DNA of 64,000 nt. It comes from Jiangella ureilytica (lineage in GTDB: Bacteria; Actinomycetota; Actinomycetes; Jiangellales; Jiangellaceae). The notes beneath the pieces were generated by a model, which saw only the letters and a list, made by a program, of their open reading frames with translations, had not been told where the DNA came from and searched no databases. The position numbers and the translations under genes were made by a program. The stretch lies in the NCBI RefSeq assembly GCF_004348545.1, contig NZ_SMKL01000002.1, forward strand, positions 124,001 through 188,000. Reading direction: 5' to 3'. Below, piece after piece: positions 1 to 64,000 of this stretch. Positions within the stretch are counted from its first letter, which is position 1. Every line of letters begins with the position of its first letter.

Positions 1-212
1 GCGGACGTCGCCAGGGCGAGCGCCGTGAGGTCGCGGTCGAGCACGCGCCACCTCTCCGCGCCGGCCTCGAGCCGGCTGAGGATTCGCATGACGTGCGGCT
101 GGTGGGCCGCGGCCGCGATCGGGTCCAGCACGACGCCGTAGCGGCGGCGCAGGAACAGCCGGATCAGCCGGTTGCCGAGGGTGGGCTTCGGTTCCAGGGA
201 GATGCGTGCCAT
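1..212 (-). CDS. Carboxymuconolactone decarboxylase family protein, N-terminal part
   Basis: The gene runs off the left edge; only about the first 70 codons are present. Reading from the ATG at 212 leftward gives a protein opening MARISLEPKPTLGNRLIRLF, followed by an arginine-rich RRRYG segment and LDPIAAAAHQPHVMR. This opening matches actinobacterial carboxymuconolactone decarboxylase/AhpD-like proteins, whose CxxC redox motif would lie further downstream, outside the window. The gene is divergent from the DUF1990 gene, 61 bp away. The family is inferred from the N-terminus alone, and whether the protein acts as a peroxidase reductant cannot be judged here. Confidence 0.7.
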   Translation of the reverse strand, partial: MARISLEPKPTLGNRLIRLFLRRRYGVVLDPIAAAAHQPHVMRILSRLEAGAERWRVLDRDLTALALATS

Positions 213-273
213 ATCCCTGAGACACGCACAGGTGCCCGGTTGTGACATCGGGCTGTGGCAGAGTCGGGCGCTG

Positions 274-780
274 ATGTCCTTCACCTATCCCGAGGTCGGC
301 GCCACCCGCGACGGCGGGCCGCTGCCGGCCGGCTACCACCACGTCCGGGTCCGCGAGCGGATCGGCCACGGCCGGGCCGCGTTCGACGCCGTCGTCGAGG
401 GCGTCGTCACGTTCGAGCTGCACCGCAGCATCGGCCTGCGGGTCGCCACGTCGCAACCGCGCGCCGCCGTGGGCGTCCGCGTGACCAGCACCCTCGCGGG
501 GCTGCTGCGGATCCCCTGCGAGGTCGTCTGGGTGCTCGACGAGGACCGCCGCGGCGGATACGCCTACGGCACGCTGCCCGGCCACCCGGAGCGCGGCGAG
601 GAGTCCTTCGTCGCCGACCTGGACGAGCACGACGACCTCTGGTTCACGGTGACGGCGTTCAGCCGGGCGGCGACGTGGTACGCCCGGCTCGGCGGGCCGC
701 TGACCCGCCGGGCCCAGGCGATCGCCACCCGCCGCTACGTCTCGGCCGCCCGCACGATCGCCGCCGACGCCTCGCGCTGA
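274..780 (+). CDS. DUF1990 family protein
   Basis: A 168-residue protein opening MSFTYPEVGATRDGGPLPAG, the typical start of DUF1990 proteins, which also carry a conserved RIGHG segment (here RERIGHGRAAF) and a C-terminal helix ending near RRYVSAAR. The frame is open upstream to 172, but that would overlap the divergent gene, so the ATG at 274 is preferred. The family is common in actinobacteria and has no established biochemical role, and no active-site motif is evident. The gene appears to stand alone. Confidence 0.8.
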   Translation: MSFTYPEVGATRDGGPLPAGYHHVRVRERIGHGRAAFDAVVEGVVTFELHRSIGLRVATSQPRAAVGVRVTSTLAGLLRIPCEVVWVLDEDRRGGYAYGTLPGHPERGEESFVADLDEHDDLWFTVTAFSRAATWYARLGGPLTRRAQAIATRRYVSAARTIAADASR

Positions 781-811
781 CCTGCCGAGCAGCCGGCTGC
801 ACCACGCCGAG

Positions 812-825
812 GTCACGTACGTGAC
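812..825. promoter_or_regulatory. 14-bp perfect palindrome, possible operator
   Basis: GTCACGTACGTGAC is its own reverse complement. It lies 31 bp after the DUF1990 stop, in a 440-bp stretch without a convincing coding frame. The length suits a dimeric regulator site, but no regulator gene is adjacent, so the role is unknown. Confidence 0.35.
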
Positions 826-882
826 GTACGCCGAGGGCGGCGCCGCGCCCGCACATCGAGATGATCAGCGGGTGAACGTGAC

Positions 883-911
883 CTGGACCTCGACGATCTG
901 TCCGGTATGGT
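883..911 (+). promoter_or_regulatory. Candidate housekeeping promoter inside a long intergenic region
   Basis: CTGGAC at 883-888 and TATGGT at 906-911 are separated by 17 bp, the spacing of a sigma-70-type promoter. Transcription would begin near 918, about 300 nt upstream of the acVLRF1 start codon. The rest of 781-1220 holds no credible gene on either strand; the frames there are GC-rich shadows without ribosome binding sites. Confidence 0.35.
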
Positions 912-1130
912 GTAGGAATCGAATGAGAGATCGTGTCGTCGTCGGCGCGTTCTCGCCCTTCCGGCGGTCGACCACCGGCCCGAAGGGACCACAGACGGCA
1001 TCGGGTGGAGGCCCGGTGTCCCAGACCAAGTCACATCACGGTCCATGTCGACGAGTGCCGTGGAGTCCGAACCGGCGGGGGTCAAGAAAGAGCCGCCGAC
1101 CCACCGGATCCGCGGCAACGTTCGGGTACC

Positions 1131-1171
1131 GGTTGCGGCCCCGGCTCGCTGCGGAGGCCGGGGTCGCAACC
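1131..1171 (+). terminator. Strong hairpin upstream of acVLRF1 (terminator or leader structure)
   Basis: The arms 1131-1145 and 1157-1171 pair over 15 positions (14 Watson-Crick plus one G-T) around an 11-nt loop. No U tract follows, which is usual in actinobacteria. It sits 50 bp before the acVLRF1 start and about 250 nt after the candidate promoter at 883-911, so it could end a short RNA, end DUF1990 transcripts, or fold in the acVLRF1 leader. Confidence 0.5.
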
Positions 1172-1220
1172 TCCCGCACCACCCGCACCCGTCCGAGCCC
1201 TGACAGGGCATCCTCGTCGC

Positions 1221-1880
1221 ATGCCCGAACGCGTCCTCACCGTCTCGCCGGAGCGCCTCGGCGGCTGGCTGGCCGGCTTCGCCACCCGGCACGGCACCAC
1301 CACGCACCGGGCCGGGCCCGACGCCGTCGTCGTGGAGGCAGCCGATGGCGCGGTGGCGAGCTGCGCGGTCCCGTTCCCGCCGCTGGAACCGCTCGACACC
1401 GGGGCGCCCTACGGCGGTCTCCTCGCCCACACCGCCCGCGAGCGCCGGGTCGCCGTCCTGCTGGTGCGCCGCGGCGGCTACGCGGCCGGCGTCTTCGCCG
1501 GGACCCGGCTGGTGGCGTCGAAGGTGGGCTCGCGGCACGTCCAGGGCCGCACGGCCGCCGGCGGCCAGTCGCAGCAGCGGTTCGCGCGGCGGCGCGAGAA
1601 GCAGACCCGCGAGGCCTTCGAGGCCGCCGCCGACGTCGCCGCGCGCATCCTGCTGCCGCACGTGGCCGACCTCGACGCCGTCGTCACCGGGGGCGACCGC
1701 GCCGCCGTCGACCACGTGCTCGCCGATCGCCGGCTGACGGCGCTGGCCGGGCTCCGCGACCGCGCCGGCGGCCTGCCGCACCTGGCCGTGCCGGACCCGA
1801 AGCTCGCCGTCCTCCGAGCCACGCCGGCGACATTCCGGGCGGTTCGGATCACCCTGTCCGAACCGGACGCCGAGGCGTGA
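1221..1880 (+). CDS. acVLRF1 family peptidyl-tRNA hydrolase
   Basis: A 219-residue protein with the central segment GSRHVQG (residues 103-109), followed by RTAAGGQSQQRFARRREKQ. This is the signature of the actinobacterial VLRF1 group, related to yeast Vms1 and eRF1. Members are thought to cleave peptidyl-tRNA stuck on split large ribosomal subunits during ribosome rescue. The conserved glutamine in the GS...Q loop (Q108) is the expected catalytic residue. The ATG at 1221 is chosen because family homology begins at MPERVLTVSPERL; the frame is open for 96 more codons upstream, but that part is low-complexity and looks untranslated. Family known, exact activity inferred. Confidence 0.85.
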   Translation: MPERVLTVSPERLGGWLAGFATRHGTTTHRAGPDAVVVEAADGAVASCAVPFPPLEPLDTGAPYGGLLAHTARERRVAVLLVRRGGYAAGVFAGTRLVASKVGSRHVQGRTAAGGQSQQRFARRREKQTREAFEAAADVAARILLPHVADLDAVVTGGDRAAVDHVLADRRLTALAGLRDRAGGLPHLAVPDPKLAVLRATPATFRAVRITLSEPDAEA

Positions 1881-1994
1881 TCAGGCCGACACCACCGACT
1901 GCGGTCCGTTTGTGGTCGCGCCCTGTGGGCAGGCGTAGGTTAGCCAATGACAGGACCCGCGCCTGACGATGTCGTCGAGAGGAAGCTCAAAAGC

Positions 1995-2618
1995 ATGGCC
2001 GCCTATTCTCTGCCGGATCTCCCTTACGACTACGGTGCGCTCGAGCCGCACATCGCCGGTCAGATCATGGAGCTCCATCACTCCAAGCACCACCAGACGT
2101 ACGTCAGCGGCACGAACACCGCGCTCGAGCAGCTCGAGGAGGCACGCGCCACCAACAAGCTCGACACGGTCAACCAGCTGCAGAAGAACCTGGCCTTCAA
2201 CCTCGCGGGCCACGTCAACCACACCGTCTTCTGGAACAACATGTCGCCCGAGGGCGGCGACAAGCCCGACGGTGAGCTGGGCGCCGCGGTCGACGAGTTC
2301 TTCGGCTCCTTCGACGCCTTCCGCGCGCACTACACCGCGGCCGCGCTCGGCATCCAGGGCTCGGGCTGGTCCATCCTGGCGTGGGAGAGCATCGGCCGGC
2401 GCCTGGTCATCGAGCAGCTCTACGACCACCAGGGCAACCTCGCGGCCGGCACCGTCCCGCTCCTCATGCTGGACATGTGGGAGCACGCCTTCTACCTGCA
2501 GTACAAGAACGTCAAGCCCGACTACGTGGCGGCGTTCTGGAACATCGTCAACTGGCCGGACGTCGCGACCCGCTTCGAGACGGCCCGCACGAAGACCTCG
2601 GGGCTCATCACGCCCTGA
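1995..2618 (+). CDS. sodA: Superoxide dismutase, Fe/Mn type
   Basis: This 207-residue cytoplasmic enzyme dismutates superoxide to oxygen and hydrogen peroxide. The full-length fold is present, with metal ligands H28 ([10 protein letters not shown]), H76 (VNHTVFW), D160 and H164 ([11 protein letters not shown]). The ATG at 1995 follows a GAGAGGAAG ribosome binding site. A TAGGTT hexamer at 1936-1941 suggests transcription starts near 1947, giving a leader of about 48 nt. A strong hairpin follows the stop, so the gene is probably monocistronic. Whether iron or manganese is used cannot be decided from these motifs. Confidence 0.97.
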
Positions 2619-2628
2619 CCCTGCTCGC

Positions 2629-2657
2629 GAGGGCGCCGGCAGCCGGCCGGCGCCCTC
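2629..2657 (+). terminator. Intrinsic-type terminator after sodA
   Basis: Perfect 12-bp arms, GAGGGCGCCGGC at 2629-2640 and its complement at 2646-2657, enclose a 5-nt loop, 11 bp after the sod stop codon. Confidence 0.8.
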
Positions 2658-2674
2658 CACCGTCGGAGGTCCGC

Positions 2675-2788
2675 GTGTTCAAACCGCCTTCGCAGCCCAG
2701 CCGGCGCGCCACGGCCGTCAAGGTCGGCATCGCCGCGCTGTGCCTGGGGTATGCGTCGGTGCTCGCCGGCCTCCTGCTGGGCTTCTAG
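2675..2788 (+). CDS. Small single-pass membrane protein (37 aa)
   Basis: GTG at 2675 is preceded by a GGAGG site at 2665-2669 with ideal 5-nt spacing. It opens a 37-codon frame: a basic N-terminus with PSRRATAVK, then one hydrophobic segment, VGIAALCLGYASVLAGLLLG, to the end. The frame follows the sod terminator, so it would need its own promoter or read-through. I do not recognise a family. The ribosome binding site and transmembrane pattern support a real small gene, but it could be chance in GC-rich DNA. Confidence 0.5.
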   Translation: MFKPPSQPSRRATAVKVGIAALCLGYASVLAGLLLGF

Positions 2789-2805
2789 GCCCTGGCCGCC
2801 GCTCG

Positions 2806-2833
2806 TGTCAGCGGCATCACACCCGGTTCCGTC
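2806..2833 (+). promoter_or_regulatory. Candidate ECF41-type promoter
   Basis: TGTCAGC at 2806-2812 and CGTC at 2830-2833 are 17 bp apart. ECF41 sigma factors are known to use TGTCACA at -35 and CGTC at -10. The site is about 65 bp before the AhpD-like gene whose operon encodes an ECF41 factor, which would make the operon autoregulated. The -35 match is 5 of 7. Confidence 0.45.
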
Positions 2834-2897
2834 ACGCCGGCCGGGTCTCGCTCCGTCGTCTCGGTGACACACCCGTCCCACACCGAGAGGAACGACG

Positions 2898-3341
2898 ATG
2901 ACGCAACGGATGAACGTGGCCGCAGTGGCGCCCGAGGGCTACCGCGCGGTGGCCGGCCTGGCCGCGTACGTGAAGGCCAACGTCGACCCGACACTCATGC
3001 ATGTGATCGAGCTGCGCGCCTCGATCATCAACGGCTGCTCCTACTGTGTCGACCTGCACAGCCGCGACGCGCTGGCCGCAGGCGAGGACTCGCGCCGGCT
3101 GTTCGCCGTCGGCGCCTGGGAGGACGCGCCGTTCTTCACCGAGCGCGAGCGAGCGGCCCTGGCGCTGACCGACTCGGCCACCCGGCTGGGGCCCGGCGGC
3201 GTGCCCGACGACGTGTGGGACATGGCCGCGAAGCTGTTCACCGAGAAGGAACTGGCCGATCTGCTGCTCACGATCGGCACAATCAACGTGTGGAACCGGA
3301 TCACCGTACCGACCCGGGCCGAGCCGCCCACGACGGCTTGA
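2898..3341 (+). CDS. Carboxymuconolactone decarboxylase family (AhpD-like) protein
   Basis: A 147-residue protein with the redox motif CSYCVDLHS, i.e. CxxC with a downstream histidine, as in AhpD-like alkylhydroperoxidases. Members reduce peroxides or transfer electrons to peroxiredoxins; others are carboxymuconolactone decarboxylases, but the CxxCxxxH core favours a redox role. The ATG at 2898 follows a GAGAGG site. Its stop overlaps the start of the ECF41 sigma gene by 4 bp, so the two are translationally coupled. ECF41 factors are known to neighbour such C/O/E (carboxymuconolactone decarboxylase, oxidoreductase, epimerase) genes, so this is the likely main regulatory target. Confidence 0.92.
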   Translation: MTQRMNVAAVAPEGYRAVAGLAAYVKANVDPTLMHVIELRASIINGCSYCVDLHSRDALAAGEDSRRLFAVGAWEDAPFFTERERAALALTDSATRLGPGGVPDDVWDMAAKLFTEKELADLLLTIGTINVWNRITVPTRAEPPTTA

Positions 3342-4228
3342 CCGACGGCGGGGCACCCGCCGACGCCGCCGTCGAGGTCCAGCGGCACCGGCCGATGCTG
3401 CTCGGCATGGCCTACCGGATGCTGGGCTCCACCGGCGACGCCGAGGACGTCGTGCAGGACGCCTACCTGCGCTGGCGCGACGTCGACCGGTCCGAGGTCC
3501 GCGAGCCGCGCCGCTACCTGTCACGGACCGTGACCCGGCTCGCCCTCGACCGGCTGCGCGAGCGCAAGGCACACGCGAGCTACGTGGGGCCGTGGCTGCC
3601 GGAGCCGGTGGCCACGGCCCCGCCGCCGTTCGACCCGCTCGAGACGGTGGAGCAGCGCGACTCGGTGTCGACGGCGACCCTCCATCTGATGGAGCGGCTG
3701 GACCCGGTCGAGCGGGCCGTGTTCGTGCTGCGCAGCGCGTTCGACCTGCCCTATGCGGAGATCGCCGGGATCGTCGACCGCACGCCGGAGCACAGCCGCC
3801 AGCTCTACCGCCGCGCGACCGCCCGGCTGGCCGAGGATCGCCGCCGGTTCGCGCCCAGCCGCCGCGAGCACGCCGTCCTGCTGGAGCGGTTCCTCGTCGC
3901 GGCCCGCGAGGGCGACCTGGCGACCCTGCGGTCCCTGCTGCACGACGACGCGGTCGCCTGGACCGACGGCGGCGGCCGGGCCAAGGCGGCTCGCAACCCG
4001 GTGTCCGGCGCGGACCGGGTGGCCCGCTTCTTCGCCGGCATCCACACCCGCGGCCGTCCGCCGCACGAGCTCCTGGAGCTCAACGGCGCCCCCGGCGCGA
4101 TCCTCACGCTGAGCGGCGGCCCCCAGGTCCTCACCTTCAGCGTCGACGGCGACCGCATCTCGGCGGTGTTCATGGTCACCAACCCCGACAAGCTCCACGG
4201 CCTGCGCCTGTTACCGTCGGGCCTGTGA
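3338..4228 (+). CDS. sigJ: ECF41 (SigJ-type) RNA polymerase sigma factor with SnoaL-like C-terminus
   Basis: A 296-residue ECF sigma factor: region 2 at about 15-80 (QDAYLRW), region 4 at about 110-170, then a C-terminal SnoaL-like domain. All three ECF41 hallmarks are present: WLPEP at 86-90 in the linker, DGGGR at 210-214 and NPDKL at 282-286. In this family the C-terminal domain replaces an anti-sigma factor and modulates activity. The start is TTG, overlapping the upstream stop as TTGA; the frame is open further upstream but that part is a shadow of the AhpD-like gene. The stop overlaps the next gene as GTGA. The activating signal is unknown. Confidence 0.92.
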   Translation: MTDGGAPADAAVEVQRHRPMLLGMAYRMLGSTGDAEDVVQDAYLRWRDVDRSEVREPRRYLSRTVTRLALDRLRERKAHASYVGPWLPEPVATAPPPFDPLETVEQRDSVSTATLHLMERLDPVERAVFVLRSAFDLPYAEIAGIVDRTPEHSRQLYRRATARLAEDRRRFAPSRREHAVLLERFLVAAREGDLATLRSLLHDDAVAWTDGGGRAKAARNPVSGADRVARFFAGIHTRGRPPHELLELNGAPGAILTLSGGPQVLTFSVDGDRISAVFMVTNPDKLHGLRLLPSGL

Positions 4229-5103
4229 TCGCCTCGCTCGCCCGCCGGGGGCTGTACGCGCTGGCCACCAGCACCGAGCTGGAGTCGCTGGTCCGCGCGA
4301 TCCCGCCGGCCCACGACCTCGCGCTCTCGCAGGCACGCCGGTACGTGGCCGGCACGACACTGGACGAGGCGCTGAGCACCGTCCGGCGCCTCACCGGCGA
4401 CGGCCTCGCCGTCAGCCTGGACCTGTTCGGCGAGGGCGCGGCCGACGAGGAGGCGCTGGCGGCGACGGTTGACGGCTACCGCGAGGCGGCGACCGCGCTG
4501 GCCGGCGTCGGCGGCGACGTGTACCTCGAGATCGTGCCGTCGCACCTCGGGCTCGACTTCGGCCTCGACGTCTGCCGCCGGCACGTGGAGCAGCTGGTCG
4601 AGATCCTGCCGGCCGGGTCGCGGCTCGAGATCAGCGCCGAGGAGGCAGCCCGCACGCCGCACATCGTGGACCTCACGGTCGCCCTGGCCGAGGCGGGCGC
4701 GCCGGTGCTGGCCACCGTCCAGGCGAACCTGCGCCGCAGTCCCGGCGACGTCGACCGGTTGCTGGCCGCCGGGGTGCCGGTCCGGCTGGTCAAGGGCGCC
4801 TACCTCGAGCCGTCCGAGGTCGCCCACCGCTGGGGCGACGAGACCGGCGTCGCCTTCGTCAAGCTGGCCCACCGGGTGCATGCCGGTGGGACGCCGCCGG
4901 TGCTGGCCACCCACGACCGCGTGCTGCGCGAGTCCTTGCTCGAGGCGCTGCCCGGGGCCGGGGTCGAGATGCTGCTGGGGGTGCGCGAGGACGACGCCCG
5001 CGAGCTGGCCGGCCGCGGCGTCCCGGTGCGCGTCTACGCGCCGTACGGCGACAGCTGGTTCCGCTACTGGATGCGCCGGGTGGCCGAGGCGCAAGGGGCG
5101 TGA
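4225..5103 (+). CDS. Proline dehydrogenase
   Basis: A 292-residue FAD-dependent TIM-barrel enzyme that oxidises L-proline to pyrroline-5-carboxylate, passing electrons to quinone. Family motifs include VRLVKGAYLEP near the substrate site and the C-terminal RVYAPYGDSWFRYWMRR. It is a stand-alone ProDH domain, not a fused PutA. The GTG start at 4225 overlaps the ECF41 stop by 4 bp, so proline oxidation is transcriptionally and translationally tied to this sigma factor. A P5C dehydrogenase gene is not seen nearby. Confidence 0.93.
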   Translation: MIASLARRGLYALATSTELESLVRAIPPAHDLALSQARRYVAGTTLDEALSTVRRLTGDGLAVSLDLFGEGAADEEALAATVDGYREAATALAGVGGDVYLEIVPSHLGLDFGLDVCRRHVEQLVEILPAGSRLEISAEEAARTPHIVDLTVALAEAGAPVLATVQANLRRSPGDVDRLLAAGVPVRLVKGAYLEPSEVAHRWGDETGVAFVKLAHRVHAGGTPPVLATHDRVLRESLLEALPGAGVEMLLGVREDDARELAGRGVPVRVYAPYGDSWFRYWMRRVAEAQGA

Positions 5104-5131
5104 CCCGCGGCCACCCGGCAGCTCCTCGGCC

Positions 5132-5440
5132 TCAGGCGGGAAGCAGCGTGGCGGTCTCGTACAGCCGGTCGGCCACGGGCTCGCCCTCGTCGACGAACGC
5201 CACGAGGTAGGCGCGCAGCTCGCGGGTGAACTCGGCGACGTCGTCCTGCCCGAACCCGGCGATCGACGCCAGGGCGACGACGTCGGCGGTCTCCGCGTCG
5301 ACGATCGCCTCGGTCATCAGGTCCGGGTCGAGTCCGCAGGCCAGCGCCAGGGTGCGAATGGTCTCGCCGCGCTGGAGGGCGGCCTCGAGGGCCGCGGGGG
5401 TGACGCCGAGGATGTGTGCCGCTGTGGGGATCGCGTACAT
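5132..5440 (-). CDS. Hypothetical protein, 102 aa
   Basis: An ATG at 5440 is preceded by a good GGAGG site and opens a 102-codon frame. The N-terminal half, including ILGVTPAALEAALQRGETI and LACGLDPDLMTEAI, resembles the short helical repeat L(G/S)-x-L-ALQ-G-S-ADLA found in many actinobacterial secreted or regulatory proteins of unknown function. The C-terminal half is acidic and helical. No signal peptide or membrane segment is seen. It is divergent from the phosphoketolase gene and convergent with proline dehydrogenase. Function unknown. Confidence 0.7.
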   Translation of the reverse strand: MYAIPTAAHILGVTPAALEAALQRGETIRTLALACGLDPDLMTEAIVDAETADVVALASIAGFGQDDVAEFTRELRAYLVAFVDEGEPVADRLYETATLLPA

Positions 5441-5593
5441 GCCGCCTCCGGGTGAGGGTCGTTCGCTCGTGGGACCGATCCTGTCCGGCGTTGCTGAGAA
5501 CATCCGGAGACGGTCCTGAGAAACCTGTATGAGTCCGCGGGCTGCGGGTACATGCTGGTCCTTGACGAGCAGCCCACCGAAGGAGCGGCGACG

Positions 5594-8071
5594 ATGCTCG
5601 ACGAGGCCCGCCAGACCATCGACGACGCCCTGCTGACCCGCATCGACGCGTGGTGGCGGGCGGCCAACTACCTCTCCGTCGGCCAGATCTACCTGCTCGA
5701 CAACCCGCTGCTGCGCGAGCCGCTGCGGGCCGAGCACGTGAAGCCGCGGCTGCTGGGGCACTGGGGCACCTCGCCCGGCCAGAACTTCCTGTACGCGCAC
5801 CTCAACCGCGCGATCATCCAGCGCGACCTCGACATGATCTACATCTCGGGGCCGGGTCACGGCGGCCCGTCGCTGGTGTCGGCCGCCTGGCTCGACGGCA
5901 CCTACAGCGAGGTCTACTCGAACGTCGGCGACGACGAGGCCGGCCTGCGCGAGCTGTTCCGGCAGTTCTCGTTCCCCGGCGGCATCCCGAGCCACGTCGC
6001 GCCCGAGACGCCCGGCTCGATCCACGAGGGCGGCGAGCTGGGCTACGCGCTCTCGCACGCCTACGGCGCCGCCTTCGACAACCCAGGGCTGACCGTGGCG
6101 ACGTGTATCGGCGACGGCGAGGCCGAGACCGGCCCGCTGGCCACGGCCTGGCACAGCAACAAGTTCCTCGACCCCGCCACCGACGGCGCCGTGCTGCCGA
6201 TCCTGCACCTCAACGGATACAAGATCGCCAATCCCACGGTGCTGGCCCGCATCCCGCGACGCGAGCTCGAGCACCTGATGGCCGGCTACGGCCACACGCC
6301 GTACTGGTTCGAGGCCGGCTTCGACGACGAGGACCACCTGTCGGTGCACCGCCGGTTCGCCACGCTGCTGGACGAGGTGCTCGACCACATCGCCACCATC
6401 CAGCGCGACGCGCGCGAGGGCACCCTCGACGGCCGGGCGGCCTGGCCCGCCATCGTGTTCAAGACCCCCAAGGGCTGGACCGGCCCGCGCGAGGTCGACG
6501 GCCACCAGGTCGAGAACACCTACCGCTCGCACCAGGTGCCCATGAGCGCCGTCCGCGGCAACGAGGAGTACACCCGCCTGCTGGAAGAGTGGATGCGCTC
6601 CTACCGGCCCGAGGAGCTGTTCGACGACGACGGCCGGCTCCACCCCGATCTGCGCGAGCTGTCGCCGTCGGGACCCCGGCGCATGAGCGCGAACCCGCAC
6701 GCGAACGGCGGCCTGCTCACCCGCGACCTGCACCTCCCCGACTTCCGCGAGTTCGCCGTCGACGTGCCGGTGCCGGGCGGCGTCATCGACGAGCCGACGA
6801 CGGTGCTCGGCCGGTGGCTGGCCGGCGTCGTCACCAGCAACCCGGACAACTTCCTGATCATGGGACCGGACGAGACGGCGTCCAATCGGCTGTCGGCGGC
6901 GGTGGCGGCCGGCGGCAAGCGGTGGCTCGGCGAGACGCTGCCCACCGACGACTCGCTCTCGCCCACCGGCCGGGTGTTCGAGATGCTGTCGGAGCACCAG
7001 TGCCAGGGCTGGCTCGAGGGCTACCTGCTGACCGGCCGGCATGGCCTCTTCAACTGCTACGAGGCGTTCATCCACATCATCGACGCGATGTTCAACCAGC
7101 ACGCGAAGTGGCTGAAGGTGACCCGCGAGATCCCGTGGCGGGTGCCCATCCCGTCGCTGAACTACCTGCTGTCGTCGCACGTGTGGCGCCAGGACCACAA
7201 CGGCTTCTCGCACCAGGACCCCGGCTTCATCGACCACGTCGTGAACAAGAAGGCCGACGTCATCCGGGTGTACCTGCCGCCGGACACCAACACGCTGCTG
7301 TCCACGTACGACCACTGCCTGCGCAGCCGCGACTACGTCAACGTCGTCGTGGCCGGGAAGCAGCCGGGGCCGCAGTGGCTGACCATGGACGAGGCGATCG
7401 CCCACTGCACCCGCGGCATCGGCATCTGGGAGTTCGCCAGCAGCGACGGCGGCGAGGGCGAGCCCGATGTCGTCCTGGCCTGCGCCGGCGACGTCCCCAC
7501 GGTCGAGACGCTGGCCGCCGCCGACCTCTTGCGCCAGCACCTGCCGGAGCTGCGGGTGCGCGTCGTCAACGTCGTCGACCTCATGAGGCTGCAGGACGAG
7601 CGCGAGCACCCGCACGGCCTGAGCGCCCGCGAGTTCGACGCGCTGTTCACCACGGACAAGCCGGTCGTGTTCGCGTACCACGGCTACCCGTGGCTGATCC
7701 ACCGGCTGACGTACCGGCACACCAACCACGACAACATCCACGTCCGCGGCTACAAGGAGGAGGGCACCACCACGACGCCGTTCGACATGGTGATGCTCAA
7801 CGACCTCGACCGCTACCACCTGGTCATCGACGTCATCGACCGCGTGCCCGGGCTGGCCGCCGAGCAGGCGGTGCTGCGTCAGCGGATGGCCGACGCGCGA
7901 CTGCGTGCCCGCCTGTACACCCGCGAGCACGGCACCGACATCCCCGAGGTGGCCGAGTGGGCCTGGCCCGACGCCCGGGCCCGCGGACTGCCGGCGCGGG
8001 CGGGCGAGGACACCGCGGCCGACTTCGAGGCGACGCCGGGCCCGGTGCAGGGCGAGCAGACCGAGGGCTGA
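5594..8071 (+). CDS. xfp: Xylulose-5-phosphate/fructose-6-phosphate phosphoketolase
   Basis: This 825-residue thiamine-diphosphate enzyme cleaves xylulose-5-P or fructose-6-P with phosphate to acetyl-phosphate plus glyceraldehyde-3-P or erythrose-4-P. Family features include [37 protein letters not shown], the cofactor motif [16 protein letters not shown] and a C-terminal [13 protein letters not shown]. The length is typical. The ATG at 5594 has AGGAG 8 nt upstream; an in-frame ATG at 5552 lacks one. Acetate kinase is not adjacent, so the acetyl-phosphate is presumably used elsewhere. Confidence 0.97.
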
Positions 8072-8078
8072 GCCCGGC

Positions 8079-9221
8079 ATGGCGCTGACCCTGCGCGAGC
8101 TGAACCGCGCCACGCTCGCCCGGCAGCTGCTGCTGGAGCGCGCGTCCACCGACGTCGCCGACGCGGTCCGCCGGCTGGTCGCGCTGCAGGCGCAACACCC
8201 GGCGTCGCCGTACCTGGCGCTGTGGAACCGGATCGACGGCTTCGACCCCGCCGACCTCGACGCCGCGTTCGCCCGTCGCACGCTGGTCAAGGCGACGCTG
8301 ATGCGGGTCACCCTGCACGTGGTGCACGCCGCCGACCACGCGGTGGTGAAGCAGGCCATGCAGCCGACACTGCGTGGCGCCCGGCTCAACGACCGCCGAT
8401 TCACGATGACCGGGCTGAGCCACGCCGATGCTGAGGCCGCCATCCCCGGCCTGCTGGAGTTCCTCGCCACGCCGCGCGGCGGGCCCGAGTGCGAGGCGTG
8501 GCTGAGCGAGCGCCACGGCGCGCCGATGAAGGGGTTGTGGTGGGCGCTCCGGCAGTTCGGGCCGGTGGTGCACGCCCCCACCGGCCCGCCGTGGTCGTTC
8601 GGCACTCGCCCGGCCTACGCCGCCCCCGTCGACCCGCCCGGCATCGCCGACGCCGAGACCGCCGCGGCCGCGCTGGCCACGCTGTTCCGCCGCTACGTCG
8701 CCGCGTTCGGGCCGGTGTCGATGCCCGACTTCGCCCAGTTCGCGCTGCTCTACCGGCCCGCGGCGAAGGCCGCCGTCGAGGCCGTCGCCGACGAGCTGGA
8801 GGAGCTGGCCGGACCCGGCGGCACCGTCCTGTACGACCTGCCCGGCGCGCCCCGGCCCGGCGAGGACGCCCCGGCGCCGCCGCGGCTGCTGGGCATGTGG
8901 GACAGCGTGCTGCTGGCGCACGCCGACCGCGGCCGCATCGTCCCGCCCGGCTACCGCACGCTGGTCATCCGCAGCAACGGCGACACGCTGCCGGCGCTGC
9001 TCGTCGACGGGTACGTGGCCGGCGTGTGGCGCCCTGCCGACGGCGGCGGCATCGAGGCGACCGCGTTCCACCCGCTGCCGGCGGCGGACTGGGAGGGACT
9101 GACGGCCGAGGCGGCGGCGCTGACGGGGCTGCTGGCCCGCCGCGACCCGACGGTGTACCGCCGCTACGACCGCTGGTGGACCGGGCTGCCGGCGGCCGAG
9201 ACACGAGTGCTGGCCGGTTAG
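8079..9221 (+). CDS. HTH_42 superfamily protein, AlkZ-like putative DNA glycosylase
   Basis: A 380-residue protein of the winged-helix HTH_42 superfamily, which includes Streptomyces AlkZ and E. coli YcaQ, glycosylases that unhook interstrand crosslinks or remove bulky alkylated bases. The N-terminal segment RRLVALQAQH carries a Q-x-Q pair (Q37, Q39), matching the catalytic QxQ of AlkZ rather than the QxD of YcaQ. The C-terminal RRYDRWWTGL ending is also typical. It begins 7 bp after xfp, probably co-transcribed, and its TAG overlaps the convergent oxidoreductase stop by 4 bp. A second paralogue lies at 32521-33621. Substrate unknown. Confidence 0.82.
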   Translation: MALTLRELNRATLARQLLLERASTDVADAVRRLVALQAQHPASPYLALWNRIDGFDPADLDAAFARRTLVKATLMRVTLHVVHAADHAVVKQAMQPTLRGARLNDRRFTMTGLSHADAEAAIPGLLEFLATPRGGPECEAWLSERHGAPMKGLWWALRQFGPVVHAPTGPPWSFGTRPAYAAPVDPPGIADAETAAAALATLFRRYVAAFGPVSMPDFAQFALLYRPAAKAAVEAVADELEELAGPGGTVLYDLPGAPRPGEDAPAPPRLLGMWDSVLLAHADRGRIVPPGYRTLVIRSNGDTLPALLVDGYVAGVWRPADGGGIEATAFHPLPAADWEGLTAEAAALTGLLARRDPTVYRRYDRWWTGLPAAETRVLAG

Positions 9222-10174
9222 GGTGTGACCACGTCGATCACGACGTTGCCGACCTTGGTGCCGGTGTCGACGTAGCGGTGCGCCTCGGCGATCTCGGCCA
9301 GCGGGTAGTGCCGGTCGACGACCGGGCGGAACCGGCCGTCGGCCAGCAGGGCTCGCAGCTCCTCGATCATCTCGCGGCGCTGCAGCGGCACCGGGAAGAC
9401 CACCCGGCGGCGGCGCAGCAGCGGAGTCACCAGCGCCAGCCCGACGTTCTGCAGGAACGGGCCGGGGTCGCCGCTGACGTACACGCCGCGCGGGCCCAGC
9501 AGCCGCCGGCACGCGCCGAACGTGGACTTGCCCACGGCGTCGATGACCGCGTCGTAGCGGCCGCCGGAACGGGTGAAGTCCTCGGCGGTGTAGTCGATGA
9601 CGTGACCTGCGCCCAGCGACCGCACCAGCTCCAGGTGCGCAGTCGCGCACACCGCCGTCACCGCCACGTCCATGGCGGCCAGCAGTTGCACGGCCGCCGA
9701 GCCGATGGCGCCGGTCGCGCCGTACACCAGGACCGTCTGTCCCGGCCGGATCCCGGCGCGGCGGATGCACGACTGCGCGTAGTGCGCGCCCTCGGTCGCG
9801 GGCACCGCCTGTGCGAACGTCAGGCCGTCCGGGATGGGGGCCAAGAACCCGTCGGCGCGGACCGCGAGGTACTCGGCGTGGGCGCCGAACGGGCCCTCGC
9901 TGTAGCCGAAGACGCGGTCGCCGGCGGCGTAGCCCGTGACCTCGGCGCCGGCCTCCTCGACGACTCCGGCGTACTCCGTCCCGAGGATCCGTCCACGTGC
10001 CCGGAGCACCCGCAGGAACGCGGGCGTGCCGACCCGGTAGGCGGTGTCGGTGCGGTTCACCGTGGTCGCGTGCACCCGTACCAGCAGGTCGCGCGGACCG
10101 GCGACCGGCCGCTCCACGTCGGCGAGACGCACCACGTCGGGGCCGCCGTACCCCGTCTGTACCGCTGCCCTCAC
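9218..10174 (-). CDS. Zinc-less MDR NAD(P)-dependent oxidoreductase (quinone oxidoreductase-like)
   Basis: A 318-residue medium-chain dehydrogenase/reductase with a GroES-like N-terminal half (VRVHATTVNRTD, GTEYAGVV) and a Rossmann half with VLVYGATGAIGSAAVQL. The zinc-ligand pattern of alcohol dehydrogenases is missing, so quinone or enone reduction with NADPH is likelier than alcohol oxidation. The GTG at 10174 is preferred: TACTGT (10187-10182) ends 7 nt before it and there is no ribosome binding site, the pattern of a leaderless mRNA. An alternative GTG lies 9 bp upstream. The stop overlaps that of the convergent gene. Confidence 0.88.
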   Translation of the reverse strand: MRAAVQTGYGGPDVVRLADVERPVAGPRDLLVRVHATTVNRTDTAYRVGTPAFLRVLRARGRILGTEYAGVVEEAGAEVTGYAAGDRVFGYSEGPFGAHAEYLAVRADGFLAPIPDGLTFAQAVPATEGAHYAQSCIRRAGIRPGQTVLVYGATGAIGSAAVQLLAAMDVAVTAVCATAHLELVRSLGAGHVIDYTAEDFTRSGGRYDAVIDAVGKSTFGACRRLLGPRGVYVSGDPGPFLQNVGLALVTPLLRRRRVVFPVPLQRREMIEELRALLADGRFRPVVDRHYPLAEIAEAHRYVDTGTKVGNVVIDVVTP

Positions 10175-10303
10175 GGTCCGCACAGTAGCGAACGCGGGCC
10201 CGGTTGCGGCAGGTGTGACGGCCGCGACTCGCGGAACCACCATCCCCGTCACGCAGTTCCTCGTATAACAGGCAGGGTCGACACACCGCTGGAGGTCTTT
10301 CCG

Positions 10304-10990
10304 ATGTCGTTCTTCACCCGCCGCCGGGTTCTCATCGGCGTCGGCGGCCTGGCCGCGCTCGTGGTCCTGGTGGTCGGCGGGACGTATCTCTACGTCAACG
10401 TCATCAGCGGCGACGCGCCCGATCCGCTGGCCCTCGAGACCGACCCGCCGGCCGCCTCCGGTGGCGACCTGGACCTCGACGGCACCTGGACCGTCGCCGA
10501 CGGGTCCGAGGCCGGCTACCGGGTCGACGAGGTGCTCAACGGCCAGGACAACACCGTCGTCGGCCGCACCAGCGACGTCACGGGGGAGCTCACCGTCGCC
10601 GGCGGCGCCGCGACCGAGGGCGAGATCACGGTCGACATGACGACCATCACCACCGACAGCGGCAGCCGCGACAGCCAGTTCCGCGGTCCCATCATGCAGA
10701 CCGACGAGTTCCCGACGTCGACCTTCACGCTCACCTCGCCGGTCTCGCTGGACGGCCTCGACGACGGCGGCCCGGTAACGTTGACCGCCACCGGCGACCT
10801 GACGGTGCGCGATGTCACCCACTCGATCGAGGTCCAGCTCGACGTGCAGCGCTCCGGCGACGGCGTCCAGGTGGCGGGCTCCGGCGAGATCCGGTTCGCC
10901 GACTTCGACGTCGACCCGCCCGACCTCGGCTTCGTCCGGGTCGAGGACAGCGGCACGGTGGAGTTCCTGCTGACGCTCGCCAGGAGCTGA
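10304..10990 (+). CDS. YceI family protein, membrane-anchored
   Basis: A 228-residue protein with a short basic N-terminus (FFTRRR), one hydrophobic segment at about 9-31, a linker, and a YceI/lipocalin-like domain from about residue 62 (GTWTVADGSEAGYRVDEVL) to the end. YceI proteins bind long-chain isoprenoids or other lipids in a beta-barrel. The ATG at 10304 has GGAGG 8 nt upstream. The N-terminal segment probably anchors the barrel on the outer face of the membrane. The gene ends 7 bp before a strong bidirectional terminator. Confidence 0.93.
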   Translation: MSFFTRRRVLIGVGGLAALVVLVVGGTYLYVNVISGDAPDPLALETDPPAASGGDLDLDGTWTVADGSEAGYRVDEVLNGQDNTVVGRTSDVTGELTVAGGAATEGEITVDMTTITTDSGSRDSQFRGPIMQTDEFPTSTFTLTSPVSLDGLDDGGPVTLTATGDLTVRDVTHSIEVQLDVQRSGDGVQVAGSGEIRFADFDVDPPDLGFVRVEDSGTVEFLLTLARS

Positions 10991-10997
10991 CCCGGCA

Positions 10998-11057
10998 CAC
11001 GAACGACGGCGCCCATCGCGCGGTGATGCACACGACGGGCGCCGTCGCCGGTTCGTG
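10998..11057. terminator. Bidirectional terminator between convergent genes
   Basis: CACGAAC plus GACGGCGCCC (10998-11014) pairs with GGGCGCCGTC (11037-11046) and GTTCGTG (11051-11057): 17 bp of stem with a 4-nt bulge on the right arm. It lies between the YceI and LppM-like genes and can serve both. Confidence 0.85.
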
Positions 11058-11068
11058 AAGCGAACGGG

Positions 11069-12055
11069 TCAGCGCGACGCGGCCGGCGGCTCCTGGCCCG
11101 GCGTGCCGCCCTCGGCGGGCGGCTGGTCCGGCGGCTCCGGCAGCTGCTGCGTCGGCGGCTCCGCCGGTGCCTGAGACGGCGGCTCTGCCGGTGCCTGCGG
11201 CGGCTGCGGCGTGGGCGCCGGCGGCTGGACCGCGGTGGGCGCCTCGGTGGTGACGGTGGGAGCGTCGGGACCGCTGCCCGCCCCGAAGGGAGCGCCACCG
11301 GGCGGCGGCGGGACGCTGCCGGCATGGCCCGCGGCGGGAGCCTCGTCGGCCGGCGGCGTCTGGTTGCGGTTGCGCGACAGGAAGAACAGCAGCGCCGCGA
11401 GGCCCAGCACCACGACGACGATGAGGATCCAGATCCAGACCGGGATGCCGTCGCCGCCCCCGCCGCCGGAGTCGGCGGACCGGGCGCTGATGTCGTTGGC
11501 CTCGCCGGGGACCGGGATCCAGGTGACGGTGGTGCCGTCGAGCTCGCCGTTGTGCTCGGTGACCTCGCCCGGGAAGGTCATGCTGACGCTCATCTCGAGC
11601 GACTCCATCAGCTGGTCCACGTCGCCGAGCTCACCGACGTCGCCGCCCAGCTCGCCGGCCATGGCCTCGGGGTCCAGGCCGGTCATGTCGAGGCTGCCGT
11701 CGACGACGATCTCCTCGCCCTCGTGGGTGATGCCGAAGCCGGACTCCTCAGCCGAGAACTCCGAGAGGGCGATGTCGTCGAAGGTGTAGCGCTGGCCGAC
11801 GAACTCGCCGTCGTCGTACTCCTCGGCCTGCGCACCCTCGGGCAGGTCCGCGCCGAGCTCGTCGAAGACCGTGCTCGGGTCCTCGCCCATCGCCTCGGCC
11901 ATGGCGGACGCCTCGCGGTTGAGCGCGAGGATGATCTCGCCGTCGACGGTGTCGCTGTCGCTGATGTTCAGCTGCATATCCATCTTCATGCACCCCGTCA
12001 GCGCCACCGCCATCGCGGCCACCGCCAGAGCGTGCACTGGTCTCATTCGCTTCAT
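11069..12055 (-). CDS. LppM-like (DUF3153) lipoprotein with proline-rich tail
   Basis: A 328-residue exported lipoprotein: signal peptide ending in the lipobox LTGC (Cys22), an LppM/DUF3153-type beta domain to about residue 185, a glycine linker, a membrane segment (IPVWIWILIVVVVLGLAALLF) and a C-terminal tail rich in proline with repeated PAEPP units. The topology implies an extracytoplasmic domain tethered at both ends and a cytoplasmic proline-rich tail. LppM in mycobacteria affects lipoglycan synthesis and phagosome control; the role here is unknown. A second in-frame ATG three codons in is possible. Confidence 0.82.
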   Translation of the reverse strand: MKRMRPVHALAVAAMAVALTGCMKMDMQLNISDSDTVDGEIILALNREASAMAEAMGEDPSTVFDELGADLPEGAQAEEYDDGEFVGQRYTFDDIALSEFSAEESGFGITHEGEEIVVDGSLDMTGLDPEAMAGELGGDVGELGDVDQLMESLEMSVSMTFPGEVTEHNGELDGTTVTWIPVPGEANDISARSADSGGGGGDGIPVWIWILIVVVVLGLAALLFFLSRNRNQTPPADEAPAAGHAGSVPPPPGGAPFGAGSGPDAPTVTTEAPTAVQPPAPTPQPPQAPAEPPSQAPAEPPTQQLPEPPDQPPAEGGTPGQEPPAASR

Positions 12056-12129
12056 GGGCGGCAGCCTGGCACATCGATCATGGTTTCGACACCTCCGAAC
12101 GGCATGGAGATTGCCGCTACCGTGGGCGG

Positions 12130-13017
12130 GTGCGGATCGTGTCGCTTCTCCCGTCGACGACGGAGATCCTGTTCGCCCTCGGCGCGGGCGACGACGTCGT
12201 CGGCGTGACGTTCGAGTGCGACTTCCCGCCTGAGGTGCGCACCCGGCGCATCGTGTCGACCAGCACGCTTCCGGAGGGCCTCGGGCCGGCGGAGATCGAC
12301 CGGCTGGTGGCCCGGCGCATGGCCGCCGGCGAGGACCTGTACCACCTCGACGAGGGCGCGCTGGCCGGGCTCGACGCCGACCTGGTCGTCACCCAGGACC
12401 TCTGCGCGGTGTGCGCCGTCGACGTCACCGAGGTACGCGACGCCCTGGCCCACCTGCGTTGCACCGCGGACGTGCTCACCATCGACCCGCGGGATTTCGG
12501 TGAGGTGCTCGGGTCCATCCGCCTGCTGGGCGACGCCGTGGGAGCGCGAACCCGGGCGGACGCGCTGGTCGACGAGCTGACCGGCCGCATCGACGTCGTG
12601 CGGTCGAAGGTCGCGCACCGCGCCCCGGTGCCCGCCCTCGTGCTGGAGTGGACCGACCCGCCGTTCGCCCCGGGGCACTGGGTCCCGGACATGGTGACGG
12701 CGGCGGGCGGCACGCCGGTGCTGGGCGTGGCGGGCGAACGCTCCTACCGCCTCGATCCTGGCGTGCTCGCGGCCTGCGGCGCCGATGTCGTCGTCTGCGC
12801 ACCGTGCGGGTTCGGCCTGGACGAGTCCGCGCGGCTCGCAGCCGAGCTGGTCCGGGGCGGCGGCCTGCCGGACGTGCCGGTCTGGGCGGTCGACGCCAAC
12901 GCCTCCTTCGCCCGGCCCGGCCCGCGCCTGGTCGACGGCGTCGAGGCGCTGGCTGCGATCCTGCACCCCGACGCGGCGGGCGAGCCCGACCCGGCGCTCG
13001 CGCGGCGGATCGCCTGA
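12130..13017 (+). CDS. BtuF-like ABC substrate-binding fold protein without signal peptide
   Basis: A 295-residue protein of the helical-backbone metal/cobalamin-binding fold. RIVSLLPSTTEILFALGAGDDVVGVT is the standard opening of cobalamin-binding BtuF-type proteins, and the C-terminal part continues the two-lobe fold. There is no signal peptide and no transporter gene is adjacent, so this belongs to the cytosolic BtuF-like group; cobalamin or a corrinoid is the usual suggestion. The GTG at 12130 is 6 nt after TACCGT (12118-12123), indicating a leaderless transcript. Confidence 0.85.
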   Translation: MRIVSLLPSTTEILFALGAGDDVVGVTFECDFPPEVRTRRIVSTSTLPEGLGPAEIDRLVARRMAAGEDLYHLDEGALAGLDADLVVTQDLCAVCAVDVTEVRDALAHLRCTADVLTIDPRDFGEVLGSIRLLGDAVGARTRADALVDELTGRIDVVRSKVAHRAPVPALVLEWTDPPFAPGHWVPDMVTAAGGTPVLGVAGERSYRLDPGVLAACGADVVVCAPCGFGLDESARLAAELVRGGGLPDVPVWAVDANASFARPGPRLVDGVEALAAILHPDAAGEPDPALARRIA

Positions 13018-13021
13018 GCGG

Positions 13022-13474
13022 TCAGGCGGCGGCGCGCAGGATGTCGAGGGCGCGGTCGGCGTGCTTCTCCATGGCCAGCTCGCTGCGGACGACCCCGAGC
13101 ACGCGCGAGTCGGTGTCGATGACGAACGTGTGCCGCTTCACCGGGAGCCCGCCGATGCGCCGGTTGACGCCGAACCGCGCGGCCACCGTCCGCTCAGGAT
13201 CGCTGAGCAGCGGGAAGCCGAGGTCGTTGCCGGTGTCGAAGGCCTGCTGCCGCTCGACGGCGTCAGCGCTGATGCCGACGGGCTGCGCCCCGGCGACGGA
13301 GAACTCTGCCGCGAGGTCGCGGAAGTGGCAGGCCTCGGCCGTGCAGCCGCGGCTCATGGCGGCGGGATAGAAGAACAGCACCACCGGGCCGCTGGTGAGC
13401 AGCTCGCTGAGCCGGCGCGGGGTGCCGGACTGGTCCGGCAGGACGAAGTCGTCGACGGTGTCACCGGCATCCAT
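13022..13474 (-). CDS. bcp: Peroxiredoxin, Bcp/PrxQ type
   Basis: This 150-residue thiol peroxidase reduces hydroperoxides. It has the thioredoxin fold start (LPDQSGTPRRLSELL) and FFYPAAMSRGCTAEACHFRD with peroxidatic Cys44 and resolving Cys49, the spacing of two-cysteine PrxQ proteins. The usual threonine before the peroxidatic cysteine is serine here. The ATG at 13474 has AGGA upstream; the longer open frame beyond it is a shadow. It is convergent with the BtuF-like gene, 4 bp apart. Confidence 0.94.
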   Translation of the reverse strand: MDAGDTVDDFVLPDQSGTPRRLSELLTSGPVVLFFYPAAMSRGCTAEACHFRDLAAEFSVAGAQPVGISADAVERQQAFDTGNDLGFPLLSDPERTVAARFGVNRRIGGLPVKRHTFVIDTDSRVLGVVRSELAMEKHADRALDILRAAA

Positions 13475-13500
13475 CCCTCCATCCTGCCACCGGGGCGCCG

Positions 13501-14061
13501 TCAGCCCGTGAGCGCCGCCACGGCCAGCAGGACCAGCGACACTGCCAGCACCGCGATGCGCGCCGCCGCGGGTCTCACCGTCAGCCCGCCCGGCGCCACG
13601 GCCCGCCGCGCCTCCCACCGCTGCCGCACCGCCAGCAGCGCCGGCGCCGGCCGCTGCCCGGCCCGCGCGACGGCGTCGCGCTCCAGCACCCCGCCGGCGG
13701 TGACGTGCCGGTCGTACAGCGCCGACATCGACGCCGGCCCGGGAGCGGCGGCCGCATGCCACGTGACGTCGCCGGCGCGCAGCCACAGCGACCAGCCGAA
13801 GCCGGCCTCGTCGAGCGCCGCCCAGCCGGCTCGCACGTCGCGCAGCGGATTGCGGACGGTGACGGCGTCGTCGTCGAGGATCACGGCGGGCCGCCAGCAG
13901 AGCACCCAGAGCAGCCCGCTCGCCCCCGCGGCGAACAGCAGGCCGGCGCCACCGGGCGGCCGGGCGGCGGCCAGCCAGCCGAGGGCCGCGAGCCAGCCCA
14001 AGGCCGCCACGGCCCGGCCGAGCGCGTGTCGCAGCACCACCGGTTCGGAGGCCGCTGTCAT
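13501..14061 (-). CDS. Bacterial PH-domain membrane protein
   Basis: A 186-residue protein with two hydrophobic segments near the N-terminus (about 15-55), a middle beta-rich segment (AVILDDDAVTVRNPLRDVRAG) typical of small bacterial PH-like domains, and a C-terminal hydrophobic helix (IAVLAVSLVLLAVAAL). Such proteins are common in actinobacteria and have no known function. It is upstream of bcp and may be co-transcribed with it. A divergent lipoprotein gene starts 96 bp away. Confidence 0.65.
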   Translation of the reverse strand: MTAASEPVVLRHALGRAVAALGWLAALGWLAAARPPGGAGLLFAAGASGLLWVLCWRPAVILDDDAVTVRNPLRDVRAGWAALDEAGFGWSLWLRAGDVTWHAAAAPGPASMSALYDRHVTAGGVLERDAVARAGQRPAPALLAVRQRWEARRAVAPGGLTVRPAAARIAVLAVSLVLLAVAALTG

Positions 14062-14156
14062 CGGACGATGGTGGCACAGTGGTCATGCAACCGTTGAGTG
14101 CCGCCGATGCGTCATCCTGCTAGGCGGGCTCGACGGTGACGGGGAGGCGGTTCGGC

Positions 14157-15104
14157 ATGCGGGTGCGGTTCATCGCGGCGCTCGCCCTCGTGCTGGCCGC
14201 GTGCGGCTCCGGCGCGAGTCCCGTCTCCCACACCGCGCCGGCCGCCAAGACCGGCGGTGAGCGGGCAGTCGCGCGTGCGTGCGACCTGCTCGACCCGGCG
14301 GAGGTCAGCGACATCTACGGTGGCGGTGAGGTGCACCTCACCGACTACGCCGGCCCGGTCGGCGACCCGTCCTTCGACAGCTGCCTCATCACCGTCGACC
14401 ACGGCACCACCACCCGCCCGCCGCGCCCGTTCCCGCTGCAGGTGTCCATGGACCCGGTGACGCCCGCGGATCACCTCGAGATGCTCGAGGACCACGCCGA
14501 CGACGACCTCGGGCCGACCAGTGAGGTGCACGGGCTCGGCGACGCCGCGTACTTCGTCACGCCCGGGTTCCTGCAGGTCTACGCGGAAGGCCGCGTGCTG
14601 CGCATCCACGGCGGCGGCGACGAGAACGCCATCAGCCTCGCCGCACTCGTCGTCCCGCGGCTGGCCCAGCTGCCGCCGGGGGCCGAGCCCGGCACCCAGC
14701 CCGCCTGCGACGCCGTCACCCCCCAGGCCGAGGCCGTGCTGGGCGAGCCGGCCACCGTCCGCCGCGACCCGCTCACCCGCGACGAGCTGCGCTGCGAGTG
14801 GCGGGCGGGCGAGACCGTCCTGACGGCGACGGTGCGCGGGCACGGCGACGAGATGGGCCGGGTGTGGGCCATGGACCGGCCGGGCGCCGAGGTGGTGCAC
14901 ATCGGCGGGCTGCGCGACAACGGCGTGTACCTGCCGAGCGGCCGGGTCTACTTCTGGATGGGCCACCGGCAGGTCGGCATGTACCTCCTGCACGTTCCGC
15001 ACGACCCCGAGCGCGACCGCGACTACCTCGTCGCGCTGGCCGACGCGTTCGCGCCGTCGCTGCTGGACGTCGCGCCGCGGGTCGGCCCGGCGCCCGCGCA
15101 CTGA
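14157..15104 (+). CDS. Secreted lipoprotein with two DUF3558-like halves
   Basis: A 315-residue lipoprotein: signal MRVRFIAALALVLAACGSG with lipobox LAAC (Cys16). Two halves each contain an acidic Cys-containing opening (ACDLLDPAEVSDIYGG and ACDAVTPQAEAVLG) and a later cysteine (SFDSCLI, ELRCEW), resembling duplicated DUF3558-like domains with one disulfide each. The ATG at 14157 has GGGGAGG at 14141-14147, which favours it over the upstream GTG at 14136. The gene stands alone. Function unknown. Confidence 0.78.
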   Translation: MRVRFIAALALVLAACGSGASPVSHTAPAAKTGGERAVARACDLLDPAEVSDIYGGGEVHLTDYAGPVGDPSFDSCLITVDHGTTTRPPRPFPLQVSMDPVTPADHLEMLEDHADDDLGPTSEVHGLGDAAYFVTPGFLQVYAEGRVLRIHGGGDENAISLAALVVPRLAQLPPGAEPGTQPACDAVTPQAEAVLGEPATVRRDPLTRDELRCEWRAGETVLTATVRGHGDEMGRVWAMDRPGAEVVHIGGLRDNGVYLPSGRVYFWMGHRQVGMYLLHVPHDPERDRDYLVALADAFAPSLLDVAPRVGPAPAH

Positions 15105-15132
15105 CGGCGGACGCCGGCTCCTGGCGAGCTGC

Positions 15133-16119
15133 TCACCACTGGGCGTGCACCAGCGGGCGGATGCGCTCGTCGTAGATGCGCCCGATGGCGGCCGAGGTCG
15201 CCCCGTCGAGCGGCGCCAGGCCGGCCGCGGCCGCGTTGGCCCGGGCCTGCTCCGGGTTGCGTGCGCCCGGGATGACCACGGAGACGTCCGGCTGGTCGAT
15301 GATCCAGCGCAGCGCCAGCTGGGCGGTGCTGGCGCCCGGCGGCGTGAGTGCGGCGATCTCGCGCGCGGCCTCGACCCCGGCCTCGAACGGGACGCCCGCG
15401 AACGTCTCGCCGACGTCGAACGCCTCGCCGGCGCGGTTGAATGTGCGGTGGTCGTTCGGCCCGAACGTCGTGGACGCGTCGTAGCGGCCGGACAGCAGGC
15501 CGCTGGCCAGCGGGACCCGGGCGATGATGCCCACCCCGGCCGCCGCGGCCGCCGGCAGCACCTGGTCCAGCGGCTTCTGCCGGAAGCAGTTGAGGATGAT
15601 CTGGATGCTGGCCACGCCCGGCCGGCGGATGGCCGCCAGCGCCTCGTCGCAGGTCTCGACGCTGACGGCGTAGGCCTGGATGCGCTTCTCCTCGACCAGC
15701 GTGTCCAGTGCGTCGAAGACGGCGTCGCGCGAGTACACCTCGGTGGGCGGGCAGTGCAGCTGCACCAGGTCGAGGGTGTCGACTCCGAGGTTCTCGCGGC
15801 TGCGGTCGTTCCACGCGCGGAAGGCGTCAAGCGTGTACGCGCCCGGCACGTGCGGATTCGCCCGGCGGCCCATCTTGGTGGCCACCGTCAGCCCGGCGCC
15901 GGGCCGGCGCCGCAGCAGCTCGCCGACGAACCGCTCGCTGCGGCCGTCGCCGTAGACGTCAGCGGTGTCGATGAACGTCACGCCCGCGTCGACCGCGGCC
16001 TCGAGCGCGGCCATCGCGGCGTCCTCGTCGACCGTGCCCCAGTCGGCGCCGATCTGCCACGCGCCGAACCCGATGACCCCGACCTGCCGGCCGGTCCGCC
16101 CCAACTGTCGCGTCTCCAC
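15133..16119 (-). CDS. Aldo/keto reductase
   Basis: A 328-residue TIM-barrel NADPH-dependent oxidoreductase. It shows GTVDEDAAMAALEAAVDAG, the FIDTADVYGDGRSE segment with catalytic Asp and Tyr, the lysine in VATKMG and the histidine in VQLHCP, followed by a C-terminal cofactor segment (VIPGARNPEQARANAAA). The start is GTG at 16119: TAGGGT (16133-16128) ends 8 nt upstream and no ribosome binding site is present, so the transcript is probably leaderless. Substrate not predictable. Confidence 0.93.
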   Translation of the reverse strand: METRQLGRTGRQVGVIGFGAWQIGADWGTVDEDAAMAALEAAVDAGVTFIDTADVYGDGRSERFVGELLRRRPGAGLTVATKMGRRANPHVPGAYTLDAFRAWNDRSRENLGVDTLDLVQLHCPPTEVYSRDAVFDALDTLVEEKRIQAYAVSVETCDEALAAIRRPGVASIQIILNCFRQKPLDQVLPAAAAAGVGIIARVPLASGLLSGRYDASTTFGPNDHRTFNRAGEAFDVGETFAGVPFEAGVEAAREIAALTPPGASTAQLALRWIIDQPDVSVVIPGARNPEQARANAAAAGLAPLDGATSAAIGRIYDERIRPLVHAQW

Positions 16120-16151
16120 GAGATCGGACCCTAGCCGGTGACCGATCCCCG

Positions 16152-16643
16152 TCAGCGCGGCAGGTTGGCCTCGATGGCGGCGACCAGCTCGCCGGACTCC
16201 GGCTGCACGCCCGGGCGGAACCGGCCGAGCACGGCGCCGTCGGCGGACACCAGGAACTTCTCGAAGTTCCACTGGACGTCGCCGGCCTCACCACCGGCGT
16301 CGGCGACCTGCGTCAGCTCCGCGTAGAGAGGCTGCTGCGACGCGCCGTTGACGTCGGCCTTCTCGAACAGCGGGAACGTCACGCCGTACGTCGTGGAGCA
16401 GAACTCCTGGATCTCGTCGGCGGTGCCGGGCTCCTGGCCGCCGAACTGGTTGCACGGGAAGCCGAGCACCGTGAACCCACGGCCGGCGTAGCGCTCGTGC
16501 AGCCGCTCGAGGCCTTCGTACTGCGGGGTCAGGCCGCACCTCGAGGCGACGTTGACGAGCAGCAGCAGGTTGCCCTTGTGGTCGCCCAGCGAGGCCTCGG
16601 CTCCGTCAATGGTGTGCAGTGCAATGTCGTACAGGCTGGTCAA
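16152..16643 (-). CDS. Glutathione peroxidase family thiol peroxidase
   Basis: A 163-residue peroxidase of the GPx family. The catalytic tetrad is visible: Cys36 (NVASRCGLTPQY, cysteine in place of selenocysteine), Gln70 (GFPCNQFGGQEPG), Trp125 and Asn126 (WNFEKF). Actinobacterial members generally use thioredoxin or mycothiol-linked reductants rather than glutathione. The start is TTG at 16643 with GAGGAG about 8 nt upstream; no ATG or GTG fits the family start. It is divergent from an acetyltransferase. Confidence 0.94.
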   Translation of the reverse strand: MTSLYDIALHTIDGAEASLGDHKGNLLLLVNVASRCGLTPQYEGLERLHERYAGRGFTVLGFPCNQFGGQEPGTADEIQEFCSTTYGVTFPLFEKADVNGASQQPLYAELTQVADAGGEAGDVQWNFEKFLVSADGAVLGRFRPGVQPESGELVAAIEANLPR

Positions 16644-16685
16644 CGCGGGCTCCTCGGGCCTGGCTGCTGTCGTCCCCTCGAAGGA

Positions 16686-16695
16686 AGCCTAGGCT
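16686..16695. promoter_or_regulatory. Palindrome holding two overlapping divergent -10 elements
   Basis: AGCCTAGGCT is a perfect palindrome, so TAGGCT is read on both strands. Rightward it ends 6 nt before the acetyltransferase ATG (leaderless arrangement); leftward it points toward the peroxidase with a leader of roughly 35 nt. The two promoters cannot both be occupied at once. Confidence 0.45.
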
Positions 16696-16701
16696 CACGG
16701 G

Positions 16702-17190
16702 ATGGAGATCCGGGAGGCGCGGGACGAGGACTGGCCGGCCGTCTGGCCGATCCTGCGGGACATCGTCGCGGCGGGCGAGACGTACACGCTGCCGCGCGAT
16801 CTCGACGCCGAGACGGCGCGGCGCATCTGGCTGCTGGCGCCGCCGGACCGGACGGTCGTCGCGGTCGACGGCGACGGCACCGTGCTCGGCTCGGCGAAGA
16901 TGAACCGGAACCACCTGGGCCCGGCCGACCACATCGCCAGCGCGAGCTTCATCGTCGCGCCGGAACGCTCCGGGCAAGGCGTCGGACGAGCGCTGGGCCG
17001 GTACGTCCTCGACTGGGCGCGCACAGCCGGATACCGCGCGATGCAGTTCAACGCGGTGGTCGAGACGAACACCCGAGCGATCGCCCTGTGGCGATCGCTC
17101 GGGTTCGAGGTCATCGGGACGTTGCCGGAGGCGTTCCGGCACCCTCACCGGGGCTACGTCGGGCTGCACATCATGTACCGCCGCCTGTAG
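16702..17190 (+). CDS. GNAT family N-acetyltransferase
   Basis: A 162-residue acetyl-CoA-dependent acetyltransferase. Motif A, with RSGQGVGRALGRYV, binds the pyrophosphate of acetyl-CoA, and motif B follows (NAVVETNTRAIALWRSLGF). The ATG at 16702 is 6 nt after TAGGCT, so the mRNA is likely leaderless. The substrate is unknown; related proteins act on small amines, antibiotics or amino acids. Confidence 0.92.
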   Translation: MEIREARDEDWPAVWPILRDIVAAGETYTLPRDLDAETARRIWLLAPPDRTVVAVDGDGTVLGSAKMNRNHLGPADHIASASFIVAPERSGQGVGRALGRYVLDWARTAGYRAMQFNAVVETNTRAIALWRSLGFEVIGTLPEAFRHPHRGYVGLHIMYRRL

Positions 17191-17213
17191 CCCCGGCCGG
17201 TCGTCGTGGGTCC

Positions 17214-17369
17214 CTACCAGTAGTGCCGGCGTCCGGCCAGCGGCCGGCCGGCGGCTCCCGCGATGTACAGCACTGCGCCGACGACCAGCAGGATGATGCC
17301 GATGGTCGTCAGGATGCCCACACCCGCGAACAACCCGATCAGCAGTAGAACGACACCCAGGATGATCAT
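17214..17369 (-). CDS. DUF6131-like small membrane protein (51 aa)
   Basis: A 51-residue protein made of two hydrophobic helices (IILGVVLLLIGLFAG and IGIILLVVGAVLYIAG) and a basic C-terminus ending GRRHYW, the signature of the DUF6131 family widespread in actinobacteria. The ATG at 17369 has AAGGAG 5 nt upstream. Function unknown; the hairpin-like membrane topology suggests a small envelope protein. Confidence 0.8.
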   Translation of the reverse strand: MIILGVVLLLIGLFAGVGILTTIGIILLVVGAVLYIAGAAGRPLAGRRHYW

Positions 17370-17452
17370 CCCAGCTCCTTCGTCCCCGTCAGTGGACTTT
17401 CGTGACGCACCGGGACTTACCCGGCGCATCACCGTCCAATCGGGCCAAAGAC

Positions 17453-18367
17453 CTAGGAGCTCGAGCGGAGATCGCGCCGGCGCAGGTCGCTGAGCCAGGC
17501 GTCGACCCGCGCGGTGTCGGGACCGGGCGGCAGGAACGACGTCGCCGCGACGTCGTCGAGCTGCTGCTGCAGCTCGAGCCGGTACGAGTCGACCTGGTCC
17601 CAGGGCAGCGCACCGGCGCGCACCGATGCCAGCCGCTCCTGGTGCTCGGGCGACGGCGTGCCGGTGTCGCCCGTGCGCAGCAGCGCGAGGCCGTCGACCA
17701 GCAGCCGCAGCAGGTCGGCCGCGCCGGTGTGCCGCGGCTCGCCCTGCACATGCTCGTCGTCGAACCGCTTGAACTCCGCCAGCACGTGGTCGGCGTAGGC
17801 CGCGGAGATGGTCTGGGACAGGAACGCCGGGCGCAGGTCGAGCAGTTCGCGGCCGGTCTCGCTCACCCAGATGGGCCGGGCCGACCACAGCAGCTCGAGG
17901 CAGCCGGGGTCGGCGTCGAGGGCCAGCCGGCAGAAGTGCTCGACCTCCCACGACAGCCACGACGGCGTCGGCCCGGCGAGCTGCTCGGGCGGCTTGCGCA
18001 GCGACCAGAACGCGGCCGTAGGCGCCTGGAAGACGCCGCGCACGTTCAGTGGCTCGCCGGGCTCGCCGGGCGGCCGGCCCACCGCGGCGGCGTAGAGCGT
18101 GCGGTTGGTGACCAGGTCGCGCGCGCCGCCGGAGCGCACCGGCTCGGGCAGCCGGGAGAGCGGGTCGGCGAGCGTGGTGAGCTGGTCCGGGTCGGCCTCG
18201 ACCAAGTGGCCGTCGACGAGCGCGACGGTGTACGTGCCGTCGGCCTCGCGGACGATGCGTCCGGCGAGACCACGGCCGGAGCCCGGCGCGGCGGCGTCGG
18301 CCGGCGTGCCGTGCACGACGACCTGCGTACCGAGTGGGACTCGCGTGGGGGCGCTCAGGCGAGGCAT
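17453..18367 (-). CDS. Nucleotidyltransferase-fold protein lacking the catalytic motif
   Basis: A 304-residue protein. Residues about 1-65 form a KOW/SH3-like beta region (GTQVVVHG, GLAGRIVREADGTYTVALVDG). The remainder aligns with the RlaP-type DNA polymerase beta superfamily: TLYAAAVG, RGVFQAPTAAFWSLRKPP, SWEVEHFCRLAL, LELLWS and RPAFLSQTISAAYADHVLAEFKR. In active members VGSR...D-x-D precedes RRGV; here that stretch reads VGRPPGEPGEPLNVRGV, so both the GS and the metal-binding aspartates are missing. It is probably a non-catalytic relative with a binding or regulatory role. The start at 18367 is the first ATG consistent with the beta domain. Confidence 0.7.
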   Translation of the reverse strand: MPRLSAPTRVPLGTQVVVHGTPADAAAPGSGRGLAGRIVREADGTYTVALVDGHLVEADPDQLTTLADPLSRLPEPVRSGGARDLVTNRTLYAAAVGRPPGEPGEPLNVRGVFQAPTAAFWSLRKPPEQLAGPTPSWLSWEVEHFCRLALDADPGCLELLWSARPIWVSETGRELLDLRPAFLSQTISAAYADHVLAEFKRFDDEHVQGEPRHTGAADLLRLLVDGLALLRTGDTGTPSPEHQERLASVRAGALPWDQVDSYRLELQQQLDDVAATSFLPPGPDTARVDAWLSDLRRRDLRSSS

Positions 18368-18608
18368 GGGGCCATTCTCGCGCGTCGTCGCAGGTCCCAC
18401 CCGGCGATCCACCGGGTTTCAACCGTTTGGACCTGATCCTGCGCCGGCCGGCAGGGGTGCGGCGTCGAGGGCAGACGTCTGACGGCGAACGTTCCGCGAC
18501 CCCTGCTCGACGGGTCGGTGAATCCTCGATACGTCCCTTCTGCGGCGTCGTGTCCGGTTCCTACGGTGATCTCCGACCATCGACCGGGCAGAGATCACGG
18601 AGGCCGGC

Positions 18609-20426
18609 ATGCGCGACGCTGCCACGACGGAGAACGACGGGACGGTCTCGCGCCGGACCCTGCTGGCGACGGCCGGTGGTGCGGCCGCCGCGGGGCTCGC
18701 CCTCCCGCTCGTCCAGGCGGTGCCCGCCGCCGCCGTCCCGGCCCGGTCGATGCGCCCGGTGAGCATGGCGATGCACATCCACGGCTCCTTCAGCGAGGGC
18801 CCGGCCAGCTACGAGACCCACCTGCGCCAGGCGCGGCTGAACGCCGTCGACGTCATCTGGTGGACCGACCACGAGTTCCGGGTCGGCGCCCACGACCACC
18901 GCCGCGAGGTCCGCTTCGAGGGCCTGCGCGAGGTCGTCAACACCATGGAGTGGACCTGGACCCGCGCGACCGAGGGTGCCGTGACCAGCGGCACGGCCGA
19001 GTTCGTCGACGACCCGCACTCGCCGGACGAGCCCGGCAAGGCCATGCGCCTGACGGCGACCGGCACCGGCTGGGGCATCCTCTGGTACTCCGCGGCGTCG
19101 TGGAACCAGACCTACACCGGCTCGCTCGCCGACACCACGATCCAGCTGGACGTGCTGGCCGAGCAGACCGGCCCGGGCCGCGAGCTGGTCGTCGAGATCA
19201 ACAGCTCCTACCACCCGGCGCGCGGCGGCCGCGCGGCCGGGCGATACCTGCTGCAGTACCGCATCGGCGGCAGCACCTCCGGCGAGATCGTCCGCCGCGC
19301 CGAGGGCCTGCGCGGCCATGTCGAGATCCCGGCACCGCAGGGCCGGTGGCAGCGGGTCACGTTCCGCCCGGTCGACGACCTGCAGGCGATCTGGCCGGAC
19401 CTGGTGGCATCGGACAACTCGATGCACCAGCTGCGCCTCGGCGTCCGGGTCGCGGGCGAGGCACCGACGCGAGCGGTCGTGGACCGGCTGCGCATCGACT
19501 ACGGCCGCCGCAACCTCGCCACGGGCGCCGATCTGCGGCGCGAGGTCCTCGCCCGCTATGCCGACGAGTTCCCGGACGTCGTCCACTACGAGGCGTGGGA
19601 GGTGTCGCTGGTGCGGCACCTCAACTGGATCGGCGGCGACTTGGCGATGCCCGCGCTGCCCAGCCCGCCGCGGCGGAACAACGACCCGGACCTGACCGCC
19701 GAGATGATCGAGTTCATGCACGCCCACGGCGCGCTGGCCCAGTGGAACCATCCGCTGGACGTCGCGACGCCGGAGGAGCTGGTACGTCTGATGATCGAGC
19801 GCAACTGCCTCGGCGCGGACCTCATGGAGATCGGCCGCACCCCGTTCGAGGACCTGCGGCGCGTGTTCGACGCCGCGGCCCGCAACGCACTGTTCATCAC
19901 CGGGGTCGGCGTCAGCGACGACCACGGCGGGCAGAACTGGGCCGGACTCGCCGACAACAACATCACCTACGTGTGGGCCGCGTCGACGGCCATGAACGAC
20001 CTGGTCGACGCGCTGCGGGCCGGGCGCGCATGGTGGGTCGACCCGGTCCGCTGGCGTGGCGCGATGGACATCGAGGTGGCCGGCCGCCGCGTGCTCGGCT
20101 CGGCGCTGGTGACCCGGGCGGCCCGGCTGAACGTGCGGCTGACGGCGACCGGCCTGCCCGCGGGCGGCGCGCTGCACATCGTCGAGAGCCCGGTCGACTA
20201 CCCCGGCGTGGCCGACCCGTCGCCGGCCACGACCAGCACGGTCGTGCCGGCCGGGGAGCTGGAGGACGGCCGGGTCGACCACCTCGTGGTGCCCGGCGAC
20301 GGTGCCTTCGTGCGACTGCAGGCCCGCGACGCGCAGGACCGCGTCATCGGCGAGAGCAACCCGTTCTGGATCCTGCGCGACGAACCCCCGCACGGCATCC
20401 CCGCGGCCCGCCGGCTGCGCGGCTGA
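18609..20426 (+). CDS. Tat-exported PHP-like metal-dependent hydrolase
   Basis: A 605-residue secreted protein with a Tat signal (VSRRTLLATAGGAAAAGLAL, cut near AAAVPA). The mature part has PHP-type metal motifs: HIHGSFSEG (H-x-H), WWTDHEF, a later WNHP and GVSDDHGG near the end of the metal site. A beta-sandwich-like insertion lies at about 130-290, and there is a C-terminal beta domain. PHP hydrolases cleave phosphoesters with two or three metals. GGAGG is 5 nt before the ATG. The next gene encodes the Tat-exported phosphatase PhoD 17 bp downstream, so the two probably act together outside the cell. Substrate unknown. Confidence 0.78.
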   Translation: MRDAATTENDGTVSRRTLLATAGGAAAAGLALPLVQAVPAAAVPARSMRPVSMAMHIHGSFSEGPASYETHLRQARLNAVDVIWWTDHEFRVGAHDHRREVRFEGLREVVNTMEWTWTRATEGAVTSGTAEFVDDPHSPDEPGKAMRLTATGTGWGILWYSAASWNQTYTGSLADTTIQLDVLAEQTGPGRELVVEINSSYHPARGGRAAGRYLLQYRIGGSTSGEIVRRAEGLRGHVEIPAPQGRWQRVTFRPVDDLQAIWPDLVASDNSMHQLRLGVRVAGEAPTRAVVDRLRIDYGRRNLATGADLRREVLARYADEFPDVVHYEAWEVSLVRHLNWIGGDLAMPALPSPPRRNNDPDLTAEMIEFMHAHGALAQWNHPLDVATPEELVRLMIERNCLGADLMEIGRTPFEDLRRVFDAAARNALFITGVGVSDDHGGQNWAGLADNNITYVWAASTAMNDLVDALRAGRAWWVDPVRWRGAMDIEVAGRRVLGSALVTRAARLNVRLTATGLPAGGALHIVESPVDYPGVADPSPATTSTVVPAGELEDGRVDHLVVPGDGAFVRLQARDAQDRVIGESNPFWILRDEPPHGIPAARRLRG

Positions 20427-20443
20427 GAGAGGACACCGCCCCC

Positions 20444-21991
20444 ATGGAGCAGCAGCTCACCCGCCGCCGGATCCTCCAGCTCGGCGGCGCGACCGCCGCC
20501 GCCCTGGCCGGCACCGCCGCCACGGGCCGGATCGCCTGGGCCTCGCCGACCCCCGCCTCGGCCAAGCTGAGCGACGGCGTCTTCACGCTCGGCGTCGCCT
20601 CCGGCGACCCGCTGCACGACCGCGTCGTCATCTGGACCCGGCTGGCCGCCGACCCGGTGGCGCTCGACGGCGCCGGCGGCATGCCCGCGCGGCCGGTCGC
20701 GGTGTCATGGGAGGTCGCGCACGACGAACAGTTCTCCCGGCTGGTCCGCCGCGGCATGACGATGGCCCGCCAGGAGGACGCGCACAGCGTGCACATCGAC
20801 GTCGCCGGGCTGGAGCCGGACCGCTGGTACTTCTACCGGTTCCGCGCGGAGGGCCAGCTCAGCCCCGTCGGCCGCACCCGTACCGCACCGGCGCCGGGCA
20901 CGCTGCCGTCGTCGTGGCGCTTCGCCATCGCCAGCTGCCAGAACTACACGGCCGGCTACTACACCGCCTACCAGGACATGCTGGCCGGCGACCCGGACAT
21001 CGTGTTCCATCTCGGCGACTACATCTACGAGGGCGGCGGCCAGGGCAATCTCGGCCGCGGCCACCTGCCCGACGCCAAGCTGGCCACGCTGGCCGACTAC
21101 CGCGTCCGGCTCGGGCAGTACCACAGCGACCCGGACCTGCAGGCGATCCACGCGGCCGTCCCGTTCGGCATCACCTGGGACGACCACGAGCTGGAGAACA
21201 ACTGGGCCGGCGACGACGCCGACCCGGACCGCCCGGCCGGCGAGTTCGCCGCCCTGAAGGTCGCCTCGTTCCAGGCGTACTGGGAGCACATGCCGTTCCG
21301 CGCCGCGCAACGCCCGGACGGCCCGAGCATCCAGCTCTACCGCCGGCTGCAGTGGGGCGACCTGGCGACGATCAACATCCTCGACACCCGGCAGTACCGC
21401 TCCGACCACGTCGCCGACATCGAGGCCGACGGGCCCGAGGCGTGGGAGCCCGGCCGCACCATCCTCGGCGCGGAGCAGACCCGGTGGCTGCTCGACGGGC
21501 TCGACGGCAGCACGAGCAGGTGGAACGTGCTGGCCCAGCAGGTGCCGTTCTTCGAGGACCCCGACGTGGGCGCGGAGAACGACAAGTGGGACGGCTACCG
21601 CGTCTCGCGTCAGCAGGTGCTCGAGGCGATGGCGTCGGGCCGGCCGCGCAACCCGATCGTGCTCTCCGGCGACATCCACGCCAACCGGGCGGCCGACCTC
21701 AAGCTCGACTTCGACGACCCCTCGTCGCCGACGGTCGGCGTCGAGTTCACCGGCACCTCGATCACCAGCGGCGGGCAGGTCGCGGGTTCCGTCCGGCACG
21801 ACCCGGACCCCGAGAACCCGCACTTCCGGATGGCCGGCGCCGGCCGCGGCCACGTGCTGATCACCGTCACGCCGGAGCTGGCGCGGGCCGACTACCGAGT
21901 GGTCGACACGGTCCGGGCGCGCACGTCCGCGGCGCGCACCGTCACGTCGTATGTCGTCGAGGACGGCGTGCCCGGGCTGTCGCGCGCCTGA
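20444..21991 (+). CDS. phoD: Alkaline phosphatase D, Tat-exported
   Basis: A 515-residue extracellular phosphomono/diesterase. It has a Tat signal (TRRRILQLGG...AWASPTPASA), an N-terminal fibronectin-like domain (FTLGVASGDPLHDRVVIWTRL), then the metallophosphoesterase core: FAIASCQNY, FHLGDYIYEGG, TWDDHELENNW and LSGDIHAN. PhoD uses calcium and iron and works on phosphodiesters and teichoic acids. The arrangement after the PHP-like gene suggests phosphate scavenging. I looked for a Pho box upstream of the operon and could not find a convincing direct repeat. Confidence 0.95.
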   Translation: MEQQLTRRRILQLGGATAAALAGTAATGRIAWASPTPASAKLSDGVFTLGVASGDPLHDRVVIWTRLAADPVALDGAGGMPARPVAVSWEVAHDEQFSRLVRRGMTMARQEDAHSVHIDVAGLEPDRWYFYRFRAEGQLSPVGRTRTAPAPGTLPSSWRFAIASCQNYTAGYYTAYQDMLAGDPDIVFHLGDYIYEGGGQGNLGRGHLPDAKLATLADYRVRLGQYHSDPDLQAIHAAVPFGITWDDHELENNWAGDDADPDRPAGEFAALKVASFQAYWEHMPFRAAQRPDGPSIQLYRRLQWGDLATINILDTRQYRSDHVADIEADGPEAWEPGRTILGAEQTRWLLDGLDGSTSRWNVLAQQVPFFEDPDVGAENDKWDGYRVSRQQVLEAMASGRPRNPIVLSGDIHANRAADLKLDFDDPSSPTVGVEFTGTSITSGGQVAGSVRHDPDPENPHFRMAGAGRGHVLITVTPELARADYRVVDTVRARTSAARTVTSYVVEDGVPGLSRA

Positions 21992-22002
21992 CGCCGTCGT
22001 CG

Positions 22003-22953
22003 TCAGGCGGAGCGGAGGAACCGCTCGCCGAGCCGCTGGAGGTGGTCGCGCAGCTCGGCCGGCGCGACGACGTCGAACTCGGCGCCGACCGCCCCCAGCG
22101 CGAACGCCGGCCAGTCCAGCGTGTCGACGTTCATGGTGAGGCGGCAGGAGCCGTCGCCCGTGGGCTCGACCGTCCCCCAGTCCCAGACCTGCTGCTTCAC
22201 CTGGGCCGCCGGCGCCCGCACGTCGACGACCACCTGGTAGCGGGTCGGGATGGCGGCCAGCCGCTCGTCCACGAACGTCGCGGCGTCCTCGGCCGGCAGC
22301 TCGCGCGGGCGGAACCGCTGCCCGGTCGTCGCCGGATCGGACAGCCGGTCGACGCGGAAGGTGCGCCAGTCGTGCCGCTCGACGTCCCACGCGACGAGGT
22401 ACCAGCGGCGCCCGCGGGACACGAGGCGGTACGGCTCGACCAGCCGGCCGGTGTCGTCGCCGTCGCGGGAGCGGTACCGGAACCGCAGCCGCTCGTCGTC
22501 GCGGCAGGCCTGTGCGATGACGGTGAGCGCGGCGGAGTCGACCCGCGGCCCGCCGCCCGCGATGGACGGGACGGTGTAGGTGTGCAGCGCGTCGACCCGG
22601 CGGCGCAGCCGCGGCGGCAGCACCTGGACCACCTTGGTGAGCGCCCGCACCGACGTCTCCTCGATGCCGGCGACGGCGCCGCCCGCGGCCGTGCGCAGGC
22701 TGACCGCGATGGCCACGGCCTCCTCGTCGTCGAGCAGCAGGGGCGGTAGCGCGGCGCCGGCCTGCAGCTGGTAGCCGCCGGCCACCCCGCGGGCGGCGTC
22801 GACGGGGTAGCCGAGCGCGCGCAGCCGGTCGACGTCGCGGCGCAGCGTGCGCGGGCTGACGCCGAGCCGGTCGGCCAGCTCCTCCCCCGGCCAGTACCGA
22901 TGCGTCTGCAGCAGGGACAGCAGCCGGAGCATCCGGGCACTCGTGTTCGCCAT
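22003..22953 (-). CDS. YafY-type regulator (HTH_11 plus WYL domain)
   Basis: A 316-residue transcriptional regulator: N-terminal HTH_11 winged helix (GEELADRLGVSPRTLRRDVDRLRALGYPV), a WYL domain in the middle (FRYRSRDGD, VEPYRLVSRGRRWYLVAW) and a C-terminal WCX domain. WYL domains sense nucleic acid or small-molecule ligands. GGAG precedes the ATG. It is divergent from a DrrAB-type exporter with an inverted repeat between them, so it probably controls that exporter and itself. Confidence 0.93.
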   Translation of the reverse strand: MANTSARMLRLLSLLQTHRYWPGEELADRLGVSPRTLRRDVDRLRALGYPVDAARGVAGGYQLQAGAALPPLLLDDEEAVAIAVSLRTAAGGAVAGIEETSVRALTKVVQVLPPRLRRRVDALHTYTVPSIAGGGPRVDSAALTVIAQACRDDERLRFRYRSRDGDDTGRLVEPYRLVSRGRRWYLVAWDVERHDWRTFRVDRLSDPATTGQRFRPRELPAEDAATFVDERLAAIPTRYQVVVDVRAPAAQVKQQVWDWGTVEPTGDGSCRLTMNVDTLDWPAFALGAVGAEFDVVAPAELRDHLQRLGERFLRSA

Positions 22954-22976
22954 GTCTCCAGAGTCCTCGCAATTGA

Positions 22977-22991
22977 GGTCAGAAAATGACC
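22977..22991. promoter_or_regulatory. Inverted repeat between the WYL regulator and drrAB
   Basis: GGTCA-GAAAA-TGACC, with perfect 5-bp arms, lies in the 62-bp divergent intergenic region, immediately upstream of the -10-like TAGCGT (23003-23008) of the exporter gene. It is a plausible operator for the adjacent regulator. Confidence 0.4.
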
Positions 22992-23015
22992 GGAATGGAT
23001 TCTAGCGTGGTTCAC

Positions 23016-24047
23016 ATGAACGCCACCATGATCCAGACCACCGGTCTGACCAGGCACTTCACCGTCAAGGGGCAGCGGGCCCGCGCACCGCGAGCAGCCC
23101 GCTTTTCGAAGAACATCGTCGAAGCCGTCCGCGGGCTCGACCTGCGCGTCGACGAGGGCGAGCTGGTCGCCCTGCTGGGACCGAACGGCGCCGGGAAGTC
23201 GACGACGCTGCGCATGCTGACGACGCTGATCCCGCCGACCTCCGGCACCGCCGTGGTCGCCGGCCACGACGTGGTCGCCGAGCAGCGCGAGGTCCGCCGG
23301 GTCATCGGCTACATCGGCCAGGGCAACGGCGCGGCGCTCAGCCAGCGCGGCCGCGACGAGCTGGTCAGCCAGGGCCGCGCCTATGGCATGAGCGTCCGCG
23401 ACTCGAAGGCGCGCGCGGCCGAGCTGATCGCCTCGCTGGACCTGGCCGCCGTCGCCGACCGGCCGACGTCGTCGCTGTCCGGCGGGCAGAAGCGGCGTCT
23501 CGACATCGCGATGGGCCTCATCCACGCCCCACGGCTGCTGTTCCTCGACGAGCCGTCGACCGGCCTGGACCCGCAGAACCGGGCCAACCTGCAGGAGCAC
23601 ATCCTCAAGCTGCGCGCCGAGCACGGGACGACGATCGTGCTGACGACCCATTACCTCGACGAGGCCGACGCGATGGCCGAGAGGGTCATCGTCATCGACC
23701 ACGGCGCCGTCATCGCCGACGACACCCCGGCCCGGCTCAAGGCCGACCACGCGGGCGACCGGATCACGCTCGGCTTCGGGTCGGCGTCCGACGCGGCGCG
23801 TGCGGCCGCGCGGCTCGGCGGGCTGGACGGCGCCGTCGTCAGCACCGGCGGCGTCGAGGTCGAGGTCCGCGCCCAGGGCGGACCACGGCTGGTCCCGGGG
23901 ATCCTCCGCGGCCTCGACGCCGCCGGGATCGCCGTCGAGTCCACCGCCGTCAGCCGTCCCACCTTGGACGACGTGTTCCTCAACCTCACCGGCCGCAGCC
24001 TGCGCGAGGGCGTCGTCTCCCTGTCGAACGAGGAGGTCGCAGCATGA
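23016..24047 (+). CDS. DrrA-type ABC exporter ATPase
   Basis: This 343-residue ATP-binding subunit powers drug or lipid export with the next gene's permease. It has Walker A GPNGAGKST (55-63), signature LSGGQKRRLDIAMGL, Walker B LLFLDEPSTGLDP and the H-loop TTHYLDEAD, then the C-terminal domain typical of daunorubicin-resistance ATPases. An insertion rich in Arg/Ala at about 18-35 is unusual. The ATG at 23016 is 7 nt after TAGCGT (leaderless). The stop overlaps the permease start as ATGA. Confidence 0.95.
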   Translation: MNATMIQTTGLTRHFTVKGQRARAPRAARFSKNIVEAVRGLDLRVDEGELVALLGPNGAGKSTTLRMLTTLIPPTSGTAVVAGHDVVAEQREVRRVIGYIGQGNGAALSQRGRDELVSQGRAYGMSVRDSKARAAELIASLDLAAVADRPTSSLSGGQKRRLDIAMGLIHAPRLLFLDEPSTGLDPQNRANLQEHILKLRAEHGTTIVLTTHYLDEADAMAERVIVIDHGAVIADDTPARLKADHAGDRITLGFGSASDAARAAARLGGLDGAVVSTGGVEVEVRAQGGPRLVPGILRGLDAAGIAVESTAVSRPTLDDVFLNLTGRSLREGVVSLSNEEVAA

Positions 24048-24796
24048 GCAGCACGACACTGGTCACCGACACCGTCACCGTCTTCAGCCGCGAGCTGCGG
24101 CCCGTCCTGCGCGACCCGTTCTCCGTCGTGTTCAGCATGATCCAGCCGCTGGTCTTCCTCGGGCTGTTCACGCCGCTCCTCCCCGAGGTCGAGGGCGGGT
24201 CCGCGCTGCAGTGGTTCGTCCCCGGCATCGTGGTGATGTCGTGCCTGTTCAGCACCTCGTTCACCGGGTCGAACCTGCTGTTCGAGATCCAGACCGGGGC
24301 GCACGAGCGGATGCTGGTCACGCCGCTGCGGCGGCCGGCGTTGATCGTCGGGCGGGCGCTCAAGGAGATCGTCCCGATGATCGTGCAGACGGCGATCATC
24401 GTCGCGGTCTGCACCCCGTTCGGCTTCGACCTGCACCTCGGCGGTGTCGTGGTCGGCGTGCTGATCCTGGCGGTCATGGCCGTGGGGCTGGGCGCGCTGT
24501 CGTACACGCTGGCGCTGGCGTCGAAGAACACCGAGTGGCTGTTCTGGACCGTGCAGCAGACGGTGCTGTTCCCGCTGCTGCTCCTGGCCGGCATCCTCCT
24601 GCCCGTCGACGACGGTCCCGGCTGGCTGCGGGCGCTGTCCAGCGCCAACCCGCTGACCTACGTCGTCGACGCCCAGCGGGCCCTCTTCAACGGCGAGTTC
24701 CCCGCGTCGACCGTCCTGGCCGCCGTCGTGGCGTCGGTGGCCGTCGCGGCCCTCGGCCTGGCGGTGGGCACCCGGGCGATGCGCCGATCGTCCTGA
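24044..24796 (+). CDS. DrrB-type ABC-2 permease
   Basis: This 250-residue membrane subunit of the ABC-2 family has six predicted helices: VFSMIQPLVFLGLFTPL, WFVPGIVVMSCLF, IVQTAIIVAV, VLILAVMAVGLGAL, LFPLLLLAGILLP and a C-terminal one. The conserved NPLTYVVDAQR loop sits before the last helix. It forms the export channel with the ATPase; substrate unknown. Its start overlaps the ATPase stop by 4 bp. Confidence 0.95.
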   Translation: MSSTTLVTDTVTVFSRELRPVLRDPFSVVFSMIQPLVFLGLFTPLLPEVEGGSALQWFVPGIVVMSCLFSTSFTGSNLLFEIQTGAHERMLVTPLRRPALIVGRALKEIVPMIVQTAIIVAVCTPFGFDLHLGGVVVGVLILAVMAVGLGALSYTLALASKNTEWLFWTVQQTVLFPLLLLAGILLPVDDGPGWLRALSSANPLTYVVDAQRALFNGEFPASTVLAAVVASVAVAALGLAVGTRAMRRSS

Positions 24797-24814
24797 GGCG
24801 CCCTACTCCGGTGG

Positions 24815-24857
24815 TCGTGTTCCCTGGCGGCGTTGCAGCGACCGTCGGGGAACACGA
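24815..24857 (+). terminator. Inverted repeat after the ABC permease
   Basis: TCGTGTTCCC (24815-24824) and GGGAACACGA (24848-24857) are perfect 10-bp arms around a 23-nt loop, 19 bp after the permease stop. It is a likely terminator for the exporter operon. Confidence 0.55.
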
Positions 24858-24890
24858 TCGCGTGAGCGACCGGCTGATAGACAAGGGGCC

Positions 24891-25427
24891 ATGGGTGAGC
24901 TGACCATCGAGCTGCTGGCACCGGGCGCGGCGGACGACGCCGCGCTGGTGGAGCGCCTGACCGCCCTGGTCAACGAGGTCTATGCGGCGTCCGAGGCCGG
25001 ACTGTGGAACGACGGCGCCAGCCGCACGTCCGCGGCCGAGATCGCGCGGTTCGTGCGGGCCGGAGAGATCGCCGTCGCCCGCAGCGAGGGCCGGACCATC
25101 GGGTGCGCACGGATCCAGCGCTGGGACGACAGCACCGGTGAGTTCGGCATGCTCGCCGCCGACCCCGATCACCGGGGCGGCGGCGTGGGACGGGCGCTGG
25201 TCGACTTCGCCGAGCAGCACAGCAGGGACGAGGGCCGCACGACCATGCGGCTCGAGCTGCTCGTGCCGCGCACGTGGACGCACCCGGCGAAGGCGTTCCT
25301 CGCGCAGTGGTACGAGCGCCGCGGGTACCGCGTGGTGCGCCGCGGGACCATCGACGAGGACCATCCGCATCTGGCGCCGCTGCTCGCGACGCCGTGCGAC
25401 TTCCTCATCTGGCACAAGCCCCTCTAG
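24891..25427 (+). CDS. GNAT family N-acetyltransferase
   Basis: A 178-residue acetyltransferase. Motif A is EFGMLAADPDHRGGGVGRALVDFAEQ with the GxGxA-type pyrophosphate loop, followed by KAFLAQWYERRGYRVVRRG. It resembles PhnO/YjcK-type GNATs that often lie beside small operons. The ATG at 24891 has only a short AAGGGG upstream. The TAG stop shares four bases with the convergent methyltransferase stop. Substrate unknown. Confidence 0.9.
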   Translation: MGELTIELLAPGAADDAALVERLTALVNEVYAASEAGLWNDGASRTSAAEIARFVRAGEIAVARSEGRTIGCARIQRWDDSTGEFGMLAADPDHRGGGVGRALVDFAEQHSRDEGRTTMRLELLVPRTWTHPAKAFLAQWYERRGYRVVRRGTIDEDHPHLAPLLATPCDFLIWHKPL

Positions 25428-26074
25428 GCGGTCTTCTGGAACACCAGGCAGTAGTCGCCGGTGAGCCACTCCGGCTGCTCGTCCCAGCACAGGAACGTCT
25501 CTTGCCGGAACGTCAGCTGCCGGCCGACGATCTTCCCGATGTCCCAGGCGAGGGTGGTCGCGACGCCGTCGTCGATCATGTTGCCGACGTTGAGGACGAG
25601 GTGCCCCCAGGGCCGCAGCAGGCCGGCCACCTGGCCGAAGATGCCCTCCAGCTCGGACAGGTACGTCGCGTAGTCGCCGTCGAGGGTCTCGTAGGCGTTG
25701 AGCGGGTTCTCCGGGTGGTTCATCAGCGTCATGTACGGCGGTGACGTCAGGCACAGGTCGATGGGCCGATCGACCAGCGCCGCGACCTTGCGAGCGTCGC
25801 CGGTGATGACCTCGCCTCGGCCGCCCAGCCGGCGCCGCACCATGTCAGCGCGCTCGGGCAGCAGCTCCAGGCCCAGCCCCGAGCGGCCCATGCGCTCGGC
25901 CACGACCAGCGTGGTGCCGAAGCCGGTGAACGGGTCCAGGACCACCTGCCCGGGCAGGGAGTACTCGGCGATCACCGTCTCGGCCAGGTTCTCGGTGAAG
26001 TGGACGTTCTCGTCGGCCTCGACGTAGCGCTCGTTGACGAGATCGTCCATCCACTGTTGCAGCCAGGGCCTCAT
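25424..26074 (-). CDS. TSPPY-type DNA (N4/N6) methyltransferase-like protein
   Basis: A 216-residue SAM-dependent methyltransferase. DPFTGFGTT (47-55) is the SAM-binding motif and TSPPY (110-114) is the catalytic motif of amino-methyltransferases acting on adenine N6 or cytosine N4; the TSPPY form is frequent in N4-cytosine enzymes and Trm11-like RNA enzymes. There is no clear target-recognition domain and no restriction gene beside it, so it may be an orphan DNA methylase or an RNA methylase. The 4-bp stop overlap with the convergent GNAT gene is notable. Confidence 0.85.
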   Translation of the reverse strand: MRPWLQQWMDDLVNERYVEADENVHFTENLAETVIAEYSLPGQVVLDPFTGFGTTLVVAERMGRSGLGLELLPERADMVRRRLGGRGEVITGDARKVAALVDRPIDLCLTSPPYMTLMNHPENPLNAYETLDGDYATYLSELEGIFGQVAGLLRPWGHLVLNVGNMIDDGVATTLAWDIGKIVGRQLTFRQETFLCWDEQPEWLTGDYCLVFQKTA

Positions 26075-26137
26075 GCGACCATCTTGCCGACCCGGCCGCC
26101 GACGCGCTGCCCGGACCCGGGCCGTACGCTGCTCGCT

Positions 26138-27391
26138 GTGATCGCGGAACGGACGAACTGGGCGGGCAACCTCACGTATGCCGCCGCACGGGTGCACACC
26201 CCGTCGTCGGTGCAGGAGCTGCAGGACCTCGTCGCACAGAGCGACCGCATCAGGGCGCTGGGCAGCCGGCACTCGTTCAGCGACGTCGCCGACACGACGG
26301 CCGAGCTGGTGTCGCTGGCCGGTCTGCCCTCGCGCATCGAGGTCGACCGCGCGCACCGGACCGTCACCGTCGCCGCCGGCCTGCGCTACGGCGACCTCGC
26401 CACCCAGCTGCAGCGCAAGGGCTGGGCGCTGCACAACCTCGGCTCGCTGCCGCACATCTCGGTGGCCGGGGCGGTCGCGACGGCCACGCACGGGTCCGGC
26501 GACGCCAACGGCAACCTCGCGACGGCGGTGTCCGCGGTGCAGCTGGTGGGCGGCGACGGCGAGCTGGTGACCCTGCGCCGCGGCGAGCCGGACTTCGACG
26601 GCGCCGTCGTGGCGCTGGGCGCGCTGGGCGTCGTCGTGTCGCTCACGCTCGACCTCGAGCCGGCGTTCGACGTACGGCAGGTGGTCTACGACGACCTCGC
26701 GCTGAGCACGGCCGCGGAGCGGTTCGACGACATCTTCGCCACCGCCTACAGCGTCAGCATCTTCACCGACTGGGCCAGCGGGACGGCGCTCAGCTGGGTC
26801 AAGCACCGGGTGACCGACGGCGACGACTGGACGCCGGACCCGATCTGGATGGGCGCCCGGCTGGCCGACGGCCCGCGCCACCCCGTCCCGGGCATGCCGG
26901 CCGAGTTCTGCACAGAGCAGCAGGGCGTGGCCGGGCCCTGGTACGACCGGCTGCCGCACTTCCGGCTCGAGTTCACCCCCAGCAGCGGCGAGGAGCTGCA
27001 GTCGGAGTACCTCGTGCCGCGCGAACACGCGGTCGAGGCGTTCGGCGCCGTCGCGAAGCTGGCCGACCGCATCGCGCCGGTGCTGCACATCTCCGAGATC
27101 CGCACCGTCGCCGCCGACGACCTCTGGCTCAGCTCGTCCTATGGGCGTGATGTCGCCGGCTTCCACTTCACCTGGAAGAAGGATCCCGGCGGCGTCCGGC
27201 CGGTGATGGCCGAGATCGAGCGCGCGCTGGCGCCGTACGACGCCCGCCCGCACTGGGGCAAGCTGTTCACCGTCGATCCCGCGGAGGTCCGCGAGCGCTA
27301 CCCGCGGCTGGCCGACTTCCGCCGGCTGCGCGCCGACTACGACCCCGACGCCACGTTCGGCAACGACTTCCTCGACCGCTACGTCGGCTGA
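26138..27391 (+). CDS. FAD-linked alditol/xylitol oxidase-like protein
   Basis: A 417-residue vanillyl-alcohol-oxidase-type flavoenzyme. LGSRHSFSDVADT matches the segment where AldO-type oxidases bind FAD covalently through histidine; PHISVAGAVATATHGSGD is the FAD-binding PP loop, and the C-terminal HWGKLF and RADYDPDATFGNDFL segments match D-arabinono-lactone oxidase family enzymes. It likely oxidises a sugar alcohol with oxygen, producing H2O2. The GTG at 26138 lies 7 nt after TACGCT (26125-26130): leaderless. Confidence 0.92.
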   Translation: MIAERTNWAGNLTYAAARVHTPSSVQELQDLVAQSDRIRALGSRHSFSDVADTTAELVSLAGLPSRIEVDRAHRTVTVAAGLRYGDLATQLQRKGWALHNLGSLPHISVAGAVATATHGSGDANGNLATAVSAVQLVGGDGELVTLRRGEPDFDGAVVALGALGVVVSLTLDLEPAFDVRQVVYDDLALSTAAERFDDIFATAYSVSIFTDWASGTALSWVKHRVTDGDDWTPDPIWMGARLADGPRHPVPGMPAEFCTEQQGVAGPWYDRLPHFRLEFTPSSGEELQSEYLVPREHAVEAFGAVAKLADRIAPVLHISEIRTVAADDLWLSSSYGRDVAGFHFTWKKDPGGVRPVMAEIERALAPYDARPHWGKLFTVDPAEVRERYPRLADFRRLRADYDPDATFGNDFLDRYVG

Positions 27392-27392
27392 C

Positions 27393-27426
27393 GCGGCCGG
27401 TCGCGGAACCGGCGGGACCCGGCCGC
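27393..27426 (+). terminator. Terminator after the alditol oxidase gene
   Basis: GCGGCCGG (27393-27400) pairs perfectly with CCGGCCGC (27419-27426) around an 18-nt loop, directly after the stop codon. Confidence 0.6.
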
Positions 27427-27439
27427 CGTCGAATCGGGC

Positions 27440-29461
27440 ATGAGGCGGTGGTTTGCCGGCCTTGTCTCTTTGGGCATGCTCGCCGGTTGCTCGTTCGGTT
27501 CGGACGGTTCGGATCGTCCGGATGAAGAAGACGGCCCGATCGCCGTCATGGGACTGACGTCCTTCGATGCGTGTGAGGGCGTCCTGGAGCACCTGAAGAC
27601 CGAGGCGCACGACCGCGTCGGGCCGTACGGGCTCGGCAACGGCGACCCTTGGGGGTACGCCATGGGCGGCACCTTCGCCATGGAGGACAGCGCCGCGGCC
27701 GCCCTCCCGCAGGCGGCCGACGGTGCCGAGGGCGGCGCCGCGCGGCAGCCGCACTCGACCACGAACGTGCAGGAGGCGGGCGTCGACGAGCCCGACATCG
27801 CCAAGACCGACGGCCGGGTGCTGGTCACGACCGCCGGCGGCGACCTGCGCATCATCGACGTCACGGGCGACGCCCCGCGCGAGGTCGGCCGGCTGGCGCT
27901 GGCCGAGCCCGTCCCGCAGCAGCCGTCGAAGCCCGGCCAGCCCGAGCCGTTCGTCGCGCCCGACCACAGCTACGTCGACGCGTCGGTGTTCCTGGCCGGC
28001 GACCGCGCCGTCGTCCTGGTCCGGCAGAACGCCTGGATCGCCTACGACATGGCCGGCACCACGTACCCCGCCGGGGGCGCGCCGCCCATGACGACCACGG
28101 TGCTGCTGGTCGACCTCTCCGACCCGGCCGAGCCGGCGGTCGAGTCGAAGCTCGTCGTCGACGGCGACTACGTCGACGCGCGCATGGTCGACGACACGGT
28201 CCGGCTGGTCGTCAGCTCGCACCCGACGCTGCAGTTCCCCATGACCGAGGAGGACTGGAACCGGCCCGAGGCCGAGCTCACCGAGCGCAACCAGGCCATC
28301 GTCGCCGACTCCACCATCGAGGACTGGCTGCCGTCCTACACCTTCACCCAGGGCGACGACGACCCCGTCACCGGGCAGCTGCTCGGCTGCGAGCAGTTGA
28401 GCCGGCCCGACGAGTTCGCCGGGTTCACCACGCTCGGCGTGCTCACGTTCGACCCTGCCGAGGGCCTGACCGCCGACGGCGCCGTCGGCGTGCTCACCGA
28501 CGGCGACACCGTCTATGCCAGCGAGGACCGGCTCTACGTCGCGACCACGCGCTGGGGCGACCCGTTCGCCGTCCTGCCGGACCCCTCCGGACCGGTCCGG
28601 CCCGCTCCGGAGGCCACCACCGTCACCACCGGCATCCATGCGTTCGACATCACCGGCAACGTGCCCGCGAAGTACCTCGCGTCCGGCCAGGTCGAGGGCC
28701 GCATCATCGGCCGGTACGCCATGTCCGAGCACGAGGGCGTGCTGCGCGTCGCCACGACCCTCGACTCGTGGACCGGCACCACCGACACCAGCGAGAGCGT
28801 GCTCTACACGCTCGAGGAGCGCGACGGCGAGCTGGTGCCGCTCGGGCAGGTCGGCGGGCTGGGCAAGGGCGAGCAGATCTACGCCGTCCGCTACTTCGGC
28901 GACACCGGCTACGTCGTCACGTTCCGGCAGGTCGACCCGCTCTACGTCCTCGACCTCTCCGACCCCGCGAACCCGGCCGTCACCGGCGAGCTGAAGATCA
29001 CCGGTTACTCGTCCTACCTGCACGACGGCGGCGACGACCGGCTCATCGGGGTCGGGCAGGAGGCCACCGCCGACGGCAGAAGCGTCGGGGCGCAGGTCTC
29101 GCTGTTCGACGTCGGCGACCCCAGCGCGCCCGCGAAGCTCGACGGCCACGTCGTGCCGGACGCGTGGTCGCAGACCGAATGGGACCCGCAGGCGTTCCTG
29201 TTCTGGGCCGACACCGACCAGGTGGTCGTGCCGCTCGAGACGATGACGGGCCCCAGCGCGCTCGTCGTCCGGCTCGGCGCCGACACCGTCACCGAGCAGG
29301 GTCAGGTCACCCGCACCGAGACGCCGCGCGACGGCTGGGCGCAGCTGCGCCGCAGCATCGTCGTCGGCGACGGCCTCTACACCGTCTGGCAGGACGGCGT
29401 GCAGGTCAACGGTCTCGACGACCTCGAGCCGCGCGGCTGGGTGCCGTTCGGCCGGTCCTAG
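27440..29461 (+). CDS. Secreted beta-propeller-domain lipoprotein
   Basis: A 673-residue lipoprotein. The signal peptide ends in LAGC (Cys16), an acidic linker follows, and then the family hallmark STTNVQEAGVDEPDIAKTDG, after which repeated beta-propeller blades run to the end (LRIIDVTGD, LYVLDLSDPANPAVTGEL, SLFDVGDPSAPAKLDG). Such proteins occur in archaea and actinobacteria, are extracellular, and have no established function. The TAG stop overlaps the convergent lipoprotein stop by 4 bp. Confidence 0.92.
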   Translation: MRRWFAGLVSLGMLAGCSFGSDGSDRPDEEDGPIAVMGLTSFDACEGVLEHLKTEAHDRVGPYGLGNGDPWGYAMGGTFAMEDSAAAALPQAADGAEGGAARQPHSTTNVQEAGVDEPDIAKTDGRVLVTTAGGDLRIIDVTGDAPREVGRLALAEPVPQQPSKPGQPEPFVAPDHSYVDASVFLAGDRAVVLVRQNAWIAYDMAGTTYPAGGAPPMTTTVLLVDLSDPAEPAVESKLVVDGDYVDARMVDDTVRLVVSSHPTLQFPMTEEDWNRPEAELTERNQAIVADSTIEDWLPSYTFTQGDDDPVTGQLLGCEQLSRPDEFAGFTTLGVLTFDPAEGLTADGAVGVLTDGDTVYASEDRLYVATTRWGDPFAVLPDPSGPVRPAPEATTVTTGIHAFDITGNVPAKYLASGQVEGRIIGRYAMSEHEGVLRVATTLDSWTGTTDTSESVLYTLEERDGELVPLGQVGGLGKGEQIYAVRYFGDTGYVVTFRQVDPLYVLDLSDPANPAVTGELKITGYSSYLHDGGDDRLIGVGQEATADGRSVGAQVSLFDVGDPSAPAKLDGHVVPDAWSQTEWDPQAFLFWADTDQVVVPLETMTGPSALVVRLGADTVTEQGQVTRTETPRDGWAQLRRSIVVGDGLYTVWQDGVQVNGLDDLEPRGWVPFGRS

Positions 29462-30078
29462 GAGGCGGGGGTCGCGCCGGCCGCCGCCTCGGCGGCGCAG
29501 GCCTCCTCCAGCGTGGCGAGGTAGTCGGCGAGCGGCTCCAGCCCGACCTCCGTCCGCCGCTCGTCGACCGTGTCGGGGTCGGCGAGCGGGGCCGGCTGCG
29601 GAACGCCGTCGACGCAGCCGATCTGGGTGCCGTAGACCTGCTCGCCACCGGAGTTCAGCGCGACCCGGTCCTCGAGATAGGCCAGCTCGGTCGGGTCGGC
29701 CAGCCCGGCCTCGACGGCGGGCCGCATCAGTTCCAGCGCCTCCTGCTGGAACTCGGGGTCGAGGTCGGAGTGCTGGGCGATGACCCAGGCCGCGGTGGCG
29801 CCGTCGTCACCGACCAGGTCCGACCCCGGCCAGCCGTGCTCCTCGATGATCTCGCTCAGCCGGTCGGTGCGCTCCTGGTCGTTCCACTCGCCCGTGTACT
29901 CGGGCGACCGCTCGGCCTGGTCCTCCTCCATCATCTCCAGCAGCTCGGCGCGCAGCCCCTCGTCCGTCTCGCGCTGCGTCGCCGACGGAGTCGGCGTGTC
30001 AGTGGCGGACGGCTCGTCCGAGGAGGCCGAGCAGGCGGTGAGCAGCAGCACCATCACGACGATCGCCGACCGGATCAT
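29458..30078 (-). CDS. DUF6624-like lipoprotein
   Basis: A 206-residue lipoprotein with signal MIRSAIVVMVLLLTACSAS (lipobox LTAC) and a Ser/Thr/Pro linker. The following helical domain includes ITEE-like IIEEHGWPGSDLVGDDGATAAW, QHSDLDPEFQQ, LAYLEDRVALNSGGEQVYGTQ and VGLEPL, the pattern of DUF6624 proteins. The frame is open upstream for 47 codons but homology and the signal peptide place the start at 30078. Function unknown; the extracytoplasmic location is clear. Confidence 0.82.
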   Translation of the reverse strand: MIRSAIVVMVLLLTACSASSDEPSATDTPTPSATQRETDEGLRAELLEMMEEDQAERSPEYTGEWNDQERTDRLSEIIEEHGWPGSDLVGDDGATAAWVIAQHSDLDPEFQQEALELMRPAVEAGLADPTELAYLEDRVALNSGGEQVYGTQIGCVDGVPQPAPLADPDTVDERRTEVGLEPLADYLATLEEACAAEAAAGATPAS

Positions 30079-30167
30079 CGGCACAGTATGGCGACCCCGC
30101 CGGCCACGGGGAATGGCGCAGGCGGCCTTGGCAATGAGCGCCTCGACGCGCCGGTGCATGTGGATGC

Positions 30168-31088
30168 TCATGGCGACGGAGCCCAGCGGTCGGTGTTCGC
30201 GCCGCAGAGGACGATGCACGGCAGCTCGCCGGGCAGGCGGCCGGCGAGCCAGGCGGCGAACGGCACGGCGGCGGCCGGCTCGACCAGCAGCCGGAACTCG
30301 TCCCAGAGCCGGTCGCGGGCGGCGAGCAGCTCGTCGTCGGTGACCAGCAGCGACACCACCGGGGCCGCCGACAAGATGGCGAACGGCAGGTCGCCCACCC
30401 GGGTCGCGCCCAGGGCCGATGCCGCGACGGAGTCGACCGGCGAGTCCACCGGCTCTCCCGCCGCCAGCGCCCGGTGCAGCGCGTCGCAGTGCTCCGGCTC
30501 GACGGCGACGATGGTGCGCCCGCCGGCCGCCAGCGCCGTCCCGGCCGCCAGCCCGCCACCGCCCACGGCGATCGCCACCGCGTCGACGTCCGGCGCCTCG
30601 GCGACCACCTCGGCCGCGACGGTGCCCTGCCCGGCGATGACGTCGGGGTGGTCGTAGGCGGGCAGGTACCGTGCGCCCGGCTCGGTCGCGGCGTCCGTCG
30701 CCGCCGCGGCCGCCTCGGCGTACGTGGTGCCGTGGCGGACGAGCCGGGCGCCGGCCTGCTCGATGCGCCGTGCCTTGCTCTCCGGCACGGTCTCGGGCAC
30801 GTACACCGTCGCCGGCAGGTCGAGCAGCCCCGCCGCCGTCGCGACGCCGAGTCCGTGGTTGCCGCCCGACGCCGTCACGACGTGGTCCGGCCGGTCGCCG
30901 CCGAGCAGCGCCGTCAGCGCGCCGCGGAGCTTGAACGAGCCGCTGAGCTGCAGGTGCTCGAGCTTGAGCACCAACGGCCGGCCGTCGACCTCGGCGCGGA
31001 GCAGCGGCGTGTGCCGGATGTAGGGGGCAATGGTGGCCTGGGCCGCGGCCACCGCGGCCGGCCCGGGCAGGCTCGTCGACGTCGTCAC
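30168..31088 (-). CDS. PLP-dependent serine/threonine dehydratase-like enzyme
   Basis: A 306-residue fold-type II PLP enzyme. Lys53 in SGSFKLRGA forms the Schiff base, SGGNHGLG binds the substrate carboxylate, and GGGGLAAG binds the PLP phosphate. It lacks an ACT regulatory domain, so it resembles catabolic threonine/serine dehydratases or serine racemases. The GTG at 31088 has AAGGTGG upstream and overlaps the stop of an upstream MFS remnant as GTGA, so translation may once have been coupled to that transporter. Confidence 0.92.
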   Translation of the reverse strand: MTTSTSLPGPAAVAAAQATIAPYIRHTPLLRAEVDGRPLVLKLEHLQLSGSFKLRGALTALLGGDRPDHVVTASGGNHGLGVATAAGLLDLPATVYVPETVPESKARRIEQAGARLVRHGTTYAEAAAAATDAATEPGARYLPAYDHPDVIAGQGTVAAEVVAEAPDVDAVAIAVGGGGLAAGTALAAGGRTIVAVEPEHCDALHRALAAGEPVDSPVDSVAASALGATRVGDLPFAILSAAPVVSLLVTDDELLAARDRLWDEFRLLVEPAAAVPFAAWLAGRLPGELPCIVLCGANTDRWAPSP

Positions 31089-31315
31089 CGTTCCACCTTG
31101 TGCTCTTCGGGCCCCGATCGCCAAGTCAGCGTGCGGATGTCGCGGACGGCGAACAACGCGGCCGTGCACGCCGTCAGACCGGCCACACAGCCCCACAGCA
31201 CCGGCTCCGCGCCGATCCGGTCGGCCGCCCGCCCGCCGAGCACGGAGCCCAGCGGCACCAGCACCAGCTCGCCGAGCAGCCCGATCGACGACACCCGGCC
31301 GATCAGGTGCCCCGT
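31085..31315 (-). pseudogene. C-terminal remnant of an MFS transporter
   Basis: Downstream of the HAD stop, an open frame without a proper start encodes GHLIGRVSSIGLLGELVLVP, then LGSVLGGRAADRIGAEPVLW, then another hydrophobic helix, matching the last three membrane segments of DHA3-type MFS exporters. The other nine or so helices are absent; the preceding sequence belongs to the HAD hydrolase gene. It is a 5'-truncated gene whose remaining end still overlaps the dehydratase start by 4 bp. A 69-codon product from an internal GTG is conceivable but unlikely to function alone. Confidence 0.7.
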
Positions 31316-32005
31316 CTAGGAGAGGTGGGCGGCGAGGTCGCGGAGCGAGGCGATGCGGTCGCGTTCGCCGGCCGGTCCGGTGCCGCGGCGGTCGAGGTGG
31401 ACGGCGCGCAGCCCGGCCGCGCGGGCGGCGACGACGTCGAGGTCGTGGTCGTCGCCGACGTAGAGGACGGCGGCCGGGTCGAGGCCGAGGGCGGCACACA
31501 GACCGGCGTAGGCGCGCGGGTCGGGCTTGGCGCACCCCAGCCCCTCGGCGGTGAGGACCGGGCCGACCCGGCCGGTCAGGCCGATGACGGCGAGCTTGTC
31601 GTGCTGCATGTCCTCGGGTCCGTTGGTGAGGATGCCGGTACGCAGACCGGCCGCGGCCACCAGAGCGAGCGCCGCCTCGGCGTCGTCGAAGCGCTGCCAG
31701 CCGGAGCGGTAGGCGAGGAAGTAGTCGCCCCACAGCGCGTCGAGCTCGGCCGGCTCCAGCGCCGGCCGGCCGAGCAGGTCGAGCAGCCCGCCGATCCGAC
31801 GCCGGCGCTGCTCGGCCATGCTGACCAGGCCGGCCCGCCAGGCGCCGAAGTGCAGGTCCTGCAGCTCGAACCAGGCGGCCGTCAGCTCGCTCGTCGCCGG
31901 TCCGTGGAAGCCGGCCAGCCAGGTGCCGAAGCCGCGGGTGGCGGAGCCGGAGTGGTCGAAGAGCGTGTCGTCGAGATCGAACACCACCGCCGCGAGCTCA
32001 GCCAC
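31316..32005 (-). CDS. HAD family hydrolase
   Basis: A 229-residue phosphatase-type protein: motif I DLDDTLFDH with both catalytic aspartates, motif II ILTNGPEDMQ, motif III lysine in GCAKPDPRAY and motif IV YVGDDHDLDV. A helical cap lies at about 15-85, the YjjG/phosphoglycolate-like subclass. The start is GTG at 32005, 6 nt after TAGGGT (32017-32012), a leaderless pattern. Substrate unknown; small phosphorylated metabolites or nucleotides are typical. Confidence 0.93.
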   Translation of the reverse strand: MAELAAVVFDLDDTLFDHSGSATRGFGTWLAGFHGPATSELTAAWFELQDLHFGAWRAGLVSMAEQRRRRIGGLLDLLGRPALEPAELDALWGDYFLAYRSGWQRFDDAEAALALVAAAGLRTGILTNGPEDMQHDKLAVIGLTGRVGPVLTAEGLGCAKPDPRAYAGLCAALGLDPAAVLYVGDDHDLDVVAARAAGLRAVHLDRRGTGPAGERDRIASLRDLAAHLS

Positions 32006-32014
32006 CCGCTCACC

Positions 32015-32524
32015 CTACGACGGCACGTCGGCCGCCCGGACCCACAGCCGTTCGCCGTCGTCGAAGCGGTCGGTCGGGCGCAGCCCGGCCCGTTGCGCGA
32101 CCGCCGCGGACGCCGTGTGGTCGGGGTGCACGTGCGCGACGATGGTCCGCACCCCGCGCCCGTCGAGCCAGCCGACCAGGGCCGCGGCCGCCGCCGTCGC
32201 GTACCCCTGGCCCTGGAAGGCCGTGCCGACGACCCAGGCGATCTCGGCCCGCGTGCCGTCGTCGGTGACGGTGGCCTGGACGGTGCCGACGGCTCGGCCG
32301 TCGGGCCGGCGCCGGATGATCCAGTTGAGCCACTGCTGCCGGTCGTCGGGCGAGCCGGCCACGAGCCGGGTGTAGCGCGTGCGCAGCTCGGCCAGCGTGG
32401 GCGGGGTGCCGCCGATGAACGAGTACAGCGCCGGGTCGGCCAGCACGTCGACCATGTCGGCCGCGTCGTCGACCAGGAGCGGCACGAGCTCGAGCCGGTC
32501 GGTCACGACCCTGCCGATGCTCAC
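32015..32524 (-). CDS. GNAT family N-acetyltransferase (RimJ/RimL-like)
   Basis: A 169-residue acetyltransferase of the RimJ/RimL group: TDRLELVPL opening, AEIAWVVGTAFQGQGYATAAAAALVGWL as motif A, and HPDHTASAAVAQRAGLR as motif B. These act on protein N-termini, ribosomal proteins or small molecules. The GTG at 32524 overlaps the upstream gene's stop as GTGA, making it the last gene of the leftward operon that begins with the exporter at 36776. Confidence 0.92.
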   Translation of the reverse strand: MSIGRVVTDRLELVPLLVDDAADMVDVLADPALYSFIGGTPPTLAELRTRYTRLVAGSPDDRQQWLNWIIRRRPDGRAVGTVQATVTDDGTRAEIAWVVGTAFQGQGYATAAAAALVGWLDGRGVRTIVAHVHPDHTASAAVAQRAGLRPTDRFDDGERLWVRAADVPS

Positions 32525-33621
32525 AGCAGGCTCACCGCGACGGTGGCCGACCGTTCGACGAACGCGCCGTGCGCGTCGGCGGCCGCCTGCAGCCCGGGTG
32601 TGACGGCGTCATGGAACGGCTCGTACAGGCCGACGTCGAGCGCGACCTCGCCGGAGCGCAGCGTCCGCTTCCACCGCCCGGCGACCTGGGTGCCGAGCAG
32701 CAGCACCCCGTTGGCGGCGGAGTCGAGCCGGGTGCCGGCGACGACGCCGGAGAGGTCGAGCAGGGGCTTGCTCTCGCTGTAGCCGACGAGGTACTCGTCG
32801 TACGGCTGCAGCAGGTGGACGGCGGTCTCGTCGACGTGGCTGGGAACGGCGTCGAACGCGCCCGCCGCGCACCAGTAGGTGACGCCGTCGACGTCGATGC
32901 TCTCGAGCGCGTCGCCGGCCGCGGCGATACCGGCCTTGAGGTCGGTGAGGGTGAGGCTGGACCACCACGACAGGTCCTTCACGGTGGCCGGGCCGTGGCT
33001 GGTGAAGAACCGCGTGGCCAGCCGGGCCAGCGCCTCGTCGCGGTCGAGCGGATCGGCCGCGGGCGCCCGCTCGTCGAGCAGGGCGTAGGTGTGCTGCCTG
33101 CCGTGCAGCGGGCCGCTGCAGATGACCTGTTCGAGCTCGGCGTAGATGAGGATGTAGCCGAGCCGGAACCGCTCGGCGACGATGCCGTGCCGCTCGAGCT
33201 CGGCCGCGACCTCGGTGCGGGTCAGGTGGTTCCCACCCGACAGGGCCGCCGCGATCAGGTCCGCGGCCCGCCGCAGCAGCGGCTCGTCGAGCTCGCTCTG
33301 CCGGTTGTAGTACGCGTTCAGCTGGTGCACCCGCGGCGCCGTCAGCCCGAGCAGCCAGCGGATGTCGGCCGGCGTGACGAAGTGCCAGGTGGGCCGGAGC
33401 ACGTGCGTCCGGAGCAGCTCGCCGTCGGCGAACGCCTGGTCCAGGCCGGCGTCGGTGACCGTACCGGCGAGCCGCTGGCCCACACCCCACTTCGCCGAGT
33501 GGTAGTCCTGCGACTGCACGGCGCCGAACCAGGCGACGACGCCGGCGGGCCCTTCGGCCTCGAGCGGAGCGCCGAGGCCGACCGTGCTCAGCCGCCGGCG
33601 CATGAGCTCCGCGTGGTCCAC
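32521..33621 (-). CDS. HTH_42 superfamily protein, second AlkZ-like putative DNA glycosylase
   Basis: A 366-residue winged-helix HTH_42 protein, paralogous to that at 8079-9221. WFGAVQSQDYHSAKWGV carries the Q-x-Q pair (Q36, Q38) that corresponds to the catalytic glutamines of AlkZ; RPTWHFVTPADIRWLL and the C-terminal GRWKRTLRSG are also conserved in the superfamily. It may excise bulky or crosslinked bases, for example after exposure to a DNA-damaging metabolite. The start is GTG at 33621, 3 bp after the DUF885 stop; the stop overlaps the GNAT start. Confidence 0.82.
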   Translation of the reverse strand: MDHAELMRRRLSTVGLGAPLEAEGPAGVVAWFGAVQSQDYHSAKWGVGQRLAGTVTDAGLDQAFADGELLRTHVLRPTWHFVTPADIRWLLGLTAPRVHQLNAYYNRQSELDEPLLRRAADLIAAALSGGNHLTRTEVAAELERHGIVAERFRLGYILIYAELEQVICSGPLHGRQHTYALLDERAPAADPLDRDEALARLATRFFTSHGPATVKDLSWWSSLTLTDLKAGIAAAGDALESIDVDGVTYWCAAGAFDAVPSHVDETAVHLLQPYDEYLVGYSESKPLLDLSGVVAGTRLDSAANGVLLLGTQVAGRWKRTLRSGEVALDVGLYEPFHDAVTPGLQAAADAHGAFVERSATVAVSLL

Positions 33622-33624
33622 GGG

Positions 33625-35298
33625 TCAGTCCTGCCGGGCGGCCCAGGCACCCACGACCTCGTCGAGCACCCCCATGGGCAGCGGGCCGTTGCCGAGCACG
33701 AGGTCGTGGAAGCCGCGCAGGTCGAACCGGTCGCCCGCGGTGGCCTCGGCGGCAGCCCGGATGCGCTGGATCTCGAGCCGCCCCACCATGTAGGCCAGCG
33801 CCTGGCCGGGTGCGGAGATGTACCGGTCGACCTCGGTCTCGATCTCGACCCGGCTGGTCGCGGTGTTGTCGACCATGAAGCCGACGGCCTGCTGCCGGCT
33901 CCAGCCCTTGGCGTGCAGCCCGGTGTCGACGACCAGCCGGCAGGCCCGCATGGAGTCCTCGCTGAGCATGCCGAGCCGGGCGACGTCGTCGGAGTAGAGG
34001 CCCATCTCGTCGGCCAGCCGCTCGGCATAGAGGCCCCAGCCCTCGTCGAACGCCGTGATGGAGGCGAGCCGGCGCAGCAGCGGGAGGTCGCTGAGCTCTT
34101 GGGCGATGGTGAGCTGGAAGTGGTGCCCGGGCACGGCTTCGTGGAACGCGACGGCCTCGGCGCTGTAGCGGTCGCGCTTCTCGGCCTCGTGGGTGTTGGC
34201 GAAGTAGGTGCCGGGCCGGCTGCCGTCCATGGCCGGCTGCATGTAGTAGGCGCCCGGCGCGCCGGGTGCCTCGGCGGCCGGGACCGCCTCGACGACGCAG
34301 CTCTGCGACGGCAGCCGGCCGAACCACTGGGGCGCCACCTGCTCGGCCCGCTGGATGGCGGCGCGGGCGGCCGCGAGCAGCTCGTCGCCGTCGCGCCAGC
34401 GCATGGCGGGGTCGGTGCGCAGCCGCTCGAGGATCTCGGCCTGGTCGCCGGTGCCGAAGACCCTGGCGCCGACCTCGGCGTACTCGTCGGTGAGCCGGGC
34501 CAGCACGTCGAGGCCGGTCTGGTGCAGCTCGTCGGGCGTGCGCGTGGTGGTCGTGTGGGCGCGGGTGAGCCGGGCGTAGAACTCGTCGCCACCGGGCAGC
34601 CAGCACAGCCCGCCCTTGTCGTCGGGACGGCCGTGCGGGACGACGTGGGCGGCGACCGCGTCGCGGTAGCGGGCGATCGCGGGATGGACGACCTCGGTGA
34701 GCAGGCGGTCGCGCTCGGCCCGGAACGCGGCGGTGTCGGTGCCGCTGCCGGCGGCCGGCTCGGGGCGGCGGAGCGGGTCGTCCTGGGGCTTCGCGACGTA
34801 GCGGGTGAAGTGCTCGGCGGTGGCCTCGGCCAGCCGGCGCACGGGCAGCCGGCCGGCGGCGATGCCGGCGCGGTGGCGCTCGGCGATGGCGTCGAGCAGG
34901 GCCGGCAGCCCGGCCAGCCGGGCGAGGTAGCCGTCGGCGTGCGCGGGCTCGGTGATGCCGATCATGGTCAGCGACGAGAGTGTGGCGCTGGCCGCGGCGA
35001 AGAAGGAGTCGGTGACGGTGTACTCGACGCCGCGGGTGGCGATGTGGTCGCTCTCGGACTCGGCCTGCTGCAGGATGACCGCACGCGTGATGCGCTCGCC
35101 GTCGTCGAGGCCGGCGGGGTCGACGGCCTCGGCCCGGGCGGCCACGGAGGCCAGCCGGTCGGCGATCGCGGCCTGGCCGGCCTCGGTGTAGTCGGTGAGG
35201 CGGTCCTCGCGGTCGCGCAGGCCGAGCAGTGAGGCGTCGACCGGGTAGGCGTCGAACAGGACGTCGATGAGCTCGTCGGCGAGCTGGGCGATGGTCAT
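33625..35298 (-). CDS. DUF885 family protein (putative zinc-dependent hydrolase)
   Basis: A 557-residue, largely helical protein of the DUF885 family, distantly related to M3-type metallopeptidases. The metal-binding segment FHEAVPGHHFQ is present, and EGWGLYAERLADEMG provides the downstream glutamate. It has no signal peptide, so it is cytosolic. The ATG at 35298 overlaps the exporter stop as ATGA. Members have been linked to peptide or amide hydrolysis; the real substrate is unknown. Confidence 0.9.
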   Translation of the reverse strand: MTIAQLADELIDVLFDAYPVDASLLGLRDREDRLTDYTEAGQAAIADRLASVAARAEAVDPAGLDDGERITRAVILQQAESESDHIATRGVEYTVTDSFFAAASATLSSLTMIGITEPAHADGYLARLAGLPALLDAIAERHRAGIAAGRLPVRRLAEATAEHFTRYVAKPQDDPLRRPEPAAGSGTDTAAFRAERDRLLTEVVHPAIARYRDAVAAHVVPHGRPDDKGGLCWLPGGDEFYARLTRAHTTTTRTPDELHQTGLDVLARLTDEYAEVGARVFGTGDQAEILERLRTDPAMRWRDGDELLAAARAAIQRAEQVAPQWFGRLPSQSCVVEAVPAAEAPGAPGAYYMQPAMDGSRPGTYFANTHEAEKRDRYSAEAVAFHEAVPGHHFQLTIAQELSDLPLLRRLASITAFDEGWGLYAERLADEMGLYSDDVARLGMLSEDSMRACRLVVDTGLHAKGWSRQQAVGFMVDNTATSRVEIETEVDRYISAPGQALAYMVGRLEIQRIRAAAEATAGDRFDLRGFHDLVLGNGPLPMGVLDEVVGAWAARQD

Positions 35299-36776
35299 GC
35301 GGAACTCCCACGGGGTCGATGCGTCGGAACGACGCTATCCCGGCGGGCCGACAGCGCGACAACCGTGATCGCCAAGGCCGAGACCAGCGCGGCGCTCACC
35401 GTCGCGGCGACGCTGATGCCGTCGGTGAACGCCTCGCGCGCGGCCGCCAGCACGACCTGGTCCTCGACCGACGCGACGGCCGCGCCCAGCGTGTCCGCCC
35501 CGGTGTCCGTGCCCCGGAACACCGCCGCCACCACGCTGCCCAGGACGGCGATGCCCAGCGCTCCGCCGAGCTGCGGCGCCATGGACGACAGCGCCGCGGC
35601 GGCACCGGCCCGCTCCGGCGGCGCGGCCCCGACCACCTCGTCGGTGGCCAGCGCCATCATCGGGCCGAGTCCCGCCGACACCGTCACCGACCCGGCCACC
35701 AGCAGGCCCAGTCCGGAGGTCGCGGTCAGCTGGGTGAGCAGCACGAAACCGGCAGCCGACACCGTCAGGCCGGCGCCGATCACCACACCCGGCCGGAGCC
35801 GCCGGGTCAGCCGGGGCGCCAGCAGCGAGCCCACGATCACGCCGAACGCCGACGGCGCCGTCCACAGTCCCGCCTCGAGCGGGTCGAGTCCTTGCACCAA
35901 CTGCAGGTACTGGGCGAGGTAGTAGTTCGCGCCCCAGAGCACGAAGATGCCGACGGCCAGGGTCGCGACCGCGGCGGCGAACGCCGGTTCCCGGAACAGC
36001 CGCACGTCGACGACGGGATCGGCGAGCGACCACTGCCGGCGCACGAACACCGTCCCGACCACCAGCCCGGCGACGGCGGCGCCCGCGGCGGCCGCGCCCA
36101 CCCCGTCGGCCGCGATCTCCTTCAGTCCCCAGACCAGCGGCAGGACGGCACCGAGCGACAGCACCACGCTGACGACGTCGATCCGCGCGGTTCCAGGGCC
36201 GCGGAACTCCGGCAGCAGCACCGGGCCGAGCAGGAGGATCAGCACCATCACCGGCAGGCCGAGCAGGAAGACCGAACCCCACCAGAACCGCTCCAGCAGC
36301 GCCCCGCCGACGAGCGGCCCGACCGCCGTGCCGCCGGACACGCTGGCGATGACGATCCCGACGGCGACGGCCCGCTGCCGCGCGTCGCGGAACATCGTCG
36401 CCGTCAGCGAGAGCGTCGACGGCATCAGCGTCGCGCCGGCCACGCCGAGCAGCGCCCGCGCGGCGATGAGCAGCTCGGCGGTGGGCGCGTAGGCGGCGAG
36501 GACCGAGAGCACGCCGTACGCGCCGGCACCGATCATCAGCAGCCGCCGCCGGCCGATCCGGTCGCCGACGGCGCCCAGCGCCAGCATCGACCCGGCCAGC
36601 AGGAACGCGTACACGTCGACGATCCAGAGCAGTTGCGTCCCGGACGGCCGCAGGTCGGCGTCGATGGCCGGCAGCGCGAGGTGGGTGACGGTCAGTTCGA
36701 GCGAGGCGAGCAGCGCCACGACGCAGAGGACGGCGAGTCCGGCCCAGGACCGGCGAGCGGGTTCGGTGGTGGTCAC
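35295..36776 (-). CDS. DHA2-type 14-helix MFS drug exporter
   Basis: A 493-residue proton-driven exporter of the SmvA/QacA group. It has about 14 hydrophobic helices, loop motif LGAVGDRIGRRRLL after helix 2 and motif C GIVIASVSGGTAVGPLVGG in helix 5. The family exports quaternary cations, dyes and antibiotics. The GTG at 36776 is chosen because AACGCT ends 6 nt before it in a SoxR/MerR-type promoter; a TTG seven codons upstream lies inside the promoter. It is first in a four-gene leftward operon: exporter, DUF885, AlkZ-like, GNAT. Confidence 0.92.
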   Translation of the reverse strand: MTTTEPARRSWAGLAVLCVVALLASLELTVTHLALPAIDADLRPSGTQLLWIVDVYAFLLAGSMLALGAVGDRIGRRRLLMIGAGAYGVLSVLAAYAPTAELLIAARALLGVAGATLMPSTLSLTATMFRDARQRAVAVGIVIASVSGGTAVGPLVGGALLERFWWGSVFLLGLPVMVLILLLGPVLLPEFRGPGTARIDVVSVVLSLGAVLPLVWGLKEIAADGVGAAAAGAAVAGLVVGTVFVRRQWSLADPVVDVRLFREPAFAAAVATLAVGIFVLWGANYYLAQYLQLVQGLDPLEAGLWTAPSAFGVIVGSLLAPRLTRRLRPGVVIGAGLTVSAAGFVLLTQLTATSGLGLLVAGSVTVSAGLGPMMALATDEVVGAAPPERAGAAAALSSMAPQLGGALGIAVLGSVVAAVFRGTDTGADTLGAAVASVEDQVVLAAAREAFTDGISVAATVSAALVSALAITVVALSARRDSVVPTHRPRGSSA

Positions 36777-36782
36777 GGAGCC

Positions 36783-36813
36783 AGCGTTCAATCTCAACCA
36801 TAGTTGAGGTCAA
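36783..36813 (-). promoter_or_regulatory. SoxR/MerR-type promoter of the exporter operon
   Basis: Reading leftward: TTGACC at 36813-36808, a 19-bp spacer, then AACGCT at 36788-36783. The 18-bp box CCTCAACTATGGTTGAGA (36809-36792) overlaps the -35 and fills the spacer. The geometry is the same as E. coli soxS, where SoxR binds CCTCAA-N6-TTGAGG in a 19-bp spacer; only the last base differs. No merR-family gene is adjacent, so the activator acts from elsewhere. Confidence 0.65.
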
Positions 36814-36845
36814 GTCGAACGGCCCGGTTCGGGTATGGAGGCGGC

Positions 36846-37289
36846 ATGAACGGACCCACTGACGACCTTCCCGCCCCGCCGGACGACGCCGACCCGGCCA
36901 CCGTCGTGGCCGTCGGCGAGCTGACCGAGGCCCTCGAGACGACCGAGGTGGCACGTGGTCACCTGTTCGCGTTCCACCAGCTCACCGGGTCGGCCGACTT
37001 CAAGCTCGAGAGTGCCATCGAGAAGCTGGAGGAGGCCGGGCACGGCGAGTTCGCGGCCCGGCTGCGGCGCGAGCTGCTCGGCCGCAACGTCCTGCCGGGC
37101 CGGTGGACGTTCCAGGTCGTCGAGGACTACGAGGAGACGTACTACGAGCCGTTCAAGGCGCTCGAGCGGGCCGGCCGCGACCTCGTCGGAGGGCGGCCGC
37201 ACCTGTACGAGGCCGATCTGAAGCGCCGTCGCCGCAGCGCCGGCGAGCCCGGCCACGAGGCGACCCCCTCCGACCTGTCGTCCGGCTGA
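36846..37289 (+). CDS. Conserved actinobacterial hypothetical protein, 147 aa
   Basis: A 147-residue soluble protein. The N-terminus is proline/aspartate-rich and disordered-looking; then comes a helical core VAVGELTEALETTEVARGHLFAFHQLTGSADFKLESAIEKLEEAG, an EFAARLRRELLGRNVLPGRW stretch, and VVEDYEETYYEPFKALERAGRDL. GGAGG stands 4 nt before the ATG. It is followed after 1 bp by the pyrimidine-dimer-glycosylase-like gene, so they are one unit. I do not recognise a characterised family. Confidence 0.8.
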   Translation: MNGPTDDLPAPPDDADPATVVAVGELTEALETTEVARGHLFAFHQLTGSADFKLESAIEKLEEAGHGEFAARLRRELLGRNVLPGRWTFQVVEDYEETYYEPFKALERAGRDLVGGRPHLYEADLKRRRRSAGEPGHEATPSDLSSG

Positions 37290-37290
37290 C

Positions 37291-37773
37291 GTGCAGACGT
37301 TCCTGCCGTACGCGGACTTCCGCGCCAGCGCGACGGTGCTGGACCGGCGCCGGCTCGGCAAGCAGCGGGTCGAGGCACTGCAGGTGCTGCGCGCCCTGAT
37401 CCGTCCCGGCTACGGCTGGCGGCACCACCCGGCCGCGGCGATGTGGGCCGGCTACGAGGAGGCGCTGACCCGCTACGGCCTCGACGTCTGCGCCGTCTGG
37501 CGCTCGCTCGGGCACGGCGACTCGGTCGCGGCGTCGCTGACGGCGGACCTCGCGGCGGCGACGGGGCTGACGGCGGTGCGCGCGCAGCCGAGGCTCACGG
37601 CCGACGGCGACGTCCCGCCCTGGCTCGGCGAGGAGGAGTTCCACCGGAGCCACCGGTCGGCGCTGGTGCGCAAGGACCCGGACCACTACGGCCACCTGTT
37701 CCCCGGTGTTCCGCCCGATCTCCCCTACGTCTGGCCGGCGTCGGACCGTCCCCGCCGCCTGCCGCTGCCGTGA
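37291..37773 (+). CDS. MSMEG_6728-like (Pyr_excise) protein
   Basis: A 160-residue protein opening MQTFLPYADFRASATVLDRR, then RLGKQRVEALQVL, and containing WRHHPAAAMW and RSHRSALVRKDPDHY. This is the pattern of MSMEG_6728 proteins, which share a fold with T4 endonuclease V (pyrimidine dimer DNA glycosylase). The catalytic threonine and glutamate equivalents are not certain from inspection, so DNA repair is a suggestion only. The GTG at 37291 follows the previous stop by 1 bp. Confidence 0.85.
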   Translation: MQTFLPYADFRASATVLDRRRLGKQRVEALQVLRALIRPGYGWRHHPAAAMWAGYEEALTRYGLDVCAVWRSLGHGDSVAASLTADLAAATGLTAVRAQPRLTADGDVPPWLGEEEFHRSHRSALVRKDPDHYGHLFPGVPPDLPYVWPASDRPRRLPLP

Positions 37774-37781
37774 TCATCGGG

Positions 37782-38213
37782 TCACAGGCGTAACCGCAGC
37801 TCCGTGGCCCGCGCCGCCACCGACGCGAGCACCCGCCGCGTCGTCGCCAGCTCGCCGGCGTCGATGCCGCCGTACACCTCGGCGGTGATGGCGGCGACCC
37901 CCGCCTGGATCTCATCGAACAGCACCGCACCGTCGACCGTCAGGCCCACCTGCTCGAACCCGTCGTAGCACAGCAACCCCCGCGCCTCGAGGGAGCAGAG
38001 CAGCGCCGTCGCCTCGGCCGCGTCGAGGTCAAGCGCCAGGACGACGCCGTCGCGCAGGGCCGGCTGCGACACCCGCTCGACGGAGGTCCCGAGCGTGCGC
38101 AGGGCGACCCATTCGGCGAACGTGACGTCCCGCGCGTCGAGCACGACGTCGAGGAGGGAGCGGACGGCCTTGGCGGCGTCGCCGATGTCGACGCCGGGGA
38201 GCGGGGTGGTCAT
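37782..38213 (-). CDS. MarR-like winged-helix protein, second of a tandem pair
   Basis: A 143-residue helical protein that follows the MarR pattern although its recognition part is divergent: VVLDARDVTFAEWVALRTLG, SQPALRDGVVLALDLD, LLCSLEARGLLCYDGFEQVGLTVDGAVLFDEI and a C-terminal dimerisation helix, VLASVAARATELR. The ATG at 38213 overlaps the stop of the upstream marR gene as ATGA, so the two products are made together and could form a heterodimer. It converges with the MSMEG_6728-like gene 8 bp away. Confidence 0.72.
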   Translation of the reverse strand: MTTPLPGVDIGDAAKAVRSLLDVVLDARDVTFAEWVALRTLGTSVERVSQPALRDGVVLALDLDAAEATALLCSLEARGLLCYDGFEQVGLTVDGAVLFDEIQAGVAAITAEVYGGIDAGELATTRRVLASVAARATELRLRL

Positions 38214-38677
38214 GGGGTCCTCCCGGGGTCGGGCGGCGGCGGCGCGTCGAGCAGGACGGTCAGGGCGGCGATGAACTCGCGCGTCTGCTCGCTGCCGGGC
38301 CCGCCGAGAGGTTCGGCGAGCTGCTCCTGCAGCGTCATGACGCGAGTGGTGGCGGCCTCGGCGACCTCGGCGCCGCGGTCGGTGAGGGTGAGCCGGACGG
38401 CGCGCGAGTCGGCCGGGTCGGTGGTGCGGCGCAGCAGGCCGTTGCCCTCGAGCGTGCGCACCAGCTTGGACACGAAGACCGGGTCGAGGCCCGTGTGGTC
38501 GGAGAGCTCGCGCTGGCTGGGCTGCCCGCCGGCCCGGCTGACGCCGTAGAGCGTGGCGAGCACGGAGAACTGCGCCTGGGTGAGCCCGAACGGTGTGAGC
38601 GCCCGGTCGAGCAGCGCGCCCCACTTGGTCGCGAGCCGCCACACGAGGTAGCCCGCGGTCGGGTTCTTCTTCATCAC
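38210..38677 (-). CDS. MarR family transcriptional regulator
   Basis: A 155-residue winged-helix repressor: LTQAQFSVLATLYG, QPSQRELSDHTGLDPVFVSKLVRTLEGNGLL (recognition helix) and RRTTDPADSRAVRLTLTDRG (wing). The start is taken as GTG at 38677, exactly 7 nt after the -10 TACAGT, so the mRNA is leaderless; an ATG is the second codon. A perfect inverted repeat fills its promoter spacer, implying autorepression. No exporter or enzyme is divergent, so other targets are unknown. Confidence 0.93.
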   Translation of the reverse strand: MMKKNPTAGYLVWRLATKWGALLDRALTPFGLTQAQFSVLATLYGVSRAGGQPSQRELSDHTGLDPVFVSKLVRTLEGNGLLRRTTDPADSRAVRLTLTDRGAEVAEAATTRVMTLQEQLAEPLGGPGSEQTREFIAALTVLLDAPPPPDPGRTP

Positions 38678-38684
38678 CCGAAAA

Positions 38685-38713
38685 ACTGTACGTGGACACT
38701 ATGTCCACGGCAA
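38685..38713 (-). promoter_or_regulatory. marR promoter with operator in the spacer
   Basis: Leftward TTGCCG (38713-38708), 17 bp, TACAGT (38690-38685). The inverted repeat CGTGGAC-N5-GTCCACG occupies 38691-38709, i.e. almost exactly the spacer. A repressor bound there would exclude RNA polymerase. Confidence 0.7.
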
Positions 38714-38788
38714 CCTTTTATTCGGCCGGCCGCGTGAGCGGCGGAGCGCCGGGCCATGGTCCCGCCTGACTCGGCGCCGACGTGATTT

Positions 38789-38806
38789 CTCGCTCCTGCG
38801 AGTGAG
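38789..38806. promoter_or_regulatory. Candidate response-regulator site 1, upstream of the kinase gene
   Basis: CTCGCTC-CTGC-GAGTGAG is an 18-bp imperfect inverted repeat 34 bp before the sensor kinase start. The same motif recurs twice downstream of the response regulator gene, ahead of the MMPL transporter. Confidence 0.55.
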
Positions 38807-38840
38807 GACGCCGCCGCCGGGCCGCCCCGATACTGAGGGC

Positions 38841-39977
38841 GTGACGCGATTCGACGAGTACGGCGACCGGCTGTCGGCGTGGGCCCGCGGCCTGCCGCCG
38901 ATCGCCGTCGACACCGTCATCGCGATCCTGTGCGCGCTGTACGTCATCTTCGACGCCGGGGTCGAGGACCGGTTCGTGTGGTGGGTGCCGCTGGGCGCCG
39001 CCGCGAACGTGCTCCCGCTGCTGTGGCGGCGGCAGTACCCGTTCGCCGTCGCCGGCATCACCGGCATCAGCACGACCATCCTCTCCATGACGGGCGGGCT
39101 CAACGACGTCCCGGTGGCGCAGCTGGTGGCCACCTACACCTTCGCCGCGCTGTCGCCGCCGCTCAAGCGGCTGATCGCGGTGGCCGCGACCGTCGTCGGC
39201 ATCTCGGTGTCCATCCTGCTGCCCGAGGACGAGGCGCTGAACCTCGGCGTCGTCGGCATCTTCTTCGCCGGCGCGTACGCCCTCGGCGTCTCGGCCCGGG
39301 CCCGCGGCGACCGCATCGCCATGCTCGAGGAGCGGGCGCTCCGCCACGCCAGGGAGGAGGAGGCGGCCGCGACCCGCGAACGCGAGCGCATCGCCCGCGA
39401 GATGCACGACATCCTCGCCCACTCGATGAGCCTCGTGGTCGTGCAGGCCGAGGCCGGGCCGGTCGCCGTCCGGCACGATCCCGACCGCGCGGAGCAGATG
39501 TTCGACACCATCTCCGTCACCGCCCGCGACGCCCTGGCCCAGCTCCGCCGGGTGCTCGGCGTCCTGCGCACCGACGGGCCGGGCCGCGAGCCGACGCCGG
39601 ACCTCGAGGCGCTGCCCGGCCTCGTCCGGCGGGTGAACGACGCCGGGCTCGCCGCGACACTCGTCGAGGACGGCGACCCGCGCCCGGTGCCGCCCGACCT
39701 CGCGGCGACGGCGTACCGGATCGTCCAGGAGTCACTGACGAACTCGGTCAAGCACGCCGGCGCCGATCACGTCGACGTCCGTCTGGCCTGGACGGACGCC
39801 GCGCTGCGCATCGAGGTGACCGATGACGGCGCCGGTGCGTCGTCGTCGATCAACGGCGGCGGGCAGGGGCTGATCGGGATGCGCGAGCGGGTCGTTGCCG
39901 CCGGCGGGTCGCTCGACGCGGGACCGGGGCCGGGCGGCGTGGGGTTCCGTGTGACCGCCTCCGTGCCTTTAGATTGA
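38841..39977 (+). CDS. NarL-type sensor histidine kinase
   Basis: A 378-residue membrane kinase: about four to five hydrophobic helices in residues 20-150 with almost no extracellular loop, HisKA_3 dimerisation with the phosphorylated His189 (EREMHD-type, RIAREMHDILAHS) and a C-terminal HATPase domain (DDGAG, GQGLIGMRERV). Lack of a large sensor domain suggests it senses within the membrane, as for cell-envelope stress. The GTG at 38841 is 6 nt after GATACT. It pairs with the response regulator 3 bp downstream. Confidence 0.95.
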   Translation: MTRFDEYGDRLSAWARGLPPIAVDTVIAILCALYVIFDAGVEDRFVWWVPLGAAANVLPLLWRRQYPFAVAGITGISTTILSMTGGLNDVPVAQLVATYTFAALSPPLKRLIAVAATVVGISVSILLPEDEALNLGVVGIFFAGAYALGVSARARGDRIAMLEERALRHAREEEAAATRERERIAREMHDILAHSMSLVVVQAEAGPVAVRHDPDRAEQMFDTISVTARDALAQLRRVLGVLRTDGPGREPTPDLEALPGLVRRVNDAGLAATLVEDGDPRPVPPDLAATAYRIVQESLTNSVKHAGADHVDVRLAWTDAALRIEVTDDGAGASSSINGGGQGLIGMRERVVAAGGSLDAGPGPGGVGFRVTASVPLD

Positions 39978-39980
39978 GCC

Positions 39981-40679
39981 GTGCCCGAGCCGACCATCCG
40001 CGTCCTCATCGCCGACGACCAGGCGCTGGTGCGGGGCGGCTTCGCGATGATCCTCGACGTGCAGCCCGACATCGCCGTCGTCGGTGAGGCCGACGACGGC
40101 GTACAGGCCGTCGCCGCCGCCCGCGAGCTGCGCCCCGACGTCGTGCTCATGGACGTCCGGATGCCGACCATGGACGGCATCGAGGCGACCACCGCGATCT
40201 GCCGCGAGACCGACGCCCGGGTGCTCGTGCTCACCACGTTCGACCTCGACGAGTACGTCTACGACGCGCTCCGGGCCGGCGCCAGCGGGTTCCTGCTCAA
40301 GGACATGCGCCGCGACGAGCTGGTCGAGGCGGTGCGCGTCGTCGCGTCGGGCGAGGCGCTGCTGGCGCCGTCGGTCACCCGGCGGCTCATCGCCGACGTC
40401 GTGGGCCGCGGCGGCCCGCCTCCGGGTGGCGGTCAGGGCGCCGCCGACGGGCGGCTGGACGTGCTGACGGCGCGGGAGACGCAGACGCTACGGCAGGTGG
40501 CGCGCGGGCTGTCGAACGCCGAGATCGCGGCCGAGCTGTTCGTCACCGAGCACACCGTCAAGACGCACGTCAGCAGCATGCTCAGCAAGCTCGGCCTGCG
40601 CGACCGCGTCCAGGCGGTCGTGCTCGCGTACGAGACCGGCCTGGTCACACCGGGCGATTCCACCGCCGCTGGCGCGTGA
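39981..40679 (+). CDS. NarL/LuxR-type response regulator
   Basis: A 232-residue DNA-binding regulator: receiver domain with the acidic pair ADD (11-13), phosphoacceptor Asp58 (VVLMDVRMP), conserved Thr (LVLTTFD) and Lys (FLLKD); C-terminal LuxR helix-turn-helix (LTARETQTLRQVARGLSNAEIAAELFVTEHTVKTHVSSMLSKLG). It is the partner of the upstream kinase. Its probable sites lie before the kinase gene and as a tandem pair before the MMPL gene. The stop codon lies inside the first copy of a 41-bp tandem duplication. Confidence 0.96.
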   Translation: MPEPTIRVLIADDQALVRGGFAMILDVQPDIAVVGEADDGVQAVAAARELRPDVVLMDVRMPTMDGIEATTAICRETDARVLVLTTFDLDEYVYDALRAGASGFLLKDMRRDELVEAVRVVASGEALLAPSVTRRLIADVVGRGGPPPGGGQGAADGRLDVLTARETQTLRQVARGLSNAEIAAELFVTEHTVKTHVSSMLSKLGLRDRVQAVVLAYETGLVTPGDSTAAGA

Positions 40680-40749
40680 CCTCGCCGGCCGGCCACCGGC
40701 CATCCCCCGCTGGCGCATGACCTCGCCGGCCGGCCACCGGGCATTCTCA
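40668..40749. repeat. 41-bp tandem duplication at the end of the response regulator gene
   Basis: Two units start with GCTGGCGC(G/A)TGACC at 40668 and 40709 and stay nearly identical for about 35 bp, including a GC-rich GCCGGCCGGCCACCGG segment. The first copy holds the TGA stop; the second is non-coding. The segment can also fold on itself and may contribute to termination. Confidence 0.75.
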
Positions 40750-40784
40750 CTCCTGAGAGCGAGGCGGCCGCTCCTGTGAGCGAG
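40746..40784. promoter_or_regulatory. Tandem candidate response-regulator sites 2 and 3, upstream of MMPL
   Basis: CTCACTC-CTGA-GAGCGAG (40746-40763) and GCCGCTC-CTGT-GAGCGAG (40767-40784) match the motif at 38789-38806. Their centres are 21 bp apart, two helical turns, so both face the same side of the DNA. They lie about 100-135 bp before the MMPL start, where an activator would bind. Confidence 0.55.
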
Positions 40785-40881
40785 CCGCGATTCCGCTCTT
40801 CACGGCGATCCGCCGGCCGGGGTCCGAGCAGGACGATCGATCCAGTCCATCGGATGCAGTTCTCGATCGCTGGAGGCCGCC

Positions 40882-42990
40882 ATGTTGCGCCGCATCACCG
40901 GGTTCGCCGTCAGGCGGCCCCTCGTCGTCATCCTCGCCTGGGTCGCCGTCCTCGCCGCCGGGTTCGGCATCGGCACCGGGGTCTTCGAGCGCCTCACCTC
41001 CGACGTCGGCACGGTCCCGGGCAGCGAGTCCGCCCAGGCCGAGGAGCGCGCCGACGCCGCCGCCCCGCAGCCCGACACCATCACCTCCGTCCTCACCGGC
41101 GTCACCGCCGACGATCCCGGGCTGACCGCCGCGATCGCCGACGTCGCGGCGCTGCCGGGCATCGAGTCGGTCTCGCCGCCGCTCCCGTCGGACGCGGGCC
41201 ACGCGGTCCTCGTCGAGGTCGCGCTCACGCCCGGGCTGGAGGACGACGGTGAGGAGGAGGCGGCCGCCGCGGCCGAGCGGCTGGAGGCGGTCGACGCCTC
41301 GTCCGTGGTCGTCTCCGGCGGGCCGCTCTCCGACGTCGAGTTCGCCGAGACCGCGCAGGAGGACGTCGCCCGCGCGGAGATGCTGTCCATGCCGGTCGTG
41401 CTGATCCTGCTGCTCGTGGTGTTCGGCGGGATCCTCGCCGCCGGGCTGCCGCTGCTGATCGCGGCCGTCGGCGTCGGCGCGACGTTCGGCATCCTGTTCG
41501 CGTTCAGCCAGGTCACCGACGTGTCGGTGTACTCGATCCAGATCACGACGATGCTGGCCGTCGGGCTCGCCGTCGACTACGCGCTGCTGATGGTCAGCCG
41601 GTTCCGCGAGGAGCGGCGGACGGTGTCCGACGTGCGCGAGGCGGTGCTGCGGACCGCGGCGACGGCCGGGCGGACGGTCGTGTTCTCCGGCCTGACGGTG
41701 GCCGTGGCGCTGGCCGGGCTGGTGGTCTTCAACGACCCGTTCCTGCGCTCGATGGGGCTGGCCGGGTCCGCCGTCGTGCTGGCCGACATGGGCGCCGCGC
41801 TCACTCTGCTGCCGGCGCTGCTGGCGAAGTTCGGCCACCGGATCTCGCCGTCCCGCGAGCGTTCCGGCGACGGCGTCTTCGCCCGCGTCGCCCGGTGGGT
41901 GCAGCGCCGGCCGGTGCTCACGCTGGTGACGACCGCCGCCGCGCTGGTCACGCTGGCCGTACCCGTCGCCGACATGCACATCTCGCAGGGCGACCCGCGG
42001 ATGCTGCCGACGTCCACCGACACCCGCGAGCTGTGGGACCGGCTCGGTGCGGACTTCCCGGAGCAGGCGCCCTGGAGCGACGACATCGACATCGTGGCGT
42101 CGGCCCCCGTGACCTCCGTCGACGGGCTGCGCGCCGCCGTCGAGGACCTGCCCGGCATCGCGTCGGTGACGGTGCGGCCGCTGGCCGACGACCTCACGGA
42201 GCTGGCCGCGACCCCGTCCGGCGACACCGAGAGCCAGGCCGCCCAGGACGCCGTCCGCGCCGTCCGTGCGATGGACCTGCCGTACGAGGTCCAGGTCGGC
42301 GGCGACACCGCGACGCTGGTCGACTACCAGGCCATGCTGGGCGACCGGCTGCCGTGGGCGATCGCGCTGGTGGCGCTGAGCACGCTGGCGCTGCTGTTCG
42401 CCTTCACCGGGTCGATCCTGCTGCCCGTCAAGGCGATCCTCACCAACCTGCTGAGCATCGGCGCCGCCCTCGGCGTGGTCGTCTGGGTGTTCCAGCAGGG
42501 CCACCTCGCCGGGCTGGTCGGCGCCGAGGGCCTCGGCTACCTGCACCTGACCGTCCCGATCCTGGTCGGCGCGATCGCGTTCGGGCTCTCGGTCGACTAC
42601 GAGGTGTTCCTGCTGTCGCGGATCCGCGAGCGCTGGCTGGCCGGCGACGGCGCGTCGGGCTCGGTCGTGGCCGGCCTGCAGCGCACCGGCGGCATCGTCA
42701 CGGCGGCCGCGCTGATCATCGGTGTCGTCTTCGCCGGGTTCGTGTTCGGCGGGTTCGCGCCCATCAAGGCGATCGGGCTCGGGCTGGTGCTGGCCATCGC
42801 GCTGGACGCCGTCGTGGTCCGGATGCTCCTGGTCCCGGCGACGATGACGCTGCTCGGATCGCGGAACTGGTGGCTGCCGCGGCCGCTGCGCCGGGTGCAC
42901 GAGCGGCTGGCGCTGTCGGAGTCCGCGCCGGAGCCGCAGCCGTCGCCGTCGGCCGAGTCGCCGGAGCCGGAGCCCGCGCTGGCTCGATGA
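40882..42990 (+). CDS. MMPL family RND-type transporter
   Basis: A 702-residue membrane protein with the duplicated MMPL architecture: helix 1 (PLVVILAWVAVLAAGFGIG), an extracytoplasmic porter-like domain at about 40-165, five helices, a second extracytoplasmic domain at about 370-485 and five more helices. VDYALLMVSRFREER and VDYEVFLLSRIRERW are the paired motifs in the two halves. MMPL proteins export lipids, siderophores or drugs by proton motive force. GGAGG lies 5 nt before the ATG. The acidic tail (EPQPSPSAESPEPEP) is variable. It is probably controlled by the adjacent two-component system. Confidence 0.94.
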   Translation: MLRRITGFAVRRPLVVILAWVAVLAAGFGIGTGVFERLTSDVGTVPGSESAQAEERADAAAPQPDTITSVLTGVTADDPGLTAAIADVAALPGIESVSPPLPSDAGHAVLVEVALTPGLEDDGEEEAAAAAERLEAVDASSVVVSGGPLSDVEFAETAQEDVARAEMLSMPVVLILLLVVFGGILAAGLPLLIAAVGVGATFGILFAFSQVTDVSVYSIQITTMLAVGLAVDYALLMVSRFREERRTVSDVREAVLRTAATAGRTVVFSGLTVAVALAGLVVFNDPFLRSMGLAGSAVVLADMGAALTLLPALLAKFGHRISPSRERSGDGVFARVARWVQRRPVLTLVTTAAALVTLAVPVADMHISQGDPRMLPTSTDTRELWDRLGADFPEQAPWSDDIDIVASAPVTSVDGLRAAVEDLPGIASVTVRPLADDLTELAATPSGDTESQAAQDAVRAVRAMDLPYEVQVGGDTATLVDYQAMLGDRLPWAIALVALSTLALLFAFTGSILLPVKAILTNLLSIGAALGVVVWVFQQGHLAGLVGAEGLGYLHLTVPILVGAIAFGLSVDYEVFLLSRIRERWLAGDGASGSVVAGLQRTGGIVTAAALIIGVVFAGFVFGGFAPIKAIGLGLVLAIALDAVVVRMLLVPATMTLLGSRNWWLPRPLRRVHERLALSESAPEPQPSPSAESPEPEPALAR

Positions 42991-43019
42991 ATTCCGCCGG
43001 GTGGGCCAGTCTGAGGGTC

Positions 43020-43487
43020 ATGGAGAACTTCGTGAATCCTCGGCTGGCCCGCCTCGACGTGCTGGTGGGCGCCTGGGAGGTGACCTCGGCGATCGAGGGC
43101 CGGGTCATGAGCCGGGCCCGTTCCACGTTCCGCTGGCTCGACGCCGGCGGCTTCCTCGCCCAGCGGACCGATCCGCAGACCTACCTCGTCCCGGAGTGGC
43201 AGGGCGCGGCGCCGGAGTGGACCGAGACCGTCATCGGCCTCGACGACTACTCCGGCGCCTTCACCATGCTCCTCGCCGACGCGCGGGGTGTCTGCCGCAC
43301 CTACGGCATGGGCTTCGAGGACGGGCGGTGGACGCTCACCTCCCGTCCCGGTGAGGACTTCCACCAGCGCTTCGAGGGCACCGTCGCCGCTGACGGGACG
43401 ACGATCGACGGGCGCTGGGAGGCCTCGCCGGACGGCCGGACCTGGTCGACGGACTTCACCGTCGGCTATCGCCGCTTGGCGGACTGA
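43020..43487 (+). CDS. DUF1579-like small beta-barrel protein
   Basis: A 155-residue protein opening MENFVNPRLARLDVLVGAWEV, continuing with STFRWLDAGGFLAQRTD, ETVIGLDDYSGAFTMLLADARGVCRTYGM and a C-terminal TDFTVGYRRL. This is a lipocalin/DUF1579-like beta-barrel common in actinobacteria and of unknown ligand. ATG at 43020 fits the family start; ATG at 42987, overlapping the MMPL stop as ATGA, would add 11 residues and is an alternative coupled start. The stop codon is inside the left copy of the 24-bp direct repeat. Confidence 0.8.
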   Translation: MENFVNPRLARLDVLVGAWEVTSAIEGRVMSRARSTFRWLDAGGFLAQRTDPQTYLVPEWQGAAPEWTETVIGLDDYSGAFTMLLADARGVCRTYGMGFEDGRWTLTSRPGEDFHQRFEGTVAADGTTIDGRWEASPDGRTWSTDFTVGYRRLAD

Positions 43488-43506
43488 CCTCGCGGAGGCG
43501 GCGCTC
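43483..43506. repeat. Left copy of the perfect 24-bp direct repeat bounding the TA cassette
   Basis: The repeat starts ACTGACCTCG, ends GGCGGCGCTC, and is identical over 24 bp to 44477-44500. This copy holds the last bases and stop codon of the DUF1579-like gene; just after it the flank can form a small hairpin (43492-43509). Confidence 0.9.
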
Positions 43507-43618
43507 CGCCACCTTTGGACAAGCGTCTTCAGACCGACTTAGAATCGAACTCATGTACGGAGAAGAATCGCCTGTCAGCCAACCGGATTCCGCGAGCCCC
43601 CGGCGGTACTCTGCGAGT

Positions 43619-44173
43619 ATGGCAGTCTCGTCGCACGATGTCGCGGCAGCGCTACGCGCGCGGATACCCGGCCTGCCTACGAAGAAGCTCCACAAGCTCC
43701 TCTACTACTGCCAAGGCCACCACCTCGCCACGTTTGGTGAGCCGCTCTTCGAGGACCCGATCTCCGCCTGGGACATGGGACCGGTCGTCGGCACGCTCTG
43801 GTTCGCGGAGAAGCAGGGGACGCCCCCGTCGACGCGCACAGACCTTCCGGAAGGTGCGCTGAACACCATTGGCTACGTCGTCAGTCGATACGGCCGGCTC
43901 ACCGGCAGAGACCTTGAGCACCTGACGCACAGCGAGACGCCGTGGCAGCGCGCGGATGCACAACGCGAGCCGCACGGGAGCTTCCGTATCGAGCGGGCCT
44001 GGCTCGTGGAGTACTTCCAAGAAGGGGGTGCCGCCGACTCCGACGACGCTCCGCTCCTCGACACTGACGACGTGTCCCGTTGGCTGCAGAGCGCCCAGGC
44101 ACCGGCGAGTCCGCCGACCGGCGACGACTACGACGCACTGCAGACACGGCTTCACCAGTACCTGAATGGGTGA
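43619..44173 (+). CDS. Panacea (SocA-like) antitoxin-domain protein
   Basis: A 184-residue protein (206 if started at the ATG at 43553). The Panacea core is clear: LPTKKLHKLLYYCQGHHLATFGEPLFEDPISAWDMGPVV, with the later helical part ending in LQTRLHQYLNG. Panacea domains are promiscuous antitoxin domains that neutralise diverse toxins encoded beside them, and include the proteolysis-promoting SocA. Both starts look leaderless: TAGAAT (43540-43545, with TTGGAC at 43515-43520) ends 7 nt before 43553, and TACTCT ends 6 nt before 43619; family alignment favours 43619. The 3' end overlaps the partner gene by 8 bp. Codon use is less GC-biased than in its neighbours. Confidence 0.88.
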   Translation: MAVSSHDVAAALRARIPGLPTKKLHKLLYYCQGHHLATFGEPLFEDPISAWDMGPVVGTLWFAEKQGTPPSTRTDLPEGALNTIGYVVSRYGRLTGRDLEHLTHSETPWQRADAQREPHGSFRIERAWLVEYFQEGGAADSDDAPLLDTDDVSRWLQSAQAPASPPTGDDYDALQTRLHQYLNG

Positions 44174-44464
44174 CTCCGCTCGGCGGTGGACGCTGTCGAA
44201 CTTCATCGACGGACTCGACCGATGGATCGCTCTCGAGAACCCCGATGACGACCTGCGCGTGCATGTGACTGCGTGGGTGCTGACCAGGTCCGACGATCCC
44301 TACCAAGGCGTGCGTCGCGGCCCGGTTTCGACAACCTGTGGTACGGCGCGATTCCTGGGTCGATCCATCCACCCAGTTCCCTGGTGGTGTGTTCGTACTG
44401 GATCGAGGAGGCCCATCACTCGGTGAGGTGCGAGAGCTTCGCCACGTTGAGCATGCCGATCTGA
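44166..44464 (+). pseudogene. Frameshifted partner (putative toxin) of the Panacea antitoxin
   Basis: The frame opens at ATG 44166 inside the antitoxin gene and reads MGDSARRWTLSNFIDG, continuing to TAWVLTRSDDPYQGVRR. After about 44319 the sensible sequence moves to the next frame: PGFDNLWYGAIPGS, then VVCSYWIEEAHHSVRCESFATLSMPI and a stop at 44462-44464. One missing base near 44319-44320 explains this; restoring it would give a protein of about 99 residues. I do not recognise the fold. As sequenced, the frame yields an 86-residue product with an aberrant end, probably inactive. Position and overlap are those of a toxin gene. Confidence 0.7.
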
Positions 44465-44467
44465 GCG

Positions 44468-45715
44468 TCAAGGCTCACTGACCTCGCGGAGGCGGCGCTC
44501 GAGGAACCGCCGTTCGGGCTCGGTGCGGGCGACGGCGGCAGCCTCCCGATACGCCGTGGCCGCTTCGGCGGGCCGGCCGGAGCGGCGCAGCAGGTCGGCC
44601 CGGACGGCGGTCAGCGGCGGATAGTCGCCCAGGTCGCCCGCGACGTCGTCGAGCGCCGCCAGCCCGGCAGCCGGGCCGTCGCGGAAGCCGACGGCGACCG
44701 CGCGGTTCAGCGCCACCACGGGCGACGGGCGCAGCGCGAGCAGGGCGTCGTAGGCCGCCACGATCCGGGCCCAGTCGGTGTCGCGCGCGTGGGCGGCGGT
44801 CGAGTGCAGTGCCGCGATCTCGGCCTGCAGCCGGTAGTAGCCGGGCGCGCGGCCCGTGGCCCGGGCCGCGGACAGGGCGGCCAGTCCGGCCTCGATCCGG
44901 TCGTGGTCCCAGCGGCCGCGGTCCTGGTCCTCCAGGGTGACCAGCTCGCCGCCGGCGTCGGTGCGGGCGGCCCGGCGGGCGTGCTGCAGGAGCAGCAGGG
45001 CGTGCAGCCCGAGCGCCTCGTCGTCGTCCGGAAGCAACTGCGCGACCAGCCCGCTCAGTTGCACCGCCTCGGCCGCGAGGTCGTCGCGGAACGGCTCGCC
45101 CTCGGTGGCGGCGTAGCCCTCGGTGAAGATCAGGTAGACGACGGCGAGGACGGCGGCCGTGCGCTCGGCCAGCCGATGCGGCTCGGGCACCCGGAAGCCG
45201 ATGCCGGCGTGCTCGATCTTGTTCTTCGTGCGCAGCAGCCGCTGCCCCATGGTCGCCTCGCCGACCAGGAACGCCCGCGCGATCTGCCGCGTCGACAGCC
45301 CGCCCACCGACTTCAGCGTCAGCGCGACCCGCCCGGCCATCGGCAGCGCCGGGTGGCAGCAGGTGAACAGCAGCTTCAGCCGGTCGTCGCCGTAGGGGCC
45401 GGGCTCGTCGGCGGTGAGGTCGCGTTCCAGCTCGGCCAGTGCCTGCGCCTCGCGCAGCTTCGCCCGCTCCGTCTGCCGCCGCCGGAGCACGTCGTTGGCG
45501 CGGCGCCGGGCGATCGTCGTCAGCCAGGCGCCCGGGTTGGCCGGGACGCCGTCGGCGGGCCAGTGCTCCAGCGCCCGTTCGACGGCGTCCTGCAGGCAGT
45601 CCTCGGCCAGGTCGAAGTCGCCGGTGACCCGGATCAGCGCGGCGACGATGCGCACGCGCTCGGCGGCGACGGCGTCGGCCAGGGCCGCGCGGGCCGCGGC
45701 GCCGCCGTCGGTCAC
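44468..45715 (-). CDS. ECF42 sigma factor with TPR-like C-terminal extension
   Basis: A 415-residue sigma factor: region 2 at about 15-85 (EDCLQDAVERALEHWP), region 4 at about 115-180 (LSTRQIARAFLVGEATMGQRLLRTKNKI), then a long helical extension with TPR-like pairs (AAYDALLALRPSPVVALNRAVAV, AVRADLLRRSGRPAEAATAYREA). This is the ECF42 layout, in which the extension is needed for activity, and these factors sit next to DGPF (YCII) genes, as here. The GTG at 45715 overlaps the DGPF stop as GTGA. The last two codons and stop come from the inserted TA cassette. Confidence 0.94.
   Translation of the reverse strand: MTDGGAAARAALADAVAAERVRIVAALIRVTGDFDLAEDCLQDAVERALEHWPADGVPANPGAWLTTIARRRANDVLRRRQTERAKLREAQALAELERDLTADEPGPYGDDRLKLLFTCCHPALPMAGRVALTLKSVGGLSTRQIARAFLVGEATMGQRLLRTKNKIEHAGIGFRVPEPHRLAERTAAVLAVVYLIFTEGYAATEGEPFRDDLAAEAVQLSGLVAQLLPDDDEALGLHALLLLQHARRAARTDAGGELVTLEDQDRGRWDHDRIEAGLAALSAARATGRAPGYYRLQAEIAALHSTAAHARDTDWARIVAAYDALLALRPSPVVALNRAVAVGFRDGPAAGLAALDDVAGDLGDYPPLTAVRADLLRRSGRPAEAATAYREAAAVARTEPERRFLERRLREVSEP
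44477..44500. repeat. Right copy of the 24-bp direct repeat, within the ECF42 gene end
   Basis: Identical to 43483-43506. On the minus strand it encodes the residues ERRLREV plus the next two bases near the C-terminus of the ECF42 sigma factor; the last codons and stop of that gene (44468-44476) lie on the cassette side of the repeat. Confidence 0.9.
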
Positions 45716-46050
45716 CCGTCGAGGGGCCAGAACGGCCGCAGCTCGAGCCGTCCGGTGTAGGCCATGGAATGCTTCGACGCGATCTCGATCGCCTCGTCGA
45801 GGTCGGCGCACTCCAGCACGTCGAAGCCGACGACCCACTCGGCGGCCTCGGCGAACGGGCCGTCGGTGACCAGCAGCTCGCCGTCGCGCACGCGCACCGT
45901 CGTCGCCGCCGAGGCGGGGCGCAGCCGGTCGCCGATGACGTGCTTGCCGGCGCCGCTGACGTAGGCGAACCACTCCTCGATGTCCGGAGCGGCCTTCGCG
46001 TCGGCCTCGGTGTGGTCCGGGTCGGTGCAGACGAACATGAGGTACTTCAT
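45712..46050 (-). CDS. DGPF/YCII family protein
   Basis: A 112-residue ferredoxin-like-fold protein with the diagnostic DGPF motif (VTDGPFAEAAEWVVGF) and opening MKYLMFVCTDPD. The family has no firm biochemical role; members are partners of ECF42 sigma factors and are the usual targets of their regulation. AAGGAG lies about 8 nt before the ATG at 46050; an upstream in-frame start would run into the promoter. The stop overlaps the sigma gene start. Confidence 0.94.
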   Translation of the reverse strand: MKYLMFVCTDPDHTEADAKAAPDIEEWFAYVSGAGKHVIGDRLRPASAATTVRVRDGELLVTDGPFAEAAEWVVGFDVLECADLDEAIEIASKHSMAYTGRLELRPFWPLDG

Positions 46051-46101
46051 GGTGCGTTCTCCTTCGCCGGGTGCGGTCTCATCATCGCGGTACGCCCCTA
46101 C

Positions 46102-46128
46102 GACGAGTGGGCGCACCGCGATCCGACA
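46102..46128 (-). promoter_or_regulatory. Candidate ECF42 promoter of the DGPF-sigma operon
   Basis: Leftward TGTCGG (46128-46123), 17 bp, CGTC (46105-46102). From memory, ECF42 factors use TGTCGA at -35 and a CGTC/CGATC-like -10. The leader would be about 45 nt. This implies autoregulation of the operon. Confidence 0.45.
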
Positions 46129-46142
46129 CCTCCGGCGAGGAA

Positions 46143-46769
46143 TCAGGTCCCGAATTCGACCCGCATGACGGCACGGCGCTTCGTCGGGTGGCTGACCTCG
46201 GTGAAGCCGGCCTCCTCGAACACCTGCCGGGCACCGACATGCAGCTCGCCCCAGGTGATCTCCTTGCCCGGCTGGGTGATCATCGAGTACGCCTCGAGCG
46301 CACGGGCGCCGCGGTCGCGCGCGTAGCCGACACTTGCCCGCGCCAGGTGGTAGGTCAGGCCGCGGCCGCGATAGTCCCTACGGACGATCGTGCAGGTCAC
46401 CGCCCACACGCCGTCGTCGTCGCGGTCCTCCTGGCGGCCCTTCCAGGGCACCGGGCTGCGGCCCTGGATCAGCGTCGGGTACGCGGTGCGCGGCTCGACG
46501 GCGACCCAGCCGGCCGGCTCGCCGTCGACGTAGGCGACCAGCCCGCTGGTCCACTCGGCGCCGGGGTCGCCGGCGCCGGTCTGCGCCTGCTGCCGCTCGA
46601 CCCGCTCGTCGAGCGTGGTCTCGCTCCAGAACCAGCCCAGGACCTTGAACCGCTGGCAGCGGCAGCGCGCGGCGTAGTCGGCCGTGCCGAAGACGAGGGT
46701 GAGGTCGTGCCAGGACGCCTCGTTCGCCGGGACGACCCGCACCTGGTCCGCCGTGATCGGCTCCTTCAC
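46143..46769 (-). CDS. GNAT family N-acetyltransferase
   Basis: A 208-residue acetyltransferase. A cysteine-containing N-terminal part (YAARCRCQRFKV) precedes the fold, and motif A is TCTIVRRDYRGRGLTYHLARASVGYARDRGA; GLVAYVDGEPAGWVAVEPR is the beta hairpin before it. It resembles a group of GNATs often annotated as acetyltransferases of unknown substrate. The GTG at 46769 lies 4 bp after the DinB-like stop, so the two genes are co-transcribed. Confidence 0.9.
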   Translation of the reverse strand: MKEPITADQVRVVPANEASWHDLTLVFGTADYAARCRCQRFKVLGWFWSETTLDERVERQQAQTGAGDPGAEWTSGLVAYVDGEPAGWVAVEPRTAYPTLIQGRSPVPWKGRQEDRDDDGVWAVTCTIVRRDYRGRGLTYHLARASVGYARDRGARALEAYSMITQPGKEITWGELHVGARQVFEEAGFTEVSHPTKRRAVMRVEFGT

Positions 46770-46773
46770 GGGC

Positions 46774-47334
46774 CTAGGGCTGCGCCGGCTGCGGCGGGTC
46801 CTCGCCGACCAGGCCGTCGATGTTCTCGCGGAGCAGGTCGGCGTGCCCGGTGTGGCGCAGGTAGTGCTCGGTGGCGTCGACCAGGACGCGGCGCAGGTTC
46901 GGGTGCCCGCCCTCCTCAGTGGTGAAGATCGACGGCTGGTCCAGGCCGCCGTTCTCGAGCACCGTCGCCCAAGCCGCGCGCGAGCGCTCCACCGAGGCGC
47001 GCCAGAGCGCGTACAGCTCCTCGGGCGTGTCGTTCGCCGCGGAGTGCCAGTCCCACTGCGGGTCGGCGTCGAAGTTCTCCTGCTTCCACGGCTCGGGCAT
47101 GTGGTCGCCGGTGAGGAACTCGGCGATGCGCATGTCCTCGCAGAGCGCGACGTGCTTGAGCAGTCCGCCGATCGTCATCGTCGACGGCGGCAACGGCTTG
47201 TCGAGCGCTTCGGCGTCGAGGCCGCCGCACTTCCAGGCGAACTGCGCCCGGGCGCGCTCCAGCATGAACATCTGCATCTCGAGCTCGTCGCCGTCCATCG
47301 ACTCGTGGATCACGGTCATCTCACTGAGGTCCAT
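46774..47334 (-). CDS. DinB/DUF664 family protein
   Basis: A 186-residue four-helix protein of the DinB-like superfamily: FAWKCGGLDAEALDKPLPPSTMTIGGLLKHVALCEDMRI with the first metal-ligand-type histidine, then DATEHYLRHTGHADLLRENIDG with the conserved HxxxH-type site (YLRHTGHADLLRE). In actinobacteria many such proteins are mycothiol- or bacillithiol-dependent transferases. The ATG at 47334 is 7 nt after TACCGT (47347-47342), a leaderless pattern. It is divergent from a WYL regulator. Confidence 0.9.
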   Translation of the reverse strand: MDLSEMTVIHESMDGDELEMQMFMLERARAQFAWKCGGLDAEALDKPLPPSTMTIGGLLKHVALCEDMRIAEFLTGDHMPEPWKQENFDADPQWDWHSAANDTPEELYALWRASVERSRAAWATVLENGGLDQPSIFTTEEGGHPNLRRVLVDATEHYLRHTGHADLLRENIDGLVGEDPPQPAQP

Positions 47335-47354
47335 GAGAGGCACGGTAGAGTGGG

Positions 47355-47376
47355 TTCCGGACGTTCCGCTTCCGGA
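47355..47376. promoter_or_regulatory. Direct repeats of TTCCGGA between the DinB-like gene and the WYL regulator
   Basis: TTCCGGA occurs at 47355-47361 and 47370-47376, with a related GTTCCGC between them. Each contains the palindrome TCCGGA. The position in the short divergent region suggests an operator for the WYL regulator, just upstream of the leaderless DinB promoter. Confidence 0.35.
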
Positions 47377-47388
47377 TCGGCGGTTCTC

Positions 47389-48345
47389 GTGGACGGTGAC
47401 ACCAGCCCCACCGCGCGGGCCCTGCTCGCGCTCGAGCTCATCCAGGGCGCGCCGGGCATCACTGCCGAGCGGCTGGCCGACAAGCTCGGCGTCACCGAGC
47501 GGGCAGCCCGCCGCTACGTCGGCATCCTCCGCGAGGCGGGCCTGCCCATCGACTCGATGCGCGGCCCCTACGGCGGCTACCGGCTCGGCCGCGGGGTCCG
47601 GCTGCCGCCGCTCATGTTCTCGGCCGCCGAGGTCCTCGGCCTGGTCATGGCCGTCCTCGACGGCCACCACGCCGCGGCCGACGCCTCCGACCCCGTCGGC
47701 AGCGGACTCGGGAAGCTGCTGCGCGCGCTGCCGGAGCCGATCGCCCGCCAGGCCGAGGCGGTCCGGCGCACCACGGCGCCCGCTCCCGACCACGCGGCCG
47801 CCCGCCCGTCGCCGGACATCGCGACGGCGCTCGTGCAGGCATGCGCCGACCACGTCACGGTGCACCTCGGCTACCGCTCCGAGGCCGGCTCGGAGTGGTC
47901 CGCCGACGTCGAGCCCTGGGCCGTGGTCGTGCGGCACGGGCGCTGGTACCTGCTGTGCTGGTCGCACGGTGCGCAGGCGCGGCGGGCGTACCGGATCGAC
48001 CGGGTGACGACGGTGTCGGTGCTGGCGGCGTCCTTCGAGCCGCCGGCCGACCTCGACGCCGTCGCCGAGCTCGAGGCGCACCTGGCGAAGGGCTGGGAGT
48101 TCGACACCGAGGTGATCATCGACGGGCCGCTCGAGAAGGTGCGGCCGTGCGTCCAGCGCACGCTCGGCGCGCTCGAGGCGATCGACGACGACACGACTCG
48201 GCTCACCGGCAGCACCAGCAACCCCTGGTGGTACGCCGAGCAGCTGGCCAAGCTGCCGGTCTCGTTCCGCATCGTCGGCTGCGTCGAGCTCCAGCACACC
48301 GCCCGCGCCGTCGGCCAGCGCCTCGTCGACGCCTCGGGCCTGTAG
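47389..48345 (+). CDS. WYL-domain transcriptional regulator
   Basis: A 318-residue YafY-type regulator: HTH_11 winged helix (ITAERLADKLGVTERAARRYVGILREAGLPIDSMRGPYGGYRLG), WYL domain (VHLGYRSEAGSEWSADVEPWAVVVRHGRWYLLCWSHGA) and a C-terminal WCX domain. The frame is open far upstream, but the GTG at 47389 starts just before the HTH and leaves room for the divergent promoter. It likely regulates the DinB-like/GNAT pair and itself; the ligand is unknown. Confidence 0.9.
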   Translation: MDGDTSPTARALLALELIQGAPGITAERLADKLGVTERAARRYVGILREAGLPIDSMRGPYGGYRLGRGVRLPPLMFSAAEVLGLVMAVLDGHHAAADASDPVGSGLGKLLRALPEPIARQAEAVRRTTAPAPDHAAARPSPDIATALVQACADHVTVHLGYRSEAGSEWSADVEPWAVVVRHGRWYLLCWSHGAQARRAYRIDRVTTVSVLAASFEPPADLDAVAELEAHLAKGWEFDTEVIIDGPLEKVRPCVQRTLGALEAIDDDTTRLTGSTSNPWWYAEQLAKLPVSFRIVGCVELQHTARAVGQRLVDASGL

Positions 48346-48354
48346 CGACGGCGC

Positions 48355-49347
<993 letters not shown>

Positions 49348-49393
49348 GCCTCCAGCCTCGGCGCGGCCGGGCCGCCCGGGGCAGGCGCAACCC

Positions 49394-49418
49394 ATCCAGG
49401 GAGGAGCTCTCCCTGGAT
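49394..49418. promoter_or_regulatory. 25-bp palindrome between the aldo/keto reductase and the XRE regulator
   Basis: ATCCAGGGAG (49394-49403), 5-nt centre, CTCCCTGGAT (49409-49418): perfect 10-bp arms. It abuts a TACCGT hexamer (49418-49423) of the rightward promoter. It is a strong operator candidate for the XRE protein. Confidence 0.6.
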
Positions 49419-49448
49419 ACCGTCGCGGCCGGGTTGCACCATGGAGGG

Positions 49449-50291
49449 GTGATCGATCGTCCCGGGCTCGCTGACTTCCTCCGACGACGGCGTGAGCTGT
49501 TGCGTCCCGCCGACCTCGGCCTGCCCGCGGGCGTCCGTCGTCGCACCCCCGGTCTGCGGCGCGAAGAGGTGGCACAGCTGGCGGGCGTCTCGACCGACCA
49601 CTACTCGCGGCTCGAGCAGGCCCGCGGCTCCGCGCCCTCGGCGGCCGTCGTGGCGGCGCTCGCCCGGGCGCTGCGGTGCGATCTCGACCAGCGCGACCAC
49701 CTGTTCCACCTGGCCGGCCAGTCCGCGCCCCCGCGCCGGGCCGGCGGCCACGTCAGCCCGAGACTGATCGACCTCGCCGGCCGCCTCGTCGACGTCCCCG
49801 TCTGCATCCTCAGCGACATCGGCGCGGTGCTGTGGCGCAACGCGCTGCTCACGGCCCTCGTGGGTGAGCGGGAGGTCCGGCCCGGCCGCGAGGGCAACGT
49901 CTACTGGCGCTGGTTCACCGACCCCGCGGCCCGCGAGCTCGCCCCTGAGGACGACTGGCCGCGCCTGTCCGCGGCGCACGTCGGCGACCTGCGGGCGACG
50001 TACTCCCGCCGGGCCGGCGACCGCGACGTCACCGAGCTGGTGCACGACCTGCTCGAACGCAGCGCCGAGTTCCGCGGGCTCTGGGAGCGGCACGACGTCG
50101 CGGTGCGCCGCTCCGACGTCAAGAGCTTCATCCACCCCGAGGCCGGGCTGATCCGGCTGCACTGCGAGGTGCTGCTCACCCCCGACGAGGACGTCGAACT
50201 GCTGGCGTACTTCCCCGTCGAGCAGGCCGACGCCGACACGCTGGACCTGCTGCGGGTGATCGGCACCCAGGACTTCCGGACGACCGCCTGA
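49449..50291 (+). CDS. XRE-family regulator with MmyB-like ligand-binding domain
   Basis: A 280-residue regulator. The N-terminal HTH has the actinobacterial form RRRTPGLRREEVAQLAGVSTDHYSRLEQARG; the C-terminal two thirds is the MLTR/MmyB-like PAS-fold domain (VCILSDIGAVLWRNALLTALVG, VYWRWFTDPAAREL, KSFIHPEAGLIRLHCEVLL), thought to bind fatty acids or other hydrophobic ligands. Such regulators usually control the divergent oxidoreductase. GTG at 49449 follows GGAGG closely; no better start fits. Confidence 0.93.
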   Translation: MIDRPGLADFLRRRRELLRPADLGLPAGVRRRTPGLRREEVAQLAGVSTDHYSRLEQARGSAPSAAVVAALARALRCDLDQRDHLFHLAGQSAPPRRAGGHVSPRLIDLAGRLVDVPVCILSDIGAVLWRNALLTALVGEREVRPGREGNVYWRWFTDPAARELAPEDDWPRLSAAHVGDLRATYSRRAGDRDVTELVHDLLERSAEFRGLWERHDVAVRRSDVKSFIHPEAGLIRLHCEVLLTPDEDVELLAYFPVEQADADTLDLLRVIGTQDFRTTA

Positions 50292-50311
50292 CGCACGGCG
50301 CCGGTCGCCGC

Positions 50312-50341
50312 ATCAACCACGTCGTCCGCGCGATCAACCAC
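50312..50341 (+). promoter_or_regulatory. Direct repeats ATCAACCAC, 21 bp apart, before the MFS exporter
   Basis: ATCAACCAC at 50312-50320 and again at 50333-50341 are in phase on the helix, the arrangement bound by AraC-family dimers. An AraC gene lies convergently at the other end of the exporter gene. GATGCT (50359-50364) ends 6 nt before the exporter GTG. Confidence 0.45.
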
Positions 50342-50370
50342 CGCCGCGCCGGCGGGCCGATGCTGGGCGG

Positions 50371-51552
50371 GTGCCCTCCTCGTCCTCGCGCGCCCAGACG
50401 GTCCCGGCGTCTGCCGTCACGCTCGACCGCCCGAGCTGGACACCCATCGTCGCGCTCGCCGCGGCGATGGCGATGCTCGTCGCGAGCGAGTTCCTGCCGG
50501 CAAGCGTGCTCCCCGCGCTGGCCGCCGACGTCGGCGTCAGCGAGGGCGTCGCGGGCCTGGCCGTCGCGGCCACGGCGATCGCCGGCGCGATCACCGCCCC
50601 GAGCATCGCGGTGCTCCTGCCCCGCACCGACCGGCGGACCATGCTGGTCGCCCTGCTGGTGGCGGGGGCCGTGGCGAACCTCGTGGTCGCCGTCACGCCG
50701 AACTTCGCGGTGCTGCTCGCCGGCCGGCTGCTGCTCGGCGTCGCGATCGCCGGCGCCTGGTCGTTCGCGTTCGGCGCGGGCGTGCACGCCATGCGCGGCC
50801 GGGACCGCGCCGTCTCGTCGGCCATCGCGTTCGGGGTCAGCCTCGCCACCGTCGTGGGCGTCCCGGTCGCGGCGCTGGTGGGCGACCGGATCGGCTGGCG
50901 GGCGGCGTTCGGCGGCGCCGCGTTCCTGACCGCCGTGGCGGCCGCCGGGATCGCCCGGGCGCTGCCGCCCGTTCCGGCGCATCCCGGCGCGGGCCTCGGC
51001 ATGCTGCGCGAGGCGCTGCGGAACCGGCGGCTGCTGGCCGGGGTCGGCTGCATCGTCCTGGTGGCGTTCGGCAACTTCGCGGCGTACCCGTACATCCGGA
51101 TCGCGACCGAACGGCTCGACGCCGGCGCCACGACCTGGCTGCTGATCGCCTGGGGCGCCGGCGGCGTCGCAGGGACGGTCCTGGCCGGCCTCGCGGCGGG
51201 GCGGCTGCGAGTGCTCGCGGCGACGGCGCCCTTGCTGCTGGGGGCGAGCCTGCTCGTGGCGGCGACGGCGACCTCGCTCCCGCTGCTGGCGGCGGCGATC
51301 GTGCTGTGGGGCCTCTCCTTCACCATGATTCCCGTGGCGACCCAGCTCTGGGTCACGCGGGTCGAGTCCGACCGCGCCGAGTCAGCGATGTCGCTGCAGG
51401 TCACCGCGTTCCAGGTGGCCATCACGCTCGGCTCCGCCGTGGGCGGCGCGCTGCTGGACGCCTACGGGGTCGCGACGCCGTTCGTCGTCGGCGCCGCTGC
51501 CGCCGTCGCCGCCGGGCTGGGCTTCGCCCTGCTCCGGGTCCCGGCCCGCTGA
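50371..51552 (+). CDS. 12-helix MFS exporter (Cmx/AraJ-like)
   Basis: A 393-residue MFS protein with 12 hydrophobic helices. AMAMLVASEFLPASVLPALAADVGVSEG is helix 1 with the following loop; AIAGAWSFAFGAGVHAM and RDRAVSSAIAFGVSLATVVGVPVAALVGDRIGWRAAF contain motif C. This resembles chloramphenicol or sugar efflux transporters of the DHA1 family. The start is GTG at 50371, apparently leaderless. Its last 171 bp are covered on the other strand by the AraC reading frame. Confidence 0.93.
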   Translation: MPSSSSRAQTVPASAVTLDRPSWTPIVALAAAMAMLVASEFLPASVLPALAADVGVSEGVAGLAVAATAIAGAITAPSIAVLLPRTDRRTMLVALLVAGAVANLVVAVTPNFAVLLAGRLLLGVAIAGAWSFAFGAGVHAMRGRDRAVSSAIAFGVSLATVVGVPVAALVGDRIGWRAAFGGAAFLTAVAAAGIARALPPVPAHPGAGLGMLREALRNRRLLAGVGCIVLVAFGNFAAYPYIRIATERLDAGATTWLLIAWGAGGVAGTVLAGLAAGRLRVLAATAPLLLGASLLVAATATSLPLLAAAIVLWGLSFTMIPVATQLWVTRVESDRAESAMSLQVTAFQVAITLGSAVGGALLDAYGVATPFVVGAAAAVAAGLGFALLRVPAR

Positions 51553-52338
51553 CCGGCCGCGCCACTGGTGCGGCGCCACGCCGTGCCAGGACGAGAAGGC
51601 GCGGCTGAACGCGGCCACGGACCCGTAACCGACCGCGTACGCCACCCGCGTCACCGGCTGCCCGCCGACGCCCAGCAGCCTCCGCGCCTCCCACATCCGC
51701 ACGTCGCGCAGCACCTGCATGGGGCTGCGGCCGGTGACCCGGCGGAACCGGTCGGTCAGCGCGGAGCGGGAGAGATGCGCCAGCCCCGCCATCCGGTCCA
51801 GCGTCCACGGCTCGCCCGGCCGCGCGACCAGCGCGGCCACGACGGAGGCGACCTGTTCGTCGCCGGCGCCGTCGTCGCGCGGCTCGTCCTCGAGCCAGGA
51901 ACAGGTCATCGCCGCGCCCACGAGGCCGGCATAACTGGTGACGAAGAGCGACGGGTGCCGGCCGTCGCCGATGGGGCAGGACTGGACGAGGCCGGCGACT
52001 CCGCGGTGACGATCGCTGAACGCCGTCACCACCAGCGGGCTCGGCAGCCGGTGGGCCGGGACGACCAGCCGCAGGTCGGCCACGAGGACGACCGCCGGCT
52101 CGGCGGCCACCAGACGGAACGCCGTCCGCGCATCGACGAAGACGGCGTCGCCGGCGCTGAGCGGGCGCTGCCCCGTCGCCGTCTCGACCGCGACGGCGCC
52201 GTCGGCGACCAGCGCCCACATGGATCCGGGCGCGTCGGTGAGCCCCTCGCCCGCTGCCAGCCGGGCCCGTCGGACCGACGACATCTCCCACTGGGCCTGG
52301 ACGGTGGCGTCGTGCGTCGTGGGCAGCACTGCTGTCAT
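51382..52338 (-). CDS. AraC family regulator with an extended C-terminus
   Basis: A 318-residue regulator: cupin-type AraC_binding domain at about 15-120, then the two helix-turn-helix units (LDRMAGLAHLSRSALTDRFRRVTGRSPMQVLRDVRMWEARRLL and VTRVAYAVGYGSVAAFSRAFSSWHGVAPHQW). The conserved fold ends near residue 256; the remaining roughly 60 residues, from about GRSAGRDPEQ, are read from DNA opposite the 3' end of the MFS gene, lack any family resemblance, and probably follow loss of the original stop. The two genes thus overlap by 171 bp. It likely controls that exporter. Confidence 0.85.
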   Translation of the reverse strand: MTAVLPTTHDATVQAQWEMSSVRRARLAAGEGLTDAPGSMWALVADGAVAVETATGQRPLSAGDAVFVDARTAFRLVAAEPAVVLVADLRLVVPAHRLPSPLVVTAFSDRHRGVAGLVQSCPIGDGRHPSLFVTSYAGLVGAAMTCSWLEDEPRDDGAGDEQVASVVAALVARPGEPWTLDRMAGLAHLSRSALTDRFRRVTGRSPMQVLRDVRMWEARRLLGVGGQPVTRVAYAVGYGSVAAFSRAFSSWHGVAPHQWRGRSAGRDPEQGEAQPGGDGGSGADDERRRDPVGVQQRAAHGGAERDGHLERGDLQRHR

Positions 52339-52344
52339 ACGAAG

Positions 52345-52394
52345 GGCCAGCCGCCACCCGCGCCGACGTATTCCCCGGCCGGGTGGCGGTGGCC
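52345..52394 (-). terminator. Terminator of the MATE gene
   Basis: GGCCA(G)CCGCCACCC at 52345-52359 pairs with GGGTGGCGGTGGCC at 52381-52394: 14 bp with a single bulged G and a 21-nt loop, between the MATE stop and the araC start. Confidence 0.7.
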
Positions 52395-52413
52395 CGGTCG
52401 ACCCTGACCCCGA

Positions 52414-53751
52414 TCAGCGGACCGCGCCGGTGACCATCCAGGTGTCGCTGCGCTCGCGCAGCGCGAGCGTGACCAGCCGCACCAGCATCCAGATCCCGAT
52501 GGCGCCCCACAGCCACATCAGGCCGGCCCGCCCGGACAGGTCCGCCGTCGCGACCGCCCAGGCCGCAGGCAGGAATCCCAGCACCGAGATCACCGACGCC
52601 CAGGCCAGGTAGCGCCCGTCGCCGGCGCCGATGAGCACGCCGTCGAGCACGAACACCCAGCCGGCGACCGGCTGCATCGCCGCGGCGACCACCAGCGCGG
52701 CGACGAGCAGGTCGCGCACCTCGGCGTCCGGCGTGAACAGCCGCGCGTAGGCGTTGCCGATGACCAGCAGCAGCACCGCCAGCGCGATCCCGGACAGCAC
52801 ACCCCACTGGACCATGCGCCGGGTGACCGCCCGGGCCTCCGCCACGTCCCCGGCACCGAGCGCGCGGCCGACCAGCGCCTGGGCCGCGATCGCGACGGCG
52901 TCGAGGATCAGCGCGAGCAGCATCCACGTCGTGAACGCGACCTGGTGCGCGGCCAGCTCCGCCGTCCCCAGTCCGGCGGCGACGACGGTGATGACGATCA
53001 GGGCGACCCGCATCGCCACGGTGCGCATGATCAGCGGCACGCCCGCGCCGAACGCCTGCGCGACGCCGCGCCCGTCGGGCCGGATCGCGACGCCCTCGCG
53101 CCGGGCGCCGCGCACCACCCCCCGCACGAAGACGGCGGCCATGCCCGTCTGGGCGAGAACGGTGCCCAGCGCAGCGCCGCCGATGCCGAGATCGAGCCCG
53201 TACACCAGGACGACGTTGAGCACGACGTTCGCGACCGCTCCGGTCACGGCGACGTACAACGGGGTCTTCGTGTCCTGCAGGCCGCGCAGCACGCCGGTGG
53301 CGGCCAGGACCAGCAGCATCGACGGGATGCCGAGGAAGCTGATGCGCAGGTAGGTCTCCGCGTGCCCGGCCACGTCGTCGCCGGGGCCGAACAGCGACAC
53401 CACCCACGGCGTGAGCGGCCAGCCGCCCGCGACCGTCGCGACCCCGATGAGCACGGCCAGCCAGCACCCGTCGATGCCGGAGCGCAGCGCGCCGCGCGTG
53501 TCGCCCGCGCCCAGTCGCCGCGCGACCGCCGCCGTCGTCCCGTACGCGAGGAAGATCGAGACGTTCACCAGCGTGCCGAGCACGGTCGACGCGATGCCGA
53601 GCCCGGCCAGCTCCGGCGTGCCCAGGTGGCCGATGATGGCGGAGTCGGTGAGCAGGAACAGCGGCTCGGCGACCAGTGCGCCCAGAGCGGGCAGCGCCAG
53701 CCGCAGGATCTCGCCGTCGGCGCGGTGCCGCCGGAACGGGTGTCGAATCAT
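52414..53751 (-). CDS. MATE family efflux transporter (DinF-like)
   Basis: A 445-residue exporter with 12 hydrophobic helices: LALPALGALVAEPLFLLTDSAIIGHLGTPELAGLGIA is the typical MATE start, with a second similar half after about 225 (FGAGVPLIMRTVAMRVALI). It moves drugs or metabolites out against Na+ or H+. ATG at 53751 is chosen for the conserved RHPFRRHRADGEILRLALPAL start; upstream codons are not family-like. A MATE gene next to dnaB is a conserved actinobacterial arrangement. Confidence 0.94.
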   Translation of the reverse strand: MIRHPFRRHRADGEILRLALPALGALVAEPLFLLTDSAIIGHLGTPELAGLGIASTVLGTLVNVSIFLAYGTTAAVARRLGAGDTRGALRSGIDGCWLAVLIGVATVAGGWPLTPWVVSLFGPGDDVAGHAETYLRISFLGIPSMLLVLAATGVLRGLQDTKTPLYVAVTGAVANVVLNVVLVYGLDLGIGGAALGTVLAQTGMAAVFVRGVVRGARREGVAIRPDGRGVAQAFGAGVPLIMRTVAMRVALIVITVVAAGLGTAELAAHQVAFTTWMLLALILDAVAIAAQALVGRALGAGDVAEARAVTRRMVQWGVLSGIALAVLLLVIGNAYARLFTPDAEVRDLLVAALVVAAAMQPVAGWVFVLDGVLIGAGDGRYLAWASVISVLGFLPAAWAVATADLSGRAGLMWLWGAIGIWMLVRLVTLALRERSDTWMVTGAVR

Positions 53752-53829
53752 GGCAGGACCGACGGTAGGGGTGACGCATGACATCGCGTGCCGGCTGTCT
53801 CGACATCTGAGATCTTGCCCTGGGGATCT

Positions 53830-53985
53830 CCGTCCACACCCGGTGGACGGCGGATGTCACGCGTGATCTGCGACGACGCCCGGCCTGTGAACAACCGGCC
53901 GGACCGTCGTCCCCAGGGTTGTCCACAGTTGGGGATGATCGTTTACGCGGCGCTTCCACAGGCCGTCCACAGCGCCTGTGGATCA
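53830..53985. promoter_or_regulatory. Cluster of DnaA-box-like sequences upstream of dnaB
   Basis: Against the actinobacterial box TTGTCCACA: 53919-53927 is perfect; 53886-53894 (minus strand) matches 8 of 9; 53830-53838, 53963-53971 and 53977-53985 (minus strand) match 7 of 9; 53952-53960 matches 6 of 9. The first unit also sits in a perfect inverted repeat (53830-53837 with 53843-53850). The 380-bp divergent region between MATE and dnaB holds no credible gene. It could mediate DnaA control of dnaB or titrate DnaA. Confidence 0.5.
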
Positions 53986-54074
53986 CCGACTTGGCGACGC
54001 GCCGAGGCAGGTCGTAGGTTCGCGATACAGCGGACGGAGAGTGCCAGACTGGTGGGAGGACGAGTCGGAGGCAG

Positions 54075-54099
54075 CTGTTCGAGCGTATTGTTAGAACAG
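54075..54099 (+). promoter_or_regulatory. dnaB promoter region with inverted repeat
   Basis: TATTGT at 54086-54091 fits a -10 element about 40 nt before the start codon. It lies inside CTGTTC (54075-54080) / GAACAG (54094-54099), perfect 6-bp arms. A bound protein would block the promoter. It does not match the actinobacterial LexA box. Confidence 0.35.
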
Positions 54100-54131
54100 G
54101 TGTTTGACCAGTCGGTGCCGGAGGGGATCGT

Positions 54132-55493
54132 GTGAGCGTCGCTGAGCTGCCCGATCGCCGGGACGAAGCTCCTGTCGACTACGGCCGCACGCCACCACAG
54201 GACGTCGCTGCCGAGCAGTCCGTGCTGGGCGGCATGCTGCTGTCGAAGGACGCCATCGCCGACGTCGTCGAGATCATCCGCGGCACCGACTTCTACCGAC
54301 CCGCACACGAGGCGGTGTACGAGGCCATCATCGACCTCTACGGCCGCGGCGAGCCGGCCGACGCCGTCACCGTCGCGGCGCTGCTGCAGAAGCGGGGCGA
54401 GCTCGGCCGGGTCGGCGGCGCGCCGTACCTGCACACCCTGGTCTCCTCCGTCCCGTCGGCGGCCAATGCCGGCTTCTACGCCGAGATCGTCCGCGAACGG
54501 GCCATGCTGCGCCGCCTGGTCGAGGCCGGCACCCGCATCACCCAGATGGGCTACAGCGACGACGGCGACGCCGACGCCATCGTCGACCGCGCCCAGGCCG
54601 AGATCTACGCCATCACCGAGAAGCGGGCGTCCGAGGACTACCTCCCGCTCTCCGAGATCATGGAGGGCACCCTCGACGAGATCGAGGCCATCGGGTCCCG
54701 CGGCGGCCAGATGGTCGGCGTCCCCACCGGCTTCACCGATCTCGACGCCCTCACCAACGGTCTCCACCCGGGTCAGCTGATCATCCTGGCCGCTCGACCG
54801 GCCGTCGGGAAGTCGACCCTGGGACTCGATCTTGCTCGGGCGGCGTCCATCAAGCATGGGCTGACGTCGGTCGTCTACTCGCTCGAGATGAGCCGCAACG
54901 AGATCACCATGCGGCTGCTCTCGGCCGAGGCGAAGGTGCCGCTGCACCACATGCGCTCCGGCCAGATGACCGACGACGACTGGAACCGCATCGCCCGCAG
55001 CACCGGCGAGGTCTCCAGTGCGCCGCTGTTCATCGACGACTCCCCGAACATGACCATGATGGAGATCCGGGCCAAGTGCCGGCGGCTCAAGCAGCGCAAC
55101 GATCTCCGCCTGGTCATCATCGACTACCTGCAGCTGATGAGCAGCGGCAAGCGCGTCGAGAGCCGCCAGCAGGAGGTCGCGGAGTTCTCCCGTGCGCTCA
55201 AGCTGCTGGCCAAGGAGCTCGAGGTCCCGGTCATCGCCATGAGCCAGTTGAACCGTGGTCCCGAGCAACGGCAGGACAAGAAGCCCATGCTCTCAGATCT
55301 TCGCGAATCGGGCTCTATCGAACAAGATGCCGATATGGTGATTCTTCTGCATCGTGAAGATGCCTATGAAAAGGAATCACCGCGTGCAGGCGAAGCCGAT
55401 TTCATCGTGGCGAAACACCGTAATGGCCCGACGGCGACCATCACGGTCGCCTTCCAGGGCCACTACAGCCGCTTCGTGGACATGGCACAGTAG
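54132..55493 (+). CDS. dnaB: Replicative DNA helicase DnaB
   Basis: This 453-residue hexameric helicase unwinds DNA at the fork. It has an N-terminal primase-interacting domain (QDVAAEQSVLGGMLLSKDAI...), RecA-type ATPase with Walker A ARPAVGKST, Walker B LVIIDYLQLM, SQLNRGPEQR and DLRESGSIEQDAD. The full normal length shows that no intein is present. GTG at 54132 has GGAGGGG upstream. Codons are strongly GC-biased except at 55291-55425, where bias nearly vanishes although the protein sequence is fully conserved. A hairpin terminator follows, so dnaB is monocistronic. Confidence 0.97.
   Translation: MSVAELPDRRDEAPVDYGRTPPQDVAAEQSVLGGMLLSKDAIADVVEIIRGTDFYRPAHEAVYEAIIDLYGRGEPADAVTVAALLQKRGELGRVGGAPYLHTLVSSVPSAANAGFYAEIVRERAMLRRLVEAGTRITQMGYSDDGDADAIVDRAQAEIYAITEKRASEDYLPLSEIMEGTLDEIEAIGSRGGQMVGVPTGFTDLDALTNGLHPGQLIILAARPAVGKSTLGLDLARAASIKHGLTSVVYSLEMSRNEITMRLLSAEAKVPLHHMRSGQMTDDDWNRIARSTGEVSSAPLFIDDSPNMTMMEIRAKCRRLKQRNDLRLVIIDYLQLMSSGKRVESRQQEVAEFSRALKLLAKELEVPVIAMSQLNRGPEQRQDKKPMLSDLRESGSIEQDADMVILLHREDAYEKESPRAGEADFIVAKHRNGPTATITVAFQGHYSRFVDMAQ
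55291..55425 (+). other. Low-GC, atypical-codon tract within dnaB
   Basis: By hand count 67 of 135 bases are G or C (about 50%) in a gene otherwise near 70%. Rare codons such as TCA, CTT, GAA, TCT, CAA, ATT, CAT, TAT, AAA and AAT cluster here. The tract encodes DLRESGSIEQDADMVILL and the following loop, a segment where DnaB inteins are known to insert in other bacteria. Confidence 0.75.
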
Positions 55494-55527
55494 CCGAGCA
55501 TGCCTCGGCGTTCGACCGATGCTCGGC
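55493..55527 (+). terminator. dnaB terminator
   Basis: GCCGAGCAT (55493-55501) pairs with ATGCTCGGC (55519-55527), perfect 9-bp arms beginning at the last base of the stop codon, with a 17-nt loop. Confidence 0.75.
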
Positions 55528-55643
55528 GGAGCCTGCTGAGCAGCGAGGCCGCCGAGTCCTCCTGTCCCGCCGGGAGCCTTGGGCGCCGACGAGATGCTGG
55601 CCGCCGCAGATTCGGGCCGAGTGGTCGATGAGCCGCGACGGTG

Positions 55644-56621
55644 TCAGGCCCAGCCCCGCTGGGCCGCCTGGAAGCCCAGCTGCAACCGGGTGTCGGCGTC
55701 GGCGGCGTCCATGAGCGCCCGCACCCGCCGCTGCACCGTCCGCAGCGAGAGCTCGAGCATGTTCGCGATCGCCTGATCCGTCAGCCCGGCGAGCAGCAGC
55801 CCGAAGATTCGCGCGTCCAGGGCGGTGAGGCCCGACGGCGGGCGCTCGGCCAGCGCGCCGGCCGAGCCGAGGACCAGCGGCACCGACTCGTTCCACACCT
55901 TCTCGAACAGCGCCATCAGAGCGTCGAGCAGGCCGCTCTGGTGCACCAGCAGCGCACCGACGGCGCGGGCCTCACCGGACACCAGCGGCACCAGCGCGAT
56001 CTGCCGGTCCACCACGAGCAGCCGGATCGGCACCTCCGGCGCGACCCGCACCTCCTCGCCGTCGGTCAGCGCGATCTCGGCGGCGGCCGCGAAGCCGGGG
56101 CGGTCGAACGCGGCCCTTTCGAGGACGACGCGGAACCGGACGCCGCGCTCGACGGCGGCCTCCTCGGCGGTGTTCTCCTCGCCGGAGATCGCGATGACCT
56201 CGGCCTTCGTCAGGCCGAGCACCTCGGAGCGGGCCGACGCCTGCAGCTGCATGAACCGCTGGGCGACGGCCTGGGCGCCGTAGACGACGTCGACCACGTC
56301 GCCGACGCTGCGGTCGGACTCCGTGCGCCGGTAGGCCTCGGTCAGCGCCGCGATCTCGACCTCGGCCCGGCGCAGCTCCTCCTGCCGGTCGACCACGAGG
56401 GCGACCAGCGCGACCGACGGCGGCGAGGCGACGTAGTGCTCCGGGCTGGCGCTGGACCGGGCGGCGAGGCCGCGGCGCTCGAGCGTGGCCAGTGCCGCCG
56501 CGGCCTCACCAGGGCGGATACCCAGCCGCGCGGCCAGCGCCCCCACGTCGGCCGAGGGCACCTCGACGAGGGCGCGGTACGCCGACTCCTCCGTCTCACC
56601 GAGTCCGAGCACATCGAACAC
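55644..56621 (-). CDS. TrmB-like/LuxR-type transcriptional regulator
   Basis: A 325-residue regulator: N-terminal TrmB-like winged helix (LGLGETEESAYRALVEVPSADVGALAARLGIRPGEAAAALATLERRGLA), a central domain of unknown ligand, and a C-terminal LuxR helix-turn-helix (LTALDARIFGLLLAGLTDQAIANMLELSLRTVQRRVRALMDAA). Two DNA-binding modules in one chain are usual for this actinobacterial group, which often sits beside a secreted S8 protease gene, as here. GTG at 56621 has GGGGAGG upstream, preferred over the longer open frame. Confidence 0.9.
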   Translation of the reverse strand: MFDVLGLGETEESAYRALVEVPSADVGALAARLGIRPGEAAAALATLERRGLAARSSASPEHYVASPPSVALVALVVDRQEELRRAEVEIAALTEAYRRTESDRSVGDVVDVVYGAQAVAQRFMQLQASARSEVLGLTKAEVIAISGEENTAEEAAVERGVRFRVVLERAAFDRPGFAAAAEIALTDGEEVRVAPEVPIRLLVVDRQIALVPLVSGEARAVGALLVHQSGLLDALMALFEKVWNESVPLVLGSAGALAERPPSGLTALDARIFGLLLAGLTDQAIANMLELSLRTVQRRVRALMDAADADTRLQLGFQAAQRGWA

Positions 56622-56670
56622 GATGCCTCCCCTTCCGCAGGTCGTCGCTGGCGGATACCGGCCATGACGC

Positions 56671-56716
56671 ATTCGTGCCAGGTTGCATTGTCCTGGATCG
56701 TGGCAGATTTACGAAT
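56671..56716. promoter_or_regulatory. Nested inverted repeats between the regulator and the protease gene
   Basis: Outer arms ATTCGT (56671-56676) and ACGAAT (56711-56716); inner arms CCAGG (56678-56682) and CCTGG (56692-56696). TTGTCC at 56688-56693 could serve as the -35 of the protease promoter. It is a candidate operator for the divergent TrmB/LuxR regulator. Confidence 0.4.
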
Positions 56717-56746
56717 GGCCTGTCTCCTCACGAAAGCGGGGCCGCC

Positions 56747-60109
<3,363 letters not shown>

Positions 60110-60127
60110 GGCGAGGCTGCCGGGCCG

Positions 60128-60177
60128 CTCGGGGTTCGCCTGCGACACTGTCGCCGGAAAGAGAGCCGAACCCCGAG
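60128..60177 (+). terminator. Long hairpin between the protease and UbiB-like genes
   Basis: CTCGGGGTTCG (60128-60138) pairs with CGAACCCCGAG (60167-60177), perfect 11-bp arms; flanking GGGCC (60122-60126) and GGCCC (60179-60183) can extend it. The loop is 28 nt. The right side ends 14 bp before the next ATG, so it can terminate protease transcription and may also fold in the leader of the downstream gene. Confidence 0.6.
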
Positions 60178-60191
60178 GGGCCCGTCCCACC

Positions 60192-62174
60192 ATGGATGTA
60201 CTGACGTTCCCGATCGTCGCGGCGTTCGCCGTCGTCACGGCGCTGATCTTCGGGCTGATCGCGCAGCGGCTGCTCGGCCTGCGGCTGGGGCTGTTCCGGC
60301 TGCTGCTGACCGGCGCGTTCGCGCTGTTCGTCGGCCCGCTGATCATGTTCGCGCTGCTCGACCAGTTCACGCTGTCGCCGCAGGGCCTGACCGACCAGAG
60401 CGAGGGCCCGGTCGCGTTCTGGTTCGCGCTGCTGGGCAGCGTGCTGACGATCCTCGCGTCGATGGCGCTGCTCGTGGTCATCGAGGCGTTCGTGCCGATG
60501 GGCTCGCTGCCGCCGGCGCTGGTGTGGGGACGAGGACTGCTCGGCCGGGTGCGCCGGGCCCGCCGGTACTGGCAGATCGTCGGCATCGCGATGCGGCACG
60601 GCCTCGGCTCCTACCTGCGCGGCACCCGATCGCGCCCGCTGGACGCGCCGTCGGGCCGGGCGCAGCTGGGCCGGGCGCTGACGACCACGCTCAACGCCGG
60701 CGGCGTGACGTTCGTGAAGCTCGGCCAGATCCTCGCCACCCGCCGCGACGTGCTGCCCGCCGAGGTCGCCGACGAGCTGGCGCGGCTGCAGGACGACGCC
60801 AACCCCGTGCCGTGGCCCGACGTCGAGAAGGTGCTGGTCAGCGAGCTGAATGCGCCGGTCGAGGATCTGTTCGCCGAGTTCGACCGCGAGCCGCTGGCCG
60901 CCGCGTCGGTCGGGCAGGTGCACGTCGCCCGGCTGCACAACGGCGCCGAGGTCGTGGTCAAGGTGCAGCGCCCCGGCATCCGGCCGGTCGTCGAGCGCGA
61001 CCTCGACATCGCGGCGCGGCTGGCCGGGCGGCTCGAGACCGGCACCCGCTGGGGCCGGCGCATGGGCGTCCGGGCGCTGGCGGCCGGACTCGCCGACGCG
61101 ATCCTCGAGGAGCTCGACTACCGCATCGAGGCCGAGAACATCACTGCGGTCGCAACGGCGCCCAGCCGGCAGCCCGAGGTCGTGCTGCCCGAGCCGCACC
61201 TCGCCCTGTGCACCGAGCGGGTGCTGGTCATGGACCGCCTCCAGGGCACCCCGCTGAACCGCGCCGACGCCGTCATCCGCAAGAACGGGCTGGACCGCGA
61301 CGCGCTGGCCACGACGCTGCTGGACTGCCTGCTGCGCCAGATCGTCATCGACGGCATCTTCCACGCCGACCCGCACGGCGGGAACATCTTCCTGCTCGAC
61401 GACGGCCGGCTCGGGTTGCTCGACTTCGGGTCGGTCGGCCGGCTCGACGGCGCCCTGCGCGATGCGCTGCAGCGGCTGCTCGTCGGCGTCGACCGGGGTG
61501 ACCCGCTCGCCGTCAGCGACGCCCTGCTCGAACTGGTGCCCCGTCCCGACGAGATCGACCAGCAGCGGCTCGAGCGCGACATCGGCCGGTTCATGGTTCG
61601 GCACACGTCCGGCCCGGTCAGCAGCGGTGTGCGGATGTTCGGCGACCTGTTCCGGGTGGTCGCCGACCACGGCCTGGCCATCCCGCCGGAGATCGCCGCG
61701 GTGTTCCGGGCGCTGGCGACGGCCGAAGGCACGCTGACCCGGCTGACGCCGCGGTTCGACCTGATCGGCGGCGCCCGCACGCTGGCCAGCGGCTACGTCG
61801 AGGAGCAGTACGGGCCCGACCGGCTCAAGCAGGCGGCCACCGAGGAGCTTGCGGCGCTGCTGCCGATCCTGCGCCGGCTGCCCCGTCGCGTCGAGCGCAT
61901 CGCCAGCGCCGCCGAGCACGGCCGGCTGGGCGTCAACATCAGGCTGCTGGCCGACGAGCGCGACCGCGCCGTGCTGACCACGATGCTGCACGAGGTGCTG
62001 CTGACCTTCCTGGCCGCGACCACCGGCATCATGGCGGTCCTGCTCATCGGCACCGACGGCGGCCCGCAGCTCACCGACGAGGTCGGCCTGTACGCGCTGA
62101 TCGGCTACAACATGCTGGTCATCAGCGCGATCCTGGCCCTGCGCGTACTCGCCCAGATCTTCCGCCGCGGCTGA
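60192..62174 (+). CDS. UbiB/ABC1-family atypical kinase-like membrane protein
   Basis: A 660-residue protein: N-terminal helices (about 5-25, 33-55, 78-100), then the ABC1/UbiB kinase-like core with FVKLGQ (the KxGQ motif), AAASVGQVH (alanine-rich loop), VVKVQRPG, HADPHGGNI and LDFGSVG, and two C-terminal membrane helices. UbiB proteins have ATPase activity and extract or handle isoprenoid quinone precursors; in actinobacteria menaquinone or other isoprenoid lipids are likely. Monocistronic between hairpins. Confidence 0.93.
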   Translation: MDVLTFPIVAAFAVVTALIFGLIAQRLLGLRLGLFRLLLTGAFALFVGPLIMFALLDQFTLSPQGLTDQSEGPVAFWFALLGSVLTILASMALLVVIEAFVPMGSLPPALVWGRGLLGRVRRARRYWQIVGIAMRHGLGSYLRGTRSRPLDAPSGRAQLGRALTTTLNAGGVTFVKLGQILATRRDVLPAEVADELARLQDDANPVPWPDVEKVLVSELNAPVEDLFAEFDREPLAAASVGQVHVARLHNGAEVVVKVQRPGIRPVVERDLDIAARLAGRLETGTRWGRRMGVRALAAGLADAILEELDYRIEAENITAVATAPSRQPEVVLPEPHLALCTERVLVMDRLQGTPLNRADAVIRKNGLDRDALATTLLDCLLRQIVIDGIFHADPHGGNIFLLDDGRLGLLDFGSVGRLDGALRDALQRLLVGVDRGDPLAVSDALLELVPRPDEIDQQRLERDIGRFMVRHTSGPVSSGVRMFGDLFRVVADHGLAIPPEIAAVFRALATAEGTLTRLTPRFDLIGGARTLASGYVEEQYGPDRLKQAATEELAALLPILRRLPRRVERIASAAEHGRLGVNIRLLADERDRAVLTTMLHEVLLTFLAATTGIMAVLLIGTDGGPQLTDEVGLYALIGYNMLVISAILALRVLAQIFRRG

Positions 62175-62231
62175 GCACTCTCATCCGCTCTGGGTGAGTC
62201 AGCGGCGGCCCGTAGTTCCTAGCGTCGTCCC

Positions 62232-63605
62232 ATGGGCATGCATGTCGACGCCTACGACGACCGCTACGGCAACGCCTTCCTGCTGCGGGCGGCGCCGGAC
62301 GACCGGCTGCCCCAGGTGGGCATGCCGGCCGATGACGCGATGCGCCTGATCGGGGAGGAGCTGGTCCTCGACGGCATCCCGATGCGCAATCTCGCGACGT
62401 TCGTGACGACGTGGATGGAGCCGCAGGCGCAGCGGGTGATCGCCGAGAACCTGCACCGCAACTACATCGACCACGCCGAGTACCCGCAGACCGCGGTCAT
62501 CGAGCAGCGGTGCATCCGCATGCTCGCCCGGCTGTTCCACGCGCCCGGCGAGACCACCGGCACGCGCACGCAGGGATCATCGGAGGCGATCATGCTCGGC
62601 GCGCTGTCGCTGAAGTGGAAATGGCGGCAGCGCCGCGAGGCGGCGGGGACGAGCACGGAGCGGCCGAACCTGGTGTTCGGCGGCGACGTGCACGTCGTGT
62701 GGGAGAAGTTCTGCCGCTACTTCGACGTCGAGCCGCGGATCATCCCGCTGCGCCCGGACCGGTACACCATCGGCCCCGAGGACGTGGAACCGCACGTCGA
62801 CGAGAACACGATCGGCGTCGCGGCGGTCCTGGGCACGACGTTCACCGGCCATGCCGACGACGTCTCCGGCATCAACGACCTGCTGGTCCGGCTGCGCGAG
62901 GAGCGGGGCATCGACGTCCCGCTGCACGTCGACGGCGCCAGCGGCGGCTTCGTCTGGCCGTTCCTCTACCCGCACACCGAGTGGGACTTCCGGCTGGAGC
63001 AGGTCCGCTCGATCAACGTGTCGGGACACAAGTACGGGCTGGTCTACCCGGGCATCGGCTGGCTAATCTTCCGGACCCGCGACGACCTGGCCGAGGAGCT
63101 GGTGTTCTACGAGAACTACCTCGGCAAGCGCGACGCGACGTTCACGCTGAACTTCTCGACCAACGCCAGCATGGTGCTCGCGCAGTACTACAACTTCGTC
63201 CGCTACGGGTTCGACGGCTACCGCTTCATCATGCAGACCATGCAGGCCAACGCCCGTGCGCTGGCCGAGCGGGTCATGGCGGCGGGCGACTTCGAGCTGG
63301 TCGGCGACAAGGACGCGGAACAGCTGCCGCTGGTCGCGTTCCGGCTGGCCGGCGACCACGACTACGACGAGTTCGACGTGGCCGGCCAGCTCGCCGCCGA
63401 GCGCGGCTGGATGCTGCCCGCGTACACACTCCCGCCGAACGCCGAGCACCTGACGATCATGCGGGCGCTGGTGAAGCAGACGCTGGGCCGGTCGCTCGCG
63501 GAGACGCTGGCCGACGACCTCGCGGAGGCCTGCGCGACGCTGGACGCGAAGGGCGGGCTGCACGAGCGGGACCGCAGCCGGGTGAAGACCGGGACCGGCT
63601 ACTGA
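62232..63605 (+). CDS. gadB: Glutamate decarboxylase
   Basis: This 457-residue PLP enzyme converts glutamate to GABA and CO2, consuming a proton. The PLP lysine is Lys267 in NVSGHKYGL; HVDGASGGFVWPF holds the PLP-binding Asp, and GSSEAIML the phosphate site. Family-typical N- and C-terminal regions are present. ATG at 62232 lies 6 nt after TAGCGT (62220-62225): leaderless. No GABA antiporter is adjacent, so the role may be metabolic (GABA shunt) rather than acid resistance. Confidence 0.96.
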   Translation: MGMHVDAYDDRYGNAFLLRAAPDDRLPQVGMPADDAMRLIGEELVLDGIPMRNLATFVTTWMEPQAQRVIAENLHRNYIDHAEYPQTAVIEQRCIRMLARLFHAPGETTGTRTQGSSEAIMLGALSLKWKWRQRREAAGTSTERPNLVFGGDVHVVWEKFCRYFDVEPRIIPLRPDRYTIGPEDVEPHVDENTIGVAAVLGTTFTGHADDVSGINDLLVRLREERGIDVPLHVDGASGGFVWPFLYPHTEWDFRLEQVRSINVSGHKYGLVYPGIGWLIFRTRDDLAEELVFYENYLGKRDATFTLNFSTNASMVLAQYYNFVRYGFDGYRFIMQTMQANARALAERVMAAGDFELVGDKDAEQLPLVAFRLAGDHDYDEFDVAGQLAAERGWMLPAYTLPPNAEHLTIMRALVKQTLGRSLAETLADDLAEACATLDAKGGLHERDRSRVKTGTGY

Positions 63606-63606
63606 G

Positions 63607-63912
63607 TCAGCCGGCGTCGCGGCGCTCGAGGGCCGCCTCGAGCCGCTCGACCTTGCCGGTGATCTCGCCGGTGCGGCCGGGCCGGATGTCGGCCTTGAGC
63701 ACCAGGCTGACGCGGTGGCCGTGCCGGCCGACCGCCTCGGTGGCGCGCTTGACGACGTCGAAGCACTCGTCCCACTCACCCTCGATGGTGGTGAACATGG
63801 AGTCGGTGCTGTTGGGCAGCCCGGACTCGCGGACGACCGCGACGGCGTCGGCCACCGCCTCGGCCACGGACTCACCGGTGCCGGACGGGGCGACGGAGAA
63901 GGCGACGAGCAT
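63607..63912 (-). CDS. MTH1187-type thiamine-binding protein
   Basis: A 101-residue ferredoxin-like-fold protein: MLVAFSVAPSGTGESVAEAV opening, STDSMFTTIEGEWDECFDVVKRATEAV and RVSLVLKADIRPGRTGEITGKVERLEAAL, the pattern of the MTH1187/YkoF-like family that binds thiamine or its HMP moiety. ATG at 63912 is 6 nt after TACGAT (63924-63919), so the mRNA is likely leaderless. It converges with gadB 1 bp away. Confidence 0.92.
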   Translation of the reverse strand: MLVAFSVAPSGTGESVAEAVADAVAVVRESGLPNSTDSMFTTIEGEWDECFDVVKRATEAVGRHGHRVSLVLKADIRPGRTGEITGKVERLEAALERRDAG

Positions 63913-63930
63913 GGGTTCATCGTAGGCGCG

Positions 63931-64000
63931 TCAGCCGAGCCCGCAGTCGGTGCACCGGGCGCGGCGGCGCAGCCAGTACGCCAGGGTTCCCCAGCCCAGC
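63931..64000 (-). CDS. C-terminal end of a gene entering from the right edge
   Basis: The minus-strand frame entering at 64000 reads LGWGTLAYWLRRRARCTDCG and ends LG at the TGA at 63931-63933. A hydrophobic stretch followed by basic residues and a CxxC pair suggests the end of a membrane protein with a small zinc ribbon-like tail. Too little is present to name a family. The gene lies upstream of the thiamine-binding gene in the same direction. Confidence 0.5.
   Translation of the reverse strand, partial: LGWGTLAYWLRRRARCTDCGLG

Follow-up and report, generated by a model that had tools for sequence, protein, structure and literature searches.

Within the 64,000-nucleotide stretch of Jiangella ureilytica DNA analysed here (the window, in whose coordinates all positions are given), a promoter element on the minus strand lies directly before the gene of a DHA2-type drug exporter, and further genes follow in the same direction:

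36808 to 36813, minus strand: -35 element TTGACC, read from the sequence
36789 to 36807, minus strand (read from 36807 to 36789): 19-nt spacer TCAACTATGGTTGAGATTG, read from the sequence
36793 to 36808, no strand assigned: predicted SoxR box, dyad CTCAACTATGGTTGAG in minus-strand letters, found in dyad searches and overlapping the end of the -35 element
36783 to 36788, minus strand: -10 element AACGCT, 19 nt from the -35 element, its position conserved in other genomes
36777 to 36782, minus strand (read from 36782 to 36777): GGCTCC, the 6 nt between -10 element and GTG, read from the sequence
36774 to 36776, minus strand: GTG start of the exporter, 6 nt after the -10 element; predicted 5' end of a leaderless mRNA
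35295 to 36776, minus strand: DHA2-type MFS drug exporter, here MFS-A, 493 aa (PF07690, 142 bits)
35299 to 35353, minus strand: conserved leader before the DUF885 gene, with the ribosome-binding-like GGGAG and TA[CG][CG]GT, within the 3' end of the exporter gene (from alignment)
33625 to 35298, minus strand: DUF885 protein, 557 aa, with HEAVPGHH (PF05960, 547 bits; PDB 3o0y, 243 bits)
32521 to 33621, minus strand: AlkZ-like (HTH_42) protein, 366 aa, with QSQ at residues 36-38 (PF06224, 197 bits)
32015 to 32524, minus strand: GNAT acetyltransferase (PF13302, 90 bits)
31316 to 32005, minus strand: HAD-like hydrolase (PF00702, 80 bits), co-directional and possibly the last gene of the run; absent from the preliminary description of this DNA

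That description had read the element as TTGACC, a 19-nt spacer carrying CCTCAA-N6-TTGAGA, and AACGCT, and these letters and their coordinates are confirmed, the initial CC being the end of the -35 element. In fact, the first C of CTCAACTATGGTTGAG is the last base of TTGACC, and within the spacer the dyad takes the form CTCAAC-N4-GTTGAG. A CTCAA-N6-TTGAG dyad inside a 19-nt -35/-10 spacer is the arrangement expected of a SoxR promoter, and it is present here. The element had also been said to superimpose on E. coli soxS. This stands for the outer half-sites, which match, but not for the inner pair, which is C...G here and G...C in the E. coli consensus as excerpted from PMC4411124.

With at most one mismatch, CTCAA-N6-TTGAG occurs once in the window, at the exporter site and with 0 mismatches; shuffled windows gave 0.31 matches on average and at least one match in 23 of 100. 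The longer pattern TTGACCTCAAC-N4-GTTGAG, allowed up to three mismatches, recovers the exporter site (0 mismatches) and its own opposite strand (3), against a mean of 0.08 matches in shuffles. TTGACC is unchanged in 17 of the 18 boxed exporter orthologues, the exception being TTGATC at locus L042. As a -10 element, AACGCT is a weak match. The assignment is nonetheless supported by conservation at the 19-nt spacing outside the family, where the hexamer has A at base 2 in 49 of 54 boxes and T at base 6 in all 54 (14 boxes given as loci plus 40 picked in order among the matches listed). The corresponding counts among Jiangella boxes are 59 and 82 of 84; this set joins 78 fetched boxes to the six of the own genome, after dropping matches in which two or fewer of the four free half-site letters agreed, except the symmetric CTGAA...TTCAG.

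Could the box instead serve mainly the divergent gene, which encodes a 147 aa protein from an ATG at 36846, with the exporter promoter being secondary? The dyad is symmetric and ends 37 nt before this ATG. However, TTGACC and the conserved -10 position are found on the exporter strand, the opposite strand has three mismatches to the -35-plus-box pattern, and the 147 aa protein is encoded in only 4 of 12 Jiangella genomes (one match partial) while the box stays with the exporter elsewhere. We set this reading aside as highly improbable.

A predicted SoxR box and its probable regulator

The preliminary description proposed looking for soxR elsewhere in the genome and would have counted its absence as a refutation; the search did not refute the proposal. 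A single true SoxR is encoded there, on another contig than the exporter, scoring 220.8 bits where the cut-off is 116.9 (the runner-up match reaches 71). It carries CIGCGCLSLRRC and the four cluster cysteines, and aligns with E. coli SoxR 2zhg over residues 8-152 of 156 (E 3.7e-51). The exact dyad CTCAA-N6-TTGAG is present at six places in the whole genome (6,345,964 bases), in which a reversed control pattern has 0 matches: one lies where soxR diverges from a zinc-type dehydrogenase gene (its product probably a quinone oxidoreductase), three precede MFS exporters, MFS-A among them, and the remaining two precede an LLM (luciferase-like) monooxygenase and a SnoaL/DUF4440 protein. The box seen at the exporter also adjoins the gene of its putative regulator. 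TGA or TAG codons inside some SoxR matches raised the idea of an oddly recoded SoxR, which we rejected: in all nine stop-bearing stretches among ten checked, the stop comes after the last cluster cysteine, and is thus an ordinary gene end.

Long-spacer architecture is common to MerR boxes in general (PMC5045206, in the part available), and the genome holds 22 MerR-domain matches, so that another MerR-family regulator could read the box and sense the exporter substrate. The surroundings of the boxes argue otherwise. A MerR-domain match lies within 1.5 kb at only one of the six dyads, the one at soxR, and after it comes a gene on contig C139 that has two MerR matches and lies about 2.7 kb away from the dyad there. 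Box and SoxR also keep company across genomes: among 246 Actinomycetes genomes, TTGACCTCAA-N6-TTGAG was found, among the matches listed, in 81 of 128 with SoxR (E <= 1e-30) and in 1 of 118 without (Fisher 7e-30). When the 22 genomes belonging to the own family are set aside, the figures become 61 of 107 against 1 of 117 (Fisher 4e-24), the counts entering both tests being taken by eye from match tables. The exact box is absent from 47 of the 128 SoxR-bearing genomes. The single boxed genome without a SoxR match at E <= 1e-30, G057, carries two full boxes.

A further line of evidence comes from the exporter itself. Its nearest NCBIfam models are QepA, LfrA, SmvA and QacA/B, every one scoring below its cut-off, and its best PDB match is 7y58 (251 bits), titled 'Antiseptic resistance protein'. 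It is 85-92% identical to orthologues in five named Jiangella species (one match partial). The preliminary description had also called for a comparison of orthologous promoters. Among 43 relatives fetched from named genomes, 18 have the box: five from Jiangella and 13 from Nonomuraea (2), Rhizohabitans, Microtetraspora (2), Planobispora, Micromonospora (2), Phytoactinopolyspora, Bailinhaonella, Pseudonocardia, Sphaerisporangium and Microbispora. The 25 relatives that lack it are mostly more distant (about 52% identity or less, bar one short segment at 57%). At eight of the 13 boxed loci outside Jiangella, soxR itself diverges from the exporter across the box, and the SoxRs encoded there are 62-69% identical to the resident SoxR and retain all four cluster cysteines. 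With SoxR as the linked regulator in these eight other genomes, control by a different MerR protein appears very unlikely, and we set it aside.

The most fitting view of the exporter is that of a soxR-linked module that is separated from soxR in Jiangella, where the genome's own SoxR reads it. It is as if the module had been inserted at different points in Jiangella. Here, the 147 aa gene and a pyrimidine-dimer-glycosylase-like gene (36846-37770) both diverge from the exporter; in J. aurantiaca (L038, L290, G009) the same two genes flank it on either side. In the window, 37291-37773, also divergent from the exporter, encodes an MSMEG_6728 family protein that carries a pyrimidine dimer DNA glycosylase domain (PF03013). 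In another Jiangella genome (G008, locus L162), the exporter is an internally deleted remnant, with only its first and last residues left behind an intact-looking SoxR box, and the gene after it, read by eye, encodes a serine-protease-like protein.

Taken together, the resident SoxR, the rarity of the dyad, the soxR linkage and the co-occurrence across genomes leave SoxR control of the exporter, as the preliminary description had suggested, a well-supported prediction. We propose that the element is a SoxR-activated promoter of the MerR type, that the exporter mRNA is leaderless and that transcription may read through into the DUF885, AlkZ-like and GNAT genes, and put the probability of this reading at roughly 0.87. 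Box, spacing, soxR, co-occurrence, exporter-soxR linkage and start spacing are its sequence-based parts; binding, redox response, transcription start and read-through are borrowed from the established MerR/SoxR mechanism. Reduced SoxR would sit on the dyad in the 19-nt spacer, which is too long for RNA polymerase. A redox-active compound would then oxidise the [2Fe-2S] cluster, upon which SoxR would untwist the DNA and the promoter fire. Transcription would start at or beside the GTG, so that the mRNA of the DHA2 exporter would have no leader, and it might run on into the genes behind it.

Start spacing and the genes downstream

In actinobacteria, a 5'-terminal ATG or GTG suffices for translation. 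The preliminary description placed the exporter GTG exactly 6 nt after the -10 element, which proves correct, and its leaderless reading holds as a matter of spacing: the start codon follows the -10 position by 6-7 nt in 18 of 18 boxed exporter orthologues. With transcription starting where expected, 6-8 nt after the -10 element, there is no room for a ribosome-binding site before this GTG and no better start, the next in-frame GTG lying 57 nt further on, at a cost of 19 residues. The evidence thus supports a predicted leaderless exporter mRNA.

The layout is not confined to the exporter. At all six boxes of the genome an ATG or GTG follows the -10 position at a distance of 6 or 7 nt, and among the 84 boxes of 12 Jiangella genomes such a codon occurs at offset 6 in 32, at offset 7 in 35 and at offset 8 in 3, whereas other offsets average about 1.7 each (about 1.5 outside the family). 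A frame of at least 80 codons opens at offset 6-8 in 67 of the 84, or in 66 when a recognised product is required, as in the tally by target. In this tally, short spacing is found for the exporter in 11 of 11 cases, for the second and third MFS proteins in 12 of 12 and 11 of 11, for the MFS protein by the second SoxR in 5 of 5, for the SnoaL-like protein in 11 of 11, for a second dehydrogenase in 4 of 4, for LLM in 8 of 10, for VOC in 1 of 1 and for ABC in 1 of 2 (the second dehydrogenase, second-SoxR MFS, VOC and ABC being named from sequence motifs, with no family search). The dehydrogenase beside soxR has it in only 2 of 11 and is mostly leadered, and it is never seen at the six boxes that have no recognised product (0 of 6). 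Of the 54 boxes outside the family, 31 combine 6-8 nt spacing with an open frame and 23 do not. These 23, the mostly leadered dehydrogenase and the 39-42 nt leader of mfsA (PMC4411124, in the text available) mean that leaderlessness is no rule of SoxR promoters. At the level of search results, our literature search turned up no paper apparently about leaderless SoxR targets (SoxR; MerR in actinobacteria). Through the short spacing, what had been a remark on a single site becomes a testable property of many SoxR promoters.

Does the promoter also drive the genes behind the exporter? The preliminary description saw exporter, DUF885, AlkZ-like and GNAT genes as one SoxR operon and a coherent self-protection set, which with the HAD-like gene added would combine export, DNA repair and chemical modification. 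The genes do overlap or nearly touch: exporter and DUF885 overlap by 4 bases, 3 nt separate DUF885 from the AlkZ-like gene, the latter overlaps GNAT by 4 bases, and a 9-nt gap precedes HAD. Moreover, in 9 of 12 Jiangella genomes the DUF885 gene adjoins the exporter or comes close behind it, and AlkZ family proteins can confer self-resistance (PMC9040887, as excerpted). Read-through from the SoxR promoter into the downstream genes is thus plausible here.

As a selected set, however, the run is the weakest part of the earlier reading. In the remaining three genomes, an antisense gene lies between (G009), the exporter is gutted (G008) or the junction falls at a contig end (G013); GNAT is absent between the AlkZ-like and HAD genes in J. 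anatolica (L036); and none of the 13 boxed exporter loci outside Jiangella has a DUF885, AlkZ-like or GNAT match in flanks of up to 6 kb. DUF885 also seems to have arrangements of its own. The roughly 55 nt before it are alike in 11 Jiangella genomes but only slightly similar in the single further genus aligned, and they are kept even in the two genomes where the exporter is gutted or separated, which suggests a leader belonging to DUF885, perhaps with a promoter, inside the end of the exporter gene. The protein itself may be metallopeptidase-like, to judge from its sequence, and matches solved structures titled only lipoprotein or uncharacterized protein; our literature search found no paper joining DUF885 with SoxR. 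The AlkZ-like protein belongs to its family (the 197 bits to PF06224 compare with a cut-off of 25.9) and matches AlkZ 5uuj with 57 bits. The catalytic signature published for such proteins is (Q/H)-aliphatic-Q, in the part of PMC9040887 available; both glutamines are kept in QSQ, but the middle serine is not aliphatic. QSQ recurs in all 10 Jiangella loci that were checked, not all of which come from different species. We consider the self-protection operon unlikely, at about one chance in four, and retain the SoxR-activated exporter promoter, with read-through into the neighbouring genes as an option.

Recognition helix and half-site base 4

The boxes of exporter orthologues vary, often symmetrically, at half-site base 4. 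The SoxR residue compared with it is the bracketed one of the helix SGVAV[S]ALHFYE, which alignment with 2zhg identifies as Ser25 here and Ser26 in E. coli. Of 72 SoxR genes examined, 43 lie next to a strong box (36 with Ser, 6 with Thr, 1 with Pro), and at the other 29 the box is weak or missing, the search being limited to dyads starting with CT and ending with AG, up to about 260 nt upstream. Base 4 is A in 70 of 72 half-sites beside Ser-SoxR, in 0 of 12 beside Thr-SoxR and in 2 of 2 beside Pro-SoxR; Fisher's test of Ser/Thr against base 4 gives 8e-13 by half-site and 5e-6 by gene, on counts that a scripted recount confirmed. The SoxR genes share ancestry, with 24 of the 36 that have Ser coming from the own family, so that the counts are not independent. 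Example loci are L039, L043-L045, L061, L072, L307, L308 and L343.

Five genomes whose exporter has no soxR in its flanks offer a further comparison. The rule held in four of them, Rhizohabitans with Thr and a base other than A, and Microtetraspora sp., Planobispora and Bailinhaonella with Ser and A; it was mixed in Nonomuraea antri, where a Ser-SoxR goes with A in one half-site and G in the other. Two more Thr-SoxR genomes have no close box, and in these a dyad that follows TTGAC and lacks A at base 4 lies about 800 nt upstream. In a tree of 82 SoxRs, Thr occurs in three separate places, namely the exporter-linked clade, Rhizohabitans and the two further genomes, and the Fitch minimum over all letters is 6 changes. 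The exporter-linked clade has low internal support and also contains two Ser members with CTCAA-like boxes. In several genera the exporter box, there next to a Thr-SoxR gene, resembles CTCGAC, and in Jiangella, with its resident Ser-SoxR, it resembles CTCAAC.

These correlations suggest a specificity switch in SoxR. We tentatively envision that a single Ser/Thr exchange sets base 4 to A or not A and so allows separate SoxR circuits in actinobacteria, that the exporter module has moved between such circuits, and that most SoxR targets in Jiangella, the exporters above all, are leaderless; we hold this combined picture to be slightly short of an even bet. If it is true, leaderless targets could perhaps free translation from the need for a leader during redox-antibiotic stress. 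The correlation between Ser/Thr and base 4 offers a simple, testable proposal for how several SoxRs are kept apart in one genome. None of the best literature matches on SoxR and DNA recognition, which do not include the SoxR-DNA crystal paper, mentions Ser26, and the point may already be in print.

Several Jiangella genomes also encode a second SoxR, which adjoins an MFS-like gene with CTCAAG...CTTGAG boxes (L102, L104-L106, L138, L154, L184, L198, L199, L210). With their E. coli-like inner base, these differ from most boxes of the other targets and may point to a second specificity position.

Comparison with known systems

The promoter described here finds counterparts in several studied systems. 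The -35/-10 spacing of E. coli soxRS is alike. Box geometry is shared too (consensus as in the excerpted PMC4411124), whereas the inner base pair of the dyad differs and, unlike in E. coli, the exporter is the predicted direct target. The AlkZ-like protein resembles AlkZ (5uuj) and the AlkZ-like glycosylases (PMC9040887, in part) in its HTH_42 family and its two motif glutamines, and departs from them in its middle Ser and in a match of only 57 bits.

In Streptomyces coelicolor, the SoxR regulon (ecaA-ecaD, SCO2478, SCO0320ext) comprises a transporter, a monooxygenase and redox enzymes and responds to a redox-active antibiotic (PMC4146615, in the part available). The regulon predicted for Jiangella is similarly compact, with a transporter and redox enzymes under SoxR boxes, but the transporter is ABC in S. 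coelicolor, whereas half of the six boxes here serve MFS exporters. According to the same text, soxR is not autoregulated in S. coelicolor, whereas here a box lies between soxR and the zinc-type dehydrogenase. The word 'leader' is absent from the available text of PMC4146615, although its Fig. 3C gives distances to start codons, so that the short spacing may already be visible in print.

Closest is mfsA-soxR of Stenotrophomonas maltophilia, where CTCAAC...GTTGAG within TTGACC-19-CATGCT binds SoxR, as established by gel shift and mutation, and induction was shown (PMC4411124, as excerpted). MFS gene, TTGACC, 19-nt spacer and CTCAAC...GTTGAG all recur in Jiangella, where they are known from sequence; our literature search found no paper with both SoxR and Jiangella. 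In Stenotrophomonas mfsA, as at the eight loci outside Jiangella, soxR is divergent, whereas in this Jiangella it lies on another contig; and the mfsA leader of 39-42 nt contrasts with a start 6 nt after the -10 element here. An orthologous exporter is tied to soxR across several actinobacterial genera. The switch itself is of a known kind; what is informative is its predicted leaderless layout and the way in which sensor and DNA site match.

Follow-up and report, generated by a model that had tools for sequence, protein, structure and literature searches.

Within the 64,000-nt stretch of Jiangella ureilytica contig NZ_SMKL01000002.1 analyzed here (the window, whose positions give all coordinates), a plus-strand segment of 970 bp (43507..44476) is bounded by two identical copies of the 24-mer ACTGACCTCGCGGAGGCGGCGCTC. 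The copies lie at 43483..43506 and 44477..44500, start 994 bp apart, and are the only two exact occurrences of this word in the window, in agreement with the perfect direct repeat reported in a preliminary description of the locus. When 246 control pairs of 60-bp flanks, likewise 994 bp apart and spread over the window, were compared, the longest word common to both flanks was 10 bp. The left copy is native target sequence and contains the stop codon of an intact plus-strand gene encoding 155 amino acids (43020..43487). The right copy forms the C-terminal coding end of a minus-strand ECF42-type sigma factor gene (44468..45718); the assignment of this gene, proposed earlier, is supported by matches to the Pfam domains Sigma70_r2, r4_2, and DUF6596. 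For the left-hand gene, the overlap of the repeat with the stop codon held, but the label "DUF1579-like" did not, since the protein had no Pfam-A match at E≤1. The current stop codon of the sigma factor gene comes from the insert: the protein now ends in EVSEP, whereas across the joined flanks it reads EVSPPSGDSRR before the stop. Both flanking genes retain complete reading frames, having been spared by the 24-bp duplication. The lower G+C content ascribed to the segment was borne out as well, with 64.4% in the insert versus 73.8% and 74.6% in the flanks.

The insert contains little beyond a single operon, composed of a promoter, a Panacea antitoxin gene, and a gene for a partner protein of 98 amino acids. 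Its ends fit this operon tightly, lying 9 bp ahead of the -35 hexamer and 12 bp beyond the toxin stop codon. No convincing terminal inverted repeats were detected at the insert ends by eye and by repeat search, and none of the ORFs of the 970-bp insert encodes an integrase or recombinase.

Comparison with congeners provided a view of the locus lacking this operon. Orthologs of the ECF42-type gene (76 to 87% identity) were found in 10 of 11 congeners, and six of the 11 (L012, L013, L016, L017, L019, and L020) have the predicted empty site, at which the left-hand and ECF genes are convergent, touching or overlapping, and share a single copy of the 24-bp stretch. Joined across one repeat copy, the window flanks align without gaps to all six of these sites, and whole-neighborhood alignments with five congeners every time break at 43507 and 44476-44478, with an overlap of 24 to 26 bp. 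In the remaining four congeners with the ECF gene, the left-hand gene was not found beside it. In two congeners without the left-hand gene (L014 and L018), the ECF gene is followed at its end by long inverted repeats (AAGTTGATCTTGGAGT...ACTCCAAGATCAACT), which are probably terminators or a dispersed repeat. The Panacea gene is missing from the congeners searched, except for one 34% relative in a single congener. In about 90 indel comparisons of this neighborhood, covering six genomes, the next-longest direct repeat at an indel was 9 bp, and we therefore attribute the 24-bp repeat to target duplication in one insertion. The event is an insertion with target duplication, unusual for this neighborhood. 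Identity of the two repeat copies, while congeners diverge by about 10 to 15%, points to a recent insertion. Elsewhere in the window, just 3' of a gene end, a tandem duplication of imperfect copies, repeating about every 41 bp, occupies 40671-40740; it has a 23-bp exact core at 40677 and 40718 and is shorter or missing in some congeners.

The antitoxin gene (43619..44173, plus strand) encodes 184 amino acids from the conserved start. The product is SocA-like, and its assignment to the Panacea family, already made from the sequence, was confirmed by a match to PF13274 (E=5e-16, 60 bits versus a cut-off of 25.7). An alternative in-frame start, ATG 43553, would yield 206 amino acids, but it falls inside the SOS box described below, which makes ATG 43619 the likely start. 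One copy of the Panacea gene was found in the source genome. Our family sample comprised 24 actinobacterial relatives and three from a later search, giving 27 loci. The closest Panacea proteins found are 61% identical, and no donor was identified among 394 genomes of the class, in none of which a closer copy was seen. Plasmid and phage collections returned distant Panacea matches only, and two viral contigs hold 56% and 47% relatives, each with a partner gene. On the contig with the 56% relative (L192; 3001-3926 and 3980-5611), the pair adjoins a gene that by eye resembles a DNA adenine methyltransferase gene. In L057 and L097, the pair adjoins apparent CRISPR repeats (GTCCTCATCGC..CTACGAGGGATTGAAAC) upstream of the Panacea gene and also lies amid dispersed repeats, of which that genome has tens of copies.

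The partner gene (44166..44464, plus strand), a putative toxin gene with a predicted RelE/HigB/ParE fold, overlaps the antitoxin stop codon, and its frame is broken at about 44319-44320. The preliminary description was right in calling it broken: its halves lie in different frames, and both match one intact 98-amino-acid protein of relatives. In nearly all related loci the partner is adjacent to or overlaps the Panacea gene, usually lying directly downstream with an overlap or a gap of a few bases, and the two-gene operon is conserved. The 98-amino-acid protein had no match in Pfam or NCBIfam and no informative match in defense and phage family libraries, and a toxin profile gave no significant match to PDB sequences. 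An AlphaFold2 model of the intact toxin of relative L049, computed from 20 sequences (pLDDT 92.7), shows the two helices followed by an antiparallel sheet that characterize the RelE-type fold. Its best structural matches were RelE/HigB/ParE toxins, with Z up to 10.1; Mycobacterium tuberculosis RelE1 and RelE2 matched with Z of 10.1 and 2.1-2.3 Å over 82 residues. From a predicted fold of this type, mRNA cleavage and gyrase inhibition cannot be told apart. The partner is intact in most relatives, but it is also damaged in L046, L047, L061, and L092, and toxin loss in this family is thus recurrent. Programmed frameshifting of the partner was rejected, as most relatives have one intact frame. The frameshift in the window might stem from an error in the draft assembly, which consists of 168 contigs. 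The L092 toxin (about 1355) carries an independent frameshift within about 10 bases of the position at which the window copy is broken, and this proximity may be coincidence or reflect a mutational hot spot.

Upstream of the antitoxin gene, a sigma-70-type promoter (TGGACA-18-TAGAAT, 10/12 matches; 43516..43545, plus strand) begins 9 bp inside the insert. It was the sole promoter-like site in the scanned stretch, with one found versus 0.1 expected. Abutting the -10 hexamer is a putative LexA/SOS box, TCGAACTCATGTACGG (43545..43560, plus strand), which has two mismatches to TCGAAC-N4-GTTCGA and fits the Streptomyces venezuelae consensus except for the last base. The LexA box of Streptomyces is tCGAAC-N4-GNNCGa (PMC9380542), and that of Mycobacterium is a palindrome of the type TCGAAC-N4-GTTCGA (PMC8607333). 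This palindrome is common to the upstream regions of the Panacea family: 8 of the 27 loci have it without mismatch, 7 with one, and 2 with two (17/27 with at most two), compared to a background of 0.013 per upstream region at this threshold, and in loci carrying the box it is mostly placed 58 bp ahead of the aligned start codon. The source genome contains three perfect LexA-type sites, one of them just upstream of imuA'-imuB, a classical SOS locus.

From these sites, the family of Panacea-RelE-fold operons is predicted to be under LexA (SOS) control, and the toxin-antitoxin operon is probably turned on by DNA damage; a point against this reading is that roughly one in three of the related loci is without the box. 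LexA would occupy the box next to the -10 hexamer and block initiation, keeping the operon repressed; upon DNA damage, LexA would be released and the operon expressed, with Panacea neutralizing the RelE-fold toxin through direct contact. The palindrome might instead be the system's own autoregulatory operator. Type II toxin-antitoxin systems often autoregulate, and the palindrome is extended in some loci. However, it agrees at every base with the LexA consensus known from Streptomyces and Mycobacterium, an identical site precedes imuA'-imuB in the source genome, and it is absent from about one-third of the related loci, all of which renders an autoregulatory role unlikely. A second TANNNT-like hexamer (window 43607-43618), six bases ahead of the start codon and conserved in the family, suggests that an additional promoter may give rise to a leaderless transcript. 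With its toxin gene frameshifted and its SOS box off consensus, the operon of the window is probably a relic undergoing decay, retaining an antitoxin at most.

Several known systems share parts of this architecture. PanAT systems combine Panacea/DUF4065 antitoxins with diverse toxins, ParE-like ones among those described (PMC8832971). As in these systems, the Panacea antitoxin of the window family directly adjoins a small toxin-like gene; unlike in these systems, no Pfam or NCBIfam model covers the partner, and the family has a predicted LexA box. The window operon shares the Panacea antitoxin domain with SocAB of Caulobacter, but its Panacea protein scored 34.7 bits versus the cut-off of 190 of the SocA equivalog model (NCBIfam NF047745), which places it far below equivalog level, and the partner in the window family has a predicted RelE fold. 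In Escherichia coli, the yafNO promoter carries a LexA box, and yafNO and dinJ-yafQ are SOS-linked modules of the RelE type (PMC2814082). The window family likewise links a predicted RelE-superfamily toxin to a predicted SOS response, albeit with an unrelated antitoxin, Panacea, and an actinobacterial box. The predicted toxin fold resembles M. tuberculosis RelBE1 and RelBE2 (structures 9g12 and 3g5o; Z 10.1, 82 residues), whereas sequence identity is about 11% and the type of antitoxin differs.

A second presence/absence difference was found in another genus. G031 carries a 928-bp segment with the pair that is missing in its congener G071 and also in G054; it extends from about 18 bp ahead of the SOS box to 2 bp beyond the toxin stop codon. 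The G071 flanks adjoin with an overlap of about 7 bp, at a site that is unrelated to that of the window and lacks the 24-mer. The difference may reflect either gain or loss. Although the window and G031 segments are both operon-tight, they have no terminal sequence in common outside the operon; the short word CCGCC(C)ACC, present at the left end of each, was dropped as likely chance in G+C-rich DNA. Comparison of G038 with G181 revealed a segment of 1.67 kb in which repeats surround the pair; it is not operon-tight. Except for an imperfect direct repeat in L051 (469 bp upstream and 180 bp downstream of the pair), none of the 24 related loci has a comparable flanking repeat clearly above the shuffled level. 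The best match to the 24-mer in related loci has five mismatches, and the viral contigs contain no exact match.

We consider, with moderate confidence, that the locus arose through illegitimate capture of a bare Panacea toxin-antitoxin operon, LexA-repressed and now decaying, accompanied by duplication of 24 bp of the target. The insertion resembles a single accidental event more than the action of a dedicated site-specific enzyme. Of the two routes offered in the preliminary description, site-specific or microhomology-driven insertion, the former did not hold up, and the microhomology or illegitimate part is favored. Break-repair capture is our best guess for the entry route, since the duplicated sequence is native, its length varies, ends and insertion site are not shared, and two Ku genes are present in the source genome. 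Operon DNA might have been captured illegitimately where the touching gene ends had suffered a staggered or resected break; fill-in with end joining, or template switching, would then have duplicated 24 bp of the target, leaving both neighbors usable and allowing the insertion to survive. Two points count against this scenario. A duplication of 24 bp is long for ordinary end-joining fill-in, and segments trimmed so closely to the operon in two genera could instead be a sign of a genuinely mobile cassette. That operon-sized pieces were retained may be due to selection favoring small inserts that do no harm where genes are dense, or to the benefit of a module that ensures its own retention.

If a transposase or Cas1-like integrase that acts in trans and makes long target duplications had moved a minimal non-autonomous element, this would account for the target duplication, the tight ends, and the occurrence of an operon-sized unit in two genera. 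Yet the window and G031 segments lack a common terminal sequence beyond the operon, the repeats at their junctions are unequal (24 versus about 7 bp), and a single Panacea gene copy was found in the genome, so we regard this route as decidedly improbable. We are slightly more skeptical of site-specific integration at ECF gene ends, by which a circular form with an identical 24-bp core would have been inserted by a recombinase acting in trans and the repeats would represent attL and attR. Like many att sites, the repeat does copy the 3' end of a gene exactly, and neither gene has lost its complete reading frame; such integration is nevertheless opposed by the 24 related loci without such a flanking repeat, the at least five mismatches to the 24-mer in related loci, the lack of an exact viral match, the second operon-tight case at another, unrelated site with an overlap of about 7 bp, and the lack of a recombinase gene in the insert. 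Ancestral presence with loss from all congeners is very hard to credit: recombination between the 24-bp repeats would generate exactly the empty site, but at least six congeners are empty with no remnant in any, the G+C content of the insert differs from that of its flanks, and the origin of the repeats themselves would still need explaining.

Beyond the single capture that we favor, it is a distant prospect that SOS-induced toxin-antitoxin operons move bare between actinobacterial chromosomes, from promoter to toxin stop (about 0.93 to 0.97 kb), by means of a trans-acting mobilizer that leaves duplications of variable length.

The locus offers a clean before-and-after view of how a toxin-antitoxin operon came to enter a chromosome, with the target duplication measured; usually, this step can only be inferred. 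The more interesting outcome is that Panacea systems with a predicted RelE-fold toxin form a family with predicted LexA control. Its conserved predicted LexA box ties Panacea systems to the actinobacterial DNA damage response; in its main text, the Panacea paper (PMC8832971) does not mention SOS or LexA. If SOS governs the operon and also the repair conditions under which stray DNA is captured, it is conceivable, as a speculation, that entry and expression of such operons have a common trigger.
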